From: a virus
Strand: one strand, 5' to 3'
DNA: 64,000 bases
Virus record (IMG/VR): IMGVR_UViG_3300025849_000018
Coordinates: 1-64,000 of that record
In this document: piece by piece, positions 1 through 64,000 of the stretch
Position numbering within the stretch: position 1 is the first letter of the stretch
Layout: every line of letters starts with the position of its first letter
Translations under genes and position numbers: made by a program
Notes under the pieces: generated by a model
The model's input: only the letters and a program-made list of their open reading frames with translations
Told to the model about the DNA's origin: nothing
The model's database searches: none

Positions 1-189
1 GATTAATAAGATGTTTGTGAACGCAATCTCCACCGCGAGTATGGTGTGATACCAAACCCACCTTGCCTTATAGACTTCTTGAATGTGTTGATTGTCTCCA
101 CTAGGAAGTTTATCTACGATCGCGTTGTCTAACGGGTTGTCTTCAACTGGAGTTTCCAGTTTTGTTAAGATTTTACCAAACCAATTCAT
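1..189 (-). CDS. Partial membrane protein downstream of gp43 (3' end beyond window)
   Basis: The reading frame opens with ATG at 189 and stays open to the window edge (63 codons). It begins MNWFGKILTKLETPVEDNPL and the visible end (about residues 45-63) is hydrophobic, so a membrane segment is likely. Its ATG overlaps the polymerase stop in an ATGA arrangement, which implies translational coupling. The product is not recognised. The rest of the gene lies outside the window. Confidence 0.75.
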   Translation of the reverse strand, partial: MNWFGKILTKLETPVEDNPLDNAIVDKLPSGDNQHIQEVYKARWVWYHTILAVEIAFTNILLI

Positions 190-2756
190 CTAAAAAAGTC
201 CTCCAGATTATTTTGTTGTTCTGCGCTCCATCCGATTACCGACAATATGATGTTCATCGGATCGAGATAACCTTTCTCAAACTGCGTATCGTAATCGATG
301 TATTGTTCAAGTCCGAATTCTTTCGGCAATTCACCTGTAGATGCGATTACTTTGTCGCGCAATGGATTTGGTAGTTTTAGATAACAAAACTTAATTTTCT
401 CACCATCTTTTATCTCTTCATATTTTTTAGTGAGACCATGTTTATTTAGTAGATGATTATACAGCAACACACCCTTGACCTGTATCGGTGATCCCTTTCG
501 ATAGATCGTATTCTTGTCAGCATAGGATTCAGAATATCTACGGCCATCACTGGATGTTTTCCATGCTGTCAGACTAACACCGCGAGGAAACGCAACCTTG
601 TCAAATTCAAGTGTGTTAAATTCTTCATGAATTTTACTGATAAAATTTTGCGTGGTCTTTTCATCAGAGTTCATAATCAACTTGAGTGTTTGTTTAATAT
701 ACTCACGGATCACCGACGGTGTTGAAGAACGTATTGCTTCAATGCCCATCATCTTGAGTTTGGGTTCATTGTATCGAACACCCTCGCTGTCCCAGACATT
801 CATGATGTATCGTTTCTTGGCAGTCCAGATCGCCTTGTCGCCAATGTTCTCGCGCTTCATAATCATCTTCTGATCATATGCATTCATGTAGTCTTTCAGT
901 TCTAGGTAAGATTTATCGATGAATGGTTCAATCTTCTCACTGGCAATCTTATCAAGAAAGTCGACGGGATTATCAGGTAGAACACGTTTAACCATTTCAT
1001 CAAAACAAATATAGACCGAGTCAGTATCAACTGCGACAACATAATCTTTCTCAGTGCCAAGGACTTTGTTAAGATACTCGTTGATTCGTTTTTCAATCCA
1101 ACGAATAGATAACTGACCAGACATCGTGATTGCTTCAGCATTCTTTTGTTCGAACCAACGGAAGTATTTGTTAGCGATGGCTCCGTAGGCAGAGTTCAGT
1201 AGAATCTTGAGAGCATATTGCATATTATGACTGCGGGATATCTCTCGCTCTAAGTCTGGCGTTGGGTTCTTTTGATATTCCTGTTGCGCTAATATCATTT
1301 TCTTTTTGTAGTTGACCCTATCGTTATACATGTTCTGCATTAAGACAGACAGAAAACCCTGTTTATCTTTGCGGTAGAAATTGCCGTTGGGTGTGACAGT
1401 GAGATTGCTCTCCTTCAGTTTTGATGTATCAATAGATTTATTAAGAAAAGATTCAACGCTAGATTTTGCAGCAATATCACCGAGATTGAATACATTTCTT
1501 CCTTGTTCGCGAGTATCGGGTGAAACATTATATTGCATAATTAGGTGAGGGTACAAACTGTTCAGGTCAAACGACATCACCCATTCGTGCATACCAACTT
1601 GCGGTTCTTTCACGAACCCGCCAACAATCTGACCAACATCATTGTTATATGGTTTCTTTGTTGGAATGACTATGTTCTGATCCATCAGATAGTTGTGTAT
1701 AATCGTGTCCCAAATCTTGAGAGTTGATAAACCATCTTCGTAGTTACAACCCGAATCATAAGTCAAAGCAAAGATCACATTTATAAAACCGAGTTGCTCT
1801 TCAAGCATAAAGATCAAATCAACATCTTTGATATTGTATTCAATAAATTTCTGATAGTCCTCTTTGTATAACGTATAAAGATTACCGTGTTCTGAGTAGT
1901 CAATCTTTTTCTCACCGAGTTCAAGTTCACAAATATAATCAAGGCGATAAGATTCTCTGGGTTGTAACTGAAACTTTTTATACACTGCCATGTAGTCTAG
2001 ATTAGCAATGCCATGTAGTTCGTAACCCTGACTCTTCTTTGTGCCTAAGGTAATGTTATACTCGCGAATCTTTCCCCACGGCGACAATCGACGAACATGA
2101 TCCTCACCGAGTAGTTTGCGAATCCGATTCACAAGATAAGGTATATCAAAGAACTCGGTGTTCCAACCAGTCAGCGCGTCAATATCAAACCCTTCCCAAG
2201 CCTTTAGAAACTTGCGAAGGAGTTGTATTTCATTCTCACACTTGAGATAGTAAACATTCTTATCATCTGTTACGAAGTCGCCGCAACCAATCACGACAGT
2301 CATGTTTCGTCGCTTGAGTGTAATCGCAGTGACTTCTTTTTCTGCCACGCCAGGTTCGGGGAATCCATCATCAGACGCCACCTCGATATCGAGTGCGACA
2401 ATGTTGATCTTGCTGGTGTCAGGTTTAATGTTCTTATAGTTATCGTAGATATAAGTATAGGCGAATCTATCGTAACCATAGATAGACATACCGTCGACAT
2501 TATCATATTTTTTTATAAAATCTTTTGCATCGTATATGCTTTTGATTGAACTGACTGGTTGAACCGGATTGTTATGTATGTCCGTGTAACCTGTCACATG
2601 TGTCGATGGTGTGAACATCATCGGTTCATAAGTGTACTGTTTCTGTACTCTCTCACCATTCTCATCAAAACCACGAAGATAAATATGATTACCATGGTTG
2701 AATACATTTGTGTAGAATGGTGAGAACTGTTCATCTCGGACAACGGATTTCTTCAT
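186..2756 (-). CDS. gp43: Family B DNA polymerase gp43
   Basis: Replicative DNA polymerase with 3'-5' exonuclease of T4-like phages, about 856 aa, close to T4 gp43 (898 aa). Visible motifs in order: an exonuclease motif DIEVASDDGFPEPG (about residue 120), polymerase motif A SFDLNSLYPHLI, motif B KILLNSAYGAIANKY and motif C VDTDSVY with the catalytic aspartates. The frame extends to a TTG at 2768, but GGAG lies just inside it at the right distance for the ATG at 2756, so 2756 is chosen. A promoter (2781-2809) lies directly upstream. It works with the gp44/62/45 clamp system further along the same strand. Confidence 0.98.
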   Translation of the reverse strand: MKKSVVRDEQFSPFYTNVFNHGNHIYLRGFDENGERVQKQYTYEPMMFTPSTHVTGYTDIHNNPVQPVSSIKSIYDAKDFIKKYDNVDGMSIYGYDRFAYTYIYDNYKNIKPDTSKINIVALDIEVASDDGFPEPGVAEKEVTAITLKRRNMTVVIGCGDFVTDDKNVYYLKCENEIQLLRKFLKAWEGFDIDALTGWNTEFFDIPYLVNRIRKLLGEDHVRRLSPWGKIREYNITLGTKKSQGYELHGIANLDYMAVYKKFQLQPRESYRLDYICELELGEKKIDYSEHGNLYTLYKEDYQKFIEYNIKDVDLIFMLEEQLGFINVIFALTYDSGCNYEDGLSTLKIWDTIIHNYLMDQNIVIPTKKPYNNDVGQIVGGFVKEPQVGMHEWVMSFDLNSLYPHLIMQYNVSPDTREQGRNVFNLGDIAAKSSVESFLNKSIDTSKLKESNLTVTPNGNFYRKDKQGFLSVLMQNMYNDRVNYKKKMILAQQEYQKNPTPDLEREISRSHNMQYALKILLNSAYGAIANKYFRWFEQKNAEAITMSGQLSIRWIEKRINEYLNKVLGTEKDYVVAVDTDSVYICFDEMVKRVLPDNPVDFLDKIASEKIEPFIDKSYLELKDYMNAYDQKMIMKRENIGDKAIWTAKKRYIMNVWDSEGVRYNEPKLKMMGIEAIRSSTPSVIREYIKQTLKLIMNSDEKTTQNFISKIHEEFNTLEFDKVAFPRGVSLTAWKTSSDGRRYSESYADKNTIYRKGSPIQVKGVLLYNHLLNKHGLTKKYEEIKDGEKIKFCYLKLPNPLRDKVIASTGELPKEFGLEQYIDYDTQFEKGYLDPMNIILSVIGWSAEQQNNLEDFFR

Positions 2757-2780
2757 ATGATACTCCAACTCATTAAACTA

Positions 2781-2809
2781 ATTATAACTCATTGCGAAGG
2801 CAAAGTAAA
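2781..2809 (-). promoter_or_regulatory. Sigma70-type promoter before gp43
   Basis: Minus-strand -35 TTTACT (2804-2809), 17-nt spacer and -10 TATAAT (2781-2786). It is positioned to transcribe gp43, whose start is 25 nt downstream of the -10. The -35 matches consensus in 4 of 6 bases. It falls between divergent gp43 and lysozyme. Confidence 0.6.
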
Positions 2810-2810
2810 G

Positions 2811-3257
2811 ATGAATAGAGAAAATATTTTCGAACAACTCAAGATTGATGAAGGTTGCATATATGAAATCTATGAGGACCATTTGGGGTATAATACATTC
2901 GGCATCGGTCATCTGATTACTGTTGATGATCCAGAATTCGGTCTATCAATCGGCACACCTGTATCGGAAAGTAGAGTGCAACAGGCTTTTGATAAAGATA
3001 TTTCTGCGGCGATTGATGATTGTTTCTCTGTGTTCGGTAAAAGGATTTTCAATTTCTTCACTGGAGAAGCTCAGGAAATACTGGTTAACATGATGTTCAA
3101 TTTAGGTCGTACTCGGTTTGTGAAATTTAAAAAAATGATTGCTGCTCTTAACCGATTTGATTATGAAGAAGCATCTAAAGAAGGCCGTGATAGTCTGTGG
3201 TACGAACAGGTGACCAATCGTGCTGAAAGACTGATGTCGCGACTTGAAGTTCAATGA
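2811..3257 (+). CDS. e: T4-type lysozyme (endolysin)
   Basis: Peptidoglycan-degrading endolysin of the T4 lysozyme family, 148 aa against 164 in T4. The N-terminus NIFEQLKIDEG...YEDHLGYNTFGIGHLIT aligns with T4 lysozyme and keeps the catalytic Glu (in IDEG), Asp (YEDH) and Thr (TFGIGH) order. The C-terminal part holds the conserved SLWYEQVTNRAERLM segment. The frame runs upstream to 2757, but the T4-like start is the ATG at 2811. It is one of only two plus-strand genes here and is followed by a small lipoprotein gene, so this may be a lysis pair. Confidence 0.93.
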   Translation: MNRENIFEQLKIDEGCIYEIYEDHLGYNTFGIGHLITVDDPEFGLSIGTPVSESRVQQAFDKDISAAIDDCFSVFGKRIFNFFTGEAQEILVNMMFNLGRTRFVKFKKMIAALNRFDYEEASKEGRDSLWYEQVTNRAERLMSRLEVQ

Positions 3258-3274
3258 TTTTATAAATAATATGT

Positions 3275-3451
3275 ATGAAATTACTGTCAATATTTTACAC
3301 TATACTTTTGATTGGTTGTGCCGAAATCACACACGTTGATGGCGAACTACCGAAGGTTAAACTTGTTGGCGCTGAAGAATACTGCACAGAAGAACTCAGA
3401 GCGAAGGTGAAAATGGATGAGTTCTTAATCACATGTACCATGAGGTTATAG
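3275..3451 (+). CDS. Small lipoprotein next to lysozyme (candidate o-spanin)
   Basis: A 58-codon ORF starting MKLLSIFYTILLIGCAEITH. The N-terminus is a short signal sequence ending in a lipobox-like LIGC, so Cys15 would be lipidated. It lies 17 nt after the lysozyme stop on the same strand, where lysis accessory genes are common. Outer-membrane spanins are small lipoproteins, but no i-spanin partner or proline-rich tail is visible, so the function is only a suggestion. No good ribosome binding site is seen. The mature part has two further cysteines. Confidence 0.55.
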   Translation: MKLLSIFYTILLIGCAEITHVDGELPKVKLVGAEEYCTEELRAKVKMDEFLITCTMRL

Positions 3452-3457
3452 TAAAAG

Positions 3458-3476
3458 GGCGACCGAAGTCGCCCCA
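3458..3476 (-). terminator. Rho-independent terminator with UUCG loop
   Basis: On the minus strand GGGCGAC-TTCG-GTCGCCC is followed by TTTTAC. It closes the transcript of the minus-strand small secreted protein and hsp20. The plus-strand reading has the stem but no U tract, so it is weaker for the lysozyme operon. Confidence 0.75.
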
Positions 3477-3479
3477 CGA

Positions 3480-3680
3480 TCACGCCTTAGTTTTTATATC
3501 ATCTTTCTTTTCAGCAACATAATACCAGTTTCCTGTAATAGGATTCTGTTTATGATTCTCCGACAGTTTCCAATCAATCACAACTTTAATTTGTCGTGCC
3601 TTGACCGCAACTTCTTCGATATTATTTGCTGAAGCGAAAGATGAGAAAAGACAAAGGCATATAATTGCCCAGTTTTTCAT
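3480..3680 (-). CDS. Small secreted protein of unknown function
   Basis: 66 aa. Residues 1-18 form a classical signal peptide (hydrophobic core AIICLCLFSSF, cleavage after ASA). The mature part is about 48 aa, charged, and holds NPITGNWYYVAEKK. It is probably periplasmic. It sits one base after the hsp20 stop and before a terminator, so it is the last gene of that transcript. Not recognised beyond this. Confidence 0.7.
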   Translation of the reverse strand: MKNWAIICLCLFSSFASANNIEEVAVKARQIKVVIDWKLSENHKQNPITGNWYYVAEKKDDIKTKA

Positions 3681-3681
3681 C

Positions 3682-4143
3682 TTAGTCCTCTGTGAGTAGT
3701 TGTTTATCCGTTTTTTCTTTCCACCTTGTGGAAATCGGGATATTGCGCGGACGCTTTTCTTCGGGAAGAACTACTTTCAGGTCAATGACCAATAGTCCGT
3801 CTATGAAATTAGCTCCGTCTACAACAACGTGTTCAGAGAGTCTAAAGGTTCGTGTGAACTTCTTTGCAGAAATTCCATGATGTAGATACGCGCGATTCTC
3901 TGGATCCTCAGGTTTGTCACCAGTTACAACCAGTAGACCTTCTTTAACATCTACAACGATGTCATCAGAAGAGTAACCAGCAAGTGCCAGTTCTACCGAG
4001 AATTCAGTTTCAGTGTGTTTGACTACGTTGTGTGGAGGATAGAGTTTGTTGTCGGACATATCTGACAGTCGCTCTATCTCCGACCAAACGTGATCAAAAC
4101 CAATGAAGTGTGAACGCGGGAATGAAAATGCTTTAGAAACCAT
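3682..4143 (-). CDS. hsp20: Hsp20 family small heat shock protein
   Basis: 153 aa with an alpha-crystallin domain: VVKHTETEFSVELALAGYSSDDIVVDVKEG, the GDK segment, and RTFRLSEHVVVDGANFIDGLLVIDL. The C-terminal IPI after the domain is the usual I-x-I oligomer motif. Hsp20 genes are common in marine T4-like phages, where they are thought to help protein folding during infection. The ATG at 4143 is chosen because AAGGAGA lies 7 nt upstream; an in-frame ATG 8 codons earlier would skip it. The 5' leader has two hairpins and a late promoter motif. Confidence 0.93.
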   Translation of the reverse strand: MVSKAFSFPRSHFIGFDHVWSEIERLSDMSDNKLYPPHNVVKHTETEFSVELALAGYSSDDIVVDVKEGLLVVTGDKPEDPENRAYLHHGISAKKFTRTFRLSEHVVVDGANFIDGLLVIDLKVVLPEEKRPRNIPISTRWKEKTDKQLLTED

Positions 4144-4178
4144 AACAGTTCTCCTTATATTAAGCAAGATTGTTGTTA

Positions 4179-4232
4179 ACCTCTACCGGATTATTCCGCG
4201 TAGAGAAGTGTCGACCCGATCCCACGGTATCG
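4179..4232 (-). other. Two hairpins in the hsp20 leader
   Basis: In minus-strand order, hairpin one pairs GTCGA..CCG with CGG..TCGAC, and hairpin two pairs CTCTAC..CGG with CCG..GTAGAG with one bulged base. Both lie between the late promoter motif and the hsp20 ribosome binding site, so they would be in the mRNA leader. Confidence 0.45.
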
Positions 4233-4240
4233 ACAAATTC

Positions 4241-4248
4241 TATTTATA
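4241..4248 (-). promoter_or_regulatory. T4-type late promoter TATAAATA (hsp20)
   Basis: Exact TATAAATA on the minus strand, followed by G. It is about 100 nt upstream of hsp20. It could serve gp55-dependent late transcription of hsp20 and the secreted small protein. Confidence 0.5.
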
Positions 4249-4299
4249 TATTTACCTTCCTACTTCTTGTAAATAGATTTCTTCTTCAATGTAACAGTC
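4245..4299 (-). repeat. Chimeric scar: DUF4338 3' end joined to piece of the 69-aa gene
   Basis: 4245-4275 is identical to 4920-4950 (the last codons and stop of the DUF4338 gene). 4275-4299 is identical to 6317-6341 (inside the 69-aa gene). The join is clean and keeps frame on the minus strand, reading DCYIEEEI then YLQEVGR and stop. It looks like a recombination or deletion product of a second copy of the 4920-6345 segment. Confidence 0.8.
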
Positions 4300-4327
4300 A
4301 GATGCACTACCATTGTGCTACCGAGGA
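4291..4327 (-). pseudogene. 5' half of a tRNA-Asn(GTT), truncated
   Basis: Minus strand from 4327: acceptor-like TCCTCGG, then TAGCACAATGGTAGTGCA, which gives a D stem GCAC/GTGC with a GG-containing loop, then TCTGA and the anticodon loop CTGTTAC (anticodon GTT, U33 and A37 present). The 3' anticodon strand and the T arm are missing, because the sequence passes into the chimeric scar. It starts 3 nt after the CCA of tRNA-Thr, as expected in a tandem tRNA cluster. Confidence 0.5.
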
Positions 4328-4330
4328 AGG

Positions 4331-4406
4331 TGGTGCCGCCACAAGGAATCGAACCTTGGACCTGATGCTTACAAGGCAACTGCTCTACCTGCTGAGCTAT
4401 AGCGGC
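4331..4406 (-). tRNA. tRNA-Thr (TGT)
   Basis: 76 nt including an encoded CCA. Acceptor stem GCCGCTA/TGGCGGC with one G-U pair, D arm AGCTCAGCAGGTAGAGC, anticodon loop CTTGTAA (anticodon TGT, U33) and T arm CAAGG-TTCGATT-CCTTG are all canonical. The anticodon stem has one T-T mismatch. The anticodon matches ACA codons, which are frequent in AT-rich phage genes. It lies next to a broken second tRNA. Confidence 0.93.
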
Positions 4407-4423
4407 AAACCTGTAACTATGAG

Positions 4424-4696
4424 TTATTTGTTTTCTACAAACTCATAAAGTTCTTTAGCACGGTTATTGATTTGATCAGACGTTGGCATAGGCGGAATTG
4501 CATTAATCAATTCATTAGATAATCTCTTTGCCTTATCAACTGCCTCCGGATAATTCTGGATCAAATCAATAGCTGTTTCAACTTGATTGTGAAGTTGCCA
4601 GAATGCATTCATCTGAACGTCATACTGTTGCATCTCAAGATCACGTGCCATTGAGAGTACATCGAACCGAAGTTCATAAGGTGTTTTGTTAGACAT
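4424..4696 (-). CDS. Conserved-looking phage protein, unknown function
   Basis: 90 aa, soluble and predicted mostly helical (for example MQQYDVQMNAFWQLHNQVETAIDLI). A good ribosome binding site AAGGAG lies 8 nt before the ATG at 4696. It sits upstream of tRNA-Thr on the same strand and may share its transcript. No domain is recognised. Confidence 0.75.
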   Translation of the reverse strand: MSNKTPYELRFDVLSMARDLEMQQYDVQMNAFWQLHNQVETAIDLIQNYPEAVDKAKRLSNELINAIPPMPTSDQINNRAKELYEFVENK

Positions 4697-4781
4697 AATA
4701 GTCTCCTTGTGTGTGTTGTGTGTGTTGAGCAGTTTTCCACATGCTCAGGTGGTATGTTATGATTCAGATATGCCACTATAG

Positions 4782-4850
4782 ATTATCTAACACATTCTGC
4801 GGTGAAGATTCACCATAGGGATCATCTGCTGCTTCGTCAGTGAATCCTGT
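4782..4850 (-). pseudogene. Orphan C-terminal gene fragment beside the direct repeat
   Basis: On the minus strand an open frame reads VETGFTDEAADDPYGESSPQ and on to NVLDNL and a stop at 4782, but has no start: it emerges from the 77-bp repeat copy. It looks like the tail of a gene cut by the rearrangement. The rest of 4699-4846 shows only a weak TGAGCA/TGCTCA hairpin and GT-rich sequence. Confidence 0.3.
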
Positions 4851-4923
4851 TTCTACGCATTTTCTATTACCCTATTTCTTAAACTGGTCGTACTAAAACT
4901 GTGCGATCTCCGATTGAAATATA
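4847..4923. repeat. 77-bp direct repeat, copy A
   Basis: 76 of 77 bases match 6484-6560. It carries a copy of the last 22 codons of the cytidylyltransferase gene plus the first codons of the 69-aa gene, but here it lies just past the DUF4338 stop codon. The two copies are 1637 bp apart and bracket the 69-aa and DUF4338 genes. Confidence 0.95.
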
Positions 4924-4926
4924 TAT

Positions 4927-6255
4927 TTACCTTCCTACTTCTTGTAAATATTTTTCTTTTGTTTGTTCCCAGTCCATAAAGATCAGATCGTCATAGTAAA
5001 GCGTTTCGTCAGATACACGATCATTCTTAATGAGACTTTTAATACGTTTGCTGGCATACTTATTCTTCCACAACTCCGTCAAATATTCGGTGCTTGTGTC
5101 AAAGAGAGGACGTAATTCAGACTGTTGACATTCTCCTCGCAAAAATTCTCTTGTGTTATCATACAATGGTGAGAAGTAAATACCGCGGGCATGTTCAGCG
5201 CTAATCAAGGTCTTGTCGATGCCAAGTTTACTGTATGTAAAATGATACGACCGGTTACGGTGATCGCGTTTTGCAGGTTGCCCTGATGGTTTGATTGCGC
5301 CATACCACTCGAAGTATTTGTATGTATGGTTTTTGTGCAACCAACTACGCATCAAATACTGTGTTTTTTTGGTCGCTTGATATGCAACACTACCTGAACT
5401 ATAACCCATTTTCTTCCAGTGTTTCAGATTATCATATTGCGATAGGCCACCCTGTTTTGTTTTACCGTAGAGTGAGGTTGTTGTAACTCCAACCAATGTA
5501 TCGCCATACTGACTTTTCCAATCATTCTGTATAGTATCAGACAAACACAGAAGAGCGAGCAACTTACCGCCAACATAGTTAAAACCCAGTGGTTGAGTTG
5601 GCACAATAGTCGAACCAATGGCCGTATAGTTGATCATATGTCCTTGAGTTTTCTTTTCACGTTCCCAACCAATCCACTTGTCACGCGGTGTAAGATCAAG
5701 GAAGTCGGATGATATACAGATCACACCAAGATACGTTTCTGTCACTTCATCAATCACAAGATAGTTTAGATTGCGACCTATGTTCGCTGAGTTTTTCATT
5801 GTCGAGGTAAAGGTACGAATTGCATTCCACTTTTCAGGTGTATTCGTTTTATTTGATGTCAAGATGAGTTTCGGAGTCAGTTTCGCATAACTTTCTAAAT
5901 TATCTGGTCGCCAGATGTTATCTCTCATCTCTTCAACAATCTTTGCGCGAGACGCATCGCAAAGTTGACTTTCAGGACCCCATAAGGTTTGTACTTCCCG
6001 AGTGGGATATTTGATATGCACTTCTTCCCACTTCTGGTAAAGTATATATTCACCGACAGTCATTTGCGACACATGTGCCAAGTCTTTAACGAGAGCATCT
6101 TTTAGCTCTTCATCGGAGACATCTTTTATTTCTTCGGGGGGATTTTTCTTTATCCAGATTTTATATTGATCTTCAATCGGTAGATGTGCATAGTCAGACA
6201 TTCTAACACATTCTTTTTCCGACGAAGCTTCTATACCTAGAAGAGATGTAAACAT
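4927..6255 (-). CDS. DUF4338 (DruA-like) protein
   Basis: 442 aa. The middle (about residues 180-300) resembles DUF4338, the domain of the Druantia defence protein DruA: RDKWIGWE, then a TAIGSTIVP block, GGKLLALLCLSD, DWKSQYGDTLVG and a WKKMGYSSGS segment. The assignment rests on remembered family patterns. The biochemical activity of the family is not known to me. The N- and C-terminal parts are not recognised. The start at 6255 has a weak GGAAAG site; an internal ATG at 6201 has none. The gene is flanked by 77-bp direct repeats, and its last codons recur in a scar at 4245, which suggests mobility or recombination. Alternative: an unrelated phage enzyme. Confidence 0.6.
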   Translation of the reverse strand: MFTSLLGIEASSEKECVRMSDYAHLPIEDQYKIWIKKNPPEEIKDVSDEELKDALVKDLAHVSQMTVGEYILYQKWEEVHIKYPTREVQTLWGPESQLCDASRAKIVEEMRDNIWRPDNLESYAKLTPKLILTSNKTNTPEKWNAIRTFTSTMKNSANIGRNLNYLVIDEVTETYLGVICISSDFLDLTPRDKWIGWEREKKTQGHMINYTAIGSTIVPTQPLGFNYVGGKLLALLCLSDTIQNDWKSQYGDTLVGVTTTSLYGKTKQGGLSQYDNLKHWKKMGYSSGSVAYQATKKTQYLMRSWLHKNHTYKYFEWYGAIKPSGQPAKRDHRNRSYHFTYSKLGIDKTLISAEHARGIYFSPLYDNTREFLRGECQQSELRPLFDTSTEYLTELWKNKYASKRIKSLIKNDRVSDETLYYDDLIFMDWEQTKEKYLQEVGR

Positions 6256-6287
6256 AACTTACTTTCCATTATATAATGATAATCAGT

Positions 6288-6497
6288 TCAGACGTAGTAA
6301 TGCCACGCGGTACTGGAGATTTCTTCTTCAATGTAACAGTCTGCACTAATGTTTTGTTTCGCCCAATGTAGTTCATTGATCATGCGATTATACCACTGCC
6401 GGTCATACTCCGAATGACACTTGGCAGCGTCCTTCTTTAGTTGACTAATCCTCATATCAAGATATTTGGATACATCTGGTTTTCTGTTTCTACGCAT
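6288..6497 (-). CDS. Small basic/acidic helical protein, unknown function
   Basis: 69 aa, beginning MRRNRKPDVSKYLDMRISQL, with a central YDRQWYNRMINELHWAKQ. Its ATG overlaps the end of the cytidylyltransferase gene (ATGCGTAG). A fragment of its 3' part (DCYIEEEI) is found in the scar at 4275-4299, where it continues into YLQEVGR rather than SSTAWHYYV. The present C-terminus may therefore be secondary. Confidence 0.65.
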   Translation of the reverse strand: MRRNRKPDVSKYLDMRISQLKKDAAKCHSEYDRQWYNRMINELHWAKQNISADCYIEEEISSTAWHYYV

Positions 6498-6560
6498 TTT
6501 CTATTACCCTATTTCTTAAACTGGTCGTACTAAAACTGTGCGATCTCCCATTGAAATATA
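6484..6560. repeat. 77-bp direct repeat, copy B
   Basis: Copy in its apparent native place, covering the 3' end of the cytidylyltransferase gene and the start of the 69-aa gene. It matches 4847-4923 with one substitution. Confidence 0.95.
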
Positions 6561-6927
6561 AATTTATCGATCGTTCTTTACAAATAGATTTGCCTGTGAA
6601 TTCGGTTTTTCTGTATTCTTCACCTAGTATACGAACATTAATAGGCAATGTCAAGAGTAAATCTTCTAAATCTTGTTCGGTGTTATATACTACAACTTCA
6701 TCAACATATTTTACAGCGCTCAGTTGTATCTGTCTCTCGATAATACTCTGTACTGGCTTGTTCTTTGTGTTTGGTCTATCAAATGTTGGATCATTTTGCA
6801 AACCAACAATCAGAAAGTCACATTGACGTTTTGCTTCTTCCAACATAGTGATATGACCTGCATGTAAAAGATCAAACGCAGATGCTGTAAACCCTATTTT
6901 ACCGCAGTCTTTATATTCTAGTTTCAC
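6490..6927 (-). CDS. Cytidylyltransferase-like nucleotidyltransferase
   Basis: 145 aa of the glycerol-3-phosphate cytidylyltransferase (TagD)/RfaE-II type. The HxGH motif is HAGH in FDLLHAGHITMLEEAK, and the C-terminal STTSLRNRV corresponds to the usual ISTT/SST-x-RxR signature. The family joins CTP or ATP to a phosphorylated alcohol or sugar for surface polymer synthesis. The substrate cannot be read from sequence. Similar genes are frequent in marine T4-like phages. An internal promoter lies at 6626-6654. Confidence 0.85.
   Translation of the reverse strand: MKLEYKDCGKIGFTASAFDLLHAGHITMLEEAKRQCDFLIVGLQNDPTFDRPNTKNKPVQSIIERQIQLSAVKYVDEVVVYNTEQDLEDLLLTLPINVRILGEEYRKTEFTGKSICKERSINLYFNGRSHSFSTTSLRNRVIENA
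6626..6654 (-). promoter_or_regulatory. Sigma70-type promoter inside the cytidylyltransferase gene
   Basis: Minus strand TTGACA (6649-6654), 17 nt, TATACT (6626-6631). It would transcribe the 69-aa and DUF4338 genes independently of the upstream gene. Confidence 0.65.
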
Positions 6928-6960
6928 AGTTTTTCATACCTGACACAAAAGTGTCCCATC

Positions 6961-7323
6961 TTAATCGCATATCTCACTTTCTGATTCTGCGAGTTGGTTG
7001 CGTATACGACACTGTTCGCGTTCTACCAGTTCAAGTCTTGCCCACTCTGCCGATGTCAGGTCACGCTCTTTCATTTCATCACGATAATATTTTGCCACTT
7101 GAGCATATCGTGTGCTTTCACTCATTCTTATCCTGGTAGTTAAATCTTCTTCTAAGTTTTTTTGTGCAACATTCTGAGGTTGTTGACTCACTTCTAACTC
7201 GGTGTTATCTATAAACTCTGTGCTTAAAAACATATACCCAGCAAACACACTGCCTATTAAACTAAAAACCAGTACAGTCGCTTTAAGGTGTTTGTCATCA
7301 AATTCTACCTGTCGTTTAGTCAT
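6961..7323 (-). CDS. Membrane-anchored protein, unknown function
   Basis: 120 aa with one transmembrane helix near the N-terminus (LKATVLVFSLIGSVFAGYMF, about residues 13-32) and a long charged, helical C-terminal part rich in Glu and Arg. The topology is probably N-in with the charged part outside. The ATG lies 3 nt after the metzincin stop, so the two are cotranscribed. Confidence 0.7.
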   Translation of the reverse strand: MTKRQVEFDDKHLKATVLVFSLIGSVFAGYMFLSTEFIDNTELEVSQQPQNVAQKNLEEDLTTRIRMSESTRYAQVAKYYRDEMKERDLTSAEWARLELVEREQCRIRNQLAESESEICD

Positions 7324-7326
7324 CCG

Positions 7327-8571
7327 TTACTCACATATTTGTAAAGTATTGTCTTCAACACCTTCCTTGGACTTGAGAGTGAAATCGTTTTTAAGGAGTG
7401 TCGAATCGGATTGTTCGTTTATTTTACTATAGGTCATCCGTGTTCTGTTCATACTCTCAACCGCATTGGATTTATCAGTACCGTTATTATATATCAATCC
7501 TGATTCTGGATGTTCCCAAGTTATATCCGGAGAACTAAAGAAATTTGTGTCACGGTCAGCATAACTCATAATGCTACCATATCCTTCGAAGTCGGTATCA
7601 ATAGTTTCAGGTATAATCCATCCATACGAGTAATTATACTGTCCGGATTTTCTCGATTGCGGACTATATTGATCGCGGTCGTGCATCATTCCCAAGTTGT
7701 GTCCAACCTCGTGTGAGAATGTAATATTACCTCGATCATCGGGAATGCGATTATCTCTCTGATAACACTGTATGAATCCTTTGCTATACTGTCGTTCCAG
7801 TCGGTTATTGATCCAGGCTGCGCCACAAATTGTTGATGGTCTTGGTTCAGCAAAGATGTATGCCAAGTCAGCGTCATATTCATTCATATCGCTATCGACG
7901 GGTTCATACCAAAGATTTGACTCGTCGGGATCACGAAAGTCTTCGAGAAGTTCTATTACATCTCTTTCTGGATCAATTTCAGTTTCAATGTATGCAATAG
8001 CATTCAGATTGACATAAACACCACTCGCGGCATACAACTTGTTTGCCGCATCAAACTCTCTGTCAATTAACTCCTGATACGAACTTACACCTCTTTTTTC
8101 AAGGTCGAGATTGATGTCAATGTATACCAGAATATCTATTTGTGCAATCTCAGTGCTTTCTGGATTGTAGATGAAATTAATCGGGGTTCGTTGAGGTTGA
8201 CCATCACAATTTATATAGTTGAAGAAATCGTTATCCTCATCAATCACAGTTTTTGAGTATTCGCTCTCACATACTGTCTGTTCTAACCAAAGATTAGGAT
8301 CATCTGGATATACATCCTCTTCGTCATTATATCCATCACCATCGGTATCAGGTATGTAACCACATTCCGTGCTATTTGTTTCTATCAAATTGATTTCAAC
8401 AGTGCCATCACTGTATGTAACTTTCCGCAACAAATCAAATGAATCATCATCACAATACTGTGCATCACTCACAATGGTGACGGGCGCAGGACCGCTTGAC
8501 CCTCCGCCACACGCAACTAAAAAACATAATAAAAAAAGAAAACAATTTTTACTCTTCTGAAAATTGTCCAT
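7327..8571 (-). CDS. Lipoprotein metzincin-type zinc metalloprotease
   Basis: 414 aa. Residues 1-21 are a lipoprotein signal (core FLFLLCFL, lipobox LVAC, Cys21), followed by a Gly/Ser linker. Residues about 75-92 hold a calcium-binding DTDGDGYNDEEDVYPDDP of thrombospondin type 3 style. The catalytic HExxHxxGxxHD is at 287-298 (HEVGHNLGMMHD), with a Met-turn SIMSY at about 333-337. Together these define a metzincin (M12-like) protease. It would be lipid-anchored outside the inner membrane, its target unknown. It overlaps the upstream gene by 23 bp and precedes a membrane protein gene. A promoter at 9116-9144 serves the pair. Confidence 0.88.
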   Translation of the reverse strand: MDNFQKSKNCFLFLLCFLVACGGGSSGPAPVTIVSDAQYCDDDSFDLLRKVTYSDGTVEINLIETNSTECGYIPDTDGDGYNDEEDVYPDDPNLWLEQTVCESEYSKTVIDEDNDFFNYINCDGQPQRTPINFIYNPESTEIAQIDILVYIDINLDLEKRGVSSYQELIDREFDAANKLYAASGVYVNLNAIAYIETEIDPERDVIELLEDFRDPDESNLWYEPVDSDMNEYDADLAYIFAEPRPSTICGAAWINNRLERQYSKGFIQCYQRDNRIPDDRGNITFSHEVGHNLGMMHDRDQYSPQSRKSGQYNYSYGWIIPETIDTDFEGYGSIMSYADRDTNFFSSPDITWEHPESGLIYNNGTDKSNAVESMNRTRMTYSKINEQSDSTLLKNDFTLKSKEGVEDNTLQICE

Positions 8572-9016
8572 CGCCTTTATAAACTCCTATTCCAGGATAA
8601 TATACACCCTGGGTGTATTTAGGCATTCCATTGGCATCGTATGCCATATTGAGACAAACAAAATTCATTTTCAGTTCGCGCCTTTCGCCATAATACCCAG
8701 ACAACCAAACGCCAGAGGAAAGGTATGTTTGCATACTTCGAACATATGCTTCAAGAGAATACCACGCGGCCTTCTCTTTCACATCTTTAGACAATTTATG
8801 TTGCCTTTTCGCTTTGAGTTCTTCGCGACATGCTTTAATCCAAGACTTCACCCTAACAGCTGACAGGGGGTGATCATCCTCCAGATTACGAATGCTTTCG
8901 TGAATAGAAACATTCTTAGCGGGTGCCTTTGCTGCTCTTGCCAGCGCCAGTCGTTCTGCCGCAGCAGCACGTTGCTCAGGCGTCATTGGTTTTCTTTTCT
9001 TACGAACTTTTTCCAT
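8549..9016 (-). CDS. Conserved phage protein, unknown function
   Basis: 155 aa from the ATG at 9016. The basic N-terminus KKRKPMTPEQRAAAAERLAL is followed by DHPLSAVRVKSWIKACREEL, a pattern I recall from other marine T4-like phages. AAGGGAAA precedes the ATG, and the start overlaps the upstream stop (TGATG). The longer frame to 9115 would run into the upstream gene and is not used. The basic helix may bind nucleic acid; that is speculation. Confidence 0.8.
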   Translation of the reverse strand: MEKVRKKRKPMTPEQRAAAAERLALARAAKAPAKNVSIHESIRNLEDDHPLSAVRVKSWIKACREELKAKRQHKLSKDVKEKAAWYSLEAYVRSMQTYLSSGVWLSGYYGERRELKMNFVCLNMAYDANGMPKYTQGVYYPGIGVYKGDGQFSEE

Positions 9017-9300
9017 CACATTTCCCTTAATATTGTAGAGGCAAGTAAGAATCCCGAAACGGCATTCAACATAATCAGGGCCCGATCTTTCCAAATGATC
9101 GAAACCCAAGTCCATAGTATAATGCCTAAGAACCCAATTGTCAAGTCATACATCCGATATTCGGGACCTGCTGACCTCATTGCCAAAGAAGCCATTATAA
9201 GAATCGAAGCAACCCACTTTAAGTACCAGTCAAAATTTTCCGGATACCATTGTCGATCTGGTTTTACTTTACCTTTCACTAATCGTATTCCTCCTGACAT
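9016..9300 (-). CDS. Small polytopic membrane protein
   Basis: 94 aa with three likely transmembrane segments (WVASILIMASLAM, LTIGFLGIILWTWVSII, ALIMLNAVSGFLLASTIL) after a basic soluble N-terminus. The last two helices loosely recall small transporter halves, but no family is claimed. It overlaps neighbours on both sides by a few bases, which marks it as part of a tight operon. Confidence 0.7.
   Translation of the reverse strand: MSGGIRLVKGKVKPDRQWYPENFDWYLKWVASILIMASLAMRSAGPEYRMYDLTIGFLGIILWTWVSIIWKDRALIMLNAVSGFLLASTILREM
9116..9144 (-). promoter_or_regulatory. Sigma70-type promoter inside the membrane gene
   Basis: Minus strand TTGACA (9139-9144), 17 nt, TATACT (9116-9121). It is positioned to transcribe the 155-aa gene, the metzincin and the membrane gene that follow. 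Confidence 0.65.
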
Positions 9301-9470
9301 TTCAAATCATAAGTGGGTGCATTCTCATGATACACGACACACTTCTTCGGTACAGGCATGTCAATATAATCTTTCAAATCAAAATGGTAGTATGCTACAA
9401 CTAAAAAAGGAACCATACCAAATAGTAATGCTAAACTTTGATAATAATAAACCCTTTGATCTCTGGTCAT
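9279..9470 (-). CDS. Small single-span membrane protein
   Basis: 63 aa from the ATG at 9470, which has GGAG 8 nt upstream; the longer frame to 9686 lies inside the preceding gene. One hydrophobic segment (SLALLFGMVPFLVVAYY) is followed by a soluble tail with two cysteines. Unknown function. It overlaps the next gene by 22 bp. Confidence 0.6.
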   Translation of the reverse strand: MTRDQRVYYYQSLALLFGMVPFLVVAYYHFDLKDYIDMPVPKKCVVYHENAPTYDLKCQEEYD

Positions 9471-9483
9471 TTCGTTCTCCCAT

Positions 9484-9720
9484 TTACTGGCGTGGTATAT
9501 TCGATGTTTCTCTTCCGGAAAGAGTTTCACTGACAGCGTAGTCAGTATTTTGATTCGCGTCAAAAATATTGAATAACATCTCGCGTAGATCGTCTTTGGT
9601 CCAGTCACCACCCAACTCAATGAGTTCCTTGCGACGAGCAAAATAATATGCCTCCACCGCATTAATCTCCTCAGAGAGATTGCCATATGCTACCGAACGA
9701 ATTTCGTGTGCGTTCATCAT
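9484..9720 (-). CDS. Small soluble protein, unknown function
   Basis: 78 aa. The ATG at 9720 has GGGAG 7 nt upstream; a TTG two codons earlier is not needed. Acidic and helical (LSEEINAVEAYYFARRKELIEL). No domain recognised. Confidence 0.65.
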   Translation of the reverse strand: MMNAHEIRSVAYGNLSEEINAVEAYYFARRKELIELGGDWTKDDLREMLFNIFDANQNTDYAVSETLSGRETSNIPRQ

Positions 9721-9731
9721 GATCAAACTCC

Positions 9732-9920
9732 CTAACTATGGTTACCATTTTCGCGGCATTGCCACGATGCATAAAGCTGTTCTAAAATACAATCTTCCAC
9801 AGCGTCCAGTTTAATACTGAGCGAGTCGTCACCGTTTTGATAGGCTTTGTTGCTCTTGCTTATGAGAGCAGATCGGATTATTTGTACTTGCTCGCCAGTT
9901 AGTTCTAAGTTAAAATTCAT
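9732..9920 (-). CDS. Small soluble protein, unknown function
   Basis: 62 aa, beginning MNFNLELTGEQVQIIRSALI, predicted helical. Its ATG overlaps the upstream stop (TAATG), so it is probably translated by coupling. No family recognised. Confidence 0.65.
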   Translation of the reverse strand: MNFNLELTGEQVQIIRSALISKSNKAYQNGDDSLSIKLDAVEDCILEQLYASWQCRENGNHS

Positions 9921-10348
9921 TACGCAGCCTCCTCGACTTTGACAAATTTAATTTCACGCTTACCATCCTGATCCTGCAACCAAGTACGGAACCCTATAAC
10001 ACGATTGCTCATATCGTAGGACTTCTGATCTCGAAGACAGGCGAGAACACCGTCCTCAAGCCAAGCATAAATGGCAGTGTCCCACTCCTCAACTACCGTA
10101 TCAGGATTGAAGTCGATGTCATCGACCAACAACTCGCCAACGATAAACTCCTCGGAGTAATCAGAGCGATGTGCAATGCAACGACCCACATTGGCATAGA
10201 ATCCAGCGTCCTGCGCCTGTTCGAGAGTACACTCGACAACATAGGTGTCACCACCTTTGTTCTTCCAGTACTGAGGACATGCACCCTCACCGTCCCAGTC
10301 GTGGGCACCATAGTTCTCACGGAATTGTGTGTAGATAACTAGTTTCAT
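9920..10348 (-). CDS. Conserved phage protein, unknown function
   Basis: 142 aa. The opening MKLVIYTQFRENYGAHDWDG followed by CPQYWKNKGGDTY is a pattern I know from many unrelated tailed phages, where it stays annotated as hypothetical. The protein is acidic and soluble. It is richer in GC than its neighbours, by eye, which may mean transfer or codon selection. The start overlaps the previous stop (ATGA). Confidence 0.8.
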   Translation of the reverse strand: MKLVIYTQFRENYGAHDWDGEGACPQYWKNKGGDTYVVECTLEQAQDAGFYANVGRCIAHRSDYSEEFIVGELLVDDIDFNPDTVVEEWDTAIYAWLEDGVLACLRDQKSYDMSNRVIGFRTWLQDQDGKREIKFVKVEEAA

Positions 10349-10563
10349 CGCAAATGTACCTCATGGTTAGGGTTATGCCAGAACTCTGACACGTCTGCAT
10401 AAAGAACGACACACTGGTCGTGTTGATAGTACTCACGCAGGTTTAAAACAAAATTGGTTAGGGTAGAACACCACTCTTGGGTGATGTCGTTACCATAGTT
10501 CCACCTATCATAGGCAGACTTGATGTAAGACATGGGTAACGGGGTAGGTAACTTTTTATTCAT
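10345..10563 (-). CDS. Small phage protein, unknown function
   Basis: 72 aa from the ATG at 10563 (a GTG two codons earlier is possible). It reads MNKKLPTPLPMSYIKSAYDR and continues with a helical, aromatic-rich body. It is the first gene after the strong promoter at 10598-10626. Confidence 0.65.
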   Translation of the reverse strand: MNKKLPTPLPMSYIKSAYDRWNYGNDITQEWCSTLTNFVLNLREYYQHDQCVVLYADVSEFWHNPNHEVHLR

Positions 10564-10597
10564 AATCACTTACTCTCTCATCTCAACTTATGTAACC

Positions 10598-10626
10598 ATT
10601 ATATGATAAACCAAGGTCTAAGTCAA
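10598..10626 (-). promoter_or_regulatory. Strong sigma70 promoter, module copy 1
   Basis: Minus strand TTGACT (10621-10626), 17 nt, TATAAT (10598-10603). The spacer begins TAGACCT and the -10 is followed by GGT, both shared with the promoter at 13147-13175. An upstream block CCGCGTAAGTCATTGATTTT (10639-10658) is shared too. Confidence 0.8.
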
Positions 10627-10656
10627 TCGTTCAATTTTCTCAATAAAATCAATGAC

Positions 10657-10878
10657 TTACGCGGCATTTGATACGGCCGCAGAGGAACGATCTCCCCAAC
10701 GATCATAGTTTTCCTGCACTCTCACTGTTAGTTGATCGCGAGATTGTCCTAGAAGACGTTCGGCCTCGTCCAGTGCGTTGGTGGAGTGATATTCGATGTT
10801 TGCTGCGGGGTCTATAATTGTTCGCGCAATCAGCAGTTCGCCGCATACATTGTGGATCGTGATTCTTTTTGCTAACAT
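10657..10878 (-). CDS. Small phage protein, unknown function
   Basis: 73 aa with a good AAGGAAT site before the ATG. It reads MLAKRITIHNVCGELLIART and on to a helical C-terminal half. Its stop lies inside the repeated promoter module. No domain recognised. Confidence 0.65.
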   Translation of the reverse strand: MLAKRITIHNVCGELLIARTIIDPAANIEYHSTNALDEAERLLGQSRDQLTVRVQENYDRWGDRSSAAVSNAA

Positions 10879-10888
10879 GATTGATTCC

Positions 10889-11197
10889 TTATTGTTGCAT
10901 TCTAGAAATTTCTGTAGCCTGTTCTTGATTGATCACTGGGACAAGATTGGATTTGTGCATCGTGGCAATGCCGCGTACAAGAGTGCCAGTGTATTTTATC
11001 GGATCGACCCGAGAGGTAGAACCGTCACAACTTTCACAGGAAGGGGCATTGTCGAAGATTGTTTCTCTCCTATATGCCGAAGTTACTTCTAACTTGCGAA
11101 AGGCCGGTGATTTGTATTTTCCATATACCTCACCCTTGGTCACTTTCTTTTTTCGCTTTCTACCTGTTTGATCATAATTTAGATTTGCATGGAACAT
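10889..11197 (-). CDS. Conserved phage protein with CxxC pair
   Basis: 102 aa. Basic N-terminus (GRKRKKKVTKGEVYGKYKSP), a CESC pair near the middle, and a C-terminal VRGIATMHKSNLVPV that I recall from marine T4-like phages. One CxxC alone could bind metal only as a dimer. It is the first gene after the promoter at 11230-11258. Confidence 0.75.
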   Translation of the reverse strand: MFHANLNYDQTGRKRKKKVTKGEVYGKYKSPAFRKLEVTSAYRRETIFDNAPSCESCDGSTSRVDPIKYTGTLVRGIATMHKSNLVPVINQEQATEISRMQQ

Positions 11198-11229
11198 AAT
11201 ATACTATCACAATTTTGAACACAGTCATA

Positions 11230-11258
11230 ATGATACTATAAAAAACTTACAGTGTCAA
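11230..11258 (-). promoter_or_regulatory. Sigma70-type promoter
   Basis: Minus strand TTGACA (11253-11258), 17 nt, TATCAT (11230-11235). It starts the transcript of the 102-aa gene. Confidence 0.6.
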
Positions 11259-11515
11259 TTGATTTTCTTTAACTCGTAATCAAACTTTTCCGTACAACGA
11301 AGTTCAATCCGACTGTTGTCGTTTGAAATGCCTATCAGTTGATTTTGTGTGAGTTTATCAATACGTCTCATTCTAAAAACTTTTTTTGATTTTATTTTAG
11401 TCTTCATCGTTTCGGATTTTATTTCTTCTGACACAAACCAGATGGACACTTCAAATAAATTTGGTTGAAATATTTTAGCAATAGGTTCCCAGAAACGCAA
11501 CAGTGTTTTCTTCAT
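11255..11515 (-). CDS. Small basic protein, unknown function
   Basis: 86 aa, Lys-rich (KTKIKSKKVFRMRRIDKL). The ATG overlaps the stop of the holin-like gene (ATGA). The second half, LTQNQLIGISNDNSRIELRC, could be a small beta fold. Not recognised. Confidence 0.6.
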   Translation of the reverse strand: MKKTLLRFWEPIAKIFQPNLFEVSIWFVSEEIKSETMKTKIKSKKVFRMRRIDKLTQNQLIGISNDNSRIELRCTEKFDYELKKIN

Positions 11516-11814
11516 TTGTTTTTACCGTCTCCACTTGAACTGGTATATAACCCAAACCACGCGGCACCGGTGCCGACAATAATGCTGATCAATCCCGACT
11601 GTTCAATAGTTGGATTTTCGAGGTTCATAAACCACATGGTCGAATAATACAATAAGAAGGTGTATACACCTAGGAAAACTCTGGGAAATATTCTCCAAGC
11701 GTCCACTGCTTTGGCTAAGTCAATCCAATTCTGCCATTGATTCTGGCTACTGTCTACAGTCTTCGTATCAACTTCTAGTTGAATCTGTAATGTCCTTTTT
11801 TCTATATCCGACAT
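11512..11814 (-). CDS. Two-span membrane protein, holin-like
   Basis: 100 aa. A soluble helical N-terminus (about 38 aa) is followed by two transmembrane helices (FLGVYTFLLYYSTMWFMNL, about 47-65, and IIVGTGAAWFGLYTS, about 78-92) and a short charged tail GDGKNK. The size, the short charged tail and the AAWFGLY helix resemble putative holins of marine phages, which would form the inner-membrane lesion for lysis. It is far from the lysozyme gene, as in T4. Other small membrane proteins cannot be excluded. Confidence 0.5.
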   Translation of the reverse strand: MSDIEKRTLQIQLEVDTKTVDSSQNQWQNWIDLAKAVDAWRIFPRVFLGVYTFLLYYSTMWFMNLENPTIEQSGLISIIVGTGAAWFGLYTSSSGDGKNK

Positions 11815-11854
11815 AAGTGACCTTCAAAATTTATTTTTATTGTAATATTTGAAT

Positions 11855-12155
11855 AGGTGCCACACTTTGATAACAAGGCAGTGGCCTCCTCGGAAGATTA
11901 TGCCGCTAGGGCTATATCTCCATAGTAGTTGTCATTTGCAGCAACTATAGTTTTGAACCACCGTTTTTACAGTCAGCGTTCATGGACTGATTCTCCACAT
12001 TGCTTTCGGTTGCCCGTCGATTCCGTAACGCCCCCATCAAAAGTACACTACCCGCTTTATCAGATACGTTCCAGACTTAACTGGAATAGTGTACTTTTGG
12101 TGGAGGCGGCGGGAGTTGAACCCGCGTCCGCACTTCCTATTTACAATGTTTCATC
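11855..12155 (-). ncRNA. ssrA: Circularly permuted (two-piece) tmRNA
   Basis: Gene order on the minus strand is acceptor piece, intervening loop, coding piece, as in alphaproteobacterial permuted tmRNAs. The acceptor piece ends GGACGCGGGTTCAACTCCCGCCGCCTCCACCA-like at 12098 (T arm and CCA; given here by position 12098-12129). The coding piece starts GGGGGCG at 12035 and its seven bases pair with CGCCTCC of the acceptor. CAATGT (11997-12002) pairs with ACATTG (12144-12149) as helix P2. The tag frame 11942-11898 reads AANDNYYGDIALAA and stop, typical of tags ending LAA. It would rescue stalled ribosomes and mark proteins for proteolysis. Outer ends are approximate. Confidence 0.93.
12039..12098 (-). 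other. tmRNA intervening hairpin (processing site)
   Basis: A perfect 12-bp inverted repeat (AAAAGTACACTA at one end, TAGTGTACTTTT at the other) closes the segment between the acceptor and coding pieces, with an inner TTCCAG/CTGGAA hairpin. It would bring the CCA end next to the coding 5' end and is probably cut out in maturation. Confidence 0.8.
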
Positions 12156-12164
12156 GAATAACTT

Positions 12165-12172
12165 TATTTATA
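12165..12172 (-). promoter_or_regulatory. T4-type late promoter before the tmRNA
   Basis: Exact TATAAATA on the minus strand, 4 nt beyond the zincin stop and about 15 nt before the acceptor piece. It suggests gp55-dependent late expression of the tmRNA. Confidence 0.55.
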
Positions 12173-12175
12173 GTA

Positions 12176-12628
12176 TTAGAGTTTCATTACTTCATCAGCA
12201 TACACATACTGATATTTATGAGCCTCAACTTCCCAAGGCAGATCAAAATAATCAACCTTCTGCGAATCGATTCGTCGTCCTTTCCAGTTACATACATCCA
12301 ACATTGTTACCAAATCCCGAAGTTCACCTCGGGCATATTGTTTGACATGGATCATCTCATGAACGATCGTGGCAACGAAGTCGCGATTGGACAACTTGGT
12401 GTCCACACGAATCTCGAAATCGCGGGGCAATCTATTCTCACAGTCGATATAGTTACAGTCGCCATGTATACCCTCTCGATCCTCAAGACTTGCGTCACCC
12501 AGTATTTTGACCGACAAAGATTTTGCCATGCGCGGCATCATTTTAGAAACATAAAAATCAATAGTCTCGAATGCCAGTTTCTTCTGTGCCTTTGATAACT
12601 TGCGATATCTTTTTTCGGTCAGTATCAT
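12176..12628 (-). CDS. SprT-like zincin metallopeptidase
   Basis: 150 aa from the ATG at 12628, which has AAGGA upstream and overlaps the previous stop (TAATG). The zinc motif is VHEMIHVKQYARGEL (HExxH, about residue 98), followed by a third ligand region PWEVEAHKYQ. This is the plan of SprT/M48-like small zincins found in phages. The substrate is unknown. The fold is small and cytosolic, with no signal sequence, unlike the metzincin upstream in the window. Confidence 0.75.
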   Translation of the reverse strand: MILTEKRYRKLSKAQKKLAFETIDFYVSKMMPRMAKSLSVKILGDASLEDREGIHGDCNYIDCENRLPRDFEIRVDTKLSNRDFVATIVHEMIHVKQYARGELRDLVTMLDVCNWKGRRIDSQKVDYFDLPWEVEAHKYQYVYADEVMKL

Positions 12629-12789
12629 TAACTTACATCCTTTTCGGTATACTTCCAACTCAGAGATGGAAATTCTGTTTTAAGTAATTTCGTTAACTCT
12701 TCCGCTAACCATTGATTGCAAGCTGTCCAAGTATAGGGCGATTCGGTCTGACCCTCATATGTTATCATATATATCAATGCGTCTCTCAT
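12628..12789 (-). CDS. Small protein, start uncertain
   Basis: 53 aa if it starts at the ATG at 12789, which overlaps the stop of a 26-codon ORF (ATGA). The open frame extends to a GTG at 12954 (108 aa), but that start overlaps the upstream gene by 92 bp. Content includes TACNQWLAEELTKLLKTEFP, probably helical. Unknown function. Confidence 0.5.
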   Translation of the reverse strand: MRDALIYMITYEGQTESPYTWTACNQWLAEELTKLLKTEFPSLSWKYTEKDVS

Positions 12790-12866
12790 ATTGCCAGTCC
12801 CATCATAATACCCAACATTGCTCCAAGTGACATCATCACTAAAACTCCGATCACTGTGTCTTTCAT
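12786..12866 (-). CDS. 26-aa hydrophobic mini-protein (candidate)
   Basis: ATG at 12866 overlaps the previous stop (ATGA), and its own TGA overlaps the next ATG (ATGA). The peptide starts MKDTVIG and is otherwise almost all Leu, Val, Met, Gly and Ala, so it would be a single transmembrane helix. The double stop-start coupling is the main evidence. The competing reading is the N-terminal extension of the 108-aa frame. Confidence 0.4.
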   Translation of the reverse strand: MKDTVIGVLVMMSLGAMLGIMMGLAI

Positions 12867-13120
12867 TTACAATACCTATTGTGAATGTATATGTCGAGTC
12901 GTTTTGCGTTATCGTATTTGTTGCCGACGAGATCACCCCAACGATTATATCCACAACCCGCTATCTTTTGTATTGGTTCGCGTCCTTTGACACTCACTTG
13001 GACATCAGATCGACTTGATGAAATAGTAAGGCGAATCGTTTTCAGAATTTCCATATCTACAAATGATTTTGGATCTAATGAACAAACATATGCCGGGGTG
13101 CGATTAGGTTTAACTTCCAT
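12863..13120 (-). CDS. Small phage protein, unknown function
   Basis: 85 aa, beginning MEVKPNRTPAYVCSLDPKSF and ending in a basic, aromatic tail (YNRWGDLVGNKYDNAKRLDI). It is the first gene after the consensus promoter at 13147-13175. No family recognised. Confidence 0.7.
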   Translation of the reverse strand: MEVKPNRTPAYVCSLDPKSFVDMEILKTIRLTISSSRSDVQVSVKGREPIQKIAGCGYNRWGDLVGNKYDNAKRLDIYIHNRYCK

Positions 13121-13146
13121 AACAAATTTCTCTCAACTGAAAGACC

Positions 13147-13175
13147 ATTATAGGATAGTTCTAGGTCTATGTCAA
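13147..13175 (-). promoter_or_regulatory. Consensus sigma70 promoter, module copy 2
   Basis: Minus strand TTGACA (13170-13175), 17 nt, TATAAT (13147-13152), a perfect consensus. It shares TAGACCT in the spacer, GGT after the -10, and an upstream CCGCGTAAGTCATTGATTTT block (13194-13213) with the promoter at 10598. Confidence 0.88.
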
Positions 13176-13215
13176 CCTTTTTATTTTTATAATAAAATCA
13201 ATGACTTACGCGGTA

Positions 13216-13416
13216 TCAGAGTTCCCAGTCAAGATGAATATCGAACCTACATTCGCGGTCACTCAAAGATTCGAAGCTGACCTGACATTCGTTATAACCT
13301 CTATCCTCAATGGTGCGGACGGTAACTGACACATCCGGCATAGGTATAACGGCACAGGAACAGACTGACACAAAAATTAACGCCAGTATGAGTTTAGTAG
13401 AATACTTCTTCCGCAT
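13216..13416 (-). CDS. Small lipoprotein, unknown function
   Basis: 66 aa with a signal sequence (KLILALIFVSVCSC) and lipobox-like Cys at 19 or 21. The mature part is about 46 aa with two cysteines. GAAGGA precedes the ATG, and it overlaps the thermonuclease gene by 23 bp. Likely anchored in a membrane of the host envelope. Confidence 0.65.
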   Translation of the reverse strand: MRKKYSTKLILALIFVSVCSCAVIPMPDVSVTVRTIEDRGYNECQVSFESLSDRECRFDIHLDWEL

Positions 13417-13759
13417 GTCCTTCTCTTAACATAATTTTGGTTAAGGACATCTGAGAATCATATTTTGCATCATAAATTTTGAAGTCGCCGATGATGCGAC
13501 CATACTTACCCAACTCACCATAATACTTGCGACTCAACAACACCTGTTTTGATCCAACGGGTAAAAGTTGTTCAACAAATTTCGCGGCACTCAGTCCTCG
13601 TTCTTTTTCTTCTAGGTCTCTCGTTCTGACCTCGGGCGCATCAATGTTGAATAACCGTATTCTCTGATTTGATAATACGACATTGAAACCCAAATCGATC
13701 GAACAATCAACCGTATCTCCGTCAACTATTCTTTCTATTGTGCAATGATATTCATACAT
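13394..13759 (-). CDS. Thermonuclease (SNase-like) family nuclease
   Basis: 121 aa, the size of a single staphylococcal-nuclease domain. Visible motifs: VDGDTVDC (first metal Asp), IRLFNIDAPEVRT (Arg, Asp and Glu of the active site), and GKYGRIIGD (second catalytic Arg). It cleaves DNA or RNA with calcium. No signal peptide is seen, so it acts in the cytoplasm and could help degrade host nucleic acid; that role is inference. Confidence 0.88.
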   Translation of the reverse strand: MYEYHCTIERIVDGDTVDCSIDLGFNVVLSNQRIRLFNIDAPEVRTRDLEEKERGLSAAKFVEQLLPVGSKQVLLSRKYYGELGKYGRIIGDFKIYDAKYDSQMSLTKIMLREGHAEEVFY

Positions 13760-13982
13760 ATTGTGATCCGTAGAACTTAATATTAGAGTCAGAACTGTCT
13801 ATAATCATACAGTCCTTTCTGAGAACGAAATTTATGTATCCTGATGGTTCTAACGATTTGAATTCAGTATCATTGCCGTCATCAAGTAAAGGAACATAAT
13901 GACCAACATACTTGGAATACCACATAGATTGGTCTCGGCATCCTGTAATCAGTAATACTTTAGTCTCAAACACTGTTGACAT
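13752..13982 (-). CDS. Small phage protein, unknown function
   Basis: 76 aa from the ATG at 13982, just after the upstream stop. The N-terminus TKVLLITGCRDQSMWYSKYV looks like a small alpha/beta or SH3-like start. It overlaps the nuclease gene by 8 bp. Not recognised. Confidence 0.6.
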   Translation of the reverse strand: MSTVFETKVLLITGCRDQSMWYSKYVGHYVPLLDDGNDTEFKSLEPSGYINFVLRKDCMIIDSSDSNIKFYGSQYV

Positions 13983-13983
13983 T

Positions 13984-14205
13984 TTATAGATCGTCATCGA
14001 GAATGCTGATACAACCATCAACTATTTCACGACTCTCAACATATTGTTTAACCTGTGATTCCACTGCTTCAATGATGTCGGGGTGTTCACCAATACCAAC
14101 GGCGCGTTCATATACATTAATGTTAACTAACGCAGTACCCATCATTGCTTCATGCTTTTTTTGTATTGCTAATAAAATATCTCGTTTCATGTTGTCATTG
14201 TCCAC
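13984..14205 (-). CDS. Small phage protein, unknown function
   Basis: 73 aa, helical and acidic (DILLAIQKKHEAMMGTALVN). No domain is recognised. It is packed between neighbours with 1-3 nt gaps, so it belongs to the same operon. Confidence 0.65.
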   Translation of the reverse strand: MDNDNMKRDILLAIQKKHEAMMGTALVNINVYERAVGIGEHPDIIEAVESQVKQYVESREIVDGCISILDDDL

Positions 14206-14208
14206 GGT

Positions 14209-14481
14209 TTACTCCACATCAGTTGTTGCGATTCCACAACAGGAATCATACGATATCACCGAATCCCACCGAAAAGATCGCCAAGAGTCCAAATCAACTT
14301 CATACACCGGTTGCACCTCTTCATTCACACTCCTGTCAGTGTTCTTTGGCACCTTATCGGATGGAATCAAATCGTTGTTTAAGGTGCCGGTAATGGTTCT
14401 TTCGGTACCATCTTTTTTTGTAAAGGTTATCTGACAAAGACCTGATCTCAGATAGTGTTCAATTTCTTTCTTAATCATCAT
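14209..14481 (-). CDS. SH3 beta-barrel fold phage protein
   Basis: 90 aa. The pattern IEHYLRSGLCQITFTKKDGTERTI followed by NEEVQPVYEVDLDSWRSFRW matches the SH3 beta-barrel fold-containing proteins that recur in T4-like phages. GAGAGG precedes the ATG. The role is unknown; the fold suggests protein or nucleic acid binding. Confidence 0.75.
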   Translation of the reverse strand: MMIKKEIEHYLRSGLCQITFTKKDGTERTITGTLNNDLIPSDKVPKNTDRSVNEEVQPVYEVDLDSWRSFRWDSVISYDSCCGIATTDVE

Positions 14482-14487
14482 TACCTC

Positions 14488-14646
14488 TCAACCCTCTAAA
14501 ATCACTTGTCCCAACGCGAACTTAACTTGGTCTTCATTTAGTCCTAACAAACGAAGTTCTCTTTCTGCGACATCTTTATCAATTTCAAAATTTCGAAATT
14601 GTTCTGCAATCTCCTGCACTTTAAATGAATCTTCAAACCTTGTCAT
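14488..14646 (-). CDS. Small helical phage protein
   Basis: 52 aa from the ATG at 14646, preceded by GAGGAG; the longer frame to 14685 lacks a site. It is Glu-rich with a tandem-helix pattern (AEQFRNFEIDKDVAERELRL). Function unknown. Confidence 0.6.
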   Translation of the reverse strand: MTRFEDSFKVQEIAEQFRNFEIDKDVAERELRLLGLNEDQVKFALGQVILEG

Positions 14647-14688
14647 AAACAACTCCTCTCTATGATTAAAATAAAAATCGTGCATGAT

Positions 14689-15276
14689 TTATAATCCGGT
14701 GATCAGATTGTAAATCTCTCTCCAGTTGTTTAACCTAAGTCCCGGACCTTCATAGTTATAGTTATAATCTTGCGCCATTAGAATGCCATCTAAACCCATT
14801 TCAACACCAAGGTCGCAGTTGGACATTTTATCCTCCAACCAATAACAACCACTGTCCCGATAGGGTTCAAGTGCCTCGTCCTTGTCAGCACCGCAATCGA
14901 GTATAATAAACTTCTCAAATGCGGTAGGTCCAAAAAGTTCGCAGAGATTTTTAACTCGCAAGTGTTGCGCGTATTCAACATCCGTCTGCGAAGTGATTAC
15001 ATGGAAGACATAACCATGCTCTTCGTGTAACTTGCGAACATATTTAATCGCGTCTAAATGTGGTGGTATTTTGCGAATCCATGCTGACTCATTAAACATC
15101 CGTGTTAAACGGGACTTATCGGCCATACCAATGTCATATCTTTCTTTGATAGAATACATATGGGATGCATTATTTTGTATTTTGTAACCGTGCTTTCGCA
15201 TCCACATATCGAAGGAGTACATCCAGTCTACCAGAACGCCATCACAATCAGTCAAAATCAATTTTTCTTTCATCAT
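14689..15276 (-). CDS. HAD superfamily phosphatase
   Basis: 195 aa. Motif I is LTDCDGVLVDW with the nucleophile Asp and acid Asp, motif II is VITSQT, and motif IV is YWLEDKMSNCD. The arrangement resembles 5'(3')-deoxyribonucleotidases, so nucleotide dephosphorylation is the best guess, but the substrate is unproven. It overlaps the next upstream gene by 4 bp. Confidence 0.8.
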   Translation of the reverse strand: MMKEKLILTDCDGVLVDWMYSFDMWMRKHGYKIQNNASHMYSIKERYDIGMADKSRLTRMFNESAWIRKIPPHLDAIKYVRKLHEEHGYVFHVITSQTDVEYAQHLRVKNLCELFGPTAFEKFIILDCGADKDEALEPYRDSGCYWLEDKMSNCDLGVEMGLDGILMAQDYNYNYEGPGLRLNNWREIYNLITGL

Positions 15277-15464
15277 TTAGTCCAATCTCGTGTAACTTCA
15301 TCAATGTCAATCAGGTCTCTCTCCGACAAGCTTGTAAGGCAGTCTTCTATGCCGTTCTTATACGCTTCATGCATGGCATCGCCGGACCTGCCTTTATATA
15401 CGCCATAGTAATATGCTATTGCCAGAAGTATGGTTGCGATGAATGTGTGTAACAATGGATTCAT
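15273..15464 (-). CDS. Small single-span membrane protein
   Basis: 63 aa with one transmembrane helix (LHTFIATILLAIAYYYGVY, about residues 5-23) and a charged cytoplasmic tail. It is the first gene after the promoter at 15488-15516. Function unknown. Confidence 0.7.
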   Translation of the reverse strand: MNPLLHTFIATILLAIAYYYGVYKGRSGDAMHEAYKNGIEDCLTSLSERDLIDIDEVTRDWTK

Positions 15465-15487
15465 GTCTTTCTCCTATCTCTTCATAT

Positions 15488-15516
15488 AGTATATGTGATA
15501 CGGAGTGGATTGTCAA
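15488..15516 (-). promoter_or_regulatory. Sigma70-type promoter
   Basis: Minus strand TTGACA (15511-15516), 17 nt, TATACT (15488-15493). The -35 overlaps the end of regA, so the promoter starts a new transcript for the accessory genes after the replication block. Confidence 0.75.
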
Positions 15517-15911
15517 CGTTTTTTACCAATATTATATTTTGTTATCAAATCCCAGTCCATCTTGTCTCTGTGTGCGATGATTTTAATTTGATTTAATTTT
15601 ACTAAGGGTTCTGCGATTGATGACGGGTCAACAATATCAATGAGTTCCCAATCCGAGAGAAGTTGAATGATTGTGTTCCTTCTTCCTCTATCGTCATCAG
15701 AAAAATTGGTTGGTTTACCATCCAAAGCAAACAGTTCTTTGAAGTGTGTGATGTAATACTTGCCGCGTTTGTGAAGTATATGGCAAGACTGATAGAGTTT
15801 TTTTTCTTTAGGTGAAACAATACCTATGCGTGTAAGTGTCTCTCTGACTTTCAGAAAATCATCTTCGCTTTTAAGTACCACTTCAATTAATGAGTCCACT
15901 ATGTTTTTCAT
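15513..15911 (-). CDS. regA: RegA translational repressor
   Basis: 132 aa, close to T4 RegA (122 aa). The segments FLKVRETLTRIGIVSPKEKKLYQSCHILHKRGKYYI and HFKELFALDG align with the T4 protein. RegA binds ribosome binding sites of early phage mRNAs and blocks translation. Its place between gp43 and gp62 in T4 order is partly kept: it follows gp62 here, but polymerase lies 13 kb further on after inserted accessory genes. Confidence 0.95.
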   Translation of the reverse strand: MKNIVDSLIEVVLKSEDDFLKVRETLTRIGIVSPKEKKLYQSCHILHKRGKYYITHFKELFALDGKPTNFSDDDRGRRNTIIQLLSDWELIDIVDPSSIAEPLVKLNQIKIIAHRDKMDWDLITKYNIGKKR

Positions 15912-16297
15912 GTACCACCCTTTTCTAATTTACTTTTTATTGTTTTTATTTCAAACTCAGAAAGTATGCTTAGGGCTTGTAGTGTCTTATGATTGTTGTA
16001 TCCATAATACTCTTTGACCGATGCAAAGTCATCACTTTCCGTGGGTTTGAACCACTTAGAAAATCTCTTCCTTTTACGAATGCCGTGTAACAAAAACTCA
16101 TACTGGAGTTTATTGTCTAACTCATGAAGTCGATTCATTTCGTTCGCATGGACAATCGTATCGTAAAAATAAGATAATCCCCGATTCACCATAAAGGGAT
16201 TATAATCTTTTTCAGCGAGATCGTCGTTCTCGCTATCTCGCATCATGTTTTTCTTTATTGTGTTGATAGAGTTCAGATAATCAAATGGGTTGCTCAC
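15908..16297 (-). CDS. gp62: Clamp loader small subunit gp62
   Basis: 129 aa, shorter than T4 gp62 (187 aa). The segment KDYNPFMVNRGLSYFYDTIVHANEMN and then KRKRFSKWFKP aligns with the T4 family. The GTG at 16297 is preferred, because GGAGAGAG sits 6 nt upstream; a TTG at 16315 overlaps that site. It forms the sliding clamp loader with gp44. The stop overlaps regA by 4 bp. Confidence 0.88.
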   Translation of the reverse strand: MSNPFDYLNSINTIKKNMMRDSENDDLAEKDYNPFMVNRGLSYFYDTIVHANEMNRLHELDNKLQYEFLLHGIRKRKRFSKWFKPTESDDFASVKEYYGYNNHKTLQALSILSEFEIKTIKSKLEKGGT

Positions 16298-16427
16298 GGT
16301 TAACTCTCTCCTCAATCACGGCGAGTAATGTTTCACACTCGTCACATATTAGTATTTCACCATCAGTGACAACTACTTTAGCAGGGTTATCACCAAGTTC
16401 ATTTTCTTTACAAACATTGCATAACAT
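16281..16427 (-). CDS. Small zinc-ribbon protein
   Basis: 48 aa with CNVC and CDEC pairs 26 residues apart, an arrangement that would bind one zinc. The start at 16427 (MLCNVCKENE) is chosen because the longer frame would run into gp44. It lies between gp44 and gp62 and overlaps gp62 by 17 bp. Its role is unknown; a replication or transcription accessory is possible. Confidence 0.65.
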   Translation of the reverse strand: MLCNVCKENELGDNPAKVVVTDGEILICDECETLLAVIEERVNREQPI

Positions 16428-16435
16428 AGTTTTAT

Positions 16436-17374
16436 TTATCTGAACTGTAAGTTCGCCATACATTCAACAAGGCAGGCCGTCAGATTTATTTCGTGGTCGG
16501 CGACGAATGCTGCCTTGTATTGATAGTCACCGAGGATTAGTACCAGTTCAGGAATACTATTGGTCTCAACGAAGTCACTGGACTTATCATATATCTTCCG
16601 AAAGATATCAGCAGCTTCAGCGTCAGAGTTCTCAGCAACCCATTTACGGACTTCGGTGAAGTTTTTATCTTTGAGAGACTTGACAAGTTTAGATAGAGAC
16701 ACCTCTTGAACATTGGAAAGAATGCCTGTGTCAATAGTTCCAGATACACTGTATCTCTGTAACTCATTTAGGATTCGTCGATTGTCTGGAAAATATTTCT
16801 TCACAACTTCAACGACAACTGATTTGTCAAAAGTAATATTTTCTTTGGTTAAAATCATACAGGCGCGTTTAAACATTTGTGCCGCAAGTTCCAACCTTTC
16901 TTTCTTGTCTAACTTAAAGTCTATCACCGAACACCGAGAATGTAGTGGTTCAATGATTCGATTCTTAAAGTTACAAGTCAGAATGAATCCGCAGTTCTTA
17001 GAGTATTCCTCCATGAAGTTGCGAAGAGCAGGTTGAGTTGAGTTTGGATTCAGATAATCTGCCTCATCAAGGATGACATACTTGCGGCCGCCTTGTAGTG
17101 AGACTGAAGAAGCAAACTGTTGAATATAGTTTCGAAGTGTATCAATGTTGCCGTTCATAGAACCATTGATCACGATATAGTCACATTCAAGTTCTTCAAG
17201 CATCGCCCGAGCGATTGTAGTTTTACCTACACCTGCTGAACCTGATAAAATTAGATTGGGTATGTTTCCCTGAGTTACAAACTGTTGAAAGGTTTGTTTG
17301 AGTTCATCAGGAAGGATAGTTTCGTCAACTGTTTTCGGCCGAAATTGCTCGACCCATAGGAAGTCATCACGCAT
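16436..17374 (-). CDS. gp44: Clamp loader ATPase gp44
   Basis: 312 aa, like T4 gp44 (319 aa). AAA+ motifs: Walker A SGSAGVGKTTIA (about residues 44-55), Walker B KYVILDEADYL, sensor region FILTCNFKNRI and the arginine finger motif SRC. With gp62 it opens and loads the gp45 clamp at primer ends. Confidence 0.97.
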   Translation of the reverse strand: MRDDFLWVEQFRPKTVDETILPDELKQTFQQFVTQGNIPNLILSGSAGVGKTTIARAMLEELECDYIVINGSMNGNIDTLRNYIQQFASSVSLQGGRKYVILDEADYLNPNSTQPALRNFMEEYSKNCGFILTCNFKNRIIEPLHSRCSVIDFKLDKKERLELAAQMFKRACMILTKENITFDKSVVVEVVKKYFPDNRRILNELQRYSVSGTIDTGILSNVQEVSLSKLVKSLKDKNFTEVRKWVAENSDAEAADIFRKIYDKSSDFVETNSIPELVLILGDYQYKAAFVADHEINLTACLVECMANLQFR

Positions 17375-17408
17375 AATATACTCATTTCATTCACAAAGAT
17401 ACATAAAG

Positions 17409-17476
17409 TGGAGCGGCGCCAAGGAATTTAACCTTGCTAATCTCACTGGACGCGAGATTTGTCACAGACTCGCCGC
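17409..17476 (-). other. tRNA-like element without normal D arm
   Basis: 68 nt on the minus strand with acceptor GCGGCGA/GCGCCGC (6 pairs and one mismatch), a T arm CAAGG-TTAAATT-CCTTG, discriminator T and encoded CCA. The anticodon region ATCTC/GAGAT closes a 9-nt loop, and the D region (about 9 nt) cannot form a stem. It is either a decayed tRNA or an unusual tRNA-like structure at the gap between gp44 and the next gene. Confidence 0.4.
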
Positions 17477-17486
17477 AATAGTAAAA

Positions 17487-17503
17487 GGGGGCATTGCGCC
17501 CCC
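17487..17503 (-). terminator. Rho-independent terminator
   Basis: Minus strand GGGGGC-5-nt loop-GCCCCC followed by TTTTACT, just after the stop of the HTH-type gene. Confidence 0.8.
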
Positions 17504-17511
17504 TTAATCAT

Positions 17512-17769
17512 TTATACAAGGCCTTGAGCAAGTGCCTTGTAACCCGCCGCAACTACTGATCGAGACGCGGTGCCGAGACGATATGTTGAGACGCGAGCGC
17601 GTCCTCGTGAATCGGTGCCACCGTTATTTAGATAGATAGGAAAACCTTCTTGACGAAGAGTGTTAACTACCGCTGTTGGATTTGCTGCGCCGAATCGGGC
17701 AGAAATCTGCTTTGATGATAATACTTCACCGTTGGTTAAAGCGTTTAGTACTCGCCGTTTTTGTGTCAT
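17512..17769 (-). CDS. Winged helix-turn-helix-like small protein
   Basis: 85 aa. The pattern VLNALTNGEVLSSKQISARF followed by NPTAVVNTLRQEGFPIYLN and a YRLG beta hairpin is that of a small winged helix-turn-helix protein; similar ones recur in marine T4-like phages. It has its own promoter (17823-17851) and terminator, so it is a monocistronic unit and a candidate regulator. Confidence 0.75.
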   Translation of the reverse strand: MTQKRRVLNALTNGEVLSSKQISARFGAANPTAVVNTLRQEGFPIYLNNGGTDSRGRARVSTYRLGTASRSVVAAGYKALAQGLV

Positions 17770-17822
17770 AATGTTACTCCATTTTTAGTTTCATAATCAG
17801 AATCATTTGCGATTCTTTTACC

Positions 17823-17851
17823 ATAGTAACAGATCATTGCTGATATGTCAA
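17823..17851 (-). promoter_or_regulatory. Sigma70-type promoter
   Basis: Minus strand TTGACA (17846-17851), 17 nt, TACTAT (17823-17828), in front of the HTH-type gene. The segment 17852-17939 between it and gp45 holds no gene but can fold (GGCAATGTC with GACATATTGCC), possibly the gp45 mRNA end. Confidence 0.65.
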
Positions 17852-17939
17852 TATATTTTTAGAAATGTACTGTTGCCCCGTCCCTTCGCGCCAGTACCGG
17901 CAATATGTCATATCTGTGCGACATTGCCCCCATTTGTAC

Positions 17940-18596
17940 TTAATTAAAAGTAGAGTTGCTCTCAATGCTAACCCAATATTCAATGTCAGTTGACTTAAAG
18001 TTTGCTATACTCTGAGAAGATATGCTTACCTTATAGTTATCACTCAACAGTTTCAGGTTCTCAGTCTTAAACACAGCGACAAACTCTTTATCAGTTTCTC
18101 CCACGGTGATGTCGTATTTATCAGAAGTTGGATTTTTGGTATCCAGTGCGCGAAGAAGTATTTCTCCACCTTCACCAATGACTGCCAGTTCAGGCAATGA
18201 TAGAATGCCAATCGCCTTCATCACTTCATCAAGGTTATCTTGAGTAAGATCAAATTGTATATCGAAATTATCAACTTCAATTTCCTTGTTTGGAGGAACA
18301 ACGATTGTACTTGGATCAGCGTATGTATAACTAACAGAACGGCCCTCGGACTGAATGCGTATCTTTCTCTCTTCAAGTTGAAAGGTTGGATCCGCGAACA
18401 TTGATGAGATACCTAACAGTCGAGATAAATCGTAGATAGCAAAGTCACCATCAACCACATCTTCAAGGTTTGCTTTTGCCAACATCGTCCTGTTAGGCGA
18501 AATGGTTCGTAGTGTTTGACCTTCATTAAACTGAATGGAAGGATTGATTGTCGCAAAATTGCGAAGTACTTGCGTTGTGCGAGTGCCAAATTTCAT
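17940..18596 (-). CDS. gp45: Sliding clamp gp45
   Basis: 218 aa, close to T4 gp45 (228 aa). Conserved segments include LRNFATINPSIQFNEG and GDFAIYDLSRLLGISS. It forms the trimeric ring for gp43 and also serves as coactivator of late transcription with gp55 in T4. The gene lies between gp44 and gp46 as in T4, with a glycosyltransferase and a deformylase added. Confidence 0.95.
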   Translation of the reverse strand: MKFGTRTTQVLRNFATINPSIQFNEGQTLRTISPNRTMLAKANLEDVVDGDFAIYDLSRLLGISSMFADPTFQLEERKIRIQSEGRSVSYTYADPSTIVVPPNKEIEVDNFDIQFDLTQDNLDEVMKAIGILSLPELAVIGEGGEILLRALDTKNPTSDKYDITVGETDKEFVAVFKTENLKLLSDNYKVSISSQSIANFKSTDIEYWVSIESNSTFN

Positions 18597-18611
18597 AATA
18601 TATTTCTCCGA

Positions 18612-19574
18612 TTACTTCTTTTTACCAAGTTTTGATGGGTCAGCAGTTGCCGCCGCACCGACAGAGGCGAGATGCGCGAGCGATCCACCAAATATGTAAG
18701 AACCAACATGTTTCAGTTCCATCCAAGGGCACAGCCAAACTTTCATACCCATTCGTTGTACGTTGTAACAGAACATATAATCTTCAGATAAGTATCTGTT
18801 GGAATATTCCTTACGATCTATACCATAACGTTTATCGGCGAGAAAGTCAATAACTTCTTCTTTTGTAGGCGATTTATTTTTCTCATAGAATGCGGTGATC
18901 TCAGGTACAAGGTTCTGTGACTTGTCATCAATGAGTGCGTCAAAGTATGCCATGATCTCCCGCGTACCATCAAAGTTAGCAGTGCGAACATGATCTGGTT
19001 TGTAATAGAACTGTGGGTATGCTTCAGCATATGCCTCAAATGTTCTTCGTTGAATCATCATAAACCCTGTGCCGCCTTCTAATACTTCACAAGGTTCACC
19101 GATCTTAATGTTATTGCCTCCTGTTTTAGGATTGAATACATAGTCACCGACATAGTTCTCAAGTTGATTCGGATCATCATCAGCAGCACCGCGATCAACA
19201 GCAGCCTTAATCTTTTCCCAAGAGATAGTCTTTTTAGGATAAGGTCCACAGAGAACATTATAGTCTTCGTTCTGAACAGACATAGCTAACAACGCAATCA
19301 CATCATTGGCATTGAAACCAATATCGGAATCAATGAACATCATGTGAGTGCAATCGCTTCGCATAAACTCGTCGGCGCAATAGTTTCTTGCGCGAGTGAC
19401 CAGAGACTCGTTGAATAAGAAGTAAAACTGTAGTGGTATTTGATATTTCGCACACAACCCGGTCAAGTCCGCGATTGACCGAGTGAACATGCCGGCGCAT
19501 TGTCCTCCGTACATAGGTACAGCAAGAAATATTTTTTGATTTCTTAGTTCTTCAACTGGTACATTAATTTCCAT
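18612..19574 (-). CDS. GT-A fold (Anp1-like) glycosyltransferase
   Basis: 320 aa. The N-terminal half holds KIFLAVPMYGGQCAGMF, the region NESLVTRARNYCADEFM, and the DxD motif MMFIDSDIGF; the GGTGFMMIQRRTF and SEDYMFCYNVQRMG segments are typical of the same group. It would transfer a sugar to an unknown acceptor (DNA, protein or surface glycan). The C-terminus is Ala-rich. A promoter inside the deformylase gene (19814-19842) could drive it. It is similar to the last third of the 877-aa protein at 46527. Confidence 0.78.
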   Translation of the reverse strand: MEINVPVEELRNQKIFLAVPMYGGQCAGMFTRSIADLTGLCAKYQIPLQFYFLFNESLVTRARNYCADEFMRSDCTHMMFIDSDIGFNANDVIALLAMSVQNEDYNVLCGPYPKKTISWEKIKAAVDRGAADDDPNQLENYVGDYVFNPKTGGNNIKIGEPCEVLEGGTGFMMIQRRTFEAYAEAYPQFYYKPDHVRTANFDGTREIMAYFDALIDDKSQNLVPEITAFYEKNKSPTKEEVIDFLADKRYGIDRKEYSNRYLSEDYMFCYNVQRMGMKVWLCPWMELKHVGSYIFGGSLAHLASVGAAATADPSKLGKKK

Positions 19575-20109
19575 GTATCGTTCCTTGTAGAGATTTTATA
19601 AGTTTATCTTGTTTCTTCAGCTTTCGCTTAATCATTTTGGTTTTGTGTTTTGCCTTTTCAAGATTATATTTGCTCGCACGAGTCAGATACATGTTGCCAT
19701 CTAAATGATCGATCTCGTGTTGAAAGGCTCTTGAAACAACACCATCAAATCCGTGGGTTCGTATTTCGTTATGTTCGTCTACGAACCTCGCTCTTATAAT
19801 TTCTGATCTTCTTATTCTAACAAACAGAAGAGGGAATGTCAAGCAAGTTTCATTCATTACTGCCGATTCTTCTGAATAATATGTAATCTTTGGATTAAAA
19901 CATATCATTACAGGATCGGTGTTGATAGCAAACACTCTATAAGGAAGTCCGATCTGATTCGCAGAAAGTCCTACACCTTTCCAATCGCCAAGAGCGGTCT
20001 TCAGTTTTTCTGCTATCTCTACAGGGTCTTCGGGAGGATTATTGAAATCGAAAGTTTCAATCTTCGTGTGAAGGTGGGGATGGTTCGGTTTCAGGAGTTT
20101 CATAGTCAT
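19564..20109 (-). CDS. def: Peptide deformylase
   Basis: 181 aa. Motif 1 is GVGLSANQIG, motif 2 is ETCLTFP (usually EGCLS; the Cys is kept), and motif 3 is QHEIDHLDG with the HExxH metal site. It removes the formyl group from new proteins; phage versions are known in marine phages. The C-terminal 25 residues are a Lys-rich tail. It overlaps the upstream gene by 53 bp, so the second ATG at 20103 is also possible. Confidence 0.93.
   Translation of the reverse strand: MTMKLLKPNHPHLHTKIETFDFNNPPEDPVEIAEKLKTALGDWKGVGLSANQIGLPYRVFAINTDPVMICFNPKITYYSEESAVMNETCLTFPLLFVRIRRSEIIRARFVDEHNEIRTHGFDGVVSRAFQHEIDHLDGNMYLTRASKYNLEKAKHKTKMIKRKLKKQDKLIKSLQGTIHGN
19814..19842 (-). promoter_or_regulatory. Sigma70-type promoter inside the deformylase gene
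   Basis: Minus strand TTGACA (19837-19842), 17 nt, TAGAAT (19814-19819). It would transcribe the glycosyltransferase and gp45. Confidence 0.55.
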
Positions 20110-20302
20110 ACGGAGTATCTACCTCAATTATTTTAAATTCATCATCATTCTTTTTCAGTTCTTTGCGGGCATAATGCGCCGCCATGTCTTCTTCCATAAA
20201 CAATTTCAAGAATTTCTTAGTGCGACTCATATTGAGATCAAGCACATCGAAGTAACGATCTTGACTCTGTTCGCGTATAGTAGTAACAATTTTGTATGGC
20301 AT
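20057..20302 (-). CDS. Small acidic protein, unknown function
   Basis: 81 aa, beginning MPYKIVTTIREQSQDRYFDV, with an acidic Pro/Glu-rich tail. It lies between gp46 and the deformylase, the place of RpbA in T4, but no similarity to RpbA is seen. Its AGAGGA site precedes the ATG. Confidence 0.6.
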   Translation of the reverse strand: MPYKIVTTIREQSQDRYFDVLDLNMSRTKKFLKLFMEEDMAAHYARKELKKNDDEFKIIEVDTPYDYETPETEPSPPSHED

Positions 20303-20313
20303 TATATAATCCT

Positions 20314-22026
20314 CTAAGCGGCAATTTGAGAAAAATTCTTATTCTTCTCGAACCTAATATTAGAATGAAATTTATCAAACAGCGCATCTCCATGATGGCT
20401 GATGACAAACACATTGGTGTCTTTGTTCAGGTCAGTTATGATCTTTAAAAATTCTTCTGTACCTGTTGTATCTAAACTACTGTCAAATACTTCATCCATA
20501 ATGAGTAGATTTGTTGTTGAGGAGTTACGCAATTTGGCCACCGCTCTCCAAGTGAATAACAATGCCAAATCAATCCTCATCTTCTCACCTTCTGAAAATG
20601 ATTCATATGTAAACTCATCTCTAAATCGCGACTTAATTTTCTCGTTAAAGTTTTCATCAAGTTCAAACTGAACAAAGAAGTCCATCATCGCGAGATATTT
20701 ATTCATCAGTTTATTAATGACCGGAACATATTGCCGAACAATTTTTGTTTTGATGCCGCCATCCTTCAATAGAGAATAGGCAATATCATACTGTTCTTTC
20801 AGTTGAATAAACTCTCTCTGTTGTTTGGTAGAGTCACTAAGATCGTCCTTAAGCGCGTCTAAGTCATCAGATGAGGTATCTAGTGTGTCACTTACTTCCT
20901 CCTGTAACTTTGTCTGGTAGTCGTTTACAGTGCGCCTGGCGTGACTTAAACTACTGGTTAGTGATATGATTTCGTTGTTGAGTTTCGATATTTTTTCCTG
21001 TGTTTGAGAGATTTCTCCCAGACGATCATTGATAGACTTATACTCATCAGCGGCAAGAATCAGTCCGTCCTCAAGTTCGCTCTTTTTCATTCGTTGCTTT
21101 TCAACATGACCTTCAACGAACGCAGAGTCCAAATCCTGTTTACAAGTAGGACACTCATCGTTGTTACAGAAAAAGTCTATGTCTTTCTGTAAGGATGATA
21201 CCTTATGTTTGAGTTGATAACTATACTTGTCCATCTTCTTGATTTTATTATCAAGAGAAGTTTTATCATTAATTGTTTCCTGGAGTTTTATCTGTTGATG
21301 TTGCGTCAACTCCAATAAAATAGTTATTTCCTGAGTCTCCGCCACGATTTCTTTAATCTTTTCTTCTATAGACTCTCGATTTATTCTCTTCAATGATTGA
21401 ACTTCATTTAAGTGCTTGTGTGTGAGATGTATCTTTTGTTCAAGCAGTTCAATCTTTTGTTTGAGTTCAATCAGTTGGTCTTTATTCTTGGCGATCTTAT
21501 CTTTCAACAATATATGCATCTTCGTGAAGATTTCAATATCAAGCAGGTCTTCAATCACCGTTCGGCGTTCATGTGCCTTCAGTTGCATGAATGGTGTGAA
21601 GTTTGCAGAACCAATTACTACAATTTGACCGAACGACTTGTGATTTAGTTTGAGAATATTTTTCTCAAGATATTCTTGATACTCACGTATACTTGCATTC
21701 TGATCTATTAGAACATCATCGCAGAATATTTCAAACAACGCAGGTTTGATACCGCGGCGAATTAAATAAGATTTGTTCTTGACCAAGAACTCAATCTCAA
21801 CTAGGCAGTTCTTATTTGTGATACTGTTAATCAACTGTGGTTTGTTGATATTGCGATAAGGTTTACCATACAATGCAAACGAGATGGCATCCAACATTGT
21901 TGATTTACCGGCACCGTTATCACCTACAACCAAGGTAGAGGGTGATCGGTTAAGTTTTATTTCGGTAAATTGATTACCGGTGCTTAGAAAGTTTGACCAT
22001 CTTACGGTCTTAAAGTGTACACTCAT
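20314..22026 (-). CDS. gp46: Recombination endonuclease subunit gp46 (SbcC/Rad50-like)
   Basis: 570 aa, like T4 gp46 (560 aa). Walker A GDNGAGKSTMLDA near residue 36, a coiled-coil middle with a zinc hook DECPTCKQD, then the ABC signature SFSEGEKMRIDLAL and Walker B NLLIMDEVFDSSLD. With gp47 it processes DNA ends for recombination-dependent replication. The stop-start overlap with gp47 is 4 bp. Confidence 0.97.
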   Translation of the reverse strand: MSVHFKTVRWSNFLSTGNQFTEIKLNRSPSTLVVGDNGAGKSTMLDAISFALYGKPYRNINKPQLINSITNKNCLVEIEFLVKNKSYLIRRGIKPALFEIFCDDVLIDQNASIREYQEYLEKNILKLNHKSFGQIVVIGSANFTPFMQLKAHERRTVIEDLLDIEIFTKMHILLKDKIAKNKDQLIELKQKIELLEQKIHLTHKHLNEVQSLKRINRESIEEKIKEIVAETQEITILLELTQHQQIKLQETINDKTSLDNKIKKMDKYSYQLKHKVSSLQKDIDFFCNNDECPTCKQDLDSAFVEGHVEKQRMKKSELEDGLILAADEYKSINDRLGEISQTQEKISKLNNEIISLTSSLSHARRTVNDYQTKLQEEVSDTLDTSSDDLDALKDDLSDSTKQQREFIQLKEQYDIAYSLLKDGGIKTKIVRQYVPVINKLMNKYLAMMDFFVQFELDENFNEKIKSRFRDEFTYESFSEGEKMRIDLALLFTWRAVAKLRNSSTTNLLIMDEVFDSSLDTTGTEEFLKIITDLNKDTNVFVISHHGDALFDKFHSNIRFEKNKNFSQIAA

Positions 22027-23081
22027 TCAATACTCAATGCGTCATGGTATAAATCATAAAATAAATCTTCAATAGGTTTTGCATTATCTAAGTTGAGATT
22101 TCCAATATACTTCTTAATAATGGAGACAGTATCTTCCGCTTCATTAATTATGTCAGAATCATCCTCAATGTCAAGATTGAAGTTGTCTTCAACAATCTGT
22201 AAATGTGTCGGTAAGTTTAGGTTCAACTTATCTATGAACACATCAAACAGGTATGGATTGTTTTTTTGCTTGACCACAACCTTTACATATGTATTTTCAA
22301 GGTGAGAAAAATCTTGATCTAAAATTTCTTGCTCCGTTTTTTCAGTGTCATCATAGAACACCTTATAGAACATTCTATACGGATTCTTCACATATGTCAA
22401 GCTCTTTTCTTCAGTATCGAAAATATGAAATCCTCGATCGTCATTATAGTCTGACCAAGTCATCTCATACGGTGATCCGAGATAGTGTATGTTATCCTTC
22501 GAAGACTTATGGTGAAAGTGACCTGAACAAACAAGATCAAACTTTTCAAACACTTTATGTGAAAGTCCATGATCATTGACTGCGCCGCGATACATCTCAA
22601 AACCAGTAAGTTCTAGGTGCGACATCATGATAGTGGCATCTGTCTCATTCGCCATTGACATACACTTGTCATAGTTCTCATTGTTAATCCAAGGCATCAT
22701 GAGAATCTCGGTGTCATCAAAGGTGACTTCAGTCGGTGTATCATACACGCGCATGTTAGGATATTCACCGAGCAACAGTGAAGGCGCATTGACTCGGTTC
22801 GTATTCTTAAAGTAGATATCGTGGTTGCCTATGATACAATGTAACTCAATATTTCGTCTAACAATTTCGTCAAACCAATAATCACGGCAACGACCAAGAG
22901 TATCAAAATTAACATACTTCCGGCGATCGAATATGTCACCCAACTCAATAATGGTATCAATACCTTGTTCTTCAAGATATGGGAAAAAGAATTCTTTGTA
23001 GAACTTAGCAAAGAAGTCATGGAAGTGTAGTGAGTCATTTCGAACTCCAAAGTGTTGATCTGTGATTAGGGCAATTTTCAT
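22023..23081 (-). CDS. gp47: Recombination endonuclease subunit gp47 (SbcD/Mre11-like)
   Basis: 352 aa, like T4 gp47 (339 aa). Calcineurin-like phosphoesterase motifs: ALITDQHFG, GDIFDRRK, IGNHDIY, MMSHLE and CSGHFHHKS. It is the nuclease subunit of the gp46/47 complex. Confidence 0.97.
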   Translation of the reverse strand: MKIALITDQHFGVRNDSLHFHDFFAKFYKEFFFPYLEEQGIDTIIELGDIFDRRKYVNFDTLGRCRDYWFDEIVRRNIELHCIIGNHDIYFKNTNRVNAPSLLLGEYPNMRVYDTPTEVTFDDTEILMMPWINNENYDKCMSMANETDATIMMSHLELTGFEMYRGAVNDHGLSHKVFEKFDLVCSGHFHHKSSKDNIHYLGSPYEMTWSDYNDDRGFHIFDTEEKSLTYVKNPYRMFYKVFYDDTEKTEQEILDQDFSHLENTYVKVVVKQKNNPYLFDVFIDKLNLNLPTHLQIVEDNFNLDIEDDSDIINEAEDTVSIIKKYIGNLNLDNAKPIEDLFYDLYHDALSIE

Positions 23082-23087
23082 AATATA

Positions 23088-23603
23088 TTAGTCCTTAACA
23101 AATTTCTCGACCCCCTTAGGCGCGACATCTTTCTTCGGTTTTTTCTTCTCATACTTCTGTATGATTGGTTGCATCTTCTCATTCTGAATGTCAAAATTGG
23201 CGAACGGGTTTCCTTCTTCTTCTGACATATCACACTCAAGCATAAATGCCTCTAAAGATTTATATTTGATATAAGTTTGTTTCTTCTCTTTTTCAATGCG
23301 ACGAAGAAACGCATACCAAATAATTTGCGTGAAGTAAGCAAAAGGATTCTTAGATTTCTCAGGATTAAAACTATGGACTGCGTTCACACAGTTCTCAATC
23401 GCATCAGATACCATCTCGTCTTTGTAAGTGTAACCGACAAAGTTTCCTTTGTTTGAAAGTCTGGTAGAGATTAGAATAAATGCTTCACCTATCTTATTCG
23501 GTATCCTCGGCACCGGCTTATTTTCGGCCTTGGCAATTTCTGATGCCTCTTTGTATTCAATTAAGAGTTGATAGAATTCTTTGTTGTTAATATATTCCGC
23601 CAT
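23088..23603 (-). CDS. gp55: Late transcription sigma factor gp55
   Basis: 171 aa, close to T4 gp55 (185 aa). The core SDAIENCVNAVHSFNPEKSK and the following FAYFTQIIWYAFLRRIEKEK form the sigma region 2 that recognises TATAAATA late promoters. Such promoters are found in this window before structural genes and the tmRNA. Confidence 0.96.
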   Translation of the reverse strand: MAEYINNKEFYQLLIEYKEASEIAKAENKPVPRIPNKIGEAFILISTRLSNKGNFVGYTYKDEMVSDAIENCVNAVHSFNPEKSKNPFAYFTQIIWYAFLRRIEKEKKQTYIKYKSLEAFMLECDMSEEEGNPFANFDIQNEKMQPIIQKYEKKKPKKDVAPKGVEKFVKD

Positions 23604-23612
23604 GTTACATTC

Positions 23613-24023
23613 CTATTGTATTGTCGTGTTGCTAGAGTACATTTCCAAGAGTGCTAAAAATGAGTCATCGTCTTTCTCGCTCCCAACATCATCAAATAAT
23701 GAAAATACATTTGATGTTTTTCCCTTGTTCTCAAAGGCCGCAAGATAGTCGGCTTTTATTTTCTCAATCACTTTTTCGTAATACTCAACAACATTGGGTA
23801 ACGGATCATTGAATATATGTAATACATTTTCATTGCTAAAGAAGACATTGAACTCGGCAACAAGAGCGCAATACTTCATGAGTGCTACTGTTGGTCGTCT
23901 ATCTTCATTCAGTGAATATCTTATTATACATGCGCCGCCAATGTCAATACCTCTTTCTGTAATTTCTAAGATTTCACCAATAATATCAGTGCCATCTTTC
24001 AATCTAACCATCGCATATTTCAT
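23613..24023 (-). CDS. Phage protein between uvsW and gp55, unknown function
   Basis: 136 aa. The N-terminal LKDGTDIIGEILEITERGID is Sm/SH3-like; the C-terminal half is helical and acidic. It overlaps uvsW by 4 bp and is cotranscribed with gp55. The promoter inside uvsW (24413-24441) would serve both. Confidence 0.75.
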   Translation of the reverse strand: MKYAMVRLKDGTDIIGEILEITERGIDIGGACIIRYSLNEDRRPTVALMKYCALVAEFNVFFSNENVLHIFNDPLPNVVEYYEKVIEKIKADYLAAFENKGKTSNVFSLFDDVGSEKDDDSFLALLEMYSSNTTIQ

Positions 24024-25468
24024 TCGACACCAACCTTATAAAATTTATATTCAAACTCTTCCTCATCATATATTTTGACACGCTCAATTAAGTGACGCAT
24101 AGTAAAGTTCAAACTCTTTTTCCAAGTCAAGTCATCAGCAATATCATACAACACCGCCTTTTCCTTTGTTGAAGATTTTCGCAGAGATCGACCGATAGAC
24201 TGTAAGTTTCTTATCTTAGACTTAGAAGGAGAGGCGAAGATAACAGAATGTAAATTTCGTATGTTGACACCTGTTGAGAAAGTGCCGTAACTCGCAATAA
24301 TAATTGCGTCATTTTCTTCTTCAACAATTTTTCGTATTTCGTCTCTCTCTTCACCTGAAACTCCTCCATAGACAAAAAAGACTTTGCGATCTTTTGCGAT
24401 GTCGTTTATCATATTATAAAGTATTTTACCATGTTTGTCAACATATTGAAACAAAAGAAGTGTATTACCTTCCAACGACATCGCAAGATTTTTTATAAAG
24501 TTATTTCTTCCTTCGTGTGATACTAAAAAGTCCATTTCGTTTTGATAAGTCAAAGCGTTGATCTCTTTTTTATTTTGATCGGAATATGTCAACGATATGA
24601 TTTTAATTTTAAAGTCAGCAAGATGTTCCTCGTCCATTAGTTTCTTCGTGGTCGTAACTTGATTGACAGGTCCAAACAATCCTTCAAGCACCAGTTTGTG
24701 TGTCTTGGTACCATCAAGTGTGCCAGTAAATCCATAACGGTAACGACAGTCTGTCAGTTTACTCATTATGTTTGATAACGACTTAGACTTAAATAGGTGT
24801 GCTTCGTCACCAATCACCACATCATATCTGTCAAACCACTGTTTCGGAAGTTTGTAAAGCGACTGCCAAGTTGAGATCGTTACGGGCTTGTCGGTCTCTT
24901 TGTCTTGACCTTGATATATTTTATGACAATATTTGTCCGAATTGAATCCATAGTCAGCAAAGTCTGAATACATTTGATGAACAAGTGAGGTTGTTGGAAC
25001 GATTAGGAGTGTTGTCTTTAGATAGTAACGAAGTATCATGTATATAATAAATGATTTGCCAGAGGCAGTGGGAGAAAGGAATAGACAACGATTATAACGT
25101 ACAGCATCCACAAAAGCACTGACCTGATAGTCTCTAGGTTCAAGAGTAAATTTCTGTTGCGACAAAAACTCTTGAGCCTCGGCGACAGAGAAGTTAACAG
25201 CTGAGTTGTCGTATAAGAACTCAATTGAGTATCCTCTTTCTTTCGCAAAAACTTCAATGTATTTTTCAAGTCCAGCATAGATTCTACCCGTGTTCGCATC
25301 CAACAATCTTATCTTACCGTCCCATAATTTTGCGCGATAGGATGGAATGAACTTATATCCGGGAACATAAAACGAGAAGAATTGGAAGAGTTCCATTATG
25401 ATGCCCATATCGTCACACTGGACTCTGTTATAGACCTCATTCACTTTATCAATTTTTATATCGCTCAA
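24020..25468 (-). CDS. uvsW: UvsW helicase
   Basis: 482 aa, SF2 DNA/RNA helicase like T4 UvsW (503 aa). N-terminal domain with YKFIPSYRAKLWDGKIRLLD, then Walker A LSPTASGKSFI, DEAH-type box IGDEAHLF, motif III FTGTLDG and motif VI QSIGRSLR. It unwinds recombination and R-loop structures and shuts off origin replication in T4. The start is TTG at 25468, overlapping the UvsY stop (TTGA). Confidence 0.96.
   Translation of the reverse strand: MSDIKIDKVNEVYNRVQCDDMGIIMELFQFFSFYVPGYKFIPSYRAKLWDGKIRLLDANTGRIYAGLEKYIEVFAKERGYSIEFLYDNSAVNFSVAEAQEFLSQQKFTLEPRDYQVSAFVDAVRYNRCLFLSPTASGKSFIIYMILRYYLKTTLLIVPTTSLVHQMYSDFADYGFNSDKYCHKIYQGQDKETDKPVTISTWQSLYKLPKQWFDRYDVVIGDEAHLFKSKSLSNIMSKLTDCRYRYGFTGTLDGTKTHKLVLEGLFGPVNQVTTTKKLMDEEHLADFKIKIISLTYSDQNKKEINALTYQNEMDFLVSHEGRNNFIKNLAMSLEGNTLLLFQYVDKHGKILYNMINDIAKDRKVFFVYGGVSGEERDEIRKIVEEENDAIIIASYGTFSTGVNIRNLHSVIFASPSKSKIRNLQSIGRSLRKSSTKEKAVLYDIADDLTWKKSLNFTMRHLIERVKIYDEEEFEYKFYKVGVE
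24413..24441 (-). promoter_or_regulatory. Consensus sigma70 promoter inside uvsW
   Basis: Minus strand TTGACA (24436-24441), 17 nt, TATAAT (24413-24418), a perfect consensus about 390 nt before the 136-aa gene and gp55. Confidence 0.75.
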
Positions 25469-25899
25469 ATTCCTGCCTGCATTCTACGGAAGTCAATCGC
25501 TGACTTCACTTGCCATCCAAGTGTGCTAATGGTTTTGATGATTGACTCAAGTAAATTAATTTTCTCCTGTTGATAAGCGACACGGAGATTTGTTTGTATA
25601 ATATCGGAGTCACCGTCAAGATACATAGCAACATCAGCACGAAGTATCTTACCTTTTGCGGGTAACTTCCATCCCATTTCTATTTGATCTTGAGTTGGAC
25701 CATCTGTATAAAATTCATACTTATCCAGTCTCAGACATTTCGCCTCAGACTCTATTTTCCGTAGAATTAATTTTTCTTTAGATAATATCTCATAATACTT
25801 ATGGTGTAGTTTTGCGATAGATAAAGCGGTGCTATCCAATTCCAACTGATCCAGTTGTGAGTCTATTGACCATAATTCATGTATTTCTTCAAGTTTCAT
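25465..25899 (-). CDS. uvsY: UvsY recombination mediator
   Basis: 144 aa, like T4 UvsY (137 aa). It reads LEEIHELWSIDSQLDQLELD and contains the family segment LHHKYYEILSKEKLILRKIE. It loads UvsX recombinase onto gp32-coated single strands. Its own promoter is at 25925-25953. Confidence 0.95.
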   Translation of the reverse strand: MKLEEIHELWSIDSQLDQLELDSTALSIAKLHHKYYEILSKEKLILRKIESEAKCLRLDKYEFYTDGPTQDQIEMGWKLPAKGKILRADVAMYLDGDSDIIQTNLRVAYQQEKINLLESIIKTISTLGWQVKSAIDFRRMQAGI

Positions 25900-25924
25900 A
25901 AACTACCTTCGCGTATAATATACC

Positions 25925-25953
25925 ATTATACTACTTATCTATACAGATGTAAA
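25925..25953 (-). promoter_or_regulatory. Sigma70-type promoter for uvsY
   Basis: Minus strand TTTACA (25948-25953), 17 nt, TATAAT (25925-25930), 26 nt before the uvsY start. Confidence 0.7.
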
Positions 25954-26445
25954 GATATAATTCTGAAATCTGAAAGATGCGGTTGCTTCAATGTATTCAA
26001 TAGCGGTGTCGCGAGTGTCCACCGTGATAGGAGAGAGACTGATAGGAAATAAATCTTCAATGAATATCTGCGTTGTTACATTCATCGCACTGGAGAGAAT
26101 TGACAAGGTGGCGTCAGAGAAAATACCATCACCACTCTGTATTGTTTTATCTCTGATTGATTTGAACTGACCATGATTATCGGGAAATCCTAACGCGGTA
26201 ATCCAGTTGAATATCTCTAGATAGTTGGTCATATCCTCGTTTATCTTAAATGTAACATCCAACTCACCATATGTAATATGATCACCATACATAGGAACAC
26301 TCTTCATTGGATTTGGTATATCAAAAGAACCGAGCGTGACACCGGGTAAGGTGATTGACTGTATAAAGAAGTTCATGTCGGGTGTTTTCTTTATTTGAAA
26401 ATTAAACCCAACAGGTGATAACATATTTTTGTTTAGTTCAGGCAT
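25939..26445 (-). CDS. Tail tube-like virion protein
   Basis: 168 aa, the same length as gp19 in this window. The start PVGFNFQIKKTPDMNFFIQS and the segment ITLPGVTLGSFDIPNPMKSV are in register with gp19 (FLCQASQVPGMTMGVIEVPYFG), so it is probably a tube-fold paralogue, maybe a tail or baseplate-tube component. Exact T4 counterpart not assigned. Confidence 0.7.
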   Translation of the reverse strand: MPELNKNMLSPVGFNFQIKKTPDMNFFIQSITLPGVTLGSFDIPNPMKSVPMYGDHITYGELDVTFKINEDMTNYLEIFNWITALGFPDNHGQFKSIRDKTIQSGDGIFSDATLSILSSAMNVTTQIFIEDLFPISLSPITVDTRDTAIEYIEATASFRFQNYIFTSV

Positions 26446-26680
26446 CGTATTTCCCTGTTATGATAATCTTAACTCTATCAATCTTAGTCATGTTGTAGAA
26501 CAATCTCTCCGTTAGACAGATATATGTGCTTTTCTTTTCTTTTGTTGAACCGCTTGTTGTTTCATATCCAACACATAAAACAATGGGCGTTGAACTGTAT
26601 ATCTCTGCGCCTTCATGTTTAGCGATTTCATAAGCATTACCAGTCAAACTAATCCAATACAATACTATTGTTTGAAGCAT
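26438..26680 (-). CDS. Small protein, unknown function
   Basis: 80 aa, beginning MLQTIVLYWISLTGNAYEIA, beta-rich by appearance. It overlaps the tube-like gene by 8 bp. Both a late promoter (26710-26717) and a consensus sigma70 promoter (26740-26768) lie upstream. Confidence 0.6.
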   Translation of the reverse strand: MLQTIVLYWISLTGNAYEIAKHEGAEIYSSTPIVLCVGYETTSGSTKEKKSTYICLTERLFYNMTKIDRVKIIITGKYDA

Positions 26681-26709
26681 ATTGAATCTCTTTGTTCTAT
26701 TGCTGATAC

Positions 26710-26717
26710 TATTTATA
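26710..26717 (-). promoter_or_regulatory. T4-type late promoter TATAAATA
   Basis: Exact minus-strand TATAAATA, 30 nt before the 80-aa gene. Together with the sigma70 promoter just upstream it would give early and late transcription of the tube-like gene. Confidence 0.6.
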
Positions 26718-26739
26718 TGCCTTTAAAGGCAACTATGTT

Positions 26740-26768
26740 ATTATACTCATATTGAAACACAATGTCAA
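26740..26768 (-). promoter_or_regulatory. Consensus sigma70 promoter after gp23
   Basis: Minus strand TTGACA (26763-26768), 17 nt, TATAAT (26740-26745), a perfect consensus directly after the gp23 terminator. It restarts transcription toward uvsY and uvsW. Confidence 0.88.
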
Positions 26769-26770
26769 GA

Positions 26771-26797
26771 CAAAAAAAGACCCGCCGAAGCGGGTCT
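26771..26797 (-). terminator. gp23 terminator with UUCG loop
   Basis: Minus strand AGACCCGC-TTCG-GCGGGTCT followed by seven T residues. It lies 35 nt after the gp23 stop and is the strongest terminator in the window. Confidence 0.93.
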
Positions 26798-26831
26798 CAA
26801 AAGATGACTGATTAAAATCAGTTTCTTATTA

Positions 26832-28187
26832 TTACAACAGGTTGTTAACGAAGGTGCGACGATAGTAGACATTAGAATCTACTGCCAGCGCGCCTGAGGT
26901 GGATCCTGCGCCTGCGTGGAAGGGGTTGGCTACCATTCCGTAACGGGTTTTGAATCCAATTTTTGGCTGAAAGGAATCTTGATCAACTGCACGAACCATC
27001 TGAAGAGGAACATATGGGCAGTAGAAGATGCCAGCGTCAAATGCATTCGAACCCTTATAACCGATAGTCATGTAGTTACCAGTTGTATAAGGATCGATGT
27101 AAACGCGATATCGACCGTTCAGTACACCAGCGAAGGTGTTACCAGTGTCATCTACTTGCAGGTTGTTGCTGTTCAGAGCAGGAGTGTAATCAAGAACACC
27201 AGCCATCTGAAGTGCAGAAGCAACGTCAGAAGAACAGATGATTACATTACCCTTACCACGACGAGTCTCTTTAGCAATGATGTTTGCTTCGCGCTCAATG
27301 TGGAACATAAGACCCTTGAACTTCTCAACAGACCAACGACCATTTGCGTCAACGTCAAGATCAAAGATGCCAGGAGTAGTTGTGCCAGTGGCAGAACCTC
27401 GCTTGGCAGTTACATTGATAGTACGAACAACTTCGCGGTTGATTTCAGCAAGAATCTCAGTAGAGAGAATGTTGCTCAACTCTGACTCAGCGTCAAGACC
27501 GTGGACTGCTTTCAGGTCTTGTGCGAGTTCAAGCGAGTAGTCCGCTTTCAAGGCACGAGTCTGAGCAGTTACAGTTACTTTGTCGATGCTGAATGCCATC
27601 TCACCAAAGGGAGTGTTACTACTAGTACCCATTGCTTCTGCTTGTTCAGTTGACATTGCGGCCGCATAGTTGTAATTTTCATTTTCTGGCAGATCCAAGT
27701 TGTTAGCATCAGCAGTAGGTGAAGTACCTTTATGTTCGCCGCCTGGTGTGTTAGCACCTGAAGGAACAGTTGTGTGATCTGTGTCAGCTTCGTTGTAGAA
27801 TGCTTCGGTACCAGCTTGGTTAGCATAACGTGACTTCATTGCGAAGATCAATCCAGTAGGACCAGTCATTGGTTGAACACCACATACATCGTATGCCATA
27901 AGATTGGGCATTGCACGACGAACGAGTGAGATCAATACAGGGTCGAAACCTTTGATGGCACCAGCGCCAGTGGAACCCATACCAGTTCCAACAATGTTAC
28001 TAGGGATCTCGTCTTCTGACAGAAGGTTTTGATTAGCACCAACATTTGCATCATCGCGAAGAGCTCGCTCGGTGTTTTCGAGAATCATTGAAGTGACCAT
28101 TGCGCGATGCTGATCACCAATAGCAGGAAGATCAGGGTGTTCTACCACTGGCTTCCACTTGTTACGGATTTGTTCATTGAGGTTCAT
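26832..28187 (-). CDS. gp23: Major capsid protein gp23
   Basis: 451 aa of the HK97-fold T4 gp23 family (T4 521 aa). Recognisable parts: GFDPVLISLVRRAMPNLMAYDVCGVQPMTGPTGLIFAM near residue 85 and the C-terminal KTRYGMVANPF. It is cleaved by gp21 during head maturation in T4. GGAGATTTACAA precedes the ATG. Confidence 0.97.
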   Translation of the reverse strand: MNLNEQIRNKWKPVVEHPDLPAIGDQHRAMVTSMILENTERALRDDANVGANQNLLSEDEIPSNIVGTGMGSTGAGAIKGFDPVLISLVRRAMPNLMAYDVCGVQPMTGPTGLIFAMKSRYANQAGTEAFYNEADTDHTTVPSGANTPGGEHKGTSPTADANNLDLPENENYNYAAAMSTEQAEAMGTSSNTPFGEMAFSIDKVTVTAQTRALKADYSLELAQDLKAVHGLDAESELSNILSTEILAEINREVVRTINVTAKRGSATGTTTPGIFDLDVDANGRWSVEKFKGLMFHIEREANIIAKETRRGKGNVIICSSDVASALQMAGVLDYTPALNSNNLQVDDTGNTFAGVLNGRYRVYIDPYTTGNYMTIGYKGSNAFDAGIFYCPYVPLQMVRAVDQDSFQPKIGFKTRYGMVANPFHAGAGSTSGALAVDSNVYYRRTFVNNLL

Positions 28188-28234
28188 TTGTAAATCTCCT
28201 TTGGGCGTTTCTATTATTTAGTAAAAATTAATTT

Positions 28235-29224
28235 TTAACGTTTGATTGTGTTGGAAATTGCGTTAAAGTATCCTTTCATCTCTTCTGGAATAACCTGTTG
28301 TGCTTCAGGTTCATCATTAGAACCTACAGAACTATCTTCAGAAATAAACCCAGTCGAACCAGATTCAACACTTTCAGAGAAGTATTGCTTCTTTACGATT
28401 TCAAGTTTTGAGGTATACTCTTCGATCGAATCAAATTCCATGCTTTCTGTAAGCGTTCGAAGTTTTTCAATCTGAGTATCAGCGAGACCTTCAGAAACAT
28501 CACCGAATGCTGTTTCTACTAATGACTCGTTGATCACCTTGTTCAGTTCCAGATTCTTGACGGATACTGATTCGAGTGATTCTTCTAATGAAGCAACCTT
28601 TTCTTCCAATTCAGAGACAAGATCAACCTTCTCTTCTGGAACTACGACATAAGACTCACTGAAAAGATTCTTCAATCCATCAATGAAATTCTCAGTTGCT
28701 TCTACACGGAAGTTGTTTTCAAGAGCGACTTTATTTTGCTCCATCCACTGTTCAACAACATAGTCCATGTATGTATTAACTTGTTCGTGTAATTGGTCGA
28801 TTGATGCAGTAACCTGCTCTTCCAACTTAACATCAGACTCTTCTTCTATTCGGGCGACTTCAAGAACAACTCGGTTCTGAACTGCTGCTTCAAATAGTGT
28901 AGATGCTTCAGATTTAAATTCTTCAGAAAAGTCTTCTTGTCCAGAGAACAATTCAAGTACATCTTCCTTCATAGTGACAGAAGATGCGTTCTTCTCTGTC
29001 ATTTCTTTTTCTTTCTTGTCTTTCTCGCCCAAAGCCATGGTCTTCTCAAGAAAAGAAGAGAGTTCTTCTTTTCGCATGTTAGCAAGATATCCCATAGCCT
29101 GCGCTAGTACGGCGGATTTAGTCGGTGCTTTAGTGGCCTCAACGATCGGTGAGTCAGTAGTTTCCTCAACAGAAACATCGTTCTCGACAACCTCTTCCAC
29201 CTGAGCATTCATTTCATCAGACAT
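28235..29224 (-). CDS. gp22: Prohead scaffold protein gp22
   Basis: 329 aa, Glu-rich and coiled-coil prone (VSELEEKVASLEESLESVSV). Position between gp21 and gp23 and composition fit gp22, the main scaffold core that is degraded by gp21. N-terminal 50 residues are acidic and low-complexity. Confidence 0.9.
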   Translation of the reverse strand: MSDEMNAQVEEVVENDVSVEETTDSPIVEATKAPTKSAVLAQAMGYLANMRKEELSSFLEKTMALGEKDKKEKEMTEKNASSVTMKEDVLELFSGQEDFSEEFKSEASTLFEAAVQNRVVLEVARIEEESDVKLEEQVTASIDQLHEQVNTYMDYVVEQWMEQNKVALENNFRVEATENFIDGLKNLFSESYVVVPEEKVDLVSELEEKVASLEESLESVSVKNLELNKVINESLVETAFGDVSEGLADTQIEKLRTLTESMEFDSIEEYTSKLEIVKKQYFSESVESGSTGFISEDSSVGSNDEPEAQQVIPEEMKGYFNAISNTIKR

Positions 29225-29252
29225 TAGTTATACTCCTTCGGTGTTTAAACTA

Positions 29253-29260
29253 TATTTATA
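29253..29260 (-). promoter_or_regulatory. T4-type late promoter before gp22
   Basis: Exact TATAAATA on the minus strand, 29 nt before the gp22 start codon; it could drive gp22 and gp23. Confidence 0.7.
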
Positions 29261-29265
29261 AAATC

Positions 29266-29931
29266 TCAATTTTGAGACATTTCGTTAATAAATTTCTGGA
29301 AAAGTTGTAGTTTGCGTTCCTCATTGAGTTTTTTATTCCGCGCAGACTTTTCAATCTCACGCTGGATGTCCTCAACTTGAAGGGCAATATACTTGCCATT
29401 ATCCCACACCCACTCAACTCCTTCCATGATACCATTAACAAAAGCATCAGGTGCGGAAGGGTCGGCAACGATATCTGCTGCTGTAGCTAAGCGAAAATCG
29501 TTTTGAACTTCCATTACTCCATCCTTACCTTCTTTTAGAGAACCCATTCCACGAGATGAAACTCCTAAATTTGCTCCATCTGAAAGTAAACCTTTTACAA
29601 TCTCACCCATCGGCGTTGAAGAAATCTTCGCACGACCCATGAAATTATCTCCTTCTCTCCGTAAATCTGTGATCATATGTGAAACACGATCTAAATTGAT
29701 TGAAGGTCCATTGGGATGACCAAGTTCGCCATATGCGCGACCGGTCTTCACAGATTCTTTAGTATAACGATCAACTTCTTTTTCTAAAACTTCAGTACTG
29801 TATCTTCGTCCATTACGATTCAGAATACCACCCTGCATGAAGATTCCTTCAATAAAGAAGTTTTTCTTACCTTCCTCTGTCGATTCCTCGATGACTTGAA
29901 TCGATTCATTTAATTCTGTGATTAGTTTCAT
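29266..29931 (-). CDS. gp21: Prohead core protease gp21
   Basis: 221 aa, T4 gp21 family serine protease (herpes-assemblin fold). The active-site His lies in GELGHPNGPSI and Ser in NLGVSSRGMGS. It cleaves scaffold and capsid proteins at maturation. Confidence 0.95.
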   Translation of the reverse strand: MKLITELNESIQVIEESTEEGKKNFFIEGIFMQGGILNRNGRRYSTEVLEKEVDRYTKESVKTGRAYGELGHPNGPSINLDRVSHMITDLRREGDNFMGRAKISSTPMGEIVKGLLSDGANLGVSSRGMGSLKEGKDGVMEVQNDFRLATAADIVADPSAPDAFVNGIMEGVEWVWDNGKYIALQVEDIQREIEKSARNKKLNEERKLQLFQKFINEMSQN

Positions 29932-29941
29932 GTCTAGGCCC

Positions 29942-30181
29942 TTATGATACTGTGATCGCGACTGATGTTGCTAGCACATTTACCGATGAACTTAACAGTT
30001 CAGCTGGTTTCTTGACCACGAAAGCGATAGAACCAGTTGGCATTGTAAAACTGGCACTTGTTGTTGAGTTTGTAATCAACGCAGCGCCAGCATCGCTGTT
30101 ATAAACACGGACGCAACTAGCAGAACTAACAGTGCTATCTGCTTGCAATGTAACCTCGGTTGATAATGGTTTGACAATCAT
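29942..30181 (-). CDS. Small beta-rich head protein, unknown
   Basis: 79 aa, rich in Ser, Thr, Val and Ala (LQADSTVSSASCVRVYNSD). It sits inside the head gene block between gp21 and a larger virion-like gene, so a capsid surface or core role is likely but unproven. Confidence 0.6.
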   Translation of the reverse strand: MIVKPLSTEVTLQADSTVSSASCVRVYNSDAGAALITNSTTSASFTMPTGSIAFVVKKPAELLSSSVNVLATSVAITVS

Positions 30182-30193
30182 TTTTATTACCTT

Positions 30194-30979
30194 TTATTCG
30201 TTGTCTACTAAAATAAGATCGAATGTAGAACTCACTTGTGTTGCTTGCCCTGCGACTACATCAACCTTCAAATCAGTTTTTTCATCAAACTTCAATGGAA
30301 CTGGGTATTCAATTGATAAACTTTGTCCCCCAGCAGCATTATAGTTTGCTTTAATATTAAACGCTCCGCCAAATGTCCTAGCAAAGAAACGATAAATCAT
30401 CGATGTATTGGTAGATGCTTTATCAGAACCAAGATGTAGTGTTAACAAGTACGCAGTTTTCCCTGCCGGAACTGTATACACTGCCATCAATGTTTGACCT
30501 AGACCCGATAATATTTTGGCAATCACTGTACCGCTCTGAGAAATATTAATATCTTGACTATTTTCTGTAGAAACCATTCTTGCTCTAAAGACTCTAGAGA
30601 AAGTAGTTAAACCAGTGCTACCAATATTAATTATTTCTATTACCGGATTATAATCTCCATCTAACCCCTGTACTTCTACTGATTCGCCATCGTCACTATT
30701 TGTTGCTCCTGAGAGAGTCAGTGTACTCGCGGCAGGATATGGGTATACAGTTGACCCGCTATTCCCGTCCCAAACCGTACCTGAAGTCACATTACCATCA
30801 GTCGCTCCAAATTTATTTATATGCGAGTAACCAGTGACATCACCAGCAGCAATAGGGATATTGGAAGCAGAACCAAACGAGTTGATGATGTTGCCATTTT
30901 TATCAGACAGCATTACGACTTCATATATCGAAGCGCCGTTTGGTAAAAACTGATTTGAATCTATACGATATTGCGCCAC
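30194..30979 (-). CDS. Putative virion structural protein
   Basis: 261 aa, beta-rich. The C-terminal half contains YTVPAGKTAYLLTLHLGSDK and DLKVDVVAGQATQVSSTFDL, a jelly-roll-like pattern that I recall in structural proteins of marine phages. It starts with GTG at 30979 after GGATACTAATCT. Located in the head operon, possibly a capsid decoration protein. Confidence 0.6.
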   Translation of the reverse strand: MAQYRIDSNQFLPNGASIYEVVMLSDKNGNIINSFGSASNIPIAAGDVTGYSHINKFGATDGNVTSGTVWDGNSGSTVYPYPAASTLTLSGATNSDDGESVEVQGLDGDYNPVIEIINIGSTGLTTFSRVFRARMVSTENSQDINISQSGTVIAKILSGLGQTLMAVYTVPAGKTAYLLTLHLGSDKASTNTSMIYRFFARTFGGAFNIKANYNAAGGQSLSIEYPVPLKFDEKTDLKVDVVAGQATQVSSTFDLILVDNE

Positions 30980-30982
30980 AGA

Positions 30983-31447
30983 TTAGTATCCAGACTTCGC
31001 TTTCTTTTTGCTTTCTTTCTTCACTTTTGGATTAGTTTCAATTTCGACTTCATCATCGTCGTCTTCATCATCGTCGTCTTCATCATCATCTTCATCATCA
31101 TCGTCTTCATCATCGTCGTCACTTTCGAAGATTGCTGCAACCAACTCATCATAACCTTCTTCTGTTGCAAATAATTCTTCAAGAGCTGCGCGATCTTCCT
31201 CAGATGCTTCTTCTAGGAAATCTTCAACTGCTTGTGTGATGTCAGCGGCGTGCTGTTCATAAACTTCCTCGTCTTCGCCGGGAGTATAACCCTTCCGATC
31301 AGCGAAGGAAGAATTTTCAACAGCTGCACGAATCTCTGCGTATCCTGGTCCTTCCATTGCAACAACGGTGTGCTTATTGATGAATTTCTCTTCATCACCA
31401 CTACGTGGTTCATATTTTTCCAGAATCTCTAGTAGTCTATCCTTCAT
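30983..31447 (-). CDS. Acidic prohead core-like protein
   Basis: 154 aa from the ATG at 31447 with GGAG upstream; the longer frame overlaps the gp67-like gene and portal end. Residues about 115-137 are a run of Asp and Glu only, encoded by a GAT/GAC/GAA repeat tract. The place between portal and gp21 matches T4 gp67/gp68 core genes. The tail is Lys-rich. Confidence 0.65.
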   Translation of the reverse strand: MKDRLLEILEKYEPRSGDEEKFINKHTVVAMEGPGYAEIRAAVENSSFADRKGYTPGEDEEVYEQHAADITQAVEDFLEEASEEDRAALEELFATEEGYDELVAAIFESDDDDEDDDDEDDDEDDDDEDDDDEVEIETNPKVKKESKKKAKSGY

Positions 31448-31625
31448 CGTTATCTCCAGCTTCTTCTGTATCTGTAGTTTTGTTAAAAATTGCCGAAGAC
31501 ACTGAATCATACTTCGCCTGCAAAGCAGAAACCAATTTAGATTCAATCGCGGCCGAGAACGCATCATATGTTTGATTCGGCTTCTCTGATACGGCCGCGG
31601 TAATAATGTTTGTAATATTCGTCAC
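31437..31625 (-). CDS. gp67-like prohead core protein
   Basis: 62 aa with a GTG start at 31625 after GAGGAG. The part FSAAIESKLVSALQAKYDSV followed by an acidic tail resembles the T4-like prohead core protein after gp20. It would be part of the scaffold and be cleaved by gp21. Confidence 0.7.
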   Translation of the reverse strand: MTNITNIITAAVSEKPNQTYDAFSAAIESKLVSALQAKYDSVSSAIFNKTTDTEEAGDNDEG

Positions 31626-31643
31626 AATTAAACTCCTCTCAGT

Positions 31644-31651
31644 TATTTATA
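31644..31651 (-). promoter_or_regulatory. T4-type late promoter before gp67-like gene
   Basis: Exact minus-strand TATAAATA, 19 nt before the GTG start of the gp67-like gene; head core genes would follow. Confidence 0.7.
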
Positions 31652-31653
31652 AA

Positions 31654-33279
31654 TTACTTTTGTTCAGATTCTTCTTCGTTGTCTTGTTCTACTTCATCCG
31701 GTTGTTTATCTTCCGGTGGTTCTGGTTTTGGTTCTGGTTTTGATTCTGGTTCATCATCATCGTCACCTTCAAAATCCATATCAGCATCAGCATATCTCGG
31801 ATCATTCTTTTCACTGGCAATCTGTTCATCAATACTTTTAATGTCTTCTTCACTTTGTTGAAGAATTTGTCGCCGCGTGTATTCGTGTGAGTAATATGTA
31901 CCGATCGACTCTTCCATCTCTCGCAAAAGGCTTACTCTATCACGAAATATTTCCATTTGCTTTAGTTCATGAAAATAATTATCAATCGCGTAATCGTATT
32001 GTATTATATGTCGCCACTCTTTCCAATCATCAGGCGTACAAATACCCTTTAGTAACAACTGTTGTTCAAGAAGTTTATTAAACAGTTCGCTGAACTTATT
32101 TCTCAAACGAGTAATAAACTTAGAGAACTTTACTTCATCTCTTGTGATCTCAGTGGCACGACCTAATGAAAATGTAGAATCAGACTGTAAACGAGTAATT
32201 GGAACATTCAGAGACTTATACAAAAGATTCTGAAAATATTGTACATCTTCTATTTCACCGAGATTCTGACCACCTGGCAATGTAGTGATTTCTGTACCAC
32301 GACCACCATCTCGTCTCGGTAACCAGAAATCCTCAAGCATCGTCATAAACTTACGATCATCTCGAACTTCACCCGTGCCTGAATCATACACAACTTTATT
32401 TTTAAACTTTGTCATGATGCTGTTTAGATACTGTTCTGCCTTTGCTTTTGGCAGTCCACCAACATCAACATAAAAAATTCTGCGTTCTGGTGCTCTTGAT
32501 ATACGATAGATAACAAGAGAGTCTTCCATAGATCGTAACTGATTCAATGGTCGAATCGCTTTATGCATATATGAAAGAATTAAATTATTGTCTGTTGCTT
32601 GTATACCACTGGTACAATAAGCAATTGAGTCTTTTGAAATCTTGATACCAGCTGACTGGCCAGAACCGCCGGTTGAATTTGATCGGTTCAAAAAACCTGC
32701 TGGATTGTAAATGTAATATTCTGCAACAACTTTTTCAACAGTCACATCTTGTGCTGTCTTTTCTTTTTTTACTTCACGAACTTTCTTGATATATCTTGGA
32801 TCAATATAACGAAGTTCAATAATTCCTTTGTTTGGTTTACTTTCATCAATAATGACATGATAGTATAATCGACCATCAATGTACCACCGACGGAATATTT
32901 CGTAACTCAAATAATCAAACTCAAGTTTTTGTAATAATGTGGTAAACTCTTTACGGATACTGTTCTTAATGCTATCACTAACTTTTAGATTGTCGAGTAC
33001 CAATTGAACAGTTTCTTCATCAGAATCTTCAACAATTGCTTCATTGCAAATATCTTGAACAGCGAGATCAACAATAGGATCCAATGCCATTGTTCGGTAC
33101 TTGGTTACAAGTTCCGCTTCAGTTCTAACACTGCCGTCTAGATCAACATATGTACCATAAACTCCACCCGATGCAATGGTTAACGAACCATCGTCATTGG
33201 ATGGAGGTACGAAAGAAACAACTTTCTCTTGTTCCTTTTCCTCTTTTTTTCTGTTAATTTGAAAACCAAATAAATCCAT
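31654..33279 (-). CDS. gp20: Portal protein gp20
   Basis: 541 aa (T4 524 aa). Core segments: VDLAVQDICNEAIVEDSDEE, RRWYIDGRLYYHVII, ELRYIDPRYIKKVREV and the region DGGRGTEITTLPGGQNLGEI. It forms the dodecameric DNA gate of the head. The last 40 residues are a Pro/Glu/Asp-rich tail not typical of T4. Confidence 0.97.
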   Translation of the reverse strand: MDLFGFQINRKKEEKEQEKVVSFVPPSNDDGSLTIASGGVYGTYVDLDGSVRTEAELVTKYRTMALDPIVDLAVQDICNEAIVEDSDEETVQLVLDNLKVSDSIKNSIRKEFTTLLQKLEFDYLSYEIFRRWYIDGRLYYHVIIDESKPNKGIIELRYIDPRYIKKVREVKKEKTAQDVTVEKVVAEYYIYNPAGFLNRSNSTGGSGQSAGIKISKDSIAYCTSGIQATDNNLILSYMHKAIRPLNQLRSMEDSLVIYRISRAPERRIFYVDVGGLPKAKAEQYLNSIMTKFKNKVVYDSGTGEVRDDRKFMTMLEDFWLPRRDGGRGTEITTLPGGQNLGEIEDVQYFQNLLYKSLNVPITRLQSDSTFSLGRATEITRDEVKFSKFITRLRNKFSELFNKLLEQQLLLKGICTPDDWKEWRHIIQYDYAIDNYFHELKQMEIFRDRVSLLREMEESIGTYYSHEYTRRQILQQSEEDIKSIDEQIASEKNDPRYADADMDFEGDDDDEPESKPEPKPEPPEDKQPDEVEQDNEEESEQK

Positions 33280-33308
33280 TATAATTCAACTCCGAATAAA
33301 AAAAGTGA

Positions 33309-33330
33309 GGGCATAAAGATATTTATGCCC
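33309..33330 (-). terminator. Likely terminator after gp19
   Basis: Minus strand GGGCATAAA-4-nt loop-TTTATGCCC, then TCACTTTTTTT. The stem itself contains CATAAATA, near the late promoter consensus, so it may also start gp20 transcripts. Confidence 0.65.
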
Positions 33331-33361
33331 CCATATGTGACGAAGTTTGCGCTCGATGGTA

Positions 33362-33868
33362 TTAACTACCGGGAGCCATCACATCAAATGCCCATGTCAC
33401 AGAATAAGTACCGATTGTATCAGTTGTATTCCAATCCAATTCAATAGTACCTACATCTGTTGGCCAACAACCTTCGAGTTTGTAAGAACGAAGCGCACTG
33501 CCTCCACCCTTACCATACAAGAAAACTTCTGCGTCAGTCTTATATGCTTCAAAGACTTCATCACGAGTATTACCAGCAGCAGAGTTAATTGCTTCTTGCC
33601 AATCCTCTAACTCATTTCGCAGAGCGAAGTCTTCTTCAATCATGAGCGTTGTTGTCCATTCGGCATATGTTCGATCGCCAGCAACTTTGATCTTACGACC
33701 AAAGTAAGGAACCTCAATTACTCCCATTGTCATTCCAGGAACTTGCGAGGCCTGACAAAGGAAGTTCATGGGATTACCTAATCGTGTGACTTGCACTTCG
33801 AACAGGGCAGGACGATACCCACCCGCTGCGATCGCGCCATTCTTAAATGATTCAATACTGAAAGCCAT
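33362..33868 (-). CDS. gp19: Tail tube protein gp19
   Basis: 168 aa (T4 163 aa). Segments QASQVPGMTMGVIEVPYFGR and GDRTYAEWTTTLMIEEDFAL align with the gp19 family. It forms the inner tail tube. The sequence AATAAATAG upstream (33890s) may be a degenerate late promoter. Confidence 0.96.
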   Translation of the reverse strand: MAFSIESFKNGAIAAGGYRPALFEVQVTRLGNPMNFLCQASQVPGMTMGVIEVPYFGRKIKVAGDRTYAEWTTTLMIEEDFALRNELEDWQEAINSAAGNTRDEVFEAYKTDAEVFLYGKGGGSALRSYKLEGCWPTDVGTIELDWNTTDTIGTYSVTWAFDVMAPGS

Positions 33869-33898
33869 TTTTTATTCTCCTATTATTTTATCTATTTA

Positions 33899-36208
33899 TT
33901 AAAATTGACCGATAACTTCGGAGAATTCTACGCCAGACCTAACAGCAACAAAGTTCAGCTGAATGAAGTTAATGGATCGAGCAGGTTTGATGTATATATC
34001 ACCAATAAACTCATTGCGATCAACAACTTCTCCAGTATTGTTTGTTTCGTCACAGATTACAACAAAATCAGTAATACCACGACGACCCTGTACATTACGC
34101 AGGAACGGTGTCACTAGATTGACGAATGAAGCACGAGTAAATGAATCGTTGAACTCAAACAGAGTAAACTTAGCAGATGTCGCAATCGCCTTCTCAAGAA
34201 CGATAAACAGACGACGAACATTGATCCGATCAAAGGCGGATGGTTTCGCCAGAAGAGTCTTGTCGCCGAATAATACAGTACCTTGTCCGGGGAAGTTGAC
34301 AACTGGGTTTACACCATTTGAATAAAGTACATCGCGTTCTGCCTTCTTAGGATTCCAAGAAAGACGAAGAATGTTCTTTACTTGACCACGATTGAATCCA
34401 GCAGGTGACCACCACGCATCATTAGTGTCTGCGGTATATGCAGTCAAACCAGCAGTATCGCCGTTCAAAGGAACATACCGATATTGATCATTATACTTGT
34501 CATATTGATACTTGTATGCAGAATCAAGCACACCATAAGAAGTTGATCGAAGTGCATCTCTGAAAGCAAGGACCTGTTGCTCGGTGTCACCATAAGTCTG
34601 GTTGACAACATCAGCACGATCGGGCGAACAGAATACAAGACAGTCTTTTCGCGTTTCAGCAATGTTATCTATCAGATAGTTGGCAAGTTGTTGTCCTACA
34701 GAACCACCACGAGATTTGCCGGTGATGAGTAGAGAGATATCGATATCTTCTGCTGACTTATAATGGTCATATGCATTAATAACATCTCCAACCGCAATGT
34801 TGGTTTCGTTTTTGGTATCACGACCGCCAACAAATGACTTACTATAGGGTGCAGTGTTAGTGGAGGACGCTAAGTTATCAGAGGTTGCAGAAGCAGCGCC
34901 AGATATGTCGTGCCCGTACCAAACATATTCTGAAGTTGTATTCAAGACATCTTTATAGTAGTTATTTCCACCATCAAGAGTTTTCGCGTCAGTTGCGCGA
35001 GATAGTCCCTCATACACTTCAAGAGCAGTGCCAGGTATACCTGAAATCTTACCATCTTCATCATAAACAATAACGTGCATCTCATCTTGAGCGGCAGTGT
35101 TACCGTTTGCTAGTTGATAGGGTGATTGCTTGGGTGCTTTATTCACAAGACCAGCACCGCCCCAGAGTCTTCGTAGAGTTGTATCTGAGAAGTCAGAACT
35201 CAGAACAAATCGATCGCTGAAGTTGATAACAACAGTTGCTTCGCCGTTTTCTGATTCCTCGACCACTGTTTTATTGATAACACCGATTGAGGTGATCACT
35301 AAGTCCTGTTCACCTACAGAACTATTGCCTGCTCGAACTAAGTCATTTACAGCTAAAGTTCCGATTATTGTTGTAAGCGCGCCTGAACTTGAGTTCGCAT
35401 CACCATTTGCCGTCGCACCGACAGAAATTGTAGCAGTGTTGGAACCAATTGTGAAAGCGATATTCGCTGTTTCAACGTGATCAGCAGTGTTTCCGCTGGT
35501 ATTAGCAGACTGTACAGTCAATAGATTGGTGTTGCTACTAAAGGCAGCGGCACTGTCACATACTGAGATACGCAGAGAGTTACCGAGTTCTCCAGGATAC
35601 TTTGCTACAAATTGAACATCTGAATCATAGTTGCCTTCCGCGGTAATATAGTCCTCATCATTCTTTGTGATTTGAGAGGCTAGGTTTGCAATATTGGTAT
35701 TTGCAATCGCATTGAATGAATAGTTGGCATCAAAGACTTGAATGTCCGCTGCGGCAACACTGTTTGCAGTAGCAGCTACAGACAGTTCAAACGCGGTATT
35801 ACTAGTAACCGATGCGACGGTTGCGTCAGCTGGTATACCTGGACCAAATACAGCATCTCCAACAGCGATGCCGGTTGTGTTACTAACAGTTACAGTGGCA
35901 TTAGCTGCTGTTGTTGTGGCTCCACTGAATGAAAAAGTATTACCAGTTGAGTGATGTGCGCGACTTACATATAAGGCATCAGCATATGCCAAGAAGTTTG
36001 CGGCGCTAAAAAATGTTTCGTAGTTTGCGTTAGTCGGTTTACCGAATCGGTCAACTAACTGATCTTCGTTTTGAATCAGTAGTGGTTTGTCTACTGGTCC
36101 CCAACGAAAAACACCACCGATTGCTGCTTCAGTAGTAGATACTGCTGGAATTACAGTAGTCAAATCTACTTCGGTGACATTTACGCCCGGACTAAGTTGA
36201 AAAGGCAT
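33899..36208 (-). CDS. gp18: Contractile tail sheath protein gp18
   Basis: 769 aa (T4 659 aa). N-terminal SPGVNVTEVDLTTVIPAVST and C-terminal region with GQGTVLFGDKTLLAKPSAFD and RFVNLV-like segments fit gp18. The middle carries an extra beta-rich insertion (about residues 100-330), probably surface exposed. Confidence 0.96.
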   Translation of the reverse strand: MPFQLSPGVNVTEVDLTTVIPAVSTTEAAIGGVFRWGPVDKPLLIQNEDQLVDRFGKPTNANYETFFSAANFLAYADALYVSRAHHSTGNTFSFSGATTTAANATVTVSNTTGIAVGDAVFGPGIPADATVASVTSNTAFELSVAATANSVAAADIQVFDANYSFNAIANTNIANLASQITKNDEDYITAEGNYDSDVQFVAKYPGELGNSLRISVCDSAAAFSSNTNLLTVQSANTSGNTADHVETANIAFTIGSNTATISVGATANGDANSSSGALTTIIGTLAVNDLVRAGNSSVGEQDLVITSIGVINKTVVEESENGEATVVINFSDRFVLSSDFSDTTLRRLWGGAGLVNKAPKQSPYQLANGNTAAQDEMHVIVYDEDGKISGIPGTALEVYEGLSRATDAKTLDGGNNYYKDVLNTTSEYVWYGHDISGAASATSDNLASSTNTAPYSKSFVGGRDTKNETNIAVGDVINAYDHYKSAEDIDISLLITGKSRGGSVGQQLANYLIDNIAETRKDCLVFCSPDRADVVNQTYGDTEQQVLAFRDALRSTSYGVLDSAYKYQYDKYNDQYRYVPLNGDTAGLTAYTADTNDAWWSPAGFNRGQVKNILRLSWNPKKAERDVLYSNGVNPVVNFPGQGTVLFGDKTLLAKPSAFDRINVRRLFIVLEKAIATSAKFTLFEFNDSFTRASFVNLVTPFLRNVQGRRGITDFVVICDETNNTGEVVDRNEFIGDIYIKPARSINFIQLNFVAVRSGVEFSEVIGQF

Positions 36209-36292
36209 AGTGTTTTCTCCCTTTATTGGTTTTCAATTATAGCATTTTAAATTATTGTGCTTTAAGTTTTTCTTCTATTTTTTATTTATAAG

Positions 36293-36300
36293 ATTTGATA
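36293..36300 (-). promoter_or_regulatory. T4-type late promoter TATAAATA (gp18)
   Basis: Exact minus-strand match 85 nt before the gp18 start; likely drives gp18 and gp19. The rest of 36209-36311 holds no other signal. Confidence 0.65.
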
Positions 36301-36311
36301 TTTCTCATAGT

Positions 36312-37967
36312 TCACCGTTCATCGTCGGCAAAAAGAAATGCATTACCTTTTACCGCCATGGGAGGGTTATCTTCAAAGTGATCCTGCCCGTCATCAATGA
36401 TTCCGAAAGGAGTTAATTCATTCATCAGTTGTTCATCATTCATTTCTCGTAACTGACTAATAGTATTTATATCAGTTAATTCTTTAAAGAATTTCTGATT
36501 AGATACCCAAGCAAAGAGTACAAGTCCCATCACAAGATCATCATGACATCCAGATTCGGCTTCCCATCCTACACCTTTTTTACTGAATGTTGACAATTCT
36601 TTAATCGTATCAAAATCATTTATTATCAGTTGGTTCTGTTCAATCAACAATTTCAGTATAGAACAACCTACCGACTTAACGGTTTTTGTTGTTCGTACAC
36701 CCTTATCAGACTTTGATGAGAATCCAGTAGTTAATCGTTTCCCGCCGCGGCCGGCATTTTCAGTGAATAACATATTCTCATATTCAAAATCTTCATATAA
36801 TGTACTGGAGACTTGTTCACCAATATCATTAACCTCAACAAGAATTTGTGCTTCATTATAGAAAGTACCTATTCTATGGATTACTGAAGAATAATCCATC
36901 GGAGAAATCATATTGTCACGATATGCACATACTTGCATATAAGGCATTTGAGTGGTGTCTATGACTTGAAATGCCGAATAATCTAATCCTTTACCGCGAG
37001 AAACATCAACCACAATAGTGTAATTGTGATCGATCACCGGTCTATAGAACATAGACAGACCATTCTTTTCTTCAATCGGTTCACGATACACAAGTTGTTT
37101 TAGTTTATTACCTGATATAAGTGTACCACTACTACCTTGAAATTCACACTCCATTTCTTGTGCGAACTTCTCAGTGTCAAAGTCCAGCGCGGCGAGCGTT
37201 TCTTGTTTCCAATTCTCGTCGCGACCAGGAACATCATACCACATTACAGATACAAACTGATATCCATTTTTACCTTCTCGGGCACCTTCACAAGTTTTAT
37301 AAAAATGATTCAATCCGTTTGGTGTAGATGTAAGCAATATTTTTGTGGTTGTGCCTGAAGATATTGTTGGAAATACTGCGGCGAAGAATTGATCCCAGTT
37401 CGTAACGAAAGCTGTCTCGTCAATGTATAGGAAAGATACGGATTTGCCACGAATAGCAGTAGAGGAAGTAGCGGTTGCGATGATCTTTGATCCATTTTCA
37501 AACTCTACTGATCCTTTGTTCCATTCCACGACTCCTTGTTGTAACCATTTTGGTAATGCTTCGTAAGCTGTTTTGATACGATCCAATATTTCTCTTGCAG
37601 AGTCTCCTTTATCAGCGAGTAGAGCGACAAGTTTATGATTATTGAAAAGAATATAATGAAGTATAAGACATACAGCAGTCGTTGTTTTACCAGACTGCCG
37701 CGCTGTAACGACACATGTTCTTCGGTTGTTTGTTGTCTTTTCAATGATATCTCTCTGATAATCATATAGATCAATAGGTATTAAACCACGATCTACATGG
37801 ACTATTTGAATATATTTTTCTGAAAAATAAATCGGATCAGATGAACAAGTTACATATTCGCGGATCATATCCTCCGTCCACGAAATATCTACACCGTGTC
37901 TTTTTAAATTGGTGTTACCCAAATACGATCTATATTCTTCAATATCTTTAATCGGTACTGACATCAT
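36312..37967 (-). CDS. gp17: Terminase large subunit gp17
   Basis: 551 aa (T4 610 aa). Walker A TARQSGKTTTA, Walker B SFLYIDETAFV, coupling motif LTSTPNG, and nuclease domain start VVDVSRGKGLDYSAF with catalytic Asp. It packages DNA through the gp20 portal. Confidence 0.97.
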   Translation of the reverse strand: MMSVPIKDIEEYRSYLGNTNLKRHGVDISWTEDMIREYVTCSSDPIYFSEKYIQIVHVDRGLIPIDLYDYQRDIIEKTTNNRRTCVVTARQSGKTTTAVCLILHYILFNNHKLVALLADKGDSAREILDRIKTAYEALPKWLQQGVVEWNKGSVEFENGSKIIATATSSTAIRGKSVSFLYIDETAFVTNWDQFFAAVFPTISSGTTTKILLTSTPNGLNHFYKTCEGAREGKNGYQFVSVMWYDVPGRDENWKQETLAALDFDTEKFAQEMECEFQGSSGTLISGNKLKQLVYREPIEEKNGLSMFYRPVIDHNYTIVVDVSRGKGLDYSAFQVIDTTQMPYMQVCAYRDNMISPMDYSSVIHRIGTFYNEAQILVEVNDIGEQVSSTLYEDFEYENMLFTENAGRGGKRLTTGFSSKSDKGVRTTKTVKSVGCSILKLLIEQNQLIINDFDTIKELSTFSKKGVGWEAESGCHDDLVMGLVLFAWVSNQKFFKELTDINTISQLREMNDEQLMNELTPFGIIDDGQDHFEDNPPMAVKGNAFLFADDER

Positions 37968-38364
37968 TCTCTTGATTAATCATTTTTAATAAATCACTCG
38001 TAGACCCAACAAATAAATTATTATTTACGGTGTTGGGTGACACATTTTCTTGTTCAGTATTTAAGAGTTTCTTTTTCTTGTCGTGAAGATCAATTAAATC
38101 TTTATTCAGTTCGCTCATATTTTTAATCAGTCCTGAGAGAACCTCATATGATCTAGGATGTTGCGATTGATCAGCAATTGTTAATAACTCATCCATTGAC
38201 CTAGTACCCTTCTCTATTAAGTCGTACATATTCTTACGAACATATGCTACATCTGTTTCTGCCTGTCTATTAGAGGACATAGTAGGTTCATAAGTTGTCG
38301 GAATGTTTTCTTCTTTTGGCATTGGAGTAAGATCAAGAACTTCACCGATTATATCATCTGACAT
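37948..38364 (-). CDS. gp16: Terminase small subunit gp16
   Basis: 138 aa from ATG 38364 (GGAG 7 nt upstream), like T4 gp16 (164 aa). Central helices RKNMYDLIEKGTRSMDELLT and DLHDKKKKLL are the coiled-coil core. It overlaps gp17 by 20 bp. Confidence 0.92.
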   Translation of the reverse strand: MSDDIIGEVLDLTPMPKEENIPTTYEPTMSSNRQAETDVAYVRKNMYDLIEKGTRSMDELLTIADQSQHPRSYEVLSGLIKNMSELNKDLIDLHDKKKKLLNTEQENVSPNTVNNNLFVGSTSDLLKMINQENDVSTD

Positions 38365-38365
38365 A

Positions 38366-39226
38366 TTATGCTCCATCATCTGGGAATGTTTCATCTATGT
38401 CCACTATATAACCAAAGTTTTCATCAGAAGAGATATTATTGGAAGAAACAGTCAAAGATGCGTTTGATGTAGCCGCGCCGTTTGCTGTTTGACCTGGTGT
38501 GACTGTAATTCTCGATATAACATCAGTGTTGCCAACAGCATCATCAATGTCGTTAAACAGTGTCGCATCATATAACTGAGTATTCGCGAGTTTGATGATC
38601 TCACTCTTCTTGGTAGGTCCAAAGAAGAATCCTTTCATCGTGTAATCAAAGGTAAAGATCAACGACTTTCTTTCCTCAAACGAACCTTCATACACATCAT
38701 CTTGTGAGGTGCCTGTTAGAACCAGAGGAATGTCAAGAGTAATATCTGGATCAGAAATCAACTGAACTGTCGTTGTCCACTCAGGAGTAAAAAACGGTAG
38801 AATCTGTTCTATGATCTGAGTACCATCATCAACAGTCTTTACAAAAATTGACAAAGAAAACTGAATATCATAAGGCACTGGGTTATACTGGTATCTCTTT
38901 TGATCTTCATCCGCATCTGATGGTGTCGTTACAAATCGTCGAATTGTTGGCAATTTTCTCTCAGGCGCATAACTAAACCCGGTGATTTCAAATCCCATTC
39001 TCGGTAATGTAATTGCGAATGGCTGATCCATTGGATCGAGGTCTTGATCAACTCCATCAATACGAGCAAGAAACTTTTCTTTTGGTCCATATGCGAGAGG
39101 AACTTTGAATGATGCCTTAACATTACCATCAGAATCTTTGCGATTAATCCACACATCGTTAAATAATGTGCCAAACAGTATGACATATTTTCGAAGTGTA
39201 CCATGTGCGAAAGTTTGACCAAACAT
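38366..39226 (-). CDS. gp15: Tail sheath stabiliser gp15
   Basis: 286 aa (T4 272 aa). Segment GTLFNDVWINRKDSDGNVKA and then KVPLAYGPKEKFLARI aligns with gp15. It caps the tail and joins it to the head. Confidence 0.94.
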   Translation of the reverse strand: MFGQTFAHGTLRKYVILFGTLFNDVWINRKDSDGNVKASFKVPLAYGPKEKFLARIDGVDQDLDPMDQPFAITLPRMGFEITGFSYAPERKLPTIRRFVTTPSDADEDQKRYQYNPVPYDIQFSLSIFVKTVDDGTQIIEQILPFFTPEWTTTVQLISDPDITLDIPLVLTGTSQDDVYEGSFEERKSLIFTFDYTMKGFFFGPTKKSEIIKLANTQLYDATLFNDIDDAVGNTDVISRITVTPGQTANGAATSNASLTVSSNNISSDENFGYIVDIDETFPDDGA

Positions 39227-39227
39227 A

Positions 39228-39956
39228 TTAGATAGACCCTTCTGAGAAAGGATTTGTTTCGGTGAAGTCTATAATATCAGCACCGGATGACTGGAACGTA
39301 GCATTCTCGGAAAATGGATCATCAGTAGTGTAATCAGGTGCGGAAACTGGTCGTCCAGTGTTCGCGTCCATAATAATATCACCGTTCGCATATGTTGAGT
39401 CGGCGTTTGACACGGCAATATTTTCAGAATATAATTTCTCTAAATTGTCAATCTCAGGAACGCCTGTATTTAAATCTTCATGACTATATTCAAACAATTC
39501 GCAACGCAAATCATAACACTGTAAGGCACCCATTTGATAAAAGTTAGGTGCTTCATGTTCAGCAATCTTGATAACATATACTTTACCGGTAAGTGGGAAA
39601 AATATCAAGTCACCTTCTTCAGGCCGAACCTGTATTTCTGGCGCGCCTATTTCGTTGGAAAATACTCTCTGTGAAACAGTGAAGGTAATTTCATCACGAA
39701 TCTGAATATTGAACTTAGAGAGAAAGTCACCTTCACCCTCAAACCCCTCAACATTCTTAATATACATTTCAACCAGATATGCATCATTATAGGAGGCAAC
39801 GGTAACTTCTCCAAAAATATCATCTTGTTCATCAATTGTTCTCGGGCAGTAATACAAATCATGACCGTAGATTTTAATTGATTCAATGATCAAATCTTCG
39901 ATTAGATTTTGTTCTGCATAACTCTGAAAATTATTGAAGAAGACGTTGGTTGTCAT
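39228..39956 (-). CDS. gp14: Neck protein gp14
   Basis: 242 aa (T4 256 aa). It opens NVFFNNFQSYAEQNLIEDLI and has YYCPRTIDEQDDIFGE, both in the gp14 pattern, plus EGDLIFFPLTGKVYVI. Head-tail neck component. Confidence 0.94.
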   Translation of the reverse strand: MTTNVFFNNFQSYAEQNLIEDLIIESIKIYGHDLYYCPRTIDEQDDIFGEVTVASYNDAYLVEMYIKNVEGFEGEGDFLSKFNIQIRDEITFTVSQRVFSNEIGAPEIQVRPEEGDLIFFPLTGKVYVIKIAEHEAPNFYQMGALQCYDLRCELFEYSHEDLNTGVPEIDNLEKLYSENIAVSNADSTYANGDIIMDANTGRPVSAPDYTTDDPFSENATFQSSGADIIDFTETNPFSEGSI

Positions 39957-39960
39957 GTAA

Positions 39961-40704
39961 TTATCCCAACATATCAGAAACAGGGAGGGAATAATTGTTA
40001 ATCATTTCTTCTTCCAATCTCTTAATTTCGGTATCGGCATCATCGTATATCTTATTGCCATTAAATGTCACGCCGCCCGGTAATTGTAATCCCTCAAACT
40101 TTGTTAGGTTTGAACCCCATTGCCTTTTAATGAGTTGTGCAGTATAATGTTGTAACCAACGATCTGCCCACACATCAGTGTATACATCAGGATCAACAAC
40201 CTCATAAGCCTCCACTAACAAATACTGCCCAACAGTCATAGTAGATTTAGTTTTGTCGAGGTGTAAAATGTCGCGATGGCGATTATAACGTATCGGAGTT
40301 TTGCCAACAAGCATCTCTTGAACAAGTCCAAGATGTGTCATTGTCGCATAATAGTTTGTAAGTCCAATATTAGACAATGTATGCATGTCGTTGAGTGCGA
40401 TTTGATACTTTATATTAAACAGATCACCAGTGGATGAGGTAGGATCGCCGAGTTCAAATATCTTAACAACACCAATGATATTCTCGGGAAGAGTAATCGA
40501 CTGCGTTGATATCGTATTCGCGTCTATCTGATGTTTATAATACGTTTTTTCGGTTCCATCAAAGTGATAATCCCAATAGAAACGTATTGCCTGGTCAATA
40601 CGATCGTCGACTTGATCGTCATCAACGTTGATCTCGATGACAGGTTTGCCGAGTGATCGCAGGCAGTATTCTTTAAAATCAGAACGTGTAGCAGGGACTG
40701 CCAT
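39961..40704 (-). CDS. gp13: Neck protein gp13
   Basis: 247 aa (T4 309 aa). N-terminal SDFKEYCLRSLGKPVIEINV and DDRIDQAIRFYWDYHFDGTE match gp13. It seals the portal with gp14. A late promoter at 40737-40744 lies 33 nt before the start. Confidence 0.94.
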   Translation of the reverse strand: MAVPATRSDFKEYCLRSLGKPVIEINVDDDQVDDRIDQAIRFYWDYHFDGTEKTYYKHQIDANTISTQSITLPENIIGVVKIFELGDPTSSTGDLFNIKYQIALNDMHTLSNIGLTNYYATMTHLGLVQEMLVGKTPIRYNRHRDILHLDKTKSTMTVGQYLLVEAYEVVDPDVYTDVWADRWLQHYTAQLIKRQWGSNLTKFEGLQLPGGVTFNGNKIYDDADTEIKRLEEEMINNYSLPVSDMLG

Positions 40705-40736
40705 TTGATATCTCCGTAATTAGTTTGTCTCGGTGT

Positions 40737-40744
40737 TATTTATA
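40737..40744 (-). promoter_or_regulatory. T4-type late promoter before gp13
   Basis: Exact minus-strand TATAAATA between the sulfotransferase stop and the gp13 start. Confidence 0.7.
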
Positions 40745-40752
40745 TAATCAAA

Positions 40753-41556
40753 TTATTGTCTCCAGAACTCAAGACCCCGCACATCACTTATAACTTGTGG
40801 AGGCAAAACATCCGCTGGCTTTCTACAATAGTATTTTATTTTAGAACTGACATGATGCATATCAGACAATCCATAGACTTTATTATCCTTCTCTCTATGT
40901 TTATTATATAGATTTTTATAATCATGTTGATAATAGGGTTGTTCTATAAAATTATAGATTGATTTCATAGTCGCGTCTGTATTTTCTACTAGATCAGAAT
41001 ATTCAACTAAGAGTATGTTATCCTTTAATTCGCCCGACAAAGCATTTTTCAATCCTGTATATGCTCTTCCTAGAGGACCATCTGATGCGATATACTGACA
41101 ACGTGTAAAATCATTCAGAGGAAGATTATTGGATTGTAGAAACCTATCAATAAAATTCAATTTCTTGTCTTGATTTCGCGAAATCATCGCGATGAAAGAA
41201 GTTAACACTTCGTCGAGATTTCGCACAGTACATATAATCTTTGGATTTTTTATATCAAAATATTTTGAAATATATTCGGGTCGGTGTGTCCAACTTCTAT
41301 TCTTATCAAAAATAATATCTTCTTTTACATCATTATAATAATTGTATAATGAAGATTGCAACATGCTTTTTTTATACGCGGGTTTTGGATATGATTTATA
41401 CAGGTCATTATTTTCTATAGAAGATTCAAGTGCGACGATCGAACCACATACAGGAGAACTTGGACCACTATAAAATGTAGGATTTTGATTTAACAAAGCA
41501 GACAACATTGAACTGCCGCTTCGCGGAAGTCCAGACAAAAAATAATAAGTTTTCAT
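40753..41556 (-). CDS. Sulfotransferase family protein
   Basis: 267 aa. The N-terminal YFLSGLPRSGSSMLSALLNQ is the PAPS phosphosulfate-binding loop, and TVRNLDEVLTSFIAMISR is the 3'-phosphate motif region. It would transfer sulfate to a glycan or other acceptor. Sulfotransferase genes occur in some marine T4-like phages. It follows the oxygenase gene by 3 nt and probably shares the promoter at 42127-42155. Confidence 0.85.
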   Translation of the reverse strand: MKTYYFLSGLPRSGSSMLSALLNQNPTFYSGPSSPVCGSIVALESSIENNDLYKSYPKPAYKKSMLQSSLYNYYNDVKEDIIFDKNRSWTHRPEYISKYFDIKNPKIICTVRNLDEVLTSFIAMISRNQDKKLNFIDRFLQSNNLPLNDFTRCQYIASDGPLGRAYTGLKNALSGELKDNILLVEYSDLVENTDATMKSIYNFIEQPYYQHDYKNLYNKHREKDNKVYGLSDMHHVSSKIKYYCRKPADVLPPQVISDVRGLEFWRQ

Positions 41557-41559
41557 AAT

Positions 41560-42099
41560 CTACTTCTCAAAGAAAATACTCAGACTAAAACGATACTTTG
41601 GACCTAGTCTCGATTGCGGCCGGATTGTATGTGGAATTTCTCCATCAAACCAAATGATTCTTCCTGGCACAAATCGCGATCCAAAGATAATATCGTGGTT
41701 CTCGTTCTTATCATAGAACAATGTCTCACCCGACCAATGATCTTGCCAATCCATATTTACATAATATAGAAAAACATTTTCGTTGATGTGTGTATGTGTC
41801 CAATGTGTGTTTGTACATACATCATTGTTTACAATACAACGAATGAATTTGTCGGGATTAATTTTCTCGTGTAAAGGATGTCCCTCTACAAAATCAGAAA
41901 AGAAATTGATTGAATTGAGTTTTTCGGGAGTCCACCGAGAGAACATATATTGTTCGGAATTGTCAGTATTATCAGACCACCCTATCTGATAAGGACATTT
42001 TTTCACCGACTCTTGTATATCAAATCTTTTTGCTAAACTAAAGACATTATCATATACATCAACTCCTTTTATAGGAGAGTAGTGTGTTATCTTTTTCAT
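41560..42099 (-). CDS. 2OG-Fe(II) oxygenase
   Basis: 179 aa. The metal-binding region is HWTHTHINENVFLYYVNMDW followed by GGET-like SGETLFYD, and the C-terminal part has PGRIIWFDGEIPHTIRP and RFSLSIFF, which fits the HxD/H...H...R layout of prolyl-hydroxylase-like enzymes. It would hydroxylate a protein or small molecule. Common as an auxiliary gene in marine T4-like phages. Confidence 0.8.
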   Translation of the reverse strand: MKKITHYSPIKGVDVYDNVFSLAKRFDIQESVKKCPYQIGWSDNTDNSEQYMFSRWTPEKLNSINFFSDFVEGHPLHEKINPDKFIRCIVNNDVCTNTHWTHTHINENVFLYYVNMDWQDHWSGETLFYDKNENHDIIFGSRFVPGRIIWFDGEIPHTIRPQSRLGPKYRFSLSIFFEK

Positions 42100-42126
42100 T
42101 ATAAACTTCCATTGTGTTAGTCTTAT

Positions 42127-42155
42127 ATCATATCACAAAAATATATTACTGTCAA
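42127..42155 (-). promoter_or_regulatory. Sigma70-type promoter before the oxygenase
   Basis: Minus strand TTGACA (42150-42155), 17 nt, TATGAT (42127-42132). The -35 lies at the 3' end of the first propeller gene. It gives the oxygenase-sulfotransferase pair its own non-late promoter. Confidence 0.7.
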
Positions 42156-43372
42156 TCTAAAATATCCAGATGATGTTTTACGAATGGTGTGTTCCAAATA
42201 TATGCTGAACCAGATGAACCACCATTATCGTCATCCAGATAAGAACCAACCACGATTCTACCTGATCCTACCGCAACTGATCTACCGAACCTGTCATTTG
42301 ACGCAGCATCACTGGCAACTATCTTGGCGAGTTGAGTGCCATCCAGATCAAAGATATATGATGAACCAGAATCATCACCATCACCATAAGCACCAACCAC
42401 GATTCTACCTGATCCTACCGCAACTGAGAAACCGAAACTGTCACCCGACGCACCATCACTGGCAGTTATCTTGGCTAGTTGGGTGCCATCCAGATCAAAG
42501 ATATATGCTGAACCAGTCTGACCACCATTGACGTCATCACCATAAGAACCAACCACGATTCTACCTGATCCTACCGCAACTGAGTGACCGAACCTGTCAC
42601 CCGCCGCAGCATCACTGGCAGTTATCTTGGTTAGTTGGGTGCCATCCAGATCAAAGATATATGCTGAACCAGACTCACTACCATCATCGTCATCCAGACT
42701 AGCACCAACCACGATTCTACCTGATCCTATCGCAACTGAGGTACCGAACCTGTCACCATTGTTAGCATCACTGGCAGTTATCTTGGTTAGTTGGGTACCA
42801 TCCAGATCAAAGATATATGCTGAACCAGATGCAGAACCATCATCGTCATCCACCAAAGCACCAACCACGATTCTACCTGATCCTACCGCAACTATTTCCC
42901 CGAAATAGTCAGTCGCCGCACCATCACTTGATTTTATCTTGGCGAGTTGGGTGCCATCCAGATCAAAGATATATGCTGAACCAGACTGACTACCATTATC
43001 GTCATCACCCGAAGCACCAACCACGATTCTGCCTGATCCTATCGCAACTGAGACACCGAAAAAGTCACTTCCCGCAGCATCACTGGCAGTCATCTTGGCG
43101 ATTTGAGTGCCATCCAGATCATAGATATATGCTGAACCAGACTGACTACCATTATCGTCATTACTATAAGCACCAACACAGATTCTACCTGATCCTACCG
43201 CAACTGAGTAACCGAACTCGTCACTTGACGCACCATCACTGGCAGTTATCTTGGTTTCATTGCTGGGTGTAGTGGTATCATCATATTCATCAGTAACACC
43301 CATATCCTCTTCATAAAAACTTAGGTCTCTGCTTAAAAAACTACCAAATGTAGATATATTTCTATAAGGCAT
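42152..43372 (-). CDS. FG-GAP seven-bladed propeller protein 1
   Basis: 406 aa. Seven repeats carry FGxSVAVGSGRI(V/C)VGA followed by DDDNGSxSGSAYIFDLDGTQ, the integrin-like FG-GAP blade with an acidic calcium-loop candidate. The N-terminal 45 residues (TFGSFLSRDLSFYEEDMG) are unique and may attach to the virion; the last residues after the seventh blade are short. Position after the neck genes and before fibre genes suggests an adhesin or receptor-binding protein. Confidence 0.8.
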   Translation of the reverse strand: MPYRNISTFGSFLSRDLSFYEEDMGVTDEYDDTTTPSNETKITASDGASSDEFGYSVAVGSGRICVGAYSNDDNGSQSGSAYIYDLDGTQIAKMTASDAAGSDFFGVSVAIGSGRIVVGASGDDDNGSQSGSAYIFDLDGTQLAKIKSSDGAATDYFGEIVAVGSGRIVVGALVDDDDGSASGSAYIFDLDGTQLTKITASDANNGDRFGTSVAIGSGRIVVGASLDDDDGSESGSAYIFDLDGTQLTKITASDAAAGDRFGHSVAVGSGRIVVGSYGDDVNGGQTGSAYIFDLDGTQLAKITASDGASGDSFGFSVAVGSGRIVVGAYGDGDDSGSSYIFDLDGTQLAKIVASDAASNDRFGRSVAVGSGRIVVGSYLDDDNGGSSGSAYIWNTPFVKHHLDILD

Positions 43373-43993
43373 TTACAATGCTCCAATTGTGTCTATAGCA
43401 CTCCAAGTTGTATCATCTTCTGTATCAATGCTGTTTAACTTGTTTTTGTTATCCTGATAACGACCGAGTAAATCACCGAAGGCCACTCGCATTAGGTTAT
43501 CTTTGTCAACAATCTTCTGAGCAAGTACATCAACAGTTTCACCACGATTCGTGGACATTATTGAAATCATTGGTACAACCGAAGTGTTATCAGCAAGGTA
43601 TCTCTCTGCTTCAGAAACCTGTACATACCAACTTTCCCTTTCTGACAGAGGGTAGTCTTTTACCATTTCTCCCGACAGATATGCAAACCGTTTCTCATTA
43701 TTCTGATCTTTTGTTTTATGTAATGCCAGAAATTTCTTCTTACGGTCTGCATCATCTTCAAAGTATCGAGCTTCAATCGTATAATTTAAAATATATGCAT
43801 CACCATTTCTAGTAATATCAGCATATCGTAAAACCTCATCCCACGCAGTCGCTGGCCGATTTGTGTAGGTATCAACTTCAACTACATCATCCGGTAAAGT
43901 CTCGCCCCTTTGAATATTTCCAGTGAGTTCATTATTCCTATAAGGAAACTCAATAACGTCACCTGTTGTTGTATCTATTCTTGCGTAATTCAT
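43373..43993 (-). CDS. Tail fibre assembly-like protein (DUF4376-type)
   Basis: 206 aa. The C-terminal RETVDVLAQ-type region (STNRGETVDVLAQKIVDKDN) and the helical RKKKFLALHKTKDQNNEKRF segment resemble DUF4376/tail fibre assembly proteins. It sits between two propeller genes with 0-1 nt gaps and may be their folding helper. Confidence 0.6.
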   Translation of the reverse strand: MNYARIDTTTGDVIEFPYRNNELTGNIQRGETLPDDVVEVDTYTNRPATAWDEVLRYADITRNGDAYILNYTIEARYFEDDADRKKKFLALHKTKDQNNEKRFAYLSGEMVKDYPLSERESWYVQVSEAERYLADNTSVVPMISIMSTNRGETVDVLAQKIVDKDNLMRVAFGDLLGRYQDNKNKLNSIDTEDDTTWSAIDTIGAL

Positions 43994-43994
43994 A

Positions 43995-45194
43995 TTAGTA
44001 TCCTAATTGTCTTTCAATATAAGTGTCGAAATTTTCGTCCAGATCATAGATATATGCTGAACCAGAATCAGTAGCAGTATCGTCATCGAAATCAGCACCA
44101 ACCACGATTCTACCTGATCCTATCGCAAGTGAGACACCGAAATGGTCAGCATTCGCAGCATCACTGGAAACTATCTTGGCGAGTTGGGTGCCATCCAGAT
44201 CAAAGATATATGCTGAACCAGAACCAGTAGCACCGTACGGAGGATGTCCGCCAACCACGATTCTACCTGATCCTACCGCAACTGATCTACCGAACTCGTC
44301 ATCTGCCGCGCCATCACTGGCCTTTATCTTGGCTAGTTGGGTGCCATCCAGATCAAAGATATATGCTGAACCAGAATTAGAACCATTATCGTCATCGTCA
44401 TAAGCACCAACACAGATTCTACCTGATCCTATCGCAACTGAGAAACCGAAACTGTCATCTGCCGCGCCATCACTGGCAGTTATCTTGGTTAGTTGGGTAC
44501 CATCCAGATCAAAGATATATGCTGAACCAGAATTAGAACCATTATCGTCATCACGATAAGCACCAACCACGATTCTACCTGATCCTACCGCAACTGATCT
44601 ACCGAACAGGTCACCTGCCGCAGCATCACTGGCCTTTATCCTGGTTAGTTGGGTACCATCCAGATCAAAGATATATGCTGAACCAGCTAGACCATCATCT
44701 GCATCAGCACCAACCACGATTCTACCTGATCCTACCGCAACTCCGGCACCGAACTGGTCACCTGTCTGCAAACCGGTACCTTCTATAATGGCGATTTGGG
44801 TGCCATCCAGATCAAAGATATATGCATGACCCCCGCCCGCCTTGTAAGCACCAACCACGATTCTACCTGATCCTACCGCAACTGAGAAACCGAAAAAGTC
44901 ACCTCCATCAGCATCACTAGCAACTATCTTGGCGATTTGGGTGCCATCCAGATCAAAGATATATGCTGAACCAGAATTAGAACCAGCTAGACTATCATCA
45001 CGAGAAGCACCAACCACGATTCTACCTGATCCTACCGCAACTGAGAAACCGAACTGGTCATTTGACGCAGCATCACTGGCAACTATCTTGGTTTCGGTAC
45101 TCTGTATGGTTCCAGTCAGGCGATTAAACGATTTGTGCAATAGTTCGCCTTTGTCACTTATTACTATATCACTTGCGCTGTCTTTAAAGGCCAT
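43995..45194 (-). CDS. FG-GAP seven-bladed propeller protein 2
   Basis: 399 aa from the ATG at 45194, which overlaps the upstream stop (TAATG); the longer frame to 45254 lies in the previous gene. Seven FG-GAP blades as in protein 1. The N-terminus AFKDSASDIVISDKGELLHK is different from the other two. The fragment YIYDLDENFDTYIERQLGY ends the protein. Confidence 0.8.
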   Translation of the reverse strand: MAFKDSASDIVISDKGELLHKSFNRLTGTIQSTETKIVASDAASNDQFGFSVAVGSGRIVVGASRDDSLAGSNSGSAYIFDLDGTQIAKIVASDADGGDFFGFSVAVGSGRIVVGAYKAGGGHAYIFDLDGTQIAIIEGTGLQTGDQFGAGVAVGSGRIVVGADADDGLAGSAYIFDLDGTQLTRIKASDAAAGDLFGRSVAVGSGRIVVGAYRDDDNGSNSGSAYIFDLDGTQLTKITASDGAADDSFGFSVAIGSGRICVGAYDDDDNGSNSGSAYIFDLDGTQLAKIKASDGAADDEFGRSVAVGSGRIVVGGHPPYGATGSGSAYIFDLDGTQLAKIVSSDAANADHFGVSLAIGSGRIVVGADFDDDTATDSGSAYIYDLDENFDTYIERQLGY

Positions 45195-46438
45195 TAGTAT
45201 CCACTCTCCCAATCTTTTACATCGAACGGTGTAATAACATCTGGTGTGTCCCAAATATATGCTGCGCCAGCACTACTACCATCACCATAAGCACCAACAC
45301 AGATTTTACCACATCCTACCGAAATTGCGGCACCGAAATTGTCACCTGCCGCACCATCATTGGCATCTATCTTGGCGAGTTGGGTGCCATCCAGATCAAA
45401 GATATATGCTGAACCAGAATTAGAACCATTATCGTCATCCAGATAAGCACCAACACAGATTCTACCTGATCCTATCGCAACTGATCTACCGAAATAGTCA
45501 CCTGCCGCACCATCATTGGCATCTATCTTGGCGAGTTGAGTGCCATCTAGATCAAAGATATATGCTGAACCAGAATAAGTACCATTATCGTCATCACCAT
45601 AAGCACCAACACAGATTCTACCTGATCCTACCGCAACTCCGGAAGTGCCGGAGGCGAATGGCGCCGATCGACCGAAATAGTCGCCAATGTCACCATCACT
45701 TGGTTTTATCTTGGCGAGTTGATTGCCATCCAGATCAAAGATATATGCTGCGCCAGAATAAGAACCATTATCGCTATCCCCCGAAGCACCAACTACAATT
45801 CTATCGCATCCTACGGCGACTGATTCACCGAATCGTTTACTCTCCTCTACATCACTGGCAACTATCTTGGTTATTAGAACACCATCCAGATCATAGATAT
45901 ATGCTGAACCAGAATTATTCTCATTACCGTCATTGATACCGTCATCAAATAGGGCACCAACTACGATTCTACCTGATCCTACCGCAACTGATCTACCGAA
46001 CCTGTCATTTGACGCAGCATCACTGGCAACTATCTTGGCGAGTTGAGTGCCATCCAGATCAAAGATATATGCTGAACCAGCTTGACTAGCATCACCATAA
46101 GCACCAACACAGATTCTACTTGATCCTACCGCAATTGAAGCACCGAACAGGTCACTCGCCGCGCCATCACTGGCAGTTATCTTGGCGAGTTGAGTGCCAT
46201 CTAGATCAAAGATATATGCTGAACCAGATGCAGAACCATTATCGTCATCACCATAAGCACCAACACAAATTCTACCTGATCCTACCGCAACTTGCCCACC
46301 GAAATAGTCCGAATCCGCAGTATCACTACCAACTATCTTGGTTTCATTGCTGGGTGCAGTGTCAACATCTCCTGATCCGTACATAAACGGAATTCCACTC
46401 TGACTCAAAACTGCAACGTTATTTACTTTAAATGTCAC
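45194..46438 (-). CDS. FG-GAP seven-bladed propeller protein 3
   Basis: 414 aa from the GTG at 46438; GGAG lies 6 nt upstream and inside the longer TTG-started frame, so GTG is the likely start. Seven blades; blade five has an extra SAPFASGTSG insert and blades four and seven are degenerate (VGCDR, VGCGK). The N-terminus TFKVNNVAVLSQSGIPFMYG may dock to the virion. Confidence 0.8.
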   Translation of the reverse strand: MTFKVNNVAVLSQSGIPFMYGSGDVDTAPSNETKIVGSDTADSDYFGGQVAVGSGRICVGAYGDDDNGSASGSAYIFDLDGTQLAKITASDGAASDLFGASIAVGSSRICVGAYGDASQAGSAYIFDLDGTQLAKIVASDAASNDRFGRSVAVGSGRIVVGALFDDGINDGNENNSGSAYIYDLDGVLITKIVASDVEESKRFGESVAVGCDRIVVGASGDSDNGSYSGAAYIFDLDGNQLAKIKPSDGDIGDYFGRSAPFASGTSGVAVGSGRICVGAYGDDDNGTYSGSAYIFDLDGTQLAKIDANDGAAGDYFGRSVAIGSGRICVGAYLDDDNGSNSGSAYIFDLDGTQLAKIDANDGAAGDNFGAAISVGCGKICVGAYGDGSSAGAAYIWDTPDVITPFDVKDWESGY

Positions 46439-46456
46439 TAAATTCTCCAATACATA

Positions 46457-46485
46457 TTGACAAATGAGTTAAATATAAGTATAAT
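46457..46485 (+). promoter_or_regulatory. Consensus sigma70 promoter for the glycosyltransferase operon
   Basis: Plus strand TTGACA (46457-46462), 17 nt, TATAAT (46480-46485), a perfect consensus 42 nt before the glycosyltransferase ATG. It overlaps, in the opposite direction, the leader of propeller gene 3. Confidence 0.88.
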
Positions 46486-46487
46486 TG

Positions 46488-46495
46488 TATTTATA
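46488..46495 (-). promoter_or_regulatory. T4-type late promoter for the propeller operon
   Basis: Exact TATAAATA on the minus strand, 50 nt before the GTG of propeller gene 3. It shares the divergent intergenic space with the plus-strand sigma70 promoter. Confidence 0.7.
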
Positions 46496-46526
46496 CTAAA
46501 ACAATCCTCTTTGAGAACCTTATTAT

Positions 46527-49160
46527 ATGAAACTTTGCTTTGTTGATACACTCGGCCTCTGTTATGATGGATCCACACTCGATAAAAGAGGATTAGGTGG
46601 TTCCGAGTCCGCAATCATTCTAATGTCAAAAGAACTTGTTCAACTAGGATTCGAAGTTACTGTATTTAACGACTGTATACACGACGATGCAAATCCAGGC
46701 ATCTATGACGGTGTTACATATCGTTCTCTACATGACATAGAACAATATCATAATTACTTCGATATTTATATCTCTTCAAGATCAGTGGTTTCATTTGCAC
46801 CCAACTCAATGAAAGAAAGATTTAAGTGGGCAGACAAACTACCTAATCTTGAAAGTGTCGCAATGACATCTAAACATCGTGTACTCTGGATGCATGATAC
46901 ATTCTGTGATGGTGATGATCTGATTGAAGACTTTGTATTACGAGGTCGCATTCATGAAATCTTTACTCTGTCTGATTGGCATACATCATATGTAACAACA
47001 TGTAATCACGGCAAACAACGAAGTTATGAAACACTGAAACAATATATTTTCCAAACTCGCAATGGTATTCAACTTCATCACGAATGGGTAGATGTAAAAG
47101 CAAAAGACCCCGATCTGTTTGTTTATAATGCGTCAGTTACAAAGGGTATGATACCTCTTGTGAATAATGTGTGGCCGATTGTCAAAGAAAAACTACCTAA
47201 TGCGAAACTCAAGGTCATTGGTGGTTTCTATCGATTTCGATCTACACATGGTCCAGATCAACAGGAACTTGACTGGCGAGATATGGTTGATAATCCAGTT
47301 CACGCAGATAGAGACATAGAGTTTACTGGTATCATATCACAAAAAGAAATCGCTGACATACTTGTGAAGTCTTCATATATGATATATCCTTCTGCGTTTC
47401 CTGAAACATTTGGCATCTCTACACTTGAGTCTCTCGCATATAATACACCACTCATTACTTGTCGTTTCGGCGCACTTGAAGAAACTGCGATTGATGTTGC
47501 TTGTTATAAAATACCTTATCCAATACAACCAAACTTTCAATTACCGTCAATTGATACCGATATTCAATCGGCAATCTTTGCTGATGCTGTTGTTCGCGCA
47601 TACAACACTCCTTATCTACATCAACAGAAGATGTATGCTTGTAATCAAGTCAAAGATATTTGTGCGTGGTCAACAGTCGCATTACAATGGAAACAACACT
47701 TCTATAAACTAATGGGTGACTTCTTATCAATCCAAGAATATCGTAAAGTGACTGATATTAACAATCGTGTTCATAAAGTATTTGGTCGCCGTTTTCATAA
47801 CTACGAAGAAGCGACCATTCGCAAACAGATAGAGAAACCTATTGTAGTTATTACTGCTGTTTATAATGCAGAGAATTATATTGACAAGTGTATTCGTTCT
47901 GTTGCGGCACAGGATTATGAAAACTATCGGATGATTATTATTAATGATGCATCAACAGATCGCACTGCTGAGGTGATTGAAAATACAATCGCTGAAACTG
48001 GTCTTGAAAACTTTGAGGTGATTACTCGTAAAGAAAATGTGGGAGCAGTGTTCAATCAAATATCAACCATTCAATCAAAATGTGACCCAGAAGATATTAC
48101 AATGATCCTTGATGGTGATGATTGGTTAGTCAATAATTCAAATATCTTTAACCTGTATAATAATCTATATCATGATGGCGCAGAATATACCTATGGCAGT
48201 TGCTGGTCGTTAGTTGATAAGATACCATTGATTGCTCAACCTTATCCACCAGAAGTCAAAGCGAATAAGTCTTATCGCGATTATAAATTCAACTGGAACT
48301 TTCCGTATCCGCATTTAAGAACTTTTCTTGGTAGACTTGCCTTGGACCTAGACGCCACACTGTTCCAAGACGCGCAGGGCGAATGGTATCGTGCAGGTGG
48401 GGATAACTCTACCTTCTACAACATCATTGAACAGGCAGACCCAGAGAAGGTCGTATGCGTGCCTGACATCGTATATAACTACAACGACACCAATCCAATC
48501 AACGACTATAAAGTGAATGGCACAGAACAGAATGAAACTGCAAATAACATTTTAGGAAAAAATATGAAGAAAACTAAACGAATATTGATTGCTATTCCCA
48601 CAGCGAAGTATATTGAACCAGAGACAATGAAGTCAATCTATGATCAGATTATTCCAGAAGGTTATCAAACTGAGTTTCAGTTCTTCTATGGTTATCAGAT
48701 TGATCAAATTCGTAATCTGATTGCTAACTGGATGGAAAATAAAGATTATGATTATTTGTTCTCCGTTGACTCGGATATTATATTCCCTCCTGATACATTG
48801 ATTCGCCTACTCGATCATGATAAAGATTTGGTCACAGGAATATATCGGCAACGACTGCCTAATCAAACTCTTGAGGTATATGATCAAAATCTACAGAATA
48901 TTCCAATTGAAAATTTACCTAATAACTCTCTAATAGAAATTGGCGGTTGTGGTTTCGGTTGCGTTTTAGTTAAGAAAAAATTATTTGTTAAGATTGGTTA
49001 TCCGCAGTTTGTTTATCATTCAGCGATTGACCATAAAGATACTTTCAGTGAAGATAATTATTTCTGTAAAGCAGCGAGAGAAAATGGTTTTCAACTGTAT
49101 GCTGATACCAGTCTTTTCTGCGGTCATAAAGGAACACATGTATACGAGGTTGTCAAATGA
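46527..49160 (+). CDS. Three-domain glycosyltransferase
   Basis: 877 aa. Domain one (1-400) is GT-B like: GLGGSESAIILMSKELVQLG at the start and SAFPETFGISTLESLAYNTP near 290 (GT4-type E-x7-E region). Domain two (about 430-640) is GT2: VVITAVYNAENYIDKCIRSV, NDAST and LDGDDW. Domain three (about 690-877) is an Anp1-like GT-A with SVDSDIIFPP and GGCGFGCVLVKK, similar to the protein at 18612. It could build a short glycan on a virion protein or on the host surface. Acceptor unknown. Confidence 0.82.
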   Translation: MKLCFVDTLGLCYDGSTLDKRGLGGSESAIILMSKELVQLGFEVTVFNDCIHDDANPGIYDGVTYRSLHDIEQYHNYFDIYISSRSVVSFAPNSMKERFKWADKLPNLESVAMTSKHRVLWMHDTFCDGDDLIEDFVLRGRIHEIFTLSDWHTSYVTTCNHGKQRSYETLKQYIFQTRNGIQLHHEWVDVKAKDPDLFVYNASVTKGMIPLVNNVWPIVKEKLPNAKLKVIGGFYRFRSTHGPDQQELDWRDMVDNPVHADRDIEFTGIISQKEIADILVKSSYMIYPSAFPETFGISTLESLAYNTPLITCRFGALEETAIDVACYKIPYPIQPNFQLPSIDTDIQSAIFADAVVRAYNTPYLHQQKMYACNQVKDICAWSTVALQWKQHFYKLMGDFLSIQEYRKVTDINNRVHKVFGRRFHNYEEATIRKQIEKPIVVITAVYNAENYIDKCIRSVAAQDYENYRMIIINDASTDRTAEVIENTIAETGLENFEVITRKENVGAVFNQISTIQSKCDPEDITMILDGDDWLVNNSNIFNLYNNLYHDGAEYTYGSCWSLVDKIPLIAQPYPPEVKANKSYRDYKFNWNFPYPHLRTFLGRLALDLDATLFQDAQGEWYRAGGDNSTFYNIIEQADPEKVVCVPDIVYNYNDTNPINDYKVNGTEQNETANNILGKNMKKTKRILIAIPTAKYIEPETMKSIYDQIIPEGYQTEFQFFYGYQIDQIRNLIANWMENKDYDYLFSVDSDIIFPPDTLIRLLDHDKDLVTGIYRQRLPNQTLEVYDQNLQNIPIENLPNNSLIEIGGCGFGCVLVKKKLFVKIGYPQFVYHSAIDHKDTFSEDNYFCKAARENGFQLYADTSLFCGHKGTHVYEVVK

Positions 49161-49822
49161 GTTACGAATCTCTAACACATCAAGTAGAAGAAAAGATTGA
49201 CAATGTGGAATCTTGGACTTGGATTGAAAAAGACTGGGAAGGTTTTCGTTGGCCAAAAGAAGATTGGCAAGATGCGATCAAAGGGTTGATTGAAAAACAT
49301 GTGAACAGTAGAACTGTTGTCGTTCAGGCAGGAGGATTACAGGGAATGTATCCAAGATTACTCAGCGATATGTTTGAACGAGTATATACCTTTGAACCTG
49401 ATCCTCTCAGTTTTCATTGTCTTGTCAATAACTGTCAAAAAGATAATATCATAAAAATACAAGCTGCGGTCGGTGAACACAATGGTCTCATAGACATCAA
49501 TAGATTTTGCGAACACAATGTTGGAATGAACAGTGTGATACAAGGTAACAAGTATCCAATGTTTACCATTGACTCACTGGGTTTAGATACATGTGACTTT
49601 ATACAGTTAGATGTAGAGGGGTTTGAGATTCCCGCATTGCGTGGTGCCAGTAACACCATTGATAAATTCAGACCAGTGTTGTGTATTGAAACAAGAGTGG
49701 GAACTGAAAAAGAGGTGAATGATTATATGAGTAATTTACGATATTACAATATTGATACGTATCATCACGATAGTTTTTGGTTGCCGATTATTCAACATCA
49801 ACCAAAGGGATTTGTTTCCTAA
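49157..49822 (+). CDS. FkbM family methyltransferase
   Basis: 221 aa. SAM motif VVVQAGGLQGMYPRLLSDMF, acidic loop YTFEPDPLSFHCLVNN, and the FkbM hallmark FIQLDVEGFEIPALRGA. The family O-methylates sugars or polyketides. The ATG overlaps the glycosyltransferase stop (ATGA), so the two probably make and cap one glycan. Its end overlaps the convergent gene by 4 bp. Confidence 0.88.
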   Translation: MSYESLTHQVEEKIDNVESWTWIEKDWEGFRWPKEDWQDAIKGLIEKHVNSRTVVVQAGGLQGMYPRLLSDMFERVYTFEPDPLSFHCLVNNCQKDNIIKIQAAVGEHNGLIDINRFCEHNVGMNSVIQGNKYPMFTIDSLGLDTCDFIQLDVEGFEIPALRGASNTIDKFRPVLCIETRVGTEKEVNDYMSNLRYYNIDTYHHDSFWLPIIQHQPKGFVS

Positions 49823-50079
49823 TACTCGTCGGGTAGATGAGAACCTTTCACTTCAGACATATATGAGTGATAACAATGATTTGTCTCCAGTGGTCGGAAT
49901 AGAAAGTCAAGAATTGGCCTCATAATCCTTCCAATTCTTTTGTCGTCTCGTTCAAGTCTCCAACAAGCAGCGGAAATAGTCTCGTCAGGCCACGCGGCAC
50001 CCAACGAGATTACAGAAAATATAAACTGATCCAGAGCAATCAATAAATGAAGTATTCTTCTTTGAAAGGTTAGTTTCAT
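49819..50079 (-). CDS. Small conserved phage protein, unknown function
   Basis: 86 aa from the ATG at 50079 (ATGA overlap with the previous stop). The pattern LIALDQFIFSVISLGAAWPD followed by ETISAACWR and a His/Cys near the end (ETNHCYHSY) is one I know from small proteins in many tailed phages. Possibly membrane-associated. It closes the fibre operon. Confidence 0.65.
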   Translation of the reverse strand: MKLTFQRRILHLLIALDQFIFSVISLGAAWPDETISAACWRLERDDKRIGRIMRPILDFLFRPLETNHCYHSYMSEVKGSHLPDEY

Positions 50080-50621
50080 GATGGCCAAGTCATCACTGGC
50101 AATTCAGCAATTAATTCTGAAACTGTTGGCAAAGTTCTAGTCTCTGCCTCAACATCTGCTAATACTTGCTCGACGTATTCCCAAACTGCCACTCTCCAAG
50201 TCAATGCTGCTTGCCCTTCTGTAGCATATGTTCCTGTACCAGAAGCATATGAACAAGCAGACATAATATTGTCGTACAGTTTCGTTTTTGCTTCTGTGTC
50301 TAAATGTTCTTGTACTGCTTCAGAATATTCACCAATTAAAATTTGTTTATATGCGTCTTTTTCTTCTGCTGTCATTTCTACAACAGTTTTATTTATAGTC
50401 CAAACTCCATCAACTAAAGATGGAGTAGAACCAACTACAATCTTATGCGTGACTTTATCATATGTGGGATCTTCGACAATTGTTACAGGATAAACACCCC
50501 ACTCTGCTAACAGTTCTTCTGATGTTTCTTTCGGAAAAGAAACATTAGCATTATCTGTTTTTAATTGCCTAACAGAATATGGATATGTTTCAACTAAGTT
50601 ATTTGCTATTTTAACATACAT
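50076..50621 (-). CDS. Tail fibre assembly-like protein
   Basis: 181 aa. The N-terminus YVKIANNLVETYPYSVRQLK and a C-terminal helical region (YSEAVQEHLDTEAKTKLYDN) follow the style of DUF4376-like fibre assembly proteins. Gene position at the end of a fibre operon agrees. It is probably a chaperone or a fibre tip part. Confidence 0.55.
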   Translation of the reverse strand: MYVKIANNLVETYPYSVRQLKTDNANVSFPKETSEELLAEWGVYPVTIVEDPTYDKVTHKIVVGSTPSLVDGVWTINKTVVEMTAEEKDAYKQILIGEYSEAVQEHLDTEAKTKLYDNIMSACSYASGTGTYATEGQAALTWRVAVWEYVEQVLADVEAETRTLPTVSELIAELPVMTWPS

Positions 50622-50634
50622 TTAATATTCTCTC

Positions 50635-51252
50635 TTACGATCCAAATCCTGAAGCATCAAGTCCTGAGTCTTCAGTCCAAATTCGAATCTCATCTATAGT
50701 GCCATTAAAGTTTACTTCATAAGCAGAGCCAATGTCTGCAATGCCTGAGTTATTTTGCCCGTATCCTTTACCGTTGCTTCCGTAAACTTGACTTTGCCCC
50801 CCGCCAGCAGTATCAGTTCCTAGTTCAACTATTGAGTTTGCCGATCCTTTGCCGCCTTCTTGTACATAGACCGTGAGAGTAAAGGTGCTTGCATCAACAA
50901 CAATATAATAGGTTGCGTCTGATCCAGTATATGAGGATATATCGACCTCAACCTCTGCTGCATCTGGATCAGTTCCCCATGAGGAATTTCCAGCACTGTC
51001 AAAAGCCCTTGCGCGTAAAGTCCCATTATTGACCCCAACAGCCAAACCAGCACCACCATTGCCGCCCAAATCAATTAAAACACCGTCATTAGTTGATGAA
51101 ATGTTGGCATCAATCGCTATGAGAACATCATAAAAACCGAACACCCCAGTTCCGGTGCTTGGGAAAGACGTTATCGTGTAGTCTGGCGTACCGTAGTCCG
51201 CTTCATAATCAAACTCGACAAAAGACGAAAGTAGTGCTTTAAATCTGAACAT
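50635..51252 (-). CDS. LamG-like lectin domain fibre protein
   Basis: 205 aa from the ATG at 51252 (TAATG overlap). The sequence is one beta-sandwich domain with DVLIAIDANISSTNDGVLID, TLTVYVQEGG and the typical C-terminal FNGTIDEIRIWTED of LamG/concanavalin-like domains. Likely binds a surface glycan. Confidence 0.7.
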   Translation of the reverse strand: MFRFKALLSSFVEFDYEADYGTPDYTITSFPSTGTGVFGFYDVLIAIDANISSTNDGVLIDLGGNGGAGLAVGVNNGTLRARAFDSAGNSSWGTDPDAAEVEVDISSYTGSDATYYIVVDASTFTLTVYVQEGGKGSANSIVELGTDTAGGGQSQVYGSNGKGYGQNNSGIADIGSAYEVNFNGTIDEIRIWTEDSGLDASGFGS

Positions 51253-51967
51253 TAAGAAGAAACCCCAACCAATGCTCCATATAATACTGAACCAACTTTC
51301 CACACATTAATAATTGTTTCATTTGTTGTATCAAGCGTTGGAGCAGTACCGCCAATCCATTCCATTGTCGGCCAAGTAATTGTGTATGCTGTTCCGTCGA
51401 GAATATGCATTGTGATATATTCGCCTGTTGTAAGACTATCACTGAATGTAGAACTCGCAGAAAGTGTCAAGTTTTGAATTGTACCATTTGAAGGATCAAG
51501 GGCAAATGTTGCACCAACTGTCGCGTTTGTATAAACATTTTCTTGAATTGCTTTTGCGAATGTTACAGTTTCATCTGAACCAATAGTAATTGCCGTGGCA
51601 TCACCGTTGTCTACAATACTCGTGACACCTGATGAACCAGTAAATCCTGTTGATCCTGCTGACCCAGTAAAACCTGCACCTTGAGAACCAGTAAATCCTG
51701 TTGGGCCCGCGACTGTTGAGTCAGAACCCTTCGATCCAGTAAATCCTGTTGGGCCAGTGTCGCCTTGAGAACCAGTAAATCCAATAACACCTTGATCACC
51801 TTGAGAACCAGTGAATCCGATAACACCTTGATCGCCTGTATCACCTTTTGATCCAGTATAACCTAAGTCACCTACAAAAATCCACTTTGATCCGTCCCAT
51901 CGCCAAATACTTGTGCCGACTGTATGATCGTCATTTAGACTCGGTGAATTTGGGAAATTAATCGCCA

Positions 51968-51968
<1 letters not shown>
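51252..51968 (-). CDS. Short collagen-like tail fibre protein
   Basis: 238 aa. N-terminal module INFPNSPSLNDDHTVGTSIW-RWDGSKWIFVG, shared with the two genes at 51968 and 58406, is a likely virion-docking piece. Residues about 38-115 are Gly-X-Y repeats of [12 protein letters not shown] type. The C-terminal 110 residues are a beta-rich domain. Part of the fibre array. Confidence 0.8.
51640..51860 (-). repeat. Collagen-like GFTGS coding repeats
   Basis: Short direct repeats encode GFTGS-x-GD-x-G units. They recur with near-identical DNA at 52400-53300 and 60480-62590. Only Gly-X-Y spacing is preserved, so length change by slippage is easy. Confidence 0.8.
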
Positions 51969-53845
<1,877 letters not shown>

Positions 53846-53858
53846 TTTATTTTATCTC

Positions 53859-56800
53859 TTAATCTGAACTTGACTTGCCAGAAATACCATATGAAGCATC
53901 AAACTCTAGATAGACGGCGTGCATTCCATCTTCAAAAGATGCTTCTGTGTGACCGCCGATAATCAATTTATTCCCCAAAGATTCTATTGAAGTACCGAAT
54001 TCATTTGAACCTGTACCTATTTGATATTGTTTCCAAGCATCAGCATCCATGTCTATAATACCAACAATTAAATCTAACAACCCAGAAGTCTGATTATCAT
54101 CTGCGAAGAATCCGGAACTATGACCGACTATCGCAATTCTACCATCTGGAAGTTTAGTACTGTGATGCCCGTTCTGTGTTACCAAGCACGACCTTAATGT
54201 TCCTGTTTGATACGCATCACCCCAAACATCAGTTACATAATTAAATTTAACTACACCGAAATCTTCTGATCCAGAGTTGGTTTGATTACCAAGCGCACCA
54301 TTTGTAGAATATGTTACAACTAATGTATTCGCGCCAATATCATGTATATTTATACCACTATCATTGAAGCCACTTCCAGTTTGATAATATTCGGTAGTGT
54401 GAGTTGTCATCTCGTGGATACCTAAGAAAATATCATATCCACCTAGATTCGTATGAGTAGGATCACCTAACGTGCCTGTTGATCTTCCAGTAATAGCAAT
54501 GTCTGTATTCTCCAATTCTGTGACTGCATATATCTCTTCATCTTTGGTAGAACCATTCTGAAAATACATAAATGCGCCAGTTGATGGATTAATATGATAG
54601 ATAATATAATCATACACACCAGACTCACCAGTGTTTTTTCTTCCTATATCTCCTGATGTCACACCAACAGGTACAATCATTCCTCCGCTGTGTTGTATAA
54701 TATCATATCCAAATGCGTTACCATCATCAGCAGTACCATCACCAACAGTAGCTACTTGATAGAAATTAAAGATACTATCGGTAAAGTTGTATCTCAGCCC
54801 TGAAGTTTTATCCGATCGATAAGAATCTGTATTTAAATAATTTTGCACATCAGACAAGTCAACTGACGCTGCCCAGAACTGAAATACACCTTGCGCGCCG
54901 AATGAACCATCATATTCTTCAACAGTAGCAAAGGTTGCAGTGTATGTCGGACTGCCGGCCGCAGTTCTTGTCCAACTAGCAGTTGAATCGGCAGAAGCAG
55001 AAATAGAAGTAATTGTCGCACTATTTAAAGATTCCGTTAAAGTTGTTGCTTGATATAACATCTTTGTGGTTGGGTTACCATTAATATGATAGTTACCCGT
55101 TCCGAACTCTTGTTTCCAAGATCGGAATAACATTCCATCAATACTGTCAGAGTGACTTGTTTTGGTTCCAACAGAAACAATATTATCCTGTGTAGCATCA
55201 TCAATCACAGCAACAAGATTTTCTGTTCCCATGAACCCTATGCTATTTTGCCATTGAATTGCACCAGTATTATCATACTGTACAATAACACCATTTGCTC
55301 CTGCTTGACCAACAACATGAATCTTTCGATTCGTATTGCCAATAACCCAGTTTGGATTTGTGTAGTTTTCAGCAACAACAGAATTAAAAGTACACGAACC
55401 AAGAGTCCTTGACCAAGTCTTACCGACGTTATATGATGCAGAACCTAAAGTTTCGTCAACCTGTAACTGTAATACAAAACCATCAGATTCTTCATTACCA
55501 ACTACCGCGTAATCAGCGCCGTTACCAGAACCATCAGGGTCGCCAATACATGCAATATCATTCGCGGCACCATTGGCAGAAGCAGAAAAACCACCAATCC
55601 ATTGAATCATTCGATTTGATGTACTGTCAGTTTCACCCATACCATAACGAATCTTATTTGCACCATTATCGCCGGAGAATAAGAATCTGCCTTTTGTGCT
55701 ATCAGTATCAGGGCGAAGTCGATTTACATTCAGATTAGAAACGGTGTTAACTTCTGTCACAGTGCCGTCTAAATCAACAACGGTAAAGTATGTTGTTGTA
55801 CCAGTTTCCATCGCCATAACAACATACTCTGTACCGCCATCGTTTGTTACGACTACGCTCTTCGCAACTTCAGCACTAGAAGTTCCATATGCATATGACC
55901 AAGTGACAGAAGAAGTTGTGCCTGTTGGATTTATTTTAATTAAAAGAGCATCGGTGCTACCTGCGCCGAAATTAACAGTGCTTCCACAAATATAAAGATT
56001 GTCGCTAGAATCTATCGCGATACCATATGCTACATCTGCGCCAGTTGATCCACTATCATATTTGTATTGCCAAACTTCCTCGAAGTTTTTATTTAATTTA
56101 TAGATAACAATGTAACCATCTTCATGATTTGCCAGTGTGTAGTAGTTTTCATCAGAGTCTTGTATTACATCGACTGGAGATATTTCGTTTAATCCGTCTT
56201 CAATATTCCTCAAGAATCCATGGCATTTGATATCACGCTTCGTGACAAGTTCTGATTTAGTGTACCCCGTGAGCCATATTTTATCATCAGATGCTTGACA
56301 CACGCCAGTACAGAAATCTACACCCATTCCACCATAAACAAAATGAACTTCACGATCTGTGTTATCACCATCAATCAAACTAAATAAGATATTTTTTTCT
56401 GATGTATTTGCAATATTTAATCCATTAACTTGGCCAACCGCTACTTTTCTTCCATCATTTAAAGGAAGAATATGTTCATAGATTTCTTCACCACCCAAAT
56501 CAATTTCTTTTTTACGATAGAAACTTGGACTTCCTGTGGAATATTCCAAAATTCTTTTATCGGTCGCGATACCTTTTGGTTCGAGATTATTGTATCTGGA
56601 CACAGAACCATTGTTTGTATCATACTCAAGATATCCGGTGTTGGCGGCTGAACGAGTTAAAAATCCTCCAGTTGAGGAATCATAATCGAGGTGTTCATAA
56701 CCAAGAAATTGTTCGTCGAGTTGAAACGAATAAACTCCATCGCCCTGATAGGTTGAAGCACCGCCATCAGATGTCCCACTTAATAAAAGGTAGAACGAGG

Positions 56801-58031
56801 TGTCTGATGAGTTATAACGAAAACCATGTACACGGACAGGACTTGCGCTTATATTTGTAAGTACCTGTCCCTCGTCAGTCCAAGTTGTTCCATTATATGA
56901 ATGTATACGAATACCGCCATTGATGATATCGCTATATGCGACAAATAGATCGGATCCGACCGAAACACATTGAGCATCGCATGGACCAAGAAAATCAGAT
57001 TTTAATACTTGTCTAACGAGATCACTACTGTCTTGTGTTGCGGCGCTCGGTATCGACCAAACTTCCAAATCCGTGTTAGCAGAATTGGTTTGATTTGTCA
57101 TTAAGACTGGGAAATATACTCTAGTGTCTAATAAGTCTCCGCAACTTGCTCTTACTGGCCAATTCTTTTGTACACCAGATGTGCCATTCGCAGTAAAGAC
57201 AGGATCCCTCAAGTCGAATGTTCCTAACTGTACCTCACCTGTAAAAGAAGTTGCAGAATCGTTGTATGTTTTACTGAATACATCCCAACTAGTGTTATTC
57301 GCGCTAATATAAAAGTAATGATACCGATCACTTGTGCCGCGTATTAAACCGCCTGTCATATAATTTTTATTTGCCGTGCTGGGTAGAGTTACATCATTGT
57401 GTGAGTTGTGCGCGCCACCAACTGAAGGAGTATGAACTCTTGCTAAACGACTCTGATATTTTGTTCCTTGAGTATTGACATCGATACTAATCGAATATCC
57501 AAAAGATTTGTCATCAGAATCAATGAATCCACCGCCAGAAGTTGTTTCTCGGCCGCCCTCATAATCCACATAGAAAGAAGGTAGGTGTTTGTGATACTGA
57601 TAATAATACCATTCAGTATCGCCTTCTGGAAGATAAAAACGATCCCAATAAAATGCATCGTCAGGCACGGCATATGCTCCCATGTGGGAAAACATTATCG
57701 CGTCATCTTCTATTGCGTTGGTAAGATCGTTAACTCCCGCACCAATATGTTCAATTGCTCCTGCGTGATAGTTTACAGACGATCCATCCCAATCTTCAGA
57801 CAACAAAGGAATTGTACCTTCTATTGTCAAATAATCGGCCGCGCTTTCCAGGTCAGCAATATTGCCCCACTCGTGTAACCTTACCTTAGCACCGACCGTA
57901 TCATTTGAACCATTGACAGGAAGATATGTATACCAAAATCCTTGCCTATCAATGTTATTGTTGATAGGCAACGGTGAATACTCAGAAGTATTTGCTGAGT
58001 ATTCGTATGTTACATTAATGTAAGTTGCCAT
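53859..58031 (-). CDS. Giant propeller-like tail protein
   Basis: 1390 aa, the largest gene here. The second half contains SBBP-like beta-propeller units such as VWQYKYDSGSTGADVAYGIA-IDSSDNLYICG and IQWQNSIGFMGTENLVAVID, with later units of the same WS-x-TLG or GEE type. The N-terminal 300 residues have many aromatics (YYYQYHKHLPSFYVDYEGG). It probably forms a large receptor-binding or side-fibre part. No protease or enzyme motif is seen. Confidence 0.7.
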   Translation of the reverse strand: MATYINVTYEYSANTSEYSPLPINNNIDRQGFWYTYLPVNGSNDTVGAKVRLHEWGNIADLESAADYLTIEGTIPLLSEDWDGSSVNYHAGAIEHIGAGVNDLTNAIEDDAIMFSHMGAYAVPDDAFYWDRFYLPEGDTEWYYYQYHKHLPSFYVDYEGGRETTSGGGFIDSDDKSFGYSISIDVNTQGTKYQSRLARVHTPSVGGAHNSHNDVTLPSTANKNYMTGGLIRGTSDRYHYFYISANNTSWDVFSKTYNDSATSFTGEVQLGTFDLRDPVFTANGTSGVQKNWPVRASCGDLLDTRVYFPVLMTNQTNSANTDLEVWSIPSAATQDSSDLVRQVLKSDFLGPCDAQCVSVGSDLFVAYSDIINGGIRIHSYNGTTWTDEGQVLTNISASPVRVHGFRYNSSDTSFYLLLSGTSDGGASTYQGDGVYSFQLDEQFLGYEHLDYDSSTGGFLTRSAANTGYLEYDTNNGSVSRYNNLEPKGIATDKRILEYSTGSPSFYRKKEIDLGGEEIYEHILPLNDGRKVAVGQVNGLNIANTSEKNILFSLIDGDNTDREVHFVYGGMGVDFCTGVCQASDDKIWLTGYTKSELVTKRDIKCHGFLRNIEDGLNEISPVDVIQDSDENYYTLANHEDGYIVIYKLNKNFEEVWQYKYDSGSTGADVAYGIAIDSSDNLYICGSTVNFGAGSTDALLIKINPTGTTSSVTWSYAYGTSSAEVAKSVVVTNDGGTEYVVMAMETGTTTYFTVVDLDGTVTEVNTVSNLNVNRLRPDTDSTKGRFLFSGDNGANKIRYGMGETDSTSNRMIQWIGGFSASANGAANDIACIGDPDGSGNGADYAVVGNEESDGFVLQLQVDETLGSASYNVGKTWSRTLGSCTFNSVVAENYTNPNWVIGNTNRKIHVVGQAGANGVIVQYDNTGAIQWQNSIGFMGTENLVAVIDDATQDNIVSVGTKTSHSDSIDGMLFRSWKQEFGTGNYHINGNPTTKMLYQATTLTESLNSATITSISASADSTASWTRTAAGSPTYTATFATVEEYDGSFGAQGVFQFWAASVDLSDVQNYLNTDSYRSDKTSGLRYNFTDSIFNFYQVATVGDGTADDGNAFGYDIIQHSGGMIVPVGVTSGDIGRKNTGESGVYDYIIYHINPSTGAFMYFQNGSTKDEEIYAVTELENTDIAITGRSTGTLGDPTHTNLGGYDIFLGIHEMTTHTTEYYQTGSGFNDSGINIHDIGANTLVVTYSTNGALGNQTNSGSEDFGVVKFNYVTDVWGDAYQTGTLRSCLVTQNGHHSTKLPDGRIAIVGHSSGFFADDNQTSGLLDLIVGIIDMDADAWKQYQIGTGSNEFGTSIESLGNKLIIGGHTEASFEDGMHAVYLEFDASYGISGKSSSD

Positions 58032-58034
58032 ATA

Positions 58035-58403
58035 TTAAGTTCCTGAGATAGGAGTTCCTGGTCGAAAAATAATATCAGTTGAATTAACTGCGAACCCTAT
58101 AAACAGTGATCGCACTGTTGTTGAGGGTGTCGGGGGAGAACTGGTTGGTGTTCCATCTGCTGCTAGAAAAAGTGTAGAACCTGCGCTCAATCCAGTAAAT
58201 CCTTGAACTAATCCCCAACTATAATATATATCATTTATTTTGATTAAAACATTGTTGAGTTGTATAGATGTGTCACTCGAATCTGCATCTGTAACGGTGT
58301 TAGTTCCATTGATGCGAACAATCTTGCCATTAGTACCTCCAGTTAAACCGCTCACTGTGAGAGCAACATCGGTAATCACATTTGTTGATTTAACAAAAGA
58401 CAT
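58035..58403 (-). CDS. Small virion-type protein, unknown
   Basis: 122 aa, beta-rich and neutral (DVALTVSGLTGGTNGKIVRI, FLAADGTPTSSPP). Encoded between the giant protein and a jelly-roll protein with gaps of only 2-3 nt. Probably a fibre or tail accessory. Confidence 0.6.
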   Translation of the reverse strand: MSFVKSTNVITDVALTVSGLTGGTNGKIVRINGTNTVTDADSSDTSIQLNNVLIKINDIYYSWGLVQGFTGLSAGSTLFLAADGTPTSSPPTPSTTVRSLFIGFAVNSTDIIFRPGTPISGT

Positions 58404-58405
58404 TT

Positions 58406-59359
58406 TTAAACTCCTTTCCTTGATATTTCTATATATGCGGTATTAGAAACAGAACCAGTGTTATCTGAATTTTGAACATACATTTCCAGATAATCATTCT
58501 CAGCGAGCGAATATATTTCGTCCAAAGAAACTGTGGAGTTTGGACCGAGAGTGGCTGTTTCAAGTGTTGTTGTGGCATTTTTCTTTAAAGAAAAAGTATA
58601 CGAATCAGAAGAACCTGCTGATGTCGTTGTAAACAGACCATTTACTCTATAGTATCCATCAACCTTTATTGTCAGTCTTGATGCTGTACCATTGCTCCAA
58701 TATTCTGATCCCAATACATCAGCATTTTGATCATATTCTGTTTCGGAAAAGGTGATCGCCGTGTCGCTGGATGTTACCGAAAAGGGAGAGGTCAAATAAG
58801 TCTTAGCACCTGAGAAAGCACTCCAAGTAGAAATGCCTGTGCCGAGAGATAGACCTTCTTGAGTAAATTCTATGAAACTTGTATCGCTTTCTATTGAACC
58901 TGCGGCCGTGCTTTCTGCCGCAAAAATTTCTATATAATCTCCAACAGTTAGTTGTAATACATCTTCAAAATTGACAAACTGATTACTTGATACAGTTGTT
59001 GTTGATAACTGTGTTCCATTTTTATAAATCGCGATTGTATATGAAGAAGCAGTACCACCCGCAGTTGTGTTTATCTGACCATTCAACCGATAAAATCCAT
59101 TCTCAGTAATAGAAAATCTTGTCGGTGCTGAGACAGTCCAAAGACCAGCGGTGTCAAATTCTTCAGTTGTCCAGGATATTCCTGTCATCGTTTCACTTAA
59201 CGCGAAGTCCGAAGATAACTTGAGTTTCGCACCTTTAAATGCTCTCTTTGTTGAACGTGTGATCACGTCCCACTTCTCGCCATCCCATTGCCACACAGCA
59301 GCATTGTCATCTGTATATGTGTCATTCGTTGACGGTGATGTTGGAAAATCTAATGCCAT
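58406..59359 (-). CDS. Tail fibre protein with two C1q-like jelly-rolls
   Basis: 317 aa. The docking module LDFPTSPSTNDTYTDDNAAV-WQWDGEKWDV is shared with the collagen-like genes. Two tandem copies of a C1q/TNF-like domain follow: SITENGFYRLNGQINTTAGG...YKNGTQLSTTTVSS, and YYRVNGLFTTTSAG...LKKNATTTLETATL. Trimeric receptor binding is likely. Confidence 0.72.
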   Translation of the reverse strand: MALDFPTSPSTNDTYTDDNAAVWQWDGEKWDVITRSTKRAFKGAKLKLSSDFALSETMTGISWTTEEFDTAGLWTVSAPTRFSITENGFYRLNGQINTTAGGTASSYTIAIYKNGTQLSTTTVSSNQFVNFEDVLQLTVGDYIEIFAAESTAAGSIESDTSFIEFTQEGLSLGTGISTWSAFSGAKTYLTSPFSVTSSDTAITFSETEYDQNADVLGSEYWSNGTASRLTIKVDGYYRVNGLFTTTSAGSSDSYTFSLKKNATTTLETATLGPNSTVSLDEIYSLAENDYLEMYVQNSDNTGSVSNTAYIEISRKGV

Positions 59360-60144
59360 TATTGTGTCGCTCTTATTTTTTTCCTAATATTAGGACTTGT
59401 TAATTCACTTGATGTAGATTGACCATATAAAAACTCAACGCCTTCGTTAGTCCGCGTTTGGTCCGATCCATCCAATTTAAAATAAACTCCTATCATCAAA
59501 TATCCATCGGCAGAACCTAATTCGTCTCCTGCGGATGCAAAACTGTCACAGTACCAAGAAATATTCATAGTCGCGGCAGACATATTGGTTTCTCTTTGAC
59601 TTTCTGCTGTTGTAATTGATGTTGTCAAACCAGCATCAGAAAACATTGGGACAGCACCAGGAGAAGAATAACCAGAAGCAGGAACCCATTGGTTAGTTGA
59701 TGTGTCAAAACCACCAACGAACAGTTGCGCGCCCATTCGCATGTCTAGTCTTTGTCTACTGGTCCTGATGTTCTGTACATCTAATGATAACGACCACTGG
59801 CCAGCATCAAATTTAGTATTGTAAGGATATAATAATGCTATTCCATTATTTACCACTAATTGTTCGCTCGCGCCAGATGTCACGTTTCTCGTAAAAGTTC
59901 CTGTCGTCAGCGATGTGCCAGCGGTGACGCTCCAACTTGGTAACGAACCAGACAAGTTATTATCATTTATCTCACTACCTCCAGTAAAAGTCTGGTCCAT
60001 CCATCCATATTGCGTACCACTCTCACGGCTAACATTCCAAATACTTGTAGTTGAATCATTAGTTCCTGTTGGTACGCCAGTCAAAGATGGTTGCCAAACT
60101 AAAGCATTATTAATTTGATTTAAATACCAAGTCTTAGTTGCCAT
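59359..60144 (-). CDS. Tail fibre-type protein, unknown
   Basis: 261 aa, beta-rich, beginning TKTWYLNQINNALVWQPSLT. It overlaps the C1q-like gene start by 1 bp. The N-terminus may be a coat-docking stretch; no enzymatic motif is seen. Confidence 0.6.
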   Translation of the reverse strand: MATKTWYLNQINNALVWQPSLTGVPTGTNDSTTSIWNVSRESGTQYGWMDQTFTGGSEINDNNLSGSLPSWSVTAGTSLTTGTFTRNVTSGASEQLVVNNGIALLYPYNTKFDAGQWSLSLDVQNIRTSRQRLDMRMGAQLFVGGFDTSTNQWVPASGYSSPGAVPMFSDAGLTTSITTAESQRETNMSAATMNISWYCDSFASAGDELGSADGYLMIGVYFKLDGSDQTRTNEGVEFLYGQSTSSELTSPNIRKKIRATQ

Positions 60145-60155
60145 TTCAATTCACC

Positions 60156-62750
<2,595 letters not shown>

Positions 62751-62804
62751 CTCTAATTCTCTATATAGAGTTCAATAAAGGATTATATAATCCTAATACT
62801 AATA

Positions 62805-64000
62805 TTATTTATTTTTTAATATATCAACTTCTTTCTTCAGGTCTTTGACTGCTTCAATTAAATATCCAACCAAATTACCATAAGAAACAGTGAGATATTC
62901 TCCGGTGTTGTCCACTAGTTCAGGAGCAATTTCTTGCATTTCTTGTGCGATTACACCACTTTCTTCTCTACCACCTTTCGTGTATGAAACACCACGCATA
63001 TCATAAACTTTTGTACCATCAAGAGTTTCTATGTTGTCTTTCAATCTCACATCAGAAGTTGAGTTGAAATTAGCTGCCGACATATCACCTGTTATGGTTA
63101 CAGAATTTGTACCAGAGTTGAAAACAAATCCAGATGATCCCGCTAATGTTCCACTATTATTAAACTGAACCTGTGTGTCTGATCCGGCGACACCAGATGG
63201 AGCGGGTATCCAGTCATAATCAGTGCCAGTCCAACTCAACACCTCAGAAGATGCTGCTGAACTGGTGTTTAAGTGAGTATCTACATCTGAATTGGTATAA
63301 CCAGCATTATCTACCCACGCATAATCTGTTCCATTCCAACTCAGTACATATCCACTTGTTGGATTGGTTTGATTTAGATGTGTATCTACTCTAGCATCTG
63401 TATAGTAAAGGTTAGTCGAACCTTCTGATACATCATCAGTATCAGCTGCTGCAATTCTAGCATCTGCTCTAGCATCTGTATAGTAAAGGTTAGTCGAACC
63501 TTCTGATACATCATCAGTATCAGCTGCTGCAATTCTAGCATCTGCTCTAGCATCTGTATAGTAAAGGTTTGTTCCTTCACTTAAATTTGTTGTTGACTTA
63601 GCAGTGAATCCTGCATCTACTCTAGCATCTGCTCTAGCATCTGTATAGTAAAGGTTAGTCGAACCTTCTGTTATTTCATCCGTATTATCTTTTGTTAATA
63701 TTTGAGTATCAACGTATGCTTTTACTGACTGTTGTGTTGGAACTAATGCATCACTGTTAGATAACATGGTATCTTCATCAATAAATCCATTGATTACGTG
63801 TGCTGAATCCGCTGGCACCGCGCCAGTAATTATTAAATCAGTGCCATCATGTTTTATTGTAACATCCGATCCAGTACCAAACGACAACGGAATATTATCA
63901 TTAACCCTTGGACCAGAAGAAGTGAAGATTAGAAATCCGCTGGTATGAATATCCTGTGCATCTGATCTTAAAAACGACGTTGAATCTAAATTATCAAATG
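62805..64000 (-). CDS. Fibre protein with S74 chaperone tail, partial
   Basis: The frame is open to the window end, so the N-terminus lies outside; the TTG at 63887 is not the start (upstream codons read LDSTSFLRSDAQDIHTSGFL). Visible are repeats with NLYYTDARADARIAAADTDD and a C-terminal S74 domain: SDVRLKDNIETLDG and VIAQEMQEIAPELV. It is likely the distal part of a long tail fibre. Confidence 0.85.
   Translation of the reverse strand, partial: FDNLDSTSFLRSDAQDIHTSGFLIFTSSGPRVNDNIPLSFGTGSDVTIKHDGTDLIITGAVPADSAHVINGFIDEDTMLSNSDALVPTQQSVKAYVDTQILTKDNTDEITEGSTNLYYTDARADARVDAGFTAKSTTNLSEGTNLYYTDARADARIAAADTDDVSEGSTNLYYTDARADARIAAADTDDVSEGSTNLYYTDARVDTHLNQTNPTSGYVLSWNGTDYAWVDNAGYTNSDVDTHLNTSSAASSEVLSWTGTDYDWIPAPSGVAGSDTQVQFNNSGTLAGSSGFVFNSGTNSVTITGDMSAANFNSTSDVRLKDNIETLDGTKVYDMRGVSYTKGGREESGVIAQEMQEIAPELVDNTGEYLTVSYGNLVGYLIEAVKDLKKEVDILKNK
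63411..63566 (-). repeat. 78-bp tandem direct repeat
   Basis: Two perfect head-to-tail copies of 78 nt (63411-63488 and 63489-63566), encoding ADARIAAADTDDVSEGST plus NLYYTDAR. A partial third copy begins near 63653. Confidence 0.9.

Follow-up and report, generated by a model that had tools for sequence, protein, structure and literature searches.

The minus strand of the window (the whole 64,000-nucleotide stretch analyzed here, taken from a 94,927-base IMG/VR fragment record) contains, from about position 12159 to 11859, a complete circularly permuted (two-piece) tmRNA gene of a T4-like phage, with a T4-type late promoter box immediately upstream. The best supported reading, to which we assign a probability of about 60%, is that this gene encodes a functional two-piece tmRNA of a T4-like phage lineage, transcribed late and involved in ribosome rescue that depends on host proteins. 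ARAGORN reports a permuted tmRNA at 11807-12190 of the window, with the tag AANDNYYGDIALAA, and the RF04321 (tmRNA_permuted) model of Rfam matches at 12160-11898 over its full length (model positions 1-213) with 94.6 bits (E = 4.9e-17), well above the curated cut-off of 47 bits. The sole other weighty Rfam matches, obtained under permissive settings, are the two halves of RF00023 (standard tmRNA), which appear in swapped order, as expected of a permuted gene. The gene belongs to the RF04321 class both by its score and by its order of parts, the tRNA-like 3' half with the CCA lying upstream of the 5' half and the tag frame. A circularly permuted tmRNA on this strand had been predicted from the sequence, and the elements then named (the CCA acceptor arm, a 12-bp stem, P2 and the tag) are all present, with ends within a few bases of those predicted. 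The parts of the gene are as follows.

12098..12159, minus strand: acceptor RNA (RF04321, ARAGORN, pair counts)
12159-12156 (ATTC) and 12148-12144 (CATTG), minus strand: 3' side of P2 within the acceptor RNA
12125-12109, minus strand: T arm
12108-12102, minus strand: acceptor 3' strand
12036..12097, minus strand: 62-nt intervening segment with predicted excision (sequence, compensatory changes)
12098-12087 with 12050-12039, minus strand: closing stem of the intervening segment, 12 perfect pairs
11859..12035, minus strand: coding RNA, 3' end approximate (ARAGORN, RF04321, sequence, pair counts)
12035-12029, minus strand: acceptor 5' strand in the coding RNA
12002-11998 (CAATG) and 11993-11990 (GAAT), minus strand: 5' side of P2 in the coding RNA
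11989-11970, minus strand: hairpin in the coding RNA
11947-11926, minus strand: resume hairpin
11898..11942, minus strand: tag frame AANDNYYGDIALAA with TAA stop (ARAGORN; tags of relatives)
11885-11859, minus strand: 3' hairpin of the coding RNA

The acceptor stem (GGGGGCG/CGCCTCC) forms all seven pairs, including G3-U70, the pair read by alanyl-tRNA synthetase; both the alanine identity and a tag frame closed by a TAA stop are present. The T arm is GCGGG-TTCAACT-CCCGC, the ACCA end is encoded at 12101-12098, and the two pieces are joined by the P2 pairings ATTC/GAAT and CATTG/CAATG. The stem of the intervening segment (AAAAGTACACTA/TAGTGTACTTTT) is perfect over 12 bp and leaves the two predicted cleavage sites within an ACC/GAU internal loop. 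The predicted fold of the gene lies 3.9 standard deviations below those of shuffled sequences.

This structure is conserved in other phages. Searching IMG/VR with two patterns, one describing the permuted arrangement and the other the tag, yielded additional loci. In a MAFFT alignment of eight distinct phage loci, standard pairs occupy 91.9% of the pair cells versus 39-53% when the partners are slid, a contrast that is favored by the definition of the helices from one of the eight sequences, that of the window. Changes on both sides are found in 25 of the 49 pairs (50 cells across the eight loci), compared to 13.2 in shuffles, none of 500 being as high, although this control does not preserve relatedness. 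Every tested helix has at least one compensatory pair (for example, all five in the 3' hairpin and 7 of the 11 pairs counted for the main block of the stem that closes the intervening segment); in the acceptor stem and P2, which connect the two pieces (helices 1, 2 and 4), 93.8-100% of the cells are paired, with two compensatory pairs each, and G3-U70 (a U-G pair) is invariant in all eight loci. Thus, the tested helices, the intervening stem included, are shared by seven other phage loci and show compensatory changes there. A chance match or a tRNA-like artifact is ruled out by the Rfam and ARAGORN results together with the covariation. The original prediction was to be abandoned if tmRNA models gave no match or if the pairing was not conserved in related phages; with a model match and conserved pairing both found, it stands in this respect. 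Comparable stems at the same offset are present in many bacterial permuted genes, and many bacterial genes whose tags are of the ANDNY type have a resume-codon hairpin; therefore, neither element is a phage invention.

The T4-like affiliation of the carrier, also part of the original prediction, was confirmed by PHROGs matches to core replication and virion families. These are gp43, gp44, gp62, gp45, gp46, gp47, a UvsW-type helicase, UvsY and gp55 as well as, among the virion and packaging families, gp17, gp18, gp19, gp20, gp22 and gp23. The matches include DNA polymerase (phrog_262, E = 1.5e-300), clamp loader subunits, the sliding clamp, SbcC- and SbcD-like subunits and UvsY along with the major head, scaffold, portal, tail sheath, tail tube and terminase proteins. 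Among named phages, Stenotrophomonas phage DLP6 has the closest gp23 gene (67.8%), ahead of Melnitz (62.2%), Mosig (61.9%) and phiN3 of Sinorhizobium (61.0%). Two features of the window bear on the timing of tmRNA expression.

12165..12172, minus strand: T4-type late promoter box TATAAATA, predicted start A12159 (enrichment, spacing, recurrence, gp55 homologue)
23088..23603, minus strand: homologue of gp55, the T4 late sigma factor (phrog_234, E = 7.4e-56)

The box at 12172-12165 is perfect and ends five bases before the first base of P2. In T4, the late box spans -13 to -6, which would place +1 at A12159, where the ATTC/GAAT helix begins; therefore, the predicted start coincides with the 5' end of the acceptor RNA. 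The window contains 14 copies of TATAAATA versus 4.2 expected (a number reached in none of 100 shuffles), 13 of the copies lying on the minus strand, where seven are located 18-74 nt before ORF starts; one copy lies 28 nt before the scaffold gene. No ORF of at least 60 amino acids starting on the minus strand was found within 350 nt after A12159, nor was a sigma-70-like site found upstream of the tmRNA gene on the same strand. T4 late promoters require gp55. The box, its placement and a gp55-type sigma factor are thus all present, and the transcription start is predicted from them.

Boxes are located 4-11 bases upstream of the tmRNA in five other distinct phage loci. In L004 and L009, TATAAATA has the same spacing as in the window, and so does GATAAATA in L010; in L032, L006 and Melnitz, TATAAATA precedes the start of P2, as marked by eye, by 9, 6 and 11 nt, respectively. 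In L036, the box precedes a short pqqA-like ORF extending into the tmRNA, and no late box was found directly upstream of the tmRNA in L007, L034, L033, Mosig, HTVC008M and DLP6. The box at the 5' end of the tmRNA suggests late expression, contrary to the only published proposal on the subject. In PMC9004378, the authors placed the Melnitz tmRNA behind a predicted early promoter and proposed early use, whereby tagging by the tmRNA would direct host proteins to proteases and thereby return their amino acids to the phage. Melnitz indeed has a good sigma-70 promoter (TTGACA, 17 nt, TATAAA), but it overlaps the TATAAATA box of that phage, so that the early and late readings both fit there. In the window, the only promoter-like element directly upstream is the late box at the RNA end. 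Besides, tmRNA acts on stalled ribosomes rather than on finished proteins. Together, these considerations make a role in early host takeover unlikely. The placement of the box instead yields a testable statement on when phages use their tmRNA, one opposite to the early-tagging proposal.

With respect to the partners of the tmRNA, no SmpB was found in the 94,927-base record, a genome fragment, so that an SmpB gene may lie elsewhere in this phage, or in four complete tmRNA-bearing phages (Melnitz, Mosig, DLP6 and HTVC008M); therefore, the tmRNA most likely works with the SmpB, the alanyl-tRNA synthetase and the proteases of the host. Under this scenario, the late transcription apparatus of the phage would start at A12159 and produce a single precursor, from which host tRNA-processing enzymes would excise the 62-nt intervening segment at the exposed ACC/GAU internal loop, with the acceptor and coding RNAs staying joined through the acceptor stem and P2. 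The host alanyl-tRNA synthetase would charge the molecule via G3-U70, and host SmpB and EF-Tu would bring it to stalled ribosomes, where AANDNYYGDIALAA would be added to the nascent chains; the ends of the tag match the ordinary SspB/ClpXP degron, so that the tagged chains would probably pass to host proteases. Made late, such a tmRNA could free ribosomes and clear broken chains while the structural genes are being translated. The broader view, in which two-piece tmRNAs of a long-separate phage lineage became part of the T4 late program, the late promoter alone sets the 5' end of the acceptor RNA, and ribosome rescue starts at the same time as virion gene expression, via host proteins only, appears to us evenly balanced between right and wrong.

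A different role would be to replace or redirect host trans-translation, for example, if the tag were read differently by a host protease or adaptor, or if the host tmRNA were inactivated during infection. The tag does differ from those of the sampled bacterial permuted genes, and YYGD is kept throughout the phage clade described below; however, AAND and LAA at the two ends constitute an ordinary degron, one-piece Pseudomonas tmRNAs share the tag pattern, and neither SspB nor SmpB was found in the record, so this alternative appears improbable. With the ordinary AAND...LAA degron retained in AANDNYYGDIALAA, supplementing host rescue is the simpler reading. Finally, although integration often occurs at ssrA and fragments of this gene are found in prophages (PMC11915505 and PMC9004378), it is highly improbable that the gene is a functionless passenger, that is, a host ssrA copy that merely travels with the phage or remains from a past integration, or a pseudogene, given that both halves, their pairing and the reading frame are intact, both-side changes fill 50 cells across the eight loci, the clade consists of phage genes only, and the gene is kept while the adjacent genes differ.

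Locus L003 comes from nearly the same phage as the window and has an identical tag; 14-residue tags with YYGD and LAA are encoded in L004/L009, L007, L010, L032, L034/L035 and L036, and the tag of L033 is ANDDNYGDDRLAA. Some genes near the tmRNA are common to the window and several relatives, and those directly adjacent to it mostly differ.

The original prediction further held that the tmRNA points to the host lineage, and this part was not supported by comparison with bacterial genes, so that the interpretation as a whole is partly supported. RF04321 matches above the cut-off were obtained in 157 of the 398 genomes from the phylum of a Pseudomonas genome, and 90 of these loci were taken for comparison. 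Among the bacterial permuted loci that could be divided into their parts, nearly all carry the T loop GGCRGTA, whereas that of the window is the standard TTCAACT. A tmRNA tree was built from a short alignment (85 rows, 186 columns) in which permuted bacterial genes other than the alphaproteobacterial type (assigned from T loop and tags) are nearly absent, L050 apart, the betaproteobacterial ones being thin or absent and the cyanobacterial ones not included. In this tree, seven phage tmRNAs with YYGD tags, that of the window among them, form one clade (98/95), and 67 bacterial genes of the alphaproteobacterial type form another (97/96) that does not contain the window gene; a joint clade of the phage genes and the 67 bacterial ones is not rejected (p-AU 0.389). 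The window gene thus has neither the T loop nor the grouping of the alphaproteobacterial type, and because the phage clade lies outside the 67-gene clade, the tmRNA does not identify the host.

Nor does the tag. A scan of 84,980 species genomes with the relaxed pattern NDxxYGDxxLAA plus TAA returned nine loci, all of them one-piece Pseudomonas-type tmRNAs, so that the idea of a tag unique to phages has to be rejected in part. No close bacterial donor was found: blastn against 385 genomes of the class of genome G058 gave mainly generic T-arm matches, with one-piece genes accounting for four of the six best, and against phage and plasmid collections mainly short tRNA-like matches to enterobacterial ssrA. 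In the absence of a donor in these searches, the host is unreadable from the tmRNA. Published isolates mislead in the same way: according to PMC9004378, Melnitz infects OM43 yet carries an alphaproteobacteria-like tmRNA gene. These observations caution against inferring the host of a phage from its tmRNA.

Phage tmRNAs of this kind are already known, and the window gene adds to them; with two-piece tmRNAs of T4-like marine phages already published, the finding is less new than the original prediction assumed. According to PMC9004378 (2022), ARAGORN predicts two-piece tmRNAs 53 times among 18,146 phage genomes, with marine or aquatic samples accounting for 50, and 17 times among 47 Melnitz-like contigs; 79 unique phage tmRNA sequences are catalogued in PMC11915505. 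As in Melnitz, a Methylophilales phage, and the Pelagibacter phages Mosig and HTVC008M (Kyanoviridae, T4-like), the window has a permuted gene in a T4-like phage, an intervening stem that begins at the last A of the CCA and no SmpB gene found, and it shares with Melnitz the TATAAATA box just upstream. The tmRNAs of these three phages differ from that of the window in their tags (ANDNYVPVDYALAA, GEDNFALAA and ANFNEYALAA) and fall outside its clade, and the T loop of Melnitz is of the alphaproteobacterial type rather than the standard one. The alphaproteobacterial permuted tmRNA (the old Rfam alpha_tmRNA, now within RF04321) resembles the window gene in the permuted order, an ANDN-type tag, the offset of the intervening stem and the resume-codon hairpin (seen in many bacterial genes), but belongs to a separate clade, nearly always has GGCRGTA instead of TTCAACT in the T loop, and mostly scores 115-162 bits with RF04321 versus 94.6 for the window gene. 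The one-piece tmRNA of Pseudomonas protegens and its relatives has the same tag pattern (ANDETYGDYALAA) and a standard T loop; however, it is encoded by a standard, unpermuted gene.

The phage with the closest gp23, DLP6 (KU682439.2, locus L019), can be added as an isolate with a permuted tmRNA, located at 102838-103059 (136.8 bits) inside a tRNA cluster. It is not annotated in the record KU682439.2, and the DLP6 paper does not mention a tmRNA, although the 53 phage tmRNAs of PMC9004378 may already include it. DLP6 is likewise a T4-like phage with a standard T loop in its tmRNA, but the tag is ANDDSFAPMAIAA, the intervening segment comprises 31 nt, no late box lies directly upstream, and, unlike the window gene, this tmRNA groups with a bacterial gene of another type.

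Several further observations concern the surroundings of these genes. In L036 (~2131-2205, minus strand) and L007 (~6262-6335, minus strand), a PqqA-like ORF of 23-24 residues (PF08042, cut-off 21.1; 37.3 and 41.9 bits, respectively) enters the 5' end of the tmRNA, its stop codon being inside the conserved ATTCGATGA. The PqqA-like pattern is found in 47 viral contigs, in nine of which PqqE was sought and not found, and it does not occur in the record of the window. A tRNA-Thr (tgt) gene at 4331-4406 of the window (minus strand) is the sole tRNA gene detected anywhere in the record; the same tRNA also occurs in L036, close to the tmRNA, and in L153, a contig that bears pqqA. Other minus-strand genes of the window encode a protein matching DruA of the Druantia defense system (4927-6255; PF14236, 84.8 bits, cut-off 27), a phage peptide deformylase (19564-20109; phrog_2890, E = 3.3e-33) and a reprolysin-like metallopeptidase (7327-8571; PF13688, 46.4 bits, cut-off 27), a homologue of which (26% identity) adjoins the tmRNA in L010.
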